A stretch of DNA of 21,826 bases, from IMG/VR virus record IMGVR_UViG_3300010885_033321, positions 1 to 21,826 of that record. One strand, given 5' to 3'. The DNA is from a virus. Of this stretch, positions 1 through 21,826 are shown in pieces. The notes beneath the pieces were generated by a model. That model did not search any database, was not told the DNA's origin, and saw only the letters and a list, made by a program, of their open reading frames with translations. The first letter of the stretch is position 1; every line of letters begins with the position of its first letter. The translations under genes and the position numbers were made by a program.

Positions 1-155
1 TTAAAGTTGCGTTAGAGAATGATGAACCTGTATCTAATAAAATACTGAAAACTAAAAATATTTACGATCTAATAAAAAGTTTTGAGAGTAGAATTACCCA
101 ATCAGGTAAAAATCTTAAACGTAAGTTTATGAAATTGTATAGTATTAAAAGATAA
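1..155 (+). CDS. 3' end of an unknown gene (partial)
   Basis: An open frame enters from the left edge (first full codon at base 3) and ends at a TAA at 153-155, giving the last 50 residues of a protein. The visible tail is Lys/Arg-rich and ends in KLYSIKR. It carries no recognisable motif, so no function can be given. It converges with the minus-strand gene whose stop lies at 145-147, so the two coding regions overlap by 11 bases tail to tail. The reading frame is convincing because it has no stop over the whole visible length and its codon use resembles its neighbours. Confidence 0.6.
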   Translation, partial: KVALENDEPVSNKILKTKNIYDLIKSFESRITQSGKNLKRKFMKLYSIKR

Positions 156-843
156 TAATTACGTCCTTTAGACGATCCTGAACCATAAATGGTTTATCTT
201 TTGTTTGATCAAAAACATCGTGGAAAAACTCATAATCGGCAAATCTATCATTAAAAGATGTAAGATCCATATCAAACACATCTAAAATTAAACTCTCAAT
301 TTTATCTTTGTTGATGTGTGAATCACAGGATACTTTAATTTTACGATCCTCATCCTCATTTTCCTCAGTGGTATAATAGAAATAAACTTGATCTACGTTG
401 AGTAATGAATACATATGGTTAAACATATAGTGTGAGTAATAAACTATTGATCTACCACACCCTAAACTATGTCCGTAAGGGAATTCGGAGTTACAGGTTA
501 ACTCAGAGGTAGGTTCCTCTTCAATAACATATAAGTCTTTATTAACTGACACCCATTTATTATCAAAATCTTTAATCTCTTGATCATATTTTATAATATC
601 AATTACGTTTAGATTTTTTCTATTAACTTCGGTTAATACATCGTCAAACCAATTTGAGAATTCATATTTAATCTCATTTAAATCTAAAACATCTTTACTT
701 GTGGTTATACCATTAACCACAATAAATGTTTCACAATCTGTTACTTGGATTATTGTATTATCTTTCTTGTTGAATTTTGACAGGATGTAGTCGGCGAAAA
801 GATTTACGAAATATCTTCGTGTGTTTTTTTCTAATTTTCTCAT
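145..843 (-). CDS. Divergent S-adenosylmethionine-synthetase-like protein, catalytic motifs missing
   Basis: The 232-aa protein is not an obvious family member, but its N-terminal third matches, from memory, the start of methionine adenosyltransferase (MetK). A helix 'FADYILSKF' is followed by CETFIVVNGITTS (residues 37-49), which parallels the MetK stretch CETYVKTGMVLVGGEITTS. A later segment, GRSIVYYSHYMFNHMYSLL (130-148) then a strand VYFYYTT, is placed like the MetK central domain (PITYAHRL ... VTFQYDDG). The MetK catalytic GHPDK and GAGDQG motifs are absent, and at 232 aa it is much shorter than MetK (about 385 aa). It is therefore probably inactive as a synthetase, perhaps a binding or regulatory derivative. 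The ATG at 843 follows a TATTTATA promoter-like site about 39 nt upstream, just after the stop of the preceding minus-strand gene. The family match is a hypothesis. Confidence 0.55.
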   Translation of the reverse strand: MRKLEKNTRRYFVNLFADYILSKFNKKDNTIIQVTDCETFIVVNGITTSKDVLDLNEIKYEFSNWFDDVLTEVNRKNLNVIDIIKYDQEIKDFDNKWVSVNKDLYVIEEEPTSELTCNSEFPYGHSLGCGRSIVYYSHYMFNHMYSLLNVDQVYFYYTTEENEDEDRKIKVSCDSHINKDKIESLILDVFDMDLTSFNDRFADYEFFHDVFDQTKDKPFMVQDRLKDVIIIF

Positions 844-882
844 ACTCTATTTTTTATAATGAATATGATTTTTATTTAGAAG

Positions 883-890
883 TATAAATA
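883..890 (-). promoter_or_regulatory. TATTTATA promoter-like element for the 843 gene
   Basis: Read on the minus strand this is TATTTATA, lying directly after the stop codon of the 892-2007 gene and 39 nt before the ATG at 843. The same octamer sits upstream of many other genes here. The spacing is longer than at most of them, so this site would give an untranslated leader of roughly 30 nt. Confidence 0.4.
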
Positions 891-891
891 G

Positions 892-2007
892 TTAGATGTA
901 ATCTGTTATAATTTCATTAAAATATTTTTTCGTTAAACTCCAATCGGCATAATCAGGAATTCTAAAATCAATACAATCTACTTCGTCCTGATATGTTAAT
1001 TCTTTCATAAGATCCGTATAAGACCCAAAATATTCTAAAAATGAATCACTATAAACACCACCTTTTCTATTCTCTAAAAATTTCTTTATATCGTTAGGGA
1101 AGTTTCTTATTTTAATATAATCAATATACATGGTTACATTATTACCATATTTTTTAACTTCTTTTGAAACAGTATCAAACTTACCTTCAAAAAACTCATC
1201 AAGACCATTCATTACCAAATCATATATTTCTGATTCATATGAGTCACTTTCGGCGTTTGAATATGTGTTTGCAATGTCGCCACCTAAATCAGATAATTCA
1301 TCCTTAAATAATTCTTTCATTGCGTCATTATTTTTAACTAAATCGGCTAAATCTTCTGATGTAATCATAAATGAACCTGGTGTTCCCTGTTCTTCCGATA
1401 AAAAATCAAAAAAGTCGCTATCGTAATCCTCCAAATCCATCGGTTTATTACCAATTTCTTTATAAATGTAATTTTTTAAACGATCAATGTTGGCGTCGTC
1501 TAATTCATCAAGAACTTCATATGGTTTAATTGAGTCGTTGCTATACCAATCAAAAGGATCTTCAGAAAAAACTTTTTTGGCAACATCTTCTGGTGAAGTA
1601 TCTCTACTATTACTACAGAAAAAATTGGATAATTCTTCCCTATCTGTTAAATATAAATAAAAACCATCATCTCTAATCTCAATGTCGGTTAAAAGATCAT
1701 TAGTGATAAATTTAATTGTATCTTCATAGTTATATTCTAAACCATGTAATAGGTAATAATTTTTAAACTCATCTGGAACCGAGTCATAGTGTAAATAATT
1801 TAAAAGACCATTATCCGATAAATACCCAAAAAGTTCCTCATCAAATTCATCTGAAGGTATTGCACTTAATTCAATCTCATCTAACACATTGTATTTTTTA
1901 AGGAAATTGAAAAAATTAAGTATCGTATTGAAGTACGGTTCAATTTCATCATCATATTCTTCGTTATTAAATAATTGGACTAAATTTTTTGCTCTTTCTA
2001 AACTCAT
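892..2007 (-). CDS. Acidic protein of unknown function
   Basis: This is a 371-aa, very Asp/Glu-rich protein with no motif I recognise. I place the start at the ATG at 2007 (MSLERAKNLVQLF). The frame stays open to a GTG at 2073, but that extension runs through a strong minus-strand terminator hairpin (2029-2057), and a TATTTATA element lies only 4 nt upstream of the ATG at 2007. The chain alternates aromatic/hydrophobic and acidic runs (for example DYDSDFFDFL), which suggests a folded, strongly negatively charged protein. A DNA-mimic role is conceivable but nothing specific supports it. The next gene downstream on the same strand is the SAM-synthetase-like gene, which has its own promoter-like site. 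Confidence 0.8.
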   Translation of the reverse strand: MSLERAKNLVQLFNNEEYDDEIEPYFNTILNFFNFLKKYNVLDEIELSAIPSDEFDEELFGYLSDNGLLNYLHYDSVPDEFKNYYLLHGLEYNYEDTIKFITNDLLTDIEIRDDGFYLYLTDREELSNFFCSNSRDTSPEDVAKKVFSEDPFDWYSNDSIKPYEVLDELDDANIDRLKNYIYKEIGNKPMDLEDYDSDFFDFLSEEQGTPGSFMITSEDLADLVKNNDAMKELFKDELSDLGGDIANTYSNAESDSYESEIYDLVMNGLDEFFEGKFDTVSKEVKKYGNNVTMYIDYIKIRNFPNDIKKFLENRKGGVYSDSFLEYFGSYTDLMKELTYQDEVDCIDFRIPDYADWSLTKKYFNEIITDYI

Positions 2008-2011
2008 ATCG

Positions 2012-2019
2012 TATAAATA
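2012..2019 (-). promoter_or_regulatory. TATTTATA promoter-like element, 4 nt before ATG
   Basis: On the minus strand the order is terminator hairpin, T-run, then TATTTATA-CGAT-ATG. The 4-nt gap to the start codon matches the arrangement at 2320-2332 on the other strand. A -10-type element this close to the ATG implies a leaderless or nearly leaderless transcript. Confidence 0.55.
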
Positions 2020-2028
2020 TCTAATAAA

Positions 2029-2057
2029 CAAAAAAGGTGTCCTATATAGAACACCTT
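2029..2057 (-). terminator. Rho-independent terminator after the 48-aa Gln-rich gene
   Basis: On the minus strand a 9-bp stem (AAGGTGTTC / GGACACCTT, one G-U pair) with a 6-nt loop TATATA is followed by a T-rich run. It lies 24 nt after the stop of the 2081-2227 gene and separates it from the promoter of the 892-2007 gene. Confidence 0.8.
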
Positions 2058-2080
2058 CAAAGTTTTTTAACACAACAATA

Positions 2081-2227
2081 TTATTTTCTATAATATTTTT
2101 GAACGATCTTCTTCACTGACTCCTGCACGTTTGATCCATTTGCTGGTTGCTGAGGTTGTGCTTGAGTTTGTGGTTGTTGAGGTTGTTCTGCTTGTTGGTT
2201 CTGTTTGTTCTTACATCCGCATCCCAT
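2081..2227 (-). CDS. Small Gln/Pro-rich protein with MGCGC start
   Basis: A 48-aa ORF begins MGCGCKNKQNQQ. A Gln/Pro-rich low-complexity middle follows, and the protein ends in a short predicted helix, NVQESVKKIVQKYYRK. It is a real gene rather than noise because it has its own TATTTATA element upstream, an ATG start and a matching terminator directly downstream. The two Cys residues near the N terminus (C3, C5) could bind metal or be modified. From memory, short 'M-x-C-G-C' proteins with Q/P tails recur in related uncultured phages, but I cannot assign a function. The C-terminal [VI]-x-E-S motif resembles the helix seen in the packaging-type leaders of neighbouring genes. Confidence 0.65.
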   Translation of the reverse strand: MGCGCKNKQNQQAEQPQQPQTQAQPQQPANGSNVQESVKKIVQKYYRK

Positions 2228-2256
2228 AATTCTTTTATTTACTTGGTTTATTTGTC

Positions 2257-2264
2257 TATAAATA
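2257..2264 (-). promoter_or_regulatory. TATTTATA promoter-like element for the 48-aa gene
   Basis: TATTTATA on the minus strand, 29 nt before the ATG at 2227, inside the 104-bp divergent spacer between the 2227 gene and the plus-strand gene at 2332. The same spacer holds a second copy facing the other way (2320-2327), so it is a two-way promoter region. Confidence 0.45.
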
Positions 2265-2319
2265 TCTTGTAAATAAGATTACTTCAACTTTTTGAAATGT
2301 CAATTATTAATTATTACGA

Positions 2320-2327
2320 TATTTATA
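2320..2327 (+). promoter_or_regulatory. TATTTATA promoter-like element, 4 nt before ATG 2332
   Basis: The sequence is TATTTATA-ACAT-ATG. A TTTG at 2291-2294 lies upstream as a possible distal element. The 4-nt gap to the ATG suggests a leaderless mRNA. Confidence 0.55.
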
Positions 2328-2331
2328 ACAT

Positions 2332-3546
2332 ATGTCAATAAAAACATTCCTTAGAAATTACCTATTAGAACAAGATGAGAATCTTGTTAGTGTTACCCCT
2401 GAACAATATATTGAAACATTAGAGAATGTTGGTGGTATTGCTGACAGGATTGCAAAACTAAAGCCATATAGAGGTAAAGGTATTGTAATCAATGGGGATT
2501 TAGATGTAAGAAAATTTAGAACCATTGGTCCATTAACTGGTGTTGTTAGGGTAATGGGTAGGTTGGACATATCAAACACAAACGTATCTAATTTAAATGG
2601 GATTAAGGTTGATGGATATGTTAGTGATTACGGTTCAACAATGTATATGAACAAACTTAGAGAAAAAAGAAATTACAAACTTTCTCAATTGTCTCAATAC
2701 AGAGAAGATGATGAGTGGAATGTTGAAAATAAAGAAGATGAATCTGAAAGAACTGAGGCTCTTTATGATTATTTAATTGAAGAAGGGATACCTGATAGAA
2801 TTGAATACGAAGATGGTAGGGAGGATGAAGAAGATAAATATTTTATTTATCCTAATGGTCGTGGAAATTATGGTATTGGAAAACAATACGAATGGTTAGG
2901 TGGGGAAACTTTAATACCTACCACATATGATGTTTATACTCAAGATGAGTTGGATGTTGCAGCAAAACGACATGTTGAACAATCGGTTGACGATATGGGT
3001 TATGATGCATTTGCAATTTGGGTATGGGATCAGGCGATAGACAGAGACCAATGGGAAAGATGGTTAACGGATTTTTATGGTGATATGATTAGAGACGAAC
3101 CTGAAAGTTACGACATACCACTTGAATTATCCGATAATCAGCAAAAACAAGTTGATCAAATGAACAATGTGATTGAGGGTTTAACCAAAAAATTAGAAGA
3201 TGTTAATTTATCTGCCGAAGAAACAAATAAAATCGAAACTAAAATTTACGGATTAAGAGATACTATTAGTGACATTATAGACGATCCACAAGGTGATGAT
3301 TATGATGAAAGTGCAATTGAACAAGAAATAGATGACAGAGTTAGTGAATACGTGGATGATCTTGATGATTTTGTTAAACACTTTGGTTATGATAGTGATT
3401 TTATAATGGATTTTATTGATATAGGAACACTAACGGACATTATAGTAAATAGTGATGGTTATGGTCCGCTATTAAACTCATACGATGGTGAAATGTTTGA
3501 AGCAAGGATAAATGGGGATTGGTATTTTGTAATGAGAGTAGATTAG
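2332..3546 (+). CDS. Leader-bearing acidic protein with a repeat-like segment
   Basis: The 404-aa protein starts MSIKTFLRNYLLEQDEN, which resembles the T4 internal-protein leader MKTYQEFIAE: a short amphipathic helix followed by an L-x-E site (L11-L12-E13). Residues about 48-100 contain short hydrophobic repeats (GIVINGDLDV, GVVRVMGRLDISNTNVSNLNG), consistent with a small leucine-rich-repeat or beta-solenoid segment. The rest is strongly acidic with a long helical/coiled part around residues 260-325, ending NGDWYFVMRVD. The expected behaviour, by analogy with T4 phages, is packaging into the prohead and removal of the leader by a prohead protease; this is inference. No enzymatic motif is visible. 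It appears to be transcribed alone from the TATTTATA element. Confidence 0.8.
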   Translation: MSIKTFLRNYLLEQDENLVSVTPEQYIETLENVGGIADRIAKLKPYRGKGIVINGDLDVRKFRTIGPLTGVVRVMGRLDISNTNVSNLNGIKVDGYVSDYGSTMYMNKLREKRNYKLSQLSQYREDDEWNVENKEDESERTEALYDYLIEEGIPDRIEYEDGREDEEDKYFIYPNGRGNYGIGKQYEWLGGETLIPTTYDVYTQDELDVAAKRHVEQSVDDMGYDAFAIWVWDQAIDRDQWERWLTDFYGDMIRDEPESYDIPLELSDNQQKQVDQMNNVIEGLTKKLEDVNLSAEETNKIETKIYGLRDTISDIIDDPQGDDYDESAIEQEIDDRVSEYVDDLDDFVKHFGYDSDFIMDFIDIGTLTDIIVNSDGYGPLLNSYDGEMFEARINGDWYFVMRVD

Positions 3547-3574
3547 GTCTTTATTTGTTATCGTCTTAACATTA

Positions 3575-3582
3575 TATTTATA
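3575..3582 (+). promoter_or_regulatory. TATTTATA promoter-like element before ATG 3589
   Basis: TATATTTATA ends 6 nt before the ATG at 3589, and probably drives the operon running from 3589 to 7179. The overlapping octamer TATATTTA is also one base from the Bacteroidota TAnnTTTG consensus. Confidence 0.5.
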
Positions 3583-3588
3583 ATTATA

Positions 3589-4383
3589 ATGGCAAAAAGA
3601 CGAAAAAAATTTGAATTTTTAATGAACACAGATTGGATGTTTGAAAGACCAATTGATCGTGAACACAAGGAATATAAATTATTGTCCTATTTTCAAAAAA
3701 TGGGAGAAAAATTAGATAATCTTGAGTTATATCCTGGTTTTATTGAGTTATCATTACATTTAATGAACGTTCAAGGACTCATTAAAGACAAAAAAATTGT
3801 TTATACCGATAAAAAATTCATAGGAATTGATGACGAATTATTAGTTAAAGATCTGAAGGCAAAACAATTACCTGACATGACGGATGATGAGATGAAGGAG
3901 TTCATTGAAATCTTAACTTTCTCAGCACCAAGAATATTTGAATACTTCAACATTGCAAAATCAGTTTGGACAGTAGTTTTTGATTCTGTTGACATGAAAA
4001 TTAAAAAGAATCAGAAGAATGTTTTATTTCCAAAAGGTTTCTTTTATTATGTTGACGACAAGACAAAAAAATATTATGTGTGGCAATACATAATCAAAAA
4101 AGAAACCAAACAAAATCCAGAAAAAATGTCTAACATCACTTTAATCTATAATGATTTAATAAATGATTTGACCTTAACAAAAATTATATCTAACTTTTCT
4201 ACGTTTGATGTTTCAGATATAAAAGTATCACCGGTGTTTCACATGACATCGTCAGGTGAGTTCCCATTAGATGAAACATTATATCCAATGTTTAAACGAC
4301 GAGTTGCAGCATATATCAACCAAACAAAAGTTTTGGAACAATATAAAGAGAACAAAGAAAACTTGAAAATAGAAAAAGAATAA
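3589..4383 (+). CDS. Unknown 264-aa phage protein
   Basis: I recognise no family. The protein begins with a basic stretch (MAKRRKKFEF) and continues as a mixed alpha/beta, aromatic-rich globular protein (NTDWMFERPIDREHKEYKLL; LFPKGFFYYVDDKTKKYYVW), ending in a Lys/Glu-rich helix. There is no signal peptide or membrane segment. Unlike its neighbour at 2332 it lacks the packaging-type leader, although it shares the same promoter type. It is the first gene of a compact block; the 60-aa gene starts 2 nt after its stop, and glutamine synthetase follows. A structural or assembly role is possible but unsupported. Confidence 0.8.
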   Translation: MAKRRKKFEFLMNTDWMFERPIDREHKEYKLLSYFQKMGEKLDNLELYPGFIELSLHLMNVQGLIKDKKIVYTDKKFIGIDDELLVKDLKAKQLPDMTDDEMKEFIEILTFSAPRIFEYFNIAKSVWTVVFDSVDMKIKKNQKNVLFPKGFFYYVDDKTKKYYVWQYIIKKETKQNPEKMSNITLIYNDLINDLTLTKIISNFSTFDVSDIKVSPVFHMTSSGEFPLDETLYPMFKRRVAAYINQTKVLEQYKENKENLKIEKE

Positions 4384-4385
4384 AA

Positions 4386-4568
4386 ATGGGGTTTAACAAG
4401 AGATTTTTAAAAAAAGAAAACATCCTCAATCATCTTGAAAACATAATGAATTACCTTGACGCCGACGCTGTTATGTGTACGGACGAATTTTCACGCAACG
4501 TATATCGTATGTATAGTCAAGGAAAATCAAAAGAACAAATAATCCAATATATAATAGAAAACAAATGA
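4386..4568 (+). CDS. Small protein of unknown function upstream of glutamine synthetase
   Basis: A 60-aa protein (MGFNKRFLKKENILNHLENI...) predicted to be all-helical, with a basic N terminus and a C-terminal helix KSKEQIIQYIIENK. It starts 2 nt after the previous stop, and its own end overlaps the glutamine synthetase start by 4 nt (ATGA), so the genes are probably translationally coupled. No motif identifies its function. The tight coupling suggests it is made with glutamine synthetase, but not that it binds it. Confidence 0.7.
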   Translation: MGFNKRFLKKENILNHLENIMNYLDADAVMCTDEFSRNVYRMYSQGKSKEQIIQYIIENK

Positions 4569-5761
4569 AAGTTCGGTTAGAATATGTGTGGCTTGATGGA
4601 TATAAGCCTGAGCCAAATCTTAGAAGCAAAGTAAAAATTGTTAACGCAGAAACAATAGGAGCGTCAATTGAAAGTTTCCCAATGTGGAATTTTGACGGAT
4701 CATCAACAAATCAGGCAGAGACTGGTAATTCAGATCGTCTATTAAAACCGGTTAGAACTTATATGTCTGATAAATTTCCTTTAGACACAATATATGTTTT
4801 ATGTGAAGTATTAAATCCTGATGGAACACCACATGAATCAAATAAAAGATCCCAAATTGGTGAAGGGTTTGAGGACTTGTGGTTTGGATTTGAACAAGAA
4901 TACTTTATTTATGATAGAAAAAACAAATGTATTTTAGGTCATAATGAAAACAACTTGGAACCACAAGGTAAATACTATTGTGGTATTGGTGAATATGTTG
5001 CTGGAAGAGATTTTGTTGAAGAACATATGAATATGTGTTTGAACTATGGAATTGATATTACCGGAATCAACGCTGAGGTTGCATTAGGTCAATGGGAATA
5101 CCAAGTATTCTCACAAGGTAAATTAAAAGGTGGTGATGACCTTTGGATAACAAGATACTTTTTACATAAAATCTCTGAAAAATATGGATACCGAATTGAA
5201 CTTCACCCAAAACCATTAACTCACGGTGAATGGAACGGATCAGGACTACACACAAACTTCTCAACAGATACGATGAGAGATAATGGTGGACATGAGTACT
5301 TCACATCACTATTCAACGCACTTGAATCAAGACATGAGGACCACATTAAAGCTTATGGATCAGAGAATCATTTAAGACTTACGGGGAACTTTGAAACACA
5401 ATCAATAGATAAGTTTAGTTGGGGTGTATCAGATCGTGGGGCATCAATCCGTGTTCCTCAAGATACCGCAAAAGATTGGAAAGGTTATGTTGAAGACCGT
5501 AGACCAGGATCAAATGCTGACCCATATAAAATCATTAAAGAAATTGTAAAATCTTTAATTATGACAGAACAAATCTACGAAATGAAAGGTATGATGACTT
5601 CATTTGTTGATATGGATGGTCTTAGTGGTAAATATGGAACTATGTCAAATGATGAATTATTAAAAGAATATCGTGAAGAAGAATTGGTTTCAGATCTTGA
5701 ACCACAAGCCCAATCAGACTTAATCTCGGAACTTAGAAAATCAATGCAAAATGGAAAATAA
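4565..5761 (+). CDS. Glutamine synthetase, GSII (eukaryote-like) type
   Basis: This enzyme makes glutamine from glutamate, ammonia and ATP in the cytoplasm. The 398-aa protein carries the GSII signatures in order: WNFDGSST (residues 41-48), FGFEQEY with the metal-binding Glu region (107-113), INAEVALGQWEYQV (168-181), NGSGLHTN with the ATP/metal loop (224-231), ENHLRLTG (267-274), DRGASIRVP (290-298) and RRPGSNADPY (312-321). All look intact, so it is probably active. It is somewhat longer than typical GSII (about 340-370 aa), with an acidic helical tail after residue 345. It sits between small phage-like genes and overlaps both, so it is an integral operon member rather than a recent insertion. 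In a phage it would be an auxiliary metabolic gene supporting nitrogen and nucleotide synthesis. Confidence 0.95.
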   Translation: MKVRLEYVWLDGYKPEPNLRSKVKIVNAETIGASIESFPMWNFDGSSTNQAETGNSDRLLKPVRTYMSDKFPLDTIYVLCEVLNPDGTPHESNKRSQIGEGFEDLWFGFEQEYFIYDRKNKCILGHNENNLEPQGKYYCGIGEYVAGRDFVEEHMNMCLNYGIDITGINAEVALGQWEYQVFSQGKLKGGDDLWITRYFLHKISEKYGYRIELHPKPLTHGEWNGSGLHTNFSTDTMRDNGGHEYFTSLFNALESRHEDHIKAYGSENHLRLTGNFETQSIDKFSWGVSDRGASIRVPQDTAKDWKGYVEDRRPGSNADPYKIIKEIVKSLIMTEQIYEMKGMMTSFVDMDGLSGKYGTMSNDELLKEYREEELVSDLEPQAQSDLISELRKSMQNGK

Positions 5762-5978
5762 AGAACAAGTAAATCACCCCGAACATTACGGTGGTGAAAA
5801 TAACCCTTACGAAGCAATCAAGGTAATTGATGCTTGGGATTTAGGATTCTCTTTGGGTAATACGGTAAAGTATATCTCAAGAGCGGGAAAGAAAGATTCT
5901 GATAAAGAACTACAGGATTTAAAGAAAGCGATGTGGTATCTTCAACATCATATTGATAATTTGGAAAAAAATAACTAA
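5751..5978 (+). CDS. DUF3310 protein
   Basis: A 75-aa protein with the clear pattern of the DUF3310 family: NHPEHY (residues 8-13), an aromatic/acidic helix, GNTVKYISRAGKK (36-48), then DLKKAMWYLQHHID. The family is common in tailed phages, where it is sometimes labelled a nucleotide kinase or a nucleotide-metabolism protein without strong biochemical proof. The ATG lies inside the last codons of the glutamine synthetase gene (11-nt overlap), so it is co-translated with it. The length is typical of the single-domain phage form. Confidence 0.9.
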   Translation: MENKEQVNHPEHYGGENNPYEAIKVIDAWDLGFSLGNTVKYISRAGKKDSDKELQDLKKAMWYLQHHIDNLEKNN

Positions 5979-5979
5979 A

Positions 5980-6114
5980 ATGAATTGGGACCCGAATGAC
6001 TGGCAAGGTAGAACAAGAGAACAAGTAGAAAGAAACAATAGGGTATTTGGATATTCTGTTATTATTTCAATAATTGTAGTTGCCATTGCATTAATAACAT
6101 CAATAATAATTTAA
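5980..6114 (+). CDS. Small single-pass membrane protein (44 aa)
   Basis: A short ORF begins one base after the DUF3310 stop and ends 2 nt before the next gene. The protein has a polar N terminus (MNWDPNDWQGRTREQVERNN) and a C-terminal transmembrane segment of about 20 residues (GYSVIISIIVVAIALITSII, residues 24-43), giving a likely N-in/C-out or tail-anchored layout. The tight fit between its neighbours and the clean hydrophobic segment support a real gene. Its function is unknown; a lysis, signalling or membrane-exclusion role is possible but not shown. Confidence 0.7.
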   Translation: MNWDPNDWQGRTREQVERNNRVFGYSVIISIIVVAIALITSIII

Positions 6115-6116
6115 AA

Positions 6117-6323
6117 ATGAAATTAACAGAAGAACAAAAAAATCAGATCCTCAATCAATATGAGGGATTAAAAAACGATGAACAAACGTTAGGTGAAATA
6201 CACGAAATAATTGTGGATTTTTGTTTGGACGAAGAAATTATTGACTTATCTGATGATGAGGATGGAGACTTGTATGAAGAGTTTTCAAATGAAGTTTGGG
6301 ATTTATTAGAGACTATAAAATAA
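6117..6323 (+). CDS. Small acidic protein of unknown function
   Basis: A 68-aa protein (MKLTEEQKNQILNQYEGL...) with a central acidic run, LSDDEDGDLYEEF. It is predicted to be helical and has no recognised domain. The N-terminal MKLTEEQKNQIL faintly resembles the packaging-type leaders seen elsewhere in the window, but there is no clear L-x-E cleavage site followed by a different domain, so I do not include it in that group. It lies 2 nt after the small membrane protein gene and 4 nt before the methyltransferase gene in the same operon. Confidence 0.7.
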   Translation: MKLTEEQKNQILNQYEGLKNDEQTLGEIHEIIVDFCLDEEIIDLSDDEDGDLYEEFSNEVWDLLETIK

Positions 6324-6327
6324 TAAG

Positions 6328-7179
6328 ATGATAGAAACAGGAAAAATAATAAACGGAGATTGCGTTGAGGTAATGAAAACATTACCCGAAGGATCTGTGG
6401 ATTTAATTGTAACTTCTCCGCCATACGGTGTGGGTATAGCATATGATGTTCACGAGGATGATGTTGAATTTAATGAATACCTTGAGTTTGCCAAAAGTTG
6501 GTTAACTGAGGCTTATAAAGTATTAAAAGATGATGGTCGTATCGCCTTAAACATTCCTTATGAGATTAACAGACAAAAGAAAGGTGGTAGAATTTTCTTT
6601 GTTTCTGAGATGTGGCAAATCATGAAAGAGATTGGTTACGGGTTCTTTGGTATCGTAGATTTGGAAGAACAATCACCACACAGAAGTAAGACTACGGCTT
6701 GGGGTTCTTGGATGAGTCCATCAAGTCCGTATATTTATAATCCTAAGGAGTGTGTTATTTTGGCATATAAAAAACAACACATTAAGAAAGTTAAAGGTCA
6801 ACCAGAATGGATGGGGGAATTAACAGAAATTGAAAATGAAGATGGAACAAAACGAAATAAAATGGTCTATGACGAGAACGATAAGAAAGAATTTATGGAA
6901 CTTGTGTTTGGTCAGTGGAATTACTTTGCAGATACTAAATCACTCACCAAGGCGACCTTCTCAATGGACATCCCAACAAAAGCGATTAAGATATTGTCCT
7001 ACAAGAACGATGTGATTTTGGATCCATTTGCTGGATCAGGAACTAGTTTGGTGGCTGCTGAGATATTGGATCGCAGATGGTTAGGAATTGAGTTATCGCC
7101 AAATTATGCTGACGTTGCAAGAGGGAGAGTACAACACTTTGTTGATGAGAAAAAACAAGTTAAGATAGAATATCAATAA
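6328..7179 (+). CDS. DNA methyltransferase, amino-group (N4/N6) type, beta-like motif order
   Basis: The 283-aa protein transfers a methyl group from SAM to an exocyclic amino group of adenine or cytosine in DNA. The catalytic motif IV, TSPPY (residues 29-33), comes first. The SAM-binding motif I, DPFAGSGT (232-239), lies near the C terminus and is followed by GIELSPNY (253-260), the usual layout of beta-class enzymes. The SPPY form is frequent in N4-cytosine methylases but also occurs in N6-adenine ones, so the target base is undecided. No restriction endonuclease gene is next to it, so it is an orphan enzyme, most likely protecting phage DNA from host restriction. It is the last gene of its operon and its end overlaps the convergent DUF192 gene by 20 nt. 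Confidence 0.92.
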   Translation: MIETGKIINGDCVEVMKTLPEGSVDLIVTSPPYGVGIAYDVHEDDVEFNEYLEFAKSWLTEAYKVLKDDGRIALNIPYEINRQKKGGRIFFVSEMWQIMKEIGYGFFGIVDLEEQSPHRSKTTAWGSWMSPSSPYIYNPKECVILAYKKQHIKKVKGQPEWMGELTEIENEDGTKRNKMVYDENDKKEFMELVFGQWNYFADTKSLTKATFSMDIPTKAIKILSYKNDVILDPFAGSGTSLVAAEILDRRWLGIELSPNYADVARGRVQHFVDEKKQVKIEYQ

Positions 7180-7507
7180 CATCACCCTTTCCAATACCGT
7201 ATTTTTTACATTCACCGCCAGGTAATTCAAGGATCATATCTCCATTACCTGAGAAGTGTTCGCATTCATCAGAATGACAAGGCTTACAATTATGATGGAT
7301 TTTTTTGATCTCACCGTTTTTAATAAAGATGATATCAAGGTTGGTAATACAATCTTTCATCCAAAATGAGTGAGGTCCGTCCTTCATTATAAATAACATT
7401 CCGTCAAAGGTATCGTCAAACTTTTTACCCATCATACCTTTTTGGGTGTCTTTTTCGGTGATTACCACTTTGACATTATAAATGTTATCATTTATTTTTA
7501 TTTCCAT
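7160..7507 (-). CDS. DUF192 family protein
   Basis: The 115-aa protein matches DUF192 (PF02643): GMMGK (residues 24-28, the usual R-G-L-M-G-R region), MLFIM then FWMKDCITNLDIIFI (48-62), the P-C-x4-C segment (KPCHSDEC, 75-82) and MILELPGG (91-98) followed by GIGKGDV. Members are small beta proteins, often secreted in bacteria and archaea, with unknown biochemistry. This copy has no signal peptide, so it should act in the cytoplasm or virion. Its stop overlaps the methyltransferase tail to tail, and its start faces the Nudix gene across only 14 nt. Confidence 0.9.
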   Translation of the reverse strand: MEIKINDNIYNVKVVITEKDTQKGMMGKKFDDTFDGMLFIMKDGPHSFWMKDCITNLDIIFIKNGEIKKIHHNCKPCHSDECEHFSGNGDMILELPGGECKKYGIGKGDVIDILS

Positions 7508-7514
7508 ATTTATA
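7507..7514 (+). promoter_or_regulatory. TATTTATA promoter-like element for the Nudix gene
   Basis: TATTTATA ends 7 nt before the ATG at 7522, and its first base is also the first base of the divergent DUF192 start codon. With only 14 nt between the two start codons, both promoters must overlap the start of the opposing gene. Confidence 0.45.
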
Positions 7515-7521
7515 ATTATCT

Positions 7522-7938
7522 ATGAAAAAGTTTAGAAGAAGTGCTGGTGTTATATTAAAGCATGGTGACGAGGTTTTACTTTGTAAACGATCACCTGATG
7601 AGACAATGCCAAATGTATGGTCAATACCATCAGGAGGGATTGAAGAAGGTGAATCACCAGGTCAGGCTGCGATCAGAGAGTTCCATGAAGAAACTAATAT
7701 TGAGATTGGAACAAATTTGGAACTTGTTGGAATGATAGATAAGTTTAACGATGATGGAACCAAAAGAGGAATAATGTTTGTATTCTCTCAAGAGAGTAAG
7801 GATAAGAAACAACCGGACTTAGAGAAGGCAACACACGGACACGAACACACCGAATGTAGATACTTCAAGGTAGATGAAATGCCAAAACAAAAAGAAAACC
7901 AAGAATTATATAAAATCATAAAAAAAGTTATGAAATAG
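7522..7938 (+). CDS. Nudix hydrolase
   Basis: The 138-aa single-domain protein has the Nudix box at residues 39-61: GIEEGES ... AAIREFHEETNI, fitting GX5EX7REUXEEXGU with its catalytic glutamates (REFHEE). The preceding strand, SAGVILKHGDEVLLCKRS, is typical of the MutT-like fold. Nudix enzymes cleave nucleoside diphosphates linked to another group X. The substrate here cannot be read from the sequence; candidates are oxidised or excess dNTPs, NAD-like compounds or capped RNA. It is an isolated gene with its own promoter-like site, divergent from DUF192. Its association with RNA-repair genes further downstream would fit a role in nucleotide or RNA-end processing, but that is inference. Confidence 0.93.
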   Translation: MKKFRRSAGVILKHGDEVLLCKRSPDETMPNVWSIPSGGIEEGESPGQAAIREFHEETNIEIGTNLELVGMIDKFNDDGTKRGIMFVFSQESKDKKQPDLEKATHGHEHTECRYFKVDEMPKQKENQELYKIIKKVMK

Positions 7939-7961
7939 TTTTTTAGTTAGGAAAGATTTAT

Positions 7962-7969
7962 TACATTTG
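7962..7969 (+). promoter_or_regulatory. Bacteroidota-type -7 element TACATTTG
   Basis: TACATTTG fits TAnnTTTG and ends 16 nt before the ATG at 7986. A T-rich stretch near 7939-7945 is a weak candidate for the -33 element. Confidence 0.5.
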
Positions 7970-7985
7970 TAGAAATAAATCACAT

Positions 7986-8258
7986 ATGACAAAGACAACA
8001 TTCAATATCAAGATTATGAACGAGAAGTTCGGAACGTTACTTTCTGAGACTTTCGTTGACCCAATTCAATTCAAAATATTCTTAAAGATGGTTGATGGGG
8101 CCTTGAATCTTAATGTTGATTTGTCGTATTACGATGGTGATACGTTCTTAGTTCACATTCCTAATAAAATTTTAAAGGAATCTGTAGTGATTACTGGAAC
8201 AGAACAAGTATCTTTGTCAGAACAAGTTAGAAACAAAATTGAAACCTTAGTATCGTAA
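7986..8258 (+). CDS. Small protein of unknown function
   Basis: A 90-aa soluble protein (MTKTTFNIKIMNEKFGTLLSE...) with predicted beta-strands at both ends (TFNIKIM; TFLVHIP; SVVITGTEQ). It contains no Cys/His cluster, signal peptide or recognised motif. It is the first gene after a clear TAnnTTTG promoter, and the lipoprotein gene follows after 2 nt, so the two form an operon. I cannot assign a function. Confidence 0.75.
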   Translation: MTKTTFNIKIMNEKFGTLLSETFVDPIQFKIFLKMVDGALNLNVDLSYYDGDTFLVHIPNKILKESVVITGTEQVSLSEQVRNKIETLVS

Positions 8259-8260
8259 TT

Positions 8261-8695
8261 ATGAAAAATGTATTGTATCTCGTATTATTTGTGTTGTCAT
8301 TAACGTCTTGTACTAAACAGGATTTTACGTCTCAACAACCATTACCACCACAACCAATCGTGACCGACTCAACTTTTGTTGATAATGCGTTTAGTTTGAA
8401 GAATACAACATGGGTAATTACTAAAGTGTTAAATACTCAAATGAATGACGACCCAAGATCTGACACCCTTAAATTCATTAGTAATACCATTTACTCATTC
8501 AATGGTGTCCAAGCGACCTATAGTATTTACTCAACACCATCAGGTTATAAGTTAAATTTGAATAATACTCAGTGGGGTCACATCTGTGGAAGTTTAGTTG
8601 AATATAACTTAACTAGCGGAAAAATTGAAAGTAACCAATTTAACGATGTCTTTACTGGAGACTTTGCGGTTAAGATTTGGATGTATAAACAATAG
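8261..8695 (+). CDS. Phage-encoded lipoprotein
   Basis: The 144-aa protein has a lipoprotein signal peptide: a short basic start (MKN), a hydrophobic core, and the lipobox LTSC at residues 14-17. Cys17 would be lipidated and the protein anchored in the outer or inner membrane. The mature part begins with a Gln/Pro linker (QQPLPPQPIV), then an antiparallel beta-rich domain (WVITKVL, TLKFISNTIYSFNG, TYSIYSTPSGYKLNLN, FAVKIWMYK) like small lipocalin-like or META-type lipoproteins of Bacteroidota. A phage lipoprotein could block superinfection at the receptor, or take part in lysis; neither is shown. It is followed by a structured 3' region and a terminator. Confidence 0.85.
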   Translation: MKNVLYLVLFVLSLTSCTKQDFTSQQPLPPQPIVTDSTFVDNAFSLKNTTWVITKVLNTQMNDDPRSDTLKFISNTIYSFNGVQATYSIYSTPSGYKLNLNNTQWGHICGSLVEYNLTSGKIESNQFNDVFTGDFAVKIWMYKQ

Positions 8696-8760
8696 TTTCT
8701 TTGTTTGTGTCTTTAAAACAAAGTGGTGGAGAGTTGACATATTCAATGTCGGCCCAAAAT
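8696..8760 (+). other. Short structured 3' untranslated region
   Basis: No gene is seen. Two inverted repeats lie between the lipoprotein stop and the terminator: CTTTGTTT (8699-8706) with AAACAAAG (8716-8723), and a short GACAT/ATGTC pair near 8735-8752. They may be 3' UTR structures or chance pairings in AT-rich DNA. Confidence 0.25.
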
Positions 8761-8788
8761 AAAGGTGAGGTAATACTCACCTTTTTTT
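8761..8788 (+). terminator. Rho-independent terminator after the lipoprotein gene
   Basis: A perfect 9-bp stem AAAGGTGAG / CTCACCTTT with loop GTAATA is followed by T-rich sequence. It separates the 7986-8695 operon from the 8823 operon. Confidence 0.9.
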
Positions 8789-8798
8789 ATTTTCGTTA

Positions 8799-8806
8799 TA
8801 TTTATA
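8799..8806 (+). promoter_or_regulatory. TATTTATA promoter-like element with a 16-nt leader
   Basis: TATTTATA ends 16 nt before the ATG at 8823. The DNA between it and the ATG (TAATAAAAATTCTAAT) nearly matches the corresponding leader of the gene at 18167, so these two genes seem to share a promoter plus 5' UTR. Confidence 0.55.
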
Positions 8807-8822
8807 TAATAAAAATTCTAAT

Positions 8823-9785
8823 ATGAAAAGCAAATTATTTTTAGAAGAGGGTGAAATATCAAGAATCCTTAATATGCACAAAAAGGCAATCCAAGAACAA
8901 ATCAATGTTAACGGCGACGAAGTAGAAACTAATAAAGTCCAAATGGATGAGGAATTACGTGGTGGAAACGGTGCGGAACAAAAGGGAATTAGAATGGTCG
9001 GAGATAAAACTGAAGTGACATTAAATGCTGATGTTAGTCTTGAGGGTTCAAATGGTGGTAGTGAGTTAAAAATATTTAAAGGTGCAATATTAAAAGGTAT
9101 ACCTGGTAAATCACAACTTAAATCAGATGGTAAAATTGCGGCACAATATGTTGATACATTAACCGGAGCAGCCGGAACCTCAACAAATAATAGGGCGGTT
9201 GTGTATTATAATTGTAAATCAGGAAAACTTAGAACTGAGGGTAATACAAATGACTATTATGCGGGTATATTTGATTATTCAGTTGGGCAAAAAACATTTT
9301 ATCCTGAGATGGCATTTAAAGGAATGTTAACAGCTGTTTGTTACAATAACGCAAAGACTTCGGCGAAAGATACGGAAAATAACGCAGGTGGTGGAGGAGC
9401 CACTATAAAATCAAAATGTCCAAAACTTGAAAAGACTTATTTAGATAAGGGTTATGTGATGATTACACAAAAAAGATATCAAGAACTTGCAAATGATAAA
9501 ACAAGAGTAAGAAAATACAAATGGTGTCCTATTAGTAAAACTAATCTTTATTTCGCTAAAGTAGTTGGTGGTGGATCAGGTGGTGGAGGAAAAGTCGGTG
9601 GTGGATCAGGTGGCGGTGGATCACTACCGTTTGAGTACAATGAGGTTATGACAGCGATAAATACTAAATGTCCTGCGACTGCCGGAGGTGGTAGCTCTAC
9701 GGGTACGGGAATTGATGTTGACCTTGATTCACAAAAAGAGATACCGACACCTAAAATGCCTACGGAGGTTTATAATGGATTATAA
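8823..9785 (+). CDS. Leader-bearing Gly-rich protein, probable virion component
   Basis: The 320-aa protein starts MKSKLFLEEGEISRILNM and reaches an I-Q-E site (residues 23-25), the pattern of the packaging-type leaders in this window. The body (about 45-185) is beta-rich and Gly/Ser/Thr-rich (VTLNADVSLEG; GAILKGIPGKSQLK). A second part (about 197-246) has conserved-looking Cys residues (KCPKLEKTYLDKGYVMITQKRY; KWCPISKTNLYF). A tandem decapeptide linker, VGGGSGGGGK-VGGGSGGGGS (about 248-267), joins this to a short C-terminal part with another Cys. The architecture of flexible Gly linkers between small domains fits a structural or capsid-internal protein; no enzyme motif is seen. It shares a transcript with the peptidoglycan-binding gene that follows. 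Confidence 0.85.
   Translation: MKSKLFLEEGEISRILNMHKKAIQEQINVNGDEVETNKVQMDEELRGGNGAEQKGIRMVGDKTEVTLNADVSLEGSNGGSELKIFKGAILKGIPGKSQLKSDGKIAAQYVDTLTGAAGTSTNNRAVVYYNCKSGKLRTEGNTNDYYAGIFDYSVGQKTFYPEMAFKGMLTAVCYNNAKTSAKDTENNAGGGGATIKSKCPKLEKTYLDKGYVMITQKRYQELANDKTRVRKYKWCPISKTNLYFAKVVGGGSGGGGKVGGGSGGGGSLPFEYNEVMTAINTKCPATAGGGSSTGTGIDVDLDSQKEIPTPKMPTEVYNGL
9564..9623 (+). repeat. Tandem 30-bp repeat encoding a Gly4Ser-like linker
   Basis: Two adjacent 30-bp units (9564-9593 and 9594-9623) differ at only a few bases and encode V-GGGS-GGGG-K and V-GGGS-GGGG-S. The in-frame duplication extends the linker of the 8823 protein. Confidence 0.85.
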
Positions 9786-9804
9786 TAAAAAAAATATAAT
9801 AGAT

Positions 9805-10014
9805 ATGAGCAAAATTAAAATAACACAACAACAAATGAGAAAACTACAAGAATCGCTTAACGAAAGTGTTATTGTAGAACAAACAAAAGATCAAGTGGTT
9901 GAAATTCAAAACAGATTAAATTCCTGTTTTTCGGCGGGTTTAACGGTTGATGGAATTGCTGGTAAAAATACAAGAGCTGCAATTGAAAAATTCACCGATT
10001 ATAGATTTTCTTAA
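9805..10014 (+). CDS. Leader-bearing peptidoglycan-binding-domain protein
   Basis: The real start is the ATG at 9805 (69 aa); the frame is open further upstream, but only through a GTG and the end of the previous gene. The protein begins MSKIKITQQQMRKLQESLNE, a packaging-type leader with L-Q-E (14-16) and I-V-E (23-25) as possible cleavage sites. Residues 31-66 match a PG_binding_1 domain: VVEIQNRLN ... GLTVDGIAGKNTRAAIEKF. Such domains bind cell-wall glycan. With no lytic domain attached, a role in the virion or at the wall during infection or lysis is likely. It is coupled to the 8823 gene (19 nt downstream) and followed by a terminator. Confidence 0.85.
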   Translation: MSKIKITQQQMRKLQESLNESVIVEQTKDQVVEIQNRLNSCFSAGLTVDGIAGKNTRAAIEKFTDYRFS

Positions 10015-10033
10015 TTGATGATAAAACATTGAT

Positions 10034-10058
10034 AAGGGAGATTAGTCTCCCTTTTTTT
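10034..10058 (+). terminator. Rho-independent terminator after the peptidoglycan-binding gene
   Basis: The perfect 8-bp stem AAGGGAGA / TCTCCCTT with loop TTAG is followed by a run of Ts. It lies between two convergent genes. On the minus strand the T-run is missing, so it mainly serves the plus-strand operon. Confidence 0.9.
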
Positions 10059-10069
10059 GTGCTTATAAA

Positions 10070-10444
10070 TTAACCGATATTTGCTCCACTAACATCTTTA
10101 ATTTCAAGATCAGGGAAAAGACCATTAAAGTAATCGTACACTGCGTTCCTCAAATGTCTTGATACTATATGATAAGGAATTACTTCCTCCATTTCACGGT
10201 CAACAGAATAATCATAATATAAATCCTTAGAATTTTTTCTGTACACAAATAACGGTTGACCCTCCGAATCCATTAGGTATATTGAATTATGGGCCTCTCC
10301 CCAAGACTTAACACCTTGTTTCAACATATTAATAAACATATTTTTATACTTTGGGTATTCATCGGCATATTCGGCATCCCAACGATTTCTTTTAAAAGTT
10401 TCGCTTAATAATATGAGTTGATGTTCGTTGATTATAATTTTCAT
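10070..10444 (-). CDS. Leader-bearing small protein, unknown function
   Basis: A 124-aa protein starting MKIIINEHQLILLSETFKRN. The leader closely parallels that of the 11555 gene (MKNILITENQLKFISEAL), with L-S-E at 13-15 as the candidate cleavage site. The remaining roughly 110 residues form a mixed alpha/beta domain (NSIYLMDSEGQPLFVYRKNS; IPYHIVSRHLRNAVYDYFNGLF) that I do not recognise. It is the only leader-bearing gene on the minus strand. It is divergent from the kinase gene, from which it is separated by a 41-bp promoter region. Confidence 0.8.
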   Translation of the reverse strand: MKIIINEHQLILLSETFKRNRWDAEYADEYPKYKNMFINMLKQGVKSWGEAHNSIYLMDSEGQPLFVYRKNSKDLYYDYSVDREMEEVIPYHIVSRHLRNAVYDYFNGLFPDLEIKDVSGANIG

Positions 10445-10449
10445 ATATT

Positions 10450-10457
10450 GATAAATA
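10450..10457 (-). promoter_or_regulatory. TATTTATC promoter-like element, 5 nt before ATG
   Basis: On the minus strand TATTTATC-AATAT-ATG. It shares the 41-bp divergent spacer with a TAnnTTTG element facing the other way, so the two promoter classes stand side by side. Confidence 0.5.
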
Positions 10458-10473
10458 TTATCAAAATGTTTAT

Positions 10474-10481
10474 TATATTTG
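10474..10481 (+). promoter_or_regulatory. Bacteroidota-type -7 element TATATTTG, 4 nt before ATG
   Basis: TATATTTG-TACT-ATG fits TAnnTTTG exactly. With only 4 nt to the start codon, transcription should begin at or very near the ATG of the kinase gene, giving a leaderless mRNA. Confidence 0.6.
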
Positions 10482-10485
10482 TACT

Positions 10486-10875
10486 ATGGAAAAAATGATA
10501 TATTTAGTTAGAGGAATACCGGGAAGTGGTAAATCTACATTTGCAAAACAATTAACCCCAAATGTATTTGAAGCTGACCATTATTTTTATGATAATGACG
10601 ATAACTACAATTTTATTGCGTCTGAAATAAAAGAGGCTCATAAAGAGTGTCAACAATATGTTGGATATGCTATGGAGTCAAACACACCAAAAATTGCAGT
10701 ATCAAACACATTCACACAAGAGTGGGAACTTCAACCATATTATGAATTGGCAATTAAGTATGGTTATTACGTGACATCTATTATTGTGGAAAATAGACAT
10801 GGTAGTGTAAACGAACACGGAGTCCCTGAGGACAAAATTGAGATTATGAAAAATAGATTTGAAATAAAATTATAA
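10486..10875 (+). CDS. P-loop kinase, polynucleotide-kinase/N4BP2-like
   Basis: The 129-aa protein has a Walker A loop GIPGSGKST (residues 10-18), a DxD/E-type segment EAD (29-31) and a phosphate-sensor region NTFT (74-77). The C-terminal signature HGVPEDKIEIMKNRFE resembles the lid of 5'-polynucleotide-kinase-like and N4BP2L1-like proteins. The likely reaction is ATP-dependent phosphorylation of a 5'-OH end of RNA or DNA, although small P-loop kinases of this class can have other substrates. It lacks the C-terminal phosphatase domain of T4 Pnkp. That gap may be filled by the metallophosphoesterase gene that starts within its stop codon (shared TAATG). The pairing suggests an end-healing module. 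Confidence 0.85.
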   Translation: MEKMIYLVRGIPGSGKSTFAKQLTPNVFEADHYFYDNDDNYNFIASEIKEAHKECQQYVGYAMESNTPKIAVSNTFTQEWELQPYYELAIKYGYYVTSIIVENRHGSVNEHGVPEDKIEIMKNRFEIKL

Positions 10876-11528
10876 TGAAATTTGATAAAATATTAACTAG
10901 TGGTGTTGTTTGGATAACTTCAGACACACACTACAACCATAAAAACATATGTAGAGGTGTTACTAATTGGAGAACAAAAGATGGTGATGTTCCTGATTGG
11001 AGTACACGAGACTTTCCAACATTGGATGTGATGAACTCTGCATTGGTAGATAATATCAACTCAAAAGTTGGTCAGGATGATACCTTAATTATGTTGGGTG
11101 ATGTATCGTTTGGTGGATTTGAAAACATTGGAATTTTCTTGAACAGACTGGTATGTAAAAACATTCACTTGGTTCTTGGAAATCACGATCACCACATTAG
11201 AAACAACAGAGATAACATCAAAGATATGTTCTTATCTGTTAGTGATTACTTACAGGTTAATGTTGTTGGTGCTGACTTTGTGATGACTCACTACCCATTT
11301 GAAAGTTGGAATGGTCTTAACAAAGGTGTTATTCACCTTCACGGACACGTTCACTTACCTATGAATAGAAAGTGGGGTAAAGGAAAACGTTTGGATGTTG
11401 GTGTGGACGGTAATAACTTATATCCGTATAGTTTAACAGAGATTGTTCACATGATGGATAAACGAGAGATTGCGTCTCAAATGGATGACGACCATCATTT
11501 AGATGATATAGATGGAGTTGTAGGTTAA
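10875..11528 (+). CDS. Calcineurin-like metallophosphoesterase
   Basis: The 217-aa protein has all metal-binding motifs of the calcineurin-like family: D-x-H (D17, H19 in SDTHYNH), GD at 75-76 (MLGDVSFGG), GNHD (102-105), H139 (THYPFE) and GHVH (157-160). It has no signal peptide, so it is cytoplasmic. Related small phosphoesterases hydrolyse phosphomonoesters or diesters, including 2',3'-cyclic phosphates and nucleotide messengers. The exact substrate is not visible. Its ATG overlaps the stop of the kinase gene, implying coupled translation and a shared pathway, most likely processing of broken RNA ends. The acidic His-Asp-rich tail (MDDDHHLDDID) is not part of the usual domain. Confidence 0.92.
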   Translation: MKFDKILTSGVVWITSDTHYNHKNICRGVTNWRTKDGDVPDWSTRDFPTLDVMNSALVDNINSKVGQDDTLIMLGDVSFGGFENIGIFLNRLVCKNIHLVLGNHDHHIRNNRDNIKDMFLSVSDYLQVNVVGADFVMTHYPFESWNGLNKGVIHLHGHVHLPMNRKWGKGKRLDVGVDGNNLYPYSLTEIVHMMDKREIASQMDDDHHLDDIDGVVG

Positions 11529-11543
11529 ATTACAACTCCAATA

Positions 11544-11551
11544 TATTTATT
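11544..11551 (+). promoter_or_regulatory. TATTTATT promoter-like element, 3 nt before ATG
   Basis: TATATTTATT-AGT-ATG: the element lies in the 26-nt gap between the phosphoesterase stop and the ATG at 11555. Confidence 0.5.
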
Positions 11552-11554
11552 AGT

Positions 11555-12805
11555 ATGAAAAATATTCTTATTACCGAAAATCAATTAAAGTTTATTAGTG
11601 AAGCCTTAGGGGTCCCTAATACTGTCTTGGATGCTGCTCAAATATTATATGATTTAGTTGAACGAGACATAAAATCAATAAACACTGTTGAAGATAAATA
11701 TAATTTTGAGGGTGATTTTGATTTTGTGTTGGGGGATAAGAAAAAAATCAAAATTGATTCTTACGAACTTGAAGTAGAAATAGAAAAAATAGAAGGTCGC
11801 GGAGATGGAGTGTTAGATATCATGTCAATGGGAATGGGTGCAGGGTTTTCATTTAATAGAGATGTCTACATGAAAGAAACTGAAACATCAACAACTTTGG
11901 AATTAACAATAACTTTCGCTGTTGGTGAAAATTGGGAACCTTCAGGGCTTATTGAAAAAATGGAAGAAGACAAAGATGCTCAAATTGCGTCTTTGGCTCA
12001 CGAGATAAAACACAAATACGATAAACAATCCAAAAAGTTCGGTTTGATTGGTCCTGACGCAACATATCAAGCCACTCAAAGAAGAGGTAGTTTAGGTATA
12101 CCTGCGTTAGATAGAGTTTTCTTTAGGTACTTGTATTACATACATGGGGTTGAAAATCTTGTTAGACCTGTTGAGGTTGCATCTTCAATGAGAAGTAAAA
12201 ATATTACAAAATCACAATTTTTAAATTTTTTACAAAACAATAGAGTGTTTAAAGAATTAGTTGATATCAAGAATTTTACATTTGAAGATTTTATCAATCA
12301 ATTGAAAGAAAATGAAGATAGGTTGGATGCTCTTATTGAATATATAGATGAAGATCCGTCAAACATGACTTTAGATGAAAAAATAAATAGAGTGTTGGAA
12401 GTTGCTTACATTGACTTGGTTAATAACAGAATGGAAATTTTTGTTCAAATGACCGACCATCATATGGATGATATGTTAAAATTTGGAATGCAACTTGGGG
12501 TTTTACCACCACACTTGGAAGATAAAGTTAAAGAATTAGAAAAAACAGATGAGGTTAGAAAAAAATTCTTATCGTATGTTATGAAATATGAAAAGAACCC
12601 AACCAAATTTTTTGAGGATGAGATAGAAAACTTCCAATATATTGCAAACAAAATGTTAAAGAAAATATCTAAATTATATGCCATGGCAAAAGATGATAAT
12701 CAACCTGTTAGTGAATCAATTATCAATTGGGAACTACACCAAAAACTAATGGAAAAAAAATACGGTAAAAGAAAAATAGAAACCGAATTTAAATTCAAAA
12801 AATAG
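11555..12805 (+). CDS. Leader-bearing protein with an HExxH motif, putative metalloprotease
   Basis: The 416-aa protein starts with the packaging-type leader MKNILITENQLKFISEAL (candidate site I-S-E at 14-16). After a beta-rich region (about 50-125), residues 145-155 read ASLAHEIKHKY. This is a hydrophobic helix containing HExxH (H149, E150, H153), the zinc-binding signature of metalloproteases. A glutamate in NLVRPVEVAS (E207), about 54 residues later on a predicted helix, is a candidate third zinc ligand. The C-terminal half is helical and charged. If active, it would be a protease packaged with or matured inside the virion, acting on prohead or host proteins; this is inference. It is transcribed alone, 26 nt after the phosphoesterase gene. 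Confidence 0.8.
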   Translation: MKNILITENQLKFISEALGVPNTVLDAAQILYDLVERDIKSINTVEDKYNFEGDFDFVLGDKKKIKIDSYELEVEIEKIEGRGDGVLDIMSMGMGAGFSFNRDVYMKETETSTTLELTITFAVGENWEPSGLIEKMEEDKDAQIASLAHEIKHKYDKQSKKFGLIGPDATYQATQRRGSLGIPALDRVFFRYLYYIHGVENLVRPVEVASSMRSKNITKSQFLNFLQNNRVFKELVDIKNFTFEDFINQLKENEDRLDALIEYIDEDPSNMTLDEKINRVLEVAYIDLVNNRMEIFVQMTDHHMDDMLKFGMQLGVLPPHLEDKVKELEKTDEVRKKFLSYVMKYEKNPTKFFEDEIENFQYIANKMLKKISKLYAMAKDDNQPVSESIINWELHQKLMEKKYGKRKIETEFKFKK

Positions 12806-12828
12806 TAGTCAAATCTAATTTTATTTAT

Positions 12829-12836
12829 TATCTTTG
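12829..12836 (+). promoter_or_regulatory. Bacteroidota-type -7 element TATCTTTG, 5 nt before ATG
   Basis: TATCTTTG-TTTCC-ATG starts the 12842-15782 operon. It fits TAnnTTTG exactly and implies a leaderless first gene. Confidence 0.6.
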
Positions 12837-12841
12837 TTTCC

Positions 12842-13069
12842 ATGTGGACAACTAAAGAAACTAAAAGAGAATATCGTGGTGTTGAGATCGTCAAGTATGA
12901 AGGATCCAAGATGAAGGATATTTTCCGAAAAAAAGACCCAAGAACATTTCAAAGTGGTGATAGTAAGTACACTAAATGGCATTCGTATGAAACTACCATT
13001 GATGGTGTAAAATATGATTTTGACAAGTTGAAAGACGTGAAAGAATTCATTGACTCCAAATTGAAATGA
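12842..13069 (+). CDS. Small basic protein of unknown function
   Basis: A 75-aa Lys-rich protein (MWTTKETKREYRGVEIVKYEGSK...) with predicted strands (YRGVEIVKYE; HSYETTIDGVKYDF) and a C-terminal helix (KDVKEFIDSKL). It could bind nucleic acid but has no diagnostic motif. It is the first gene of a long overlapping operon directly after a TAnnTTTG promoter; its stop overlaps the next ATG (ATGA). Confidence 0.75.
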   Translation: MWTTKETKREYRGVEIVKYEGSKMKDIFRKKDPRTFQSGDSKYTKWHSYETTIDGVKYDFDKLKDVKEFIDSKLK

Positions 13070-13248
13070 AAAAACCTTGTAAAGAATGTCCCCACTCCAT
13101 TCGTAATCGTCACAACGATATGATTGTTGATTTCGGTCGTAGAACTGGTAAACAACATAATTGTCATATGACGGATGGTGTAAAAGATTTGTGGAATGTT
13201 ACTGATAAAAAATTAGAATGTTATGGCAGCAAAAAAGATAGAAACTAA
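13066..13248 (+). CDS. DUF6283-like small cysteine protein
   Basis: A 60-aa protein with the pattern PCKECPH (C5, C8), HNCHM (C33) and ECYGS (C52). This matches my recollection of the DUF6283 family, common in actinobacteria and phages. The four cysteines with nearby histidines suggest binding of a zinc ion or an iron-sulphur cluster. No enzymatic function is established that I know of. It overlaps its upstream neighbour by 4 nt and its downstream neighbour by 26 nt. Confidence 0.75.
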   Translation: MKKPCKECPHSIRNRHNDMIVDFGRRTGKQHNCHMTDGVKDLWNVTDKKLECYGSKKDRN

Positions 13249-13591
13249 ATTTGGATCATATATGGAAAGAGAAAATGACCCTACAAAATTGACTGGTGAT
13301 AAAATCAAGGTCTTTGTGGAAAGATTAAAAAAACTTGGAATTGAAGTTAAACTTCAGGGTAACTTTCCTTGGGTTTATATTGATGAAATCTGTGGTATCA
13401 AAGTGAAAGAGAGGTTATATGGTAATCACGGTTTTACTTTGATATTCTTACCGGGTCGGACTGATAGTCCACCATCAGAGTTTACGGATATCACTGAGAC
13501 CTTCAAACTTATACGAAAATATAACAGAGAGGCTCTTTTAGTAAAAATGATGAACGATTCTCAAAAAGACGGATTGTATGATGTTGAATGA
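13223..13591 (+). CDS. Unknown 122-aa protein
   Basis: A soluble alpha/beta protein (MAAKKIETKFGSYMEREND...). A helix-rich start (KIKVFVERLKKLGIEVKL) is followed by strands WVYIDEICGIKV and FTLIFLPG, and a C-terminal helix TFKLIRKYNREALLVKM. No motif is recognised. It overlaps the previous gene by 26 nt and the next by 14 nt, so it is co-translated in the operon leading to the RNA-repair genes. Confidence 0.8.
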   Translation: MAAKKIETKFGSYMERENDPTKLTGDKIKVFVERLKKLGIEVKLQGNFPWVYIDEICGIKVKERLYGNHGFTLIFLPGRTDSPPSEFTDITETFKLIRKYNREALLVKMMNDSQKDGLYDVE

Positions 13592-13967
13592 GTTAAGGGT
13601 GGGTAGTATTGTAACCCACCCACTTTTTGGTACACCTACGAGTGTTAAAGCGATTGCCTTTAACGGACTATACATAGGGACCAAAGATGGTTTACCTCTT
13701 CATATTGACGACTTCAACCCGGTTAAATTAACTGATGAGGTTTTGGAGTTACTTCATTTTGTTAAGATGAAAGACACCGCACCTGGTATTGGTGAGTTTG
13801 ATTGGTGGGAGACGGATGATATATCGTTAACTCATATACATAAAGGTTTGTATGGTGTTCAAGGATTGAGTGGTATTAAACCGATGAGACATGTTCACGA
13901 ATTACAAAATTCGTATTTTGTGATCACAGGAAAAGAATTAGATACAATAAATTTATTAAATTTGTAA
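13578..13967 (+). CDS. LRxGxxV ... VHELQNSYFVITGKEL family protein
   Basis: The 129-aa protein begins MMLNELRVGSIVTHPLFG and ends with HVHELQNSYFVITGKELD. From memory this matches a family of about 110-130 aa that is widespread in Bacteroidota genomes, mobile elements and phages (typical form 'ELRIGNxV ... PIxLT ... VHxLQNLYFALTGxEL'). Its function is unknown. The SH3-like N-terminal strands and the 'I.PVKLTDEVL' middle are seen here too. It supports a Bacteroidota host. A second ATG directly follows the first (13581), so the exact start is ambiguous by one codon. Confidence 0.8.
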   Translation: MMLNELRVGSIVTHPLFGTPTSVKAIAFNGLYIGTKDGLPLHIDDFNPVKLTDEVLELLHFVKMKDTAPGIGEFDWWETDDISLTHIHKGLYGVQGLSGIKPMRHVHELQNSYFVITGKELDTINLLNL

Positions 13968-13969
13968 AA

Positions 13970-14380
13970 ATGGCGAAGAAAAAAATATATCTAGATGACG
14001 TTCGTACACCGGCAGATCCAAGTTGGATAGTTGTTCGTTCTTACGATGAGTTCGTTCAAAAGATCAATACAATTGGTTTAGAGAACATTGAACTAATATC
14101 TTTGGATCACGACTTAGGTGATAGTGCGATGAAAGAGTGGCATTACGGAGTTGTAAAAAACTACACAATCAATTACGATAACATTACCGAAAAAACTGGT
14201 ATGGATTGTACTAAATGGTTAGTGAATCAATGGTTAGATGGTAAACCTGTAGTTGAGGTTGTTGTCCATTCCGCAAATGCTGTTGGTAGTGGTAATATGA
14301 TGGGTTACATCAACAATTACCTACACTTAAATAGAATGGAACAAAATTGTATAAGAGTTAAAATTGAACACACAGTATAA
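13970..14380 (+). CDS. Cyclic-phosphate-processing receiver (cREC) domain protein
   Basis: The 136-aa protein has the layout of the cREC family, a receiver-like (CheY-type) fold predicted from comparative genomics to act on cyclic phosphates in RNA repair: KIYLDDVRTP (residues 5-14), the acidic SLDHDLG (44-50), TGMDCTKWLV (76-85) and VVVHSANAVG (97-106). The paired Asp residues and the His/Ser segment form the presumed active site. It lies one gene upstream of an RNA ligase, the context in which the family was described, and would prepare 2',3'-cyclic phosphate ends for sealing. The function is predicted, not shown biochemically as far as I know. It follows the previous gene after 2 nt. Confidence 0.85.
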   Translation: MAKKKIYLDDVRTPADPSWIVVRSYDEFVQKINTIGLENIELISLDHDLGDSAMKEWHYGVVKNYTINYDNITEKTGMDCTKWLVNQWLDGKPVVEVVVHSANAVGSGNMMGYINNYLHLNRMEQNCIRVKIEHTV

Positions 14381-14390
14381 AAAAATAGTT

Positions 14391-14654
14391 ATGGAATTAG
14401 AAAAATTTGAACAGGCAAAAAAAGTAAAAGAAAATCTTGATAGGTTGGAAAGACAGAAGTATAAATTGGAATCCGCATTAGAATCTTGTTCTTTAAATGT
14501 GACGATTGAATTTAACCCATCAAAGGTATTTCTTACAAGAAAAGATGAGGTTAGTGTTTATAACAAAGGTGCTATTAAAGAAATGATATCTAAAGAACTT
14601 GAAAGGTTGGATGAAGAAATAAAGTTAGTTAAAGAAGAATTTGAAAAAGTGTAA
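14391..14654 (+). CDS. Small coiled-coil protein between cREC and RNA ligase
   Basis: An 87-aa Lys/Glu-rich protein with two helical, coiled-coil-like segments (residues about 1-30 and 60-87: MELEKFEQAKKVKENLDRLE; SKELERLDEEIKLVKEEFEK) around a short beta part. I take the ATG at 14391 as the start. The frame extends upstream to a TTG at 14364 inside the cREC gene, but that start is less likely. It sits between two RNA-repair genes, with 3 nt before the ligase ATG, so it may be an accessory or adaptor protein; that is inference. Confidence 0.75.
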   Translation: MELEKFEQAKKVKENLDRLERQKYKLESALESCSLNVTIEFNPSKVFLTRKDEVSVYNKGAIKEMISKELERLDEEIKLVKEEFEKV

Positions 14655-14657
14655 GAA

Positions 14658-15782
14658 ATGGAAAATTTAAATAGTGTATGTTATGTTGGACGTATCGGGG
14701 AGATCCGACCAATAGAAGGGGCAGATAACATAGAGTTGGCTATCGTTAATGGATGGCATGCCATTACAAAAAAAGGTCAACATAATGTTGGCGAACAAGT
14801 AATAATTGCAACAACCGATGCGGTTATTCCTTTGTCAATATCTGACGATCTTGGCGTAACAGGTTACCTTCGTAAAGGTCAACGAGTTAGAACCGTGAAA
14901 CTTCGTGGAGTATACTCAGAATGTTTGATTATGCCTATGGACTTACTTGTCTTTATTGAGAATATCAATGACGGTGATGATATGATGGAAACATTGGGTG
15001 TTGTTAAATACGAACCACCAGTTAAAATGGTTGAGATGAGTGTTGGGGGTAGAAAATTCAAATACCACCAAAACCCTAACTTCCATATCTACTACAAGTT
15101 TCCTAACTTGAAGAATGCGCCTGAAATGTTCAACGAGGAAGATATCGTCACTATCACTCGTAAACTTCACGGAACAAATGCTCGTTACGGTGTTGTTAAA
15201 AAGAAAAGTTTATCCTTGTGGGATCAAGTTAGAAAATTCTTTGGGGTTAAATGGGTTGGGTATGAGTATGTTTACGGATCTCACAATGTGGAAAAAGGAT
15301 CTGATTCACAAGGGTTTTATTCTACCGATGTGTGGGGAACCATTGCGGATAACTACGAAATCAAATCTAAACTTTGGAAGTTTGTGAAAACATTTGCGTC
15401 TGAAGAGTATTTGGGTGATGGTTTGATAATCTACGGTGAGATCTACGGGCATGGAATCCAAAAGAATTACGACTACGGACTTGAGGGTCTAAGGTTTGCT
15501 GGTTTTGATGTTGAATTAAATGGTAAATACTTACCATACCACGATGAGAAAAATATCTTTGAGATATTAGACTTACCAAGAGTTCCTATTCTTTATTTAG
15601 GGCCATGGTCTAAAACAGAACAAGATAAACATGTGTTTAATAATATGATTTTAGGAACTAAAGTTCCACACGAAGGTGTTGTTGTTAAACATATTGATGG
15701 TGAGCGTCACAAAGTTGGTAAAGTGATCAATCCTGATTACTCAATATATGGTGAAAAAAATAATGTGGGTGACTCCCATTAA
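14658..15782 (+). CDS. RNA ligase (DRB0094/Rnl5-like)
   Basis: The 374-aa enzyme joins 3'-OH and 5'-phosphate RNA ends with ATP through a lysine-AMP intermediate. The nucleotidyltransferase motifs are in order: KLHGTN with the catalytic Lys169 (motif I), GEIYG (260-264, motif IIIa/IV region), EGVVVK (339-344, motif IV/V) and HKVGKV (351-356). Residues 1-110 form an OB-fold-like N-terminal domain (IGEIRPIEGADNIELAIVNGW ... GVTGYLRKGQRVRTVKLRG), as in the Deinococcus DRB0094-type ligases. This supports nicked RNA or RNA-DNA hybrids as substrate rather than the T4 Rnl1 class. With the kinase, phosphoesterase, cREC and HAD genes nearby it could reseal cleaved tRNA. Its stop codon lies inside the terminator hairpin that closes the operon. 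Confidence 0.93.
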   Translation: MENLNSVCYVGRIGEIRPIEGADNIELAIVNGWHAITKKGQHNVGEQVIIATTDAVIPLSISDDLGVTGYLRKGQRVRTVKLRGVYSECLIMPMDLLVFIENINDGDDMMETLGVVKYEPPVKMVEMSVGGRKFKYHQNPNFHIYYKFPNLKNAPEMFNEEDIVTITRKLHGTNARYGVVKKKSLSLWDQVRKFFGVKWVGYEYVYGSHNVEKGSDSQGFYSTDVWGTIADNYEIKSKLWKFVKTFASEEYLGDGLIIYGEIYGHGIQKNYDYGLEGLRFAGFDVELNGKYLPYHDEKNIFEILDLPRVPILYLGPWSKTEQDKHVFNNMILGTKVPHEGVVVKHIDGERHKVGKVINPDYSIYGEKNNVGDSH

Positions 15783-15804
15783 CTTGATGGGGTCACTTTT
15801 TTTT
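15769..15804 (+). terminator. Terminator overlapping the RNA ligase stop codon
   Basis: A 10-bp stem (GTGAC-CCCAT / ATGGG-GTCAC, one bulged T) with a loop containing the ligase TAA is followed by eight Ts. It ends the 12842-15782 operon. Confidence 0.85.
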
Positions 15805-15826
15805 GTTAATATTATTAAAAATTATA

Positions 15827-16072
15827 ATGGGTAGAGATAAAGATATTGTCTATGGTGTTTACGATAAGACAAGAGGAGTTGGAGGATGTGATGATTACTT
15901 CGGATACTTCAAAAAAGAGCACGACGCAAAAACAGAATTAAAAATACAATACGAGTATATTAAACGTAAAAGGCCTGATGACAAGATAACACTAAAGGAT
16001 GATAGAGTTATGATTACCAAAGGTGAGAAAGAAGAAATATTAATTATAATACACCCAATTTTATTAAGATGA
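15827..16072 (+). CDS. Small basic protein of unknown function
   Basis: An 81-aa protein (MGRDKDIVYGVYDKTRGVGGC...). The start is the ATG at 15827; the frame is open to a TTG at 15803, but that lies in the T-run of the terminator. It has strands (VYGVYDK; RVMITK; EEILIII) and a long central charged helix, and no recognisable family. Its stop overlaps the next start (ATGA). It begins the 15827-17452 gene group, whose promoter must lie in the AT-rich 22 nt after the terminator, although it matches neither promoter class well. Confidence 0.7.
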   Translation: MGRDKDIVYGVYDKTRGVGGCDDYFGYFKKEHDAKTELKIQYEYIKRKRPDDKITLKDDRVMITKGEKEEILIIIHPILLR

Positions 16073-16266
16073 CGAAACAGGAAGTTTATGTAAGGATGGC
16101 AAATGAGAGTGTTTATTATAATAAAATAATGGTAAACCCTGAAAAATTTGAAAACCCACACTTTATTGGTGAGGAAGTATTTTGTACGATAGACGGAATT
16201 AGAGTTGCAATTAAAAAGGAAGATTGGAATACATTAAGAGAAAACACAAAACAAGAACAATTTTAA
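16069..16266 (+). CDS. Small protein of unknown function
   Basis: A 65-aa soluble protein (MTKQEVYVRMANESVYYNKI...) with a beta segment FIGEEVFCTIDGIRVAIKKEDW. It resembles no family I know. It overlaps the upstream gene by 4 nt and lies 3 nt before the AAA ATPase gene, so it belongs to the same operon. Confidence 0.7.
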   Translation: MTKQEVYVRMANESVYYNKIMVNPEKFENPHFIGEEVFCTIDGIRVAIKKEDWNTLRENTKQEQF

Positions 16267-16269
16267 TAT

Positions 16270-17247
16270 ATGGATATGCGTGAAGACAAAATTGAGGACT
16301 ACATTAAAGAATTAAAAATGAATGAATATTTGGAAATACCAAGAGATGAATATCTTGAATCTAATGAACCTGTTACTTCGGCATCACCAACATGTTGGGG
16401 GACATTACCTGATGAAGAGTTTATACCGGCATTTGAATCAGTACCACAGGTACCGGCAGGTATCTATGAGATTAAATGGAACCGAGACGCTCAGAAACAC
16501 ACGTTAAAGAAACAACCATTCAAGACCGATGAGTTGTATCAGTTACCATCATACGAGATTATGGATATCCTAAAAGACATTAAAAACTTTTGGGATCGTA
16601 AGGACAAATACAAAGAGTATAATTTTATTCATAAACGAGGGATACTTATGTATGGAGAACCGGGTTGTGGTAAATCAGGGATAATCCAACTAATTGCAAA
16701 AGATTTGATTGAACAAGATGGGATTATATTAAACATTAAAGATGCTGATGATGTTGAACATTTTATTGAATTCATTACCACATTTAGAAAGATTGAAAAG
16801 ACAAGACCATTAATTGTATTGTTAGAGGATATTGACTCAATTGCCGGTGAGAATAACCACTCAACAAGTAAGTTATTAAACATTTTGGATGGTGTTAAAC
16901 AGATTGAAGGTGTTGTATATATTGCAACTACTAACTACCCTGAGAAACTACAAGATCGTATAACAAACAGACCATCTCGTTTTGATAGACGATATAAAGT
17001 TGAATTACCTAATGATGAAATTAGAAGAGCATACATTCATCACAAATTAAAAGATGAGGACCTTAAAGGTGTTGATGTTGAAATGTGGGTAAAAGAGACT
17101 GAAGGAATGTCTTTATCTCACTTGAAAGAGGTCGTTATTTCAACTATCGTTATGGGAAGAACATTTGAAGAAACGATGGATAATTTGGAAGGTATGAAAA
17201 AATCACCCACCATTAAAGGATCTGGAACAATGGGTTTTGGACGATAA
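16270..17247 (+). CDS. AAA+ ATPase (classical AAA, BCS1/CDC48-like core)
   Basis: The 325-aa protein has Walker A GEPGCGKS (residues 129-136), Walker B IVLLEDID (182-189), sensor 1 ATTN (219-222), and a second-region-of-homology arginine cluster NRPSRFDRRY (233-242) with candidate Arg fingers. A small C-terminal helical lid follows. The first 120 residues are unlike typical AAA N-domains and may hold the substrate-binding part. Proteins of this type remodel protein complexes as hexamers. The phage target is unknown; assembly, host-protein remodelling or DNA-packaging help are all possible. No protease domain is attached. It ends a tight cluster with the two small genes upstream. Confidence 0.93.
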   Translation: MDMREDKIEDYIKELKMNEYLEIPRDEYLESNEPVTSASPTCWGTLPDEEFIPAFESVPQVPAGIYEIKWNRDAQKHTLKKQPFKTDELYQLPSYEIMDILKDIKNFWDRKDKYKEYNFIHKRGILMYGEPGCGKSGIIQLIAKDLIEQDGIILNIKDADDVEHFIEFITTFRKIEKTRPLIVLLEDIDSIAGENNHSTSKLLNILDGVKQIEGVVYIATTNYPEKLQDRITNRPSRFDRRYKVELPNDEIRRAYIHHKLKDEDLKGVDVEMWVKETEGMSLSHLKEVVISTIVMGRTFEETMDNLEGMKKSPTIKGSGTMGFGR

Positions 17248-17263
17248 AATTATAAAATAGGAA

Positions 17264-17452
17264 ATGAAAAAAATTAGTTTAATTATTGGGTTAATAGTAT
17301 TAACAAGTTGTAAGACAAGTAAAACTAACTGCGATGCGTATGGTTCATACGAAATCCAAAACGGATCAACAATCATTAAAGTGGATCATTGTCATATAGA
17401 ATCAGAACAATATTGTTTTTATTCAATTGATACAGTCCACTTGACGAAATAA
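17264..17452 (+). CDS. Very small lipoprotein
   Basis: A 62-aa protein with a lipoprotein signal peptide: MKK, a hydrophobic core (ISLIIGLIVL), and lipobox LTSC at 13-16 with Cys16 as the lipid site. The mature 47 residues include three further Cys (YGSYEIQNG; KVDHCHIESEQYCFYSI). It could be an outer-membrane lipoprotein blocking superinfection, or an o-spanin-like lysis protein, but it lacks the Pro-rich stretch typical of Rz1. It follows the AAA ATPase gene by 16 nt. Confidence 0.8.
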   Translation: MKKISLIIGLIVLTSCKTSKTNCDAYGSYEIQNGSTIIKVDHCHIESEQYCFYSIDTVHLTK

Positions 17453-17490
17453 AAAACATTACTTATAGTTTCATACACAAAACATTTATT

Positions 17491-17925
17491 ATGAATATTA
17501 AACAAGCACTTAAATTAAAGAACAAATTGATTAAATCAATTTCGGATAATACAAAATTACTTCAACAATATAATACGGTTGAGGTTGGTAACCCAAGACC
17601 ATACTCATCAACGGTATTGATGGTTGAGATCAGTAAGGCAACAGATGAGTTGATTGCTTTGAAATCTAAAATTCATAGAGCAAACGCTCCGATGTTTGAA
17701 AAGATTTTTGAAATGTCTGAGTTGAAATCGGCAATCAAAGGACTTCAAAAGTTAGATTGTACGGAAGGTAAATCAAACCGAGAACGTTTCCGAATGGAAA
17801 GTGAACTAGTTTTAACTTCTGAGATTTCATTGGTTGTTAGAAATAATAAGATCAAAAACTTAGAAGAAAGAATTGAATATCTCCAAGACGAAATGGACGT
17901 GTTCAATTCAAATACAGAAATATAA
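17491..17925 (+). CDS. Helical protein, possible DIP1984/DUF6847 family
   Basis: A 144-aa all-helical protein. The N-terminal helix MNIKQALKLKNKLIKSISDN, a break with NPRPYSS, then a helix ending in IHRANA (about residue 66) and a long C-terminal coiled helix (IKNLEERIEYLQDEMDVF) resemble the DIP1984 family, which shares an 'EAL..R..L...I..L' start and an 'I..IN..N' middle. That match is from memory and uncertain. Function is unknown. It lies after the small lipoprotein gene and before a 177-bp region without genes. Confidence 0.75.
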   Translation: MNIKQALKLKNKLIKSISDNTKLLQQYNTVEVGNPRPYSSTVLMVEISKATDELIALKSKIHRANAPMFEKIFEMSELKSAIKGLQKLDCTEGKSNRERFRMESELVLTSEISLVVRNNKIKNLEERIEYLQDEMDVFNSNTEI

Positions 17926-18102
17926 TTTGAGGATAGGGTTAGACTTATATCGTGTTACTTTCAAGAACCGACTGGTTAGGTGAATGATTCTGATAATGTA
18001 ATAGTCCCAAACTCAACGATCAACTTTTGAAACTTCATTATACTTAAACTTTAAACTTCTATTTTATTTACGATGTTTAATCTTTGAATCAAATTATATG
18101 AG
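17926..18102 (+). other. 177-bp gene-free region, possible untranslated RNA
   Basis: No ORF or tRNA pattern is seen. The strand reads through to the strong terminator at 18103-18132, so it is probably transcribed, either as a 3' UTR of the 17491 gene or as a short RNA of its own. No obvious long stem was found apart from the terminator. Confidence 0.4.
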
Positions 18103-18132
18103 ACCCCCACGATCAATGTGGGGGTTTTTTTT
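18103..18132 (+). terminator. Strong rho-independent terminator
   Basis: A perfect 8-bp GC-rich stem, ACCCCCAC / GTGGGGGT, with loop GATCAAT is followed by eight Ts. It isolates the leader-bearing gene at 18167 from upstream transcription and argues against the upstream in-frame start at 18098. Confidence 0.93.
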
Positions 18133-18143
18133 ATTTAACAAAG

Positions 18144-18151
18144 TATTTATT
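18144..18151 (+). promoter_or_regulatory. TATTTATT promoter-like element with a 15-nt leader
   Basis: TATTTATT ends 15 nt before the ATG at 18167. The intervening AATAAAAATAATAAT strongly resembles the leader of the 8823 gene, so the two are probably co-regulated. Confidence 0.55.
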
Positions 18152-18166
18152 AATAAAAATAATAAT

Positions 18167-18757
18167 ATGAAAAAAGTTGTAAGACTGACCGAGTCTGAAT
18201 TAGTTAGAATGGTTAGAAAAATAGTTAAAGAAAACGAAGAAGAATGGATTGATACCGCTTCTGATATGGAAGGGGAGTCTGATTATGGTGATATGCATGT
18301 AGAAGAAAAGGCAATGAATGATGTCGCTGACATAACATCATCATTAAGTCATGGTGAAAAACATTTGTTAAAGAATTATTTGAAAAATGTTGATCCAGAA
18401 GACTTTAAAGATATGGTAAGAGATGAGATTGAAGCAAGTGAAGAAATGGGTGCAATTACCGAAGAAGATGCTGATGATATTGGAATGAGTGATGAGGAAT
18501 TTCACATTAGAAAAATTATTGATAAAATCATTGGTAAAGTTGGAGTTGGAACTACTTTAGGTATTATTCCGGCAATGATGTTTGTTAGTGGTGGTATGGC
18601 TGTTGGCCTTGGTTTAACTGCTTTGGCAGCTCATTTATTGAGAGATGCTGCTTGGTATAAGAAAGAAGATAGTAAAGGTGCTATGCCAGGGTCAGGTATT
18701 AAAGGTGGCGGAATTTATGATAAAGCCGCAGCGAAAGCAAGAAAAGAATATTACTAA
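18167..18757 (+). CDS. Leader-bearing acidic protein with a hydrophobic segment
   Basis: A 196-aa protein starting at the ATG at 18167; an upstream in-frame ATG at 18098 is cut off by the terminator. It begins MKKVVRLTESELVRMVRK, a packaging-type leader with V-K-E (20-22) as candidate cleavage site. I recall near-identical starts (MKKVVRLTESDLVRIVK-type) on many proteins of uncultured Bacteroidota phages. Residues 25-115 are highly acidic. A hydrophobic, Gly/Ala-rich stretch at about 125-158 (GTTLGIIPAMMFVSGGMAVG) could be one or two membrane segments. The tail is Gly/Lys/Ala-rich. A virion-internal or membrane-interacting protein, delivered on infection, is plausible but unproven. Confidence 0.82.
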   Translation: MKKVVRLTESELVRMVRKIVKENEEEWIDTASDMEGESDYGDMHVEEKAMNDVADITSSLSHGEKHLLKNYLKNVDPEDFKDMVRDEIEASEEMGAITEEDADDIGMSDEEFHIRKIIDKIIGKVGVGTTLGIIPAMMFVSGGMAVGLGLTALAAHLLRDAAWYKKEDSKGAMPGSGIKGGGIYDKAAAKARKEYY

Positions 18758-18830
18758 TATTAAAAAATAGATAAAACCCCACTCCTTGAGGGTGGGCATT
18801 TAGGACCGTTGTCTGTTAAGGCAACAAATT
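18758..18830 (+). ncRNA. Structured intergenic RNA candidate
   Basis: The 131-bp gap after the 18757 stop holds no gene in its first part but a series of potential hairpins: CCCAC at 18778-18782 with GTGGG at 18792-18796, then GTTG/CAAC near 18808-18825, then the terminator at 18831-18860. It could be the structured 3' end of the leader-bearing transcript or a small RNA. Pairing was judged by eye only. Confidence 0.35.
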
Positions 18831-18860
18831 AAAAGGGGAATTCGCTACTCCCCTTTTTTT
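18831..18860 (+). terminator. Rho-independent terminator
   Basis: The 9-bp stem AAAAGGGGA / TCCCCTTTT with loop ATTCGCTAC runs directly into a T-run. It separates the 18167 gene from the 18889-21097 operon. Confidence 0.9.
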
Positions 18861-18876
18861 ATTTAATTATTTTACC

Positions 18877-18884
18877 TATCTTTG
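18877..18884 (+). promoter_or_regulatory. Bacteroidota-type -7 element TATCTTTG, 4 nt before ATG
   Basis: TATCTTTG-TATT-ATG: an exact TAnnTTTG with 4 nt to the ATG of the 26-aa gene at 18889, following the terminator directly. It should drive the 18889-21097 operon with a leaderless first gene. Confidence 0.6.
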
Positions 18885-18888
18885 TATT

Positions 18889-18969
18889 ATGTTAATTGGG
18901 ATTTTTTTTATATTTGCAGTAATAGTAATTGGTGTTATGGGAAAACACGGAAAACACTTTAAGAAATGA
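18889..18969 (+). CDS. Tiny single-pass membrane protein (26 aa)
   Basis: A 26-aa ORF, MLIGIFFIFAVIVIGVMGKH followed by GKHFKK, is almost entirely one transmembrane helix with a basic tail. It starts 4 nt after a promoter element and its stop overlaps the HAD gene start (ATGA), so it may be a real micropeptide, a leader peptide that couples translation of the HAD gene, or both. The promoter position makes this ATG the first start codon of the transcript. Confidence 0.6.
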   Translation: MLIGIFFIFAVIVIGVMGKHGKHFKK

Positions 18970-19592
18970 AAGTATTATTTTTAGATAACGATGGTGTAAT
19001 ATGTCTCTCCAACAATTGGGGTGAACGAGCAAAGAAATGGGCGAATTTCAAAAGAGATAATCCAGATTCGGATGCAACGTTTGAGAATAAACCAATCCAA
19101 TGCCGATTTGATGACTTTGACGATAAGGCGGTTAAGGTATTAAATGAGATACTTGAAGAAACAGGTGCTGAGATCGTTGTAAGTTCTGATTGGAGACTAC
19201 ATGCGAATTTGGAGGAACTTGGTGATTACTACGAGAGTCAAGGTATTGTCAAACGACCTATCGCAGTTACAGATCAATTCAAAGACATGTATCCATCCGA
19301 ATGGTCAGGTGGTTTTAGATTTCGTGCTGATTTAGAGTTAGAGAGAAGTTATGAGATAAAAGATTGGTTGGAGGGACATCCTGAAGTAACTCATTGGGTT
19401 GCGGTTGATGACTTGAACATGAGTGTTGAGTTTTTGGGTGAAAGATTTTCATCTAAAGATGAAACTGAGAAGAATCCTGGTCTAACCAATTTCGTATTGA
19501 CACCACGATCAAGAGAAGGAATAAAACAAAGTGGGGTTAAAGAAAAGGTTATAAAATTTTTAACAGATGAAGAACATACGACAAATATTTAA
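18966..19592 (+). CDS. HAD-superfamily hydrolase, RNA-repair-associated type
   Basis: The 208-aa protein has HAD motif I, FLDNDGV (residues 5-11, nucleophile D7 and D9), motif II in VVSSDWR (about 75-81), and a motif III/IV-like WVAVDDL with paired Asp. This resembles the HAD domain found in 'Swiss-army-knife' RNA-repair proteins, which is predicted to remove 3' or 5' phosphates. The 'SSDWR' signature is what points to that subgroup; I am less sure of the subgroup than of the HAD fold. An alternative is a general nucleotide phosphatase. It is coupled to the tiny membrane gene upstream, and its end overlaps the next gene by 26 nt. Confidence 0.85.
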   Translation: MKVLFLDNDGVICLSNNWGERAKKWANFKRDNPDSDATFENKPIQCRFDDFDDKAVKVLNEILEETGAEIVVSSDWRLHANLEELGDYYESQGIVKRPIAVTDQFKDMYPSEWSGGFRFRADLELERSYEIKDWLEGHPEVTHWVAVDDLNMSVEFLGERFSSKDETEKNPGLTNFVLTPRSREGIKQSGVKEKVIKFLTDEEHTTNI

Positions 19593-19878
19593 GACTAATA
19601 CGTCTCTTATGGGTCATCCTGAAGTCCAAGAACTAATTGACTATTGTGTTGAGTTGGAGGGTAATGTGGTTGAAAAAAAAATTGACGATACTTATAATAA
19701 AGAAGAGATTTACCATCAAATCTTAAAAGATATTTACGAAAGTTGTGATAAAACTTTAGAAGACGATCAGTTAGCTGAGAGGTTCAAAGAGATACCAAGA
19801 GTAGATTTCAAAAGTGCGGTGGTAAACCTTAGAAAATATATGAGAAACGTATCAACATTATACGGATTTACTCTATGA
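19567..19878 (+). CDS. Unknown helical protein
   Basis: A 103-aa mostly helical, charged protein (MKNIRQIFKTNTSLMGHPEVQ...), without signal peptide or recognised motif. The ATG at 19567 lies within the HAD gene. A second in-frame ATG at 19609 would remove the 26-nt overlap and give an 89-aa product, so the start is uncertain. It overlaps the following gene by 4 nt (ATGA). Confidence 0.7.
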   Translation: MKNIRQIFKTNTSLMGHPEVQELIDYCVELEGNVVEKKIDDTYNKEEIYHQILKDIYESCDKTLEDDQLAERFKEIPRVDFKSAVVNLRKYMRNVSTLYGFTL

Positions 19879-20195
19879 AAAAAATTGAACTAATAGAAAA
19901 TTGTTTTGGTCCTGATGTTAGGATAGATGACGAAAGCCTTTTTGTCCACGAATACGATAATCGTAACCCCCAACTTATTTCCGATCTTAAATCCCAAGTT
20001 TTTGATAAACTCAAAGACATTGAGGATAAGATGAGTATGGATGATTGGACAAAACTAATTGAGATAATTGTTGATAGATCTGACGACTATGAACAAGATG
20101 AAGAGAATTCATTACCATTTGAGTCGTGTGAACAATGTGGTAATTGGAATCATACATACATATATATAAAAAAAGAAAATGACACAGAAAGTTAA
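19875..20195 (+). CDS. Small acidic protein with a CxxC pair
   Basis: A 106-aa acidic protein (MKKIELIENCFGPDVRIDDE...) with a central helical segment and, near the C terminus, CEQCGNWNH, a CxxC with a following His that may bind a metal with partners elsewhere. The family is not recognised. It is coupled to the upstream gene by ATGA and overlaps the next gene by 17 nt. Confidence 0.75.
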   Translation: MKKIELIENCFGPDVRIDDESLFVHEYDNRNPQLISDLKSQVFDKLKDIEDKMSMDDWTKLIEIIVDRSDDYEQDEENSLPFESCEQCGNWNHTYIYIKKENDTES

Positions 20196-20484
20196 ATTGA
20201 TTATGGTTGATGAGAGACCATATGTAGTATCTTTAGAGAAGATAGAACTTGGCGATAAAGCCATTGTAACGGTGGGAGGACAATACCCATCAATCGTTGA
20301 ATGTCAAAATGAGACGGTATTAAATTTGTTGACAGAATCAAAGTTGTCTTTGACCCAGTCGTTTAAGATTTTTATGGAACCTGAGTACGTTAAGTTCACG
20401 GGAGAACAGATTGAAAAGATCCTTGAGAACGACGGACTAATGGATGTTATCCTTGAGGATGGTGTGTACAAATATACGTTATAA
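20179..20484 (+). CDS. Unknown 101-aa protein
   Basis: The protein is soluble and beta-rich at the start (MTQKVKLIMVDERPYVVSLE), then alpha/beta; no family is recognised. Its stop overlaps the start of the next tiny gene by one base (TAATG). It is a member of the 18889-21097 operon. Confidence 0.75.
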   Translation: MTQKVKLIMVDERPYVVSLEKIELGDKAIVTVGGQYPSIVECQNETVLNLLTESKLSLTQSFKIFMEPEYVKFTGEQIEKILENDGLMDVILEDGVYKYTL

Positions 20485-20582
20485 TGTTGTCTGAAACATA
20501 CGTACATATATATGGTTTAGGTACGGTAATAGTAATATTATTTGGATACCTGTTGCGTAAATACTTAAGAAAAAATAATTAA
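20484..20582 (+). CDS. Tiny single-pass membrane protein (32 aa)
   Basis: A 32-aa ORF starts in the TAATG overlap with the previous gene and ends 1 nt before the next ATG. It has one hydrophobic stretch (YGLGTVIVILFGYLL, residues 10-24) and a basic tail (RKYLRKNN), so the tail should stay in the cytoplasm. The exact fit between its neighbours is the main support. Function unknown. Confidence 0.6.
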   Translation: MLSETYVHIYGLGTVIVILFGYLLRKYLRKNN

Positions 20583-20583
20583 A

Positions 20584-20853
20584 ATGGAAGGGTATAGTAA
20601 AGAGGAGTATAATAAAATGTTAATTGAAATACTTGATAGATCAATTGAGTTAGGTAATCAATCTATTGTTATGAGTCTTTTTATTTTTGTTGAATCAATG
20701 TTGTTATTTTTTAACTACATTAAATTAGATGCGTTTTACATAATAACAATTGCATTGGCTATGATAAAATATTCGTACAATAACCATAAAATTAAATTAA
20801 ATGACATTGCAATTCAATATATAATAGACCTTAGGGATAAGGAAAACACATAA
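20584..20853 (+). CDS. Small membrane protein with two hydrophobic segments
   Basis: An 89-aa protein with a polar N terminus (MEGYSKEEYNKML), two membrane-spanning stretches at about 27-44 (SIVMSLFIFVESMLLFF) and about 49-62 (DAFYIITIALAMI), and a polar C-terminal helix, so both termini probably face the same side. A holin-like role fits the size, but there is no neighbouring endolysin and no diagnostic motif. It directly follows the 32-aa membrane gene. Confidence 0.75.
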   Translation: MEGYSKEEYNKMLIEILDRSIELGNQSIVMSLFIFVESMLLFFNYIKLDAFYIITIALAMIKYSYNNHKIKLNDIAIQYIIDLRDKENT

Positions 20854-20872
20854 ACTTGTAATTAAATTAACA

Positions 20873-21097
20873 ATGAAAAGAACACTTGATCTACATGGAA
20901 TTAAACACTCAGAAGTTTCACGAATTATTGATCAGTTCTTGTGGGAACAGATCCAAAAGAAATCAACTTCGGTTGAGATAATAACAGGGAATAGTAATAC
21001 AATGAAAGAAATTGTAAAAAAATCCCTAACCGATTATGACTTTGATTCATATGTGGAAGTTTATAATCAAGGTAAAATTATTGTAAGACTTATTTAA
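20873..21097 (+). CDS. Stand-alone Smr domain protein
   Basis: The 74-aa protein is a single Smr domain: LDLHG (residues 5-9) and the helix EVSRIIDQFLW, then the strand-turn EIITGNS (35-41, the family's TGxG position with N-S in place of G), then KEIVKKSL and a final strand KIIVRLI. Smr domains in MutS2, SmrB and relatives bind branched DNA or cleave mRNA at collided ribosomes. The LDLHG catalytic-type motif is present, but the altered TGxG loop could affect activity. A phage copy might act in nucleic-acid processing or on stalled ribosomes. It is the last gene before a terminator. Confidence 0.88.
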   Translation: MKRTLDLHGIKHSEVSRIIDQFLWEQIQKKSTSVEIITGNSNTMKEIVKKSLTDYDFDSYVEVYNQGKIIVRLI

Positions 21098-21109
21098 AAA
21101 AATATCTAT

Positions 21110-21138
21110 CCCCCGGTTGAATAAGTCGGGGGTTTTTT
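21110..21138 (+). terminator. Rho-independent terminator after the Smr gene
   Basis: The 6-bp GC-rich stem CCCCCG / CGGGGG with an 11-nt loop is followed by TTTTTT. Confidence 0.88.
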
Positions 21139-21139
21139 G

Positions 21140-21147
21140 TATCTTTA
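21140..21147 (+). promoter_or_regulatory. Promoter-like TATCTTTA, 4 nt before ATG
   Basis: TATCTTTA-ATCT-ATG differs from TAnnTTTG only at the last base and keeps the same 4-nt spacing, directly after a terminator. Confidence 0.5.
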
Positions 21148-21151
21148 ATCT

Positions 21152-21826
21152 ATGTTAGAAGTAGAAGGCAAAACATTTCATAAATTTGTGGAGATAAAGA
21201 ACTATAGAACTAGTTTATATCTCAATTATTGTGATATAAATCAAAAAGATAGAAATATCTTAGGTTTGTATGTTGAGACAAAACAGAAAGACAAGTTCTT
21301 TTCTGATGCTCAATTCTATAATGAAGATGCTTTTGTTAAACATTTTGGGGATACATTTGCATCAGTCCATTTTGATAGACAAAGATTGTTTATAGAAGAA
21401 GGGGATGATAAAATATCAATTAAGTTCCAATTTTACCGAAAAACTAGAAAAGTAGGTGGTAGGTACTTTACAGAAAGAAAGGTCACAAACTACCTCACCT
21501 TTAACTTCAAAAAGAAAATGTTTTATTCTGGAACATTCTCAACAAAAAAGAAACAAGTTATTGGAAGAAGTATGAAAGTGAATCCAACATACTTCGCTAT
21601 AGAAACTTTTTTAAGAAACATTAGAATTGAAAATAGTGTTGCTGTGGACCAGTACCTTTATTTTTTCTTAGAAAAGATTTGGGATAGAATGGGAATTGAA
21701 AATCCACAAAACTTTCAGTGGGATTGTATGAGATCGTTTTATAGTTTAACTTACTATTTGGTTAATGGTATTAAAATCCCAAACAATTGGAGAAAATTCA
21801 CAGGTACATTCTTTTCTAAAAAAGAA
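21152..21826 (+). CDS. Unknown protein, 3' end cut by the window edge
   Basis: An ATG at 21152 opens a frame with no stop to the end of the window (225 codons). The protein starts MLEVEGKTFHKFVEIKNYRT and is basic and aromatic-rich. It has beta segments in the first half (ISIKFQFYRKTRK; YLTFNFKKKMFYSGTF) and helices after about residue 150 (YLYFFLEKIWDRMGI; WDCMRSFYSLTYYLVNG). The second half, with its 'helix-W-D-x-M' and 'IPNNW' segments, could be a separate domain. I do not recognise the family; the layout faintly suggests PcfJ-like proteins, without firm support. The promoter and terminator just upstream support this start. Confidence 0.7.
   Translation, partial: MLEVEGKTFHKFVEIKNYRTSLYLNYCDINQKDRNILGLYVETKQKDKFFSDAQFYNEDAFVKHFGDTFASVHFDRQRLFIEEGDDKISIKFQFYRKTRKVGGRYFTERKVTNYLTFNFKKKMFYSGTFSTKKKQVIGRSMKVNPTYFAIETFLRNIRIENSVAVDQYLYFFLEKIWDRMGIENPQNFQWDCMRSFYSLTYYLVNGIKIPNNWRKFTGTFFSKKE

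Follow-up and report, generated by a model that had tools for sequence, protein, structure and literature searches.

A leader-bearing HExxH protein of very large phages, a candidate packaged zincin-type metalloprotease

The HExxH gene and its family

The window, that is the whole 21,826-nucleotide stretch of viral DNA analysed here, derives from an uncultured, probably very large phage. At 11555-12805 on the plus strand it carries an open reading frame with an ATG start that encodes a 416-aa protein, which has a 16-residue N-terminal leader (11555..11602, plus strand) and the HExxH motif HEIKH at residues 149-153 (11999..12013, plus strand). The gene, the motif and a glutamate (E207) within PVEV lie where the preliminary description of this DNA had placed them. 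Pfam, NCBIfam and PHROG do not assign the protein to a family. A search of IMG/VR with the single protein returned 72 relative loci, and a search with an alignment returned 172 relatives, the best 80 of which were used. All known relatives come from phage records. A tblastn search of 50,697 phage records with the window protein gave no match at E<=1, and the protein of one relative (L152) gave two matches at chance level in the phage collection. No relative was found among the 84,980 bacterial and archaeal species scanned. A bacterial origin of the family was rejected, as 588 stretches of bacterial contigs fit the search pattern and 0 of them encode a relative.

Residues H149, E150, K152, H153, Y155, D156 and K157 are identical in 72/72 members of an alignment of 73 sequences, one of which is a C-terminal fragment, and E200 (12152..12154, plus strand), R204 and E207 (12173..12175, plus strand) are identical in 69/69. 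When identical sequences and fragments are left out, each of these residues is found in 52/52. H149, E150 and H153, whose conservation had been put forward as a check on the earlier reading, are therefore invariant in both sets, and the HExxH motif of this protein is not due to chance. Two records of near-complete size, G1 (272,576 bp) and G2 (291,867 bp), contain the family. The C-terminal tail (residues 385-410; 12707..12784, plus strand) has many invariant alignment columns and ranks with the best-conserved regions of the family, although its pLDDT in the structural model is partly <50; it was seen in none of the other proteins that G1, G2 and the window encode.

Two upstream neighbours, at 10875-11528 and 10486-10875, lie near the gene in 43 and 41 of 51 loci, respectively. 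The 3' end of the HExxH gene in one relative is overlapped by a lytic transglycosylase-like ORF (L119:4184-4591, plus strand; DPBB_1 E 1e-15), after which comes an 825-aa protein (L119:4734-7211, plus strand) with a Por_Secre_tail match (E 3e-7); similar ORFs are present in other relatives. This sorting tail belongs to a secretion system and is known from Bacteroidota. The 825-aa protein may be a phage product that serves as substrate for the secretion system of the host, and we infer that the host of these phages belongs to the Bacteroidota. The window also has a glutamine synthetase-like gene at 4565-5761 (plus strand; Gln-synt_C E 4e-20).

The zinc site and the predicted fold

An AlphaFold2 model built from 35 sequences (mean pLDDT 80.7, pTM 0.67) predicts a sheet at residues 48-123, a helix at 140-159 that carries the HExxH motif, as the preliminary description had proposed, and a helical C-terminal region; residues 1-20 are poorly ordered (block means 43 and 58). 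E200, in the segment ENLVR, is placed in a short helix (199-203) and E207 in a helix at 205-215 (pLDDT about 65-67). A zincin, whose core is described in PMC5512222, would be expected to have the modelled order of sheet, HExxH helix and later Glu-bearing helix, but no PDB structure matched the model.

Distant relatives in huge phages help to choose between the two glutamates. In the uncultured phage LR745206 (634,780 bp) the family profile matches a homologue of 22% identity (E 3e-5). Once that sequence is added, the profile also matches LR756502 (E 1.7e-4) and, more weakly, LR756501 (E 0.02), and a probable homologue in LR756504 was matched by tblastn at E 0.03. All four proteins have HELxHxY, and L/I-N-E followed by xxG. 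The alignment of six proteins has ten invariant columns, including the leader Glu, the Gly three residues on and the H, E, H and Y of HExxHxY, and is poor elsewhere. No relative of the LR745206 protein was found in IMG/VR. Without gaps, the stretch from R191 to R204 of the window protein can be set against R/K-x-x-Y-x5-E-x-x-A-R/K in LR745206 and LR756504; E200 then pairs with the Glu of EINAR and EIGAK, and position 207 is Gln in both. All four huge-phage proteins, when aligned with one another, have the Glu that pairs with E200. A profile comparison that included LR745206 gave the same pairing of E200 (probability 96.1), while the three other huge-phage proteins without LR745206 matched around HExxH only (probability 6.4), so that LR756502, LR756501 and LR756504 are probable rather than certain relatives. 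The preliminary description had proposed E207 as the third zinc ligand. Since E200 is equally invariant within the family (52/52) and is kept in LR745206 and LR756504, where position 207 is Gln, E207 was set aside and E200 is probably the better candidate.

Comparisons with known folds gave little. Foldseek against the PDB found no structure matching the 416-aa model and no known zincin fold, and VIA-align against the PDB reached a Z of at most 5.2 with the full model and 3.9 with the domain, with no zincin among the matches listed, a result that excludes nothing. The domain modelled alone gave a poorer model and no PDB match, and sequence profiles gave no meaningful match to the PDB. Four uncultured-phage proteins were matched in BFVD at probability 1.00, together with a weak match to a zincin protease that Bacillus phage AR9 encodes (E 0.046, probability 0.12). 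A weak likeness to the M76 (Atp23) peptidases extends over ~40 residues around the HExxHxY(D) stretch in 2/48 members, with a best score of 14.5 bits against a curated Pfam cut-off of 25.2. Membership in M76 or M13 was rejected, because the scores are far under the cut-off or reach no better than E 0.03-0.05, in 2/48 and 3/48 members. Judging by its conserved residues, the 416-aa protein is most likely a zincin-type metalloprotease that would bind zinc and be active.

The leader and its cleavage motif

The leader of the window protein, which we call type A, ends in F-I-S-E. I/L-x-E occupies residues 14-16 in 52/52 unique relatives; the residue after it is A in 50, with a single case each of V and I. 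According to PMC9026906, the prohead protease gp21 of T4 cleaves after L/I-X-E and ten residues of the T4 capsid-targeting sequence (CTS) are enough for packaging; the IP-type sequence is described in a review (PMC9958956) as not conserved in other core proteins. Motif conservation, the leader profile and the gp21 motif together lead us to predict a prohead-protease cut after E16.

A profile made from the family's first 20 residues only was run on 722 proteins (329 from G1, 354 from G2 and 39 from the window). It gave 34 matches at E<=1, namely three family members and 31 other proteins, all within the first 44 residues, which bears out the leader seen in the preliminary description. In the few matches that start off the called Met, another in-frame start is present. 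A regular expression for type A found leaders in 17/329 genes of G1 and 19/354 of G2 (shuffle means 1.1, maxima 6 and 5); the leader expressions were made by eye on these same two genomes, so the exact counts are soft. Flavobacterium phage immuto (160 kb) has type A leaders in 2/223 genes, both doubtful. An x-E follows the type A core in 25/39 N-termini, compared with 21/245 internal look-alikes and 1875/18662 random positions (10%), and is missing from the expected place in the other 14/39. A DNA pattern encoding MKIIITExQ was found 36 times, in 12/13 records, and 0 times in the reversed control. A repeat at the level of DNA was rejected, because the 36 copies differ synonymously in their codons. 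In the literature on such leaders and packaged proteases we found no description of this family or its leader.

The leader is an exchangeable module on unrelated proteins. The leader of a DHH-like protein is of type A in one of G1 and G2 but type B-like in the other. Two further proteins are encoded by a single gene in one genome and by two genes in the other, where each piece has its own leader. Since leaders are swapped between orthologues and duplicated at gene splits, they behave as modules. There are 25 recognised leader-bearing cargo proteins in G1 and 34 in G2. The leader-bearing proteins found in these phages and their relatives include a lysozyme with LysM (G2 257849-258772), the DHH-like protein, a LysM protein and sigma-70-type factors.

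HExxH proteins make up 11/656 of the proteins in G1 and G2 (shuffle mean 3.3, maximum 9 in 300). Six of these 11 have a leader, compared with 53/645 other proteins (Fisher p 1.3e-4, a value that overstates independence because the six fall into three apparently unrelated groups). Among the five HExxH proteins with no recognised leader, that at G1 54050-56422 is, judged by eye, probably no zincin at all. Type B or D leaders are found on the HExxH proteins G001:241346-241993, G002:244713-246308, G002:236104-237225 and G002:239720-240787, all on the minus strand. The first two of these have a common C-terminal HExxH domain, which in G2 comes after ~330 extra residues. Two other leader-tagged HExxH proteins have relatives at 4 and 1 loci, with the queries' own records counted.

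The window itself has four more genes of interest in this respect. An unrelated 124-aa protein (10070..10444, minus strand) was detected by the leader profile; its type A leader ends in LLSE and its G1 orthologue has the same leader. A small peptidoglycan-binding protein (9805..10014, plus strand; PG_binding_1 E 1.6e-5), taken to start at 9805, has the N-terminus MSKIKITQQQMRKLQESLNE, which is leader-like by eye, and its relative L122:2514-2723 has a clearer leader. The protein at 18167..18757 (plus strand) has a type E leader, MKKVVRLTESELVRMVRKIVKE, and that at 8823..9785 (plus strand) has a type C-like leader, assigned by eye only, with related N-termini elsewhere.

Among the sigma-70-type factors, L135:1893-2909 (minus strand; Sigma70_r4_2 E 8e-15, Sigma70_r2 E 3.6e-12) starts with a type A leader, and related ORFs are present in L039, L057, L058, L136, L137 and L143. 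Several of the relatives have L/I-x-E and then G-F/I-x-F-D directly before the sigma domain, and lie near the HExxH gene. The leader-tagged factors are candidate packaged, injected sigma factors.

Many genes in the stretches of LR745206 and LR756502 that we examined (L220-L239), from phages of ~635 kb, begin with MKYLKxF/Y..NE or MxKYxxFINE, apparently another leader class. A first leader expression for huge phages was barely above shuffles, at 39/281 (mean 20), 25/192 (mean 17) and 15/132 (mean 9), and was therefore replaced by a narrower one. This MK[Y/H]LK-like pattern, picked after viewing the data, fits 98/605 N-termini in the stretches of two records (shuffle mean 5.6, maximum 13).

Head genes of related phages

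The window, a 21.8-kb fragment, contains no head genes. G1 and G2 both encode a gp23-type capsid protein, and they are the two records among the ten searched in which a gp21-type prohead protease scores above the Pfam cut-off; the remaining eight, of 66-153 kb, are probably fragments. In the huge phages a gp21-type protease gave a sub-threshold match only, in 3/4 searched. The capsid protein is nearest to those of an uncultured huge phage, Microcystis phage Mel-JY01 and a Flavobacterium phage. Its N-terminal region reads FLINE/ASS in G1 and HLINE/AAS in G2, where the slash marks the putative cut, and three phages with related capsid proteins have IVSE/A, LISE/A and LLKE/A at the matching region. 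By analogy with the gp21 motif, LINE/A, IVSE/A, LISE/A and LLKE/A may well be cleavage sites. The HExxH family was not found in these three phages.

Packaging and injection

The best reading, and one that we hold to be fairly probable, is that the protein is a zincin-type enzyme packaged by means of a T4-style leader and injected into the host. The 16-residue leader would carry the protein into the prohead core, much as the T4 capsid-targeting sequence does, and a gp21-type prohead protease would cleave after E16 to give the mature N-terminus ALGVP. The mature enzyme would consist of a beta-sheet, the HExxH helix, with zinc held by H149, H153 and probably E200, and the helical C-terminal region. 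On ejection into a Bacteroidota host, together with the DNA, it may early in infection cut either a target of the host or a phage protein injected alongside it. The preliminary description had already suggested a packaged metalloprotease. The conserved zincin-type motif, the modular leader with a gp21 motif, and the protease and capsid site of related phages speak for that suggestion, while its choice of E207 has been given up.

The same leader and gp21-type site would also put into the prohead core a second head-maturation protease, one that helps gp21 to trim head or internal proteins and has no role in the new host, and such a role has been proposed in a review (PMC7824862) for the zincin-like peptidase of group 1 jumbo phages. 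We consider this unlikely, as the related phages already encode a gp21-type protease, and the leader is common to many unrelated cargo-like proteins such as the lysozyme and the sigma factors. Moreover, the HExxH gene and the head module are 110-160 kb apart in G1 and G2, and this fits ejected cargo better than an assembly factor. The protein could also be packaged and yet not be a protease, its HExxH helix binding a metal structurally or serving another kind of metal hydrolase, in keeping with the lack of a known zincin fold and of a Pfam peptidase match above cut-off. The catalytic Glu, E150, is invariant in 52/52 members and kept in all four huge-phage relatives, and a structural site would not need it, so we regard this second alternative as quite improbable. 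Least probable of all is that the leader directs proteins elsewhere in the infected cell, such as to the membrane or a replication site, with the x-E incidental: leaders of types A-E are indeed strongly unlike in sequence, but they converge on L/I-x-E (counted for type A), which is the gp21 motif and also occurs in the capsid protein of the same phages, and genes with type B leaders flank the capsid gene, two in G1 and two in G2 by eye.

Beyond the packaged and injected zincin itself, it is conceivable, though we put slightly more weight on doubt than on belief, that protein injection is a general programme of very large T4-like phages and of huge phages, with the leader-tagged zincin, found in phages of ~270 to 735 kb, among its oldest cargoes. 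Such a programme would involve tens of genes per genome, and about 1/6 of the genes in the sampled huge-phage stretches, all with exchangeable leaders whose end is a prohead-protease site. The zincin would then travel with other zincin-like proteins, a lysozyme and sigma factors, the last of which, once packaged, would reprogramme the host at once. For the largely open question of what large phages inject and how the injected proteins act in the first minutes, a leader that can be read and has a known cleavage motif would allow the injected set to be listed from sequence alone. The zincin offers a concrete enzyme for such work, with a predicted mature N-terminus and predicted active-site residues.

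Comparison with known systems

On this reading the protein combines two known kinds, the CTS-tagged internal proteins of T4 and the injected zincin-like domains of the N4 virion RNA polymerase and polyvalent proteins. Like the internal proteins and Alt of T4, which have a CTS and are cut by gp21, unrelated proteins here have a short N-terminal leader that ends in L/I-x-E, and the related genomes encode a gp21-type protease and a gp23-type capsid protein. Unlike in T4, there are many more cargoes and several unlike leader types, and the likeness considered here is that of the position and ending of the leader.

The preliminary description knew of no well-described phage system of this type, but published accounts include zincin-like cases in the N4 polymerase, in injected polyvalent proteins and in group 1 jumbo phages. 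PMC12633501 and PMC5512222 describe a zincin-like HExxH domain in the N4 virion RNA polymerase, which is ejected, so that an HExxH domain is delivered from the virion there as is proposed here. That domain is part of a 3,500-residue polymerase, whereas the present protein is a stand-alone one of 416 aa with a removable leader, and no sequence relation was detected between them. PMC5512222 also presents zincin-like metallopeptidases of polyvalent proteins as predicted to be injected with the DNA of the parasite; polyvalent proteins are multi-domain polypeptides, whereas Pfam recognises no domain in the 416-aa protein and no second domain is apparent. The zincin-like peptidase of group 1 (phiKZ-like) jumbo phages and the SprT-like peptidases of others, as described in PMC7824862, are likewise zincin-type enzymes of large phages; they are likened here by description, and no sequence link was found.

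Two further HExxH proteins of related or comparable phages may be mentioned. In a 714-aa protein of G1 (G001:124007-126151, plus strand), which has no recognised leader, a superoxide dismutase of the iron/manganese type (E 1e-41) accompanies an N-terminal HEWVH..NEDEANAF stretch. Flavobacterium phage immuto gp088, annotated as NadR (NC_055915.1 107131-109854; L190:7131-9854), has HExxH motifs in SHEMIHH and RHEIEH.
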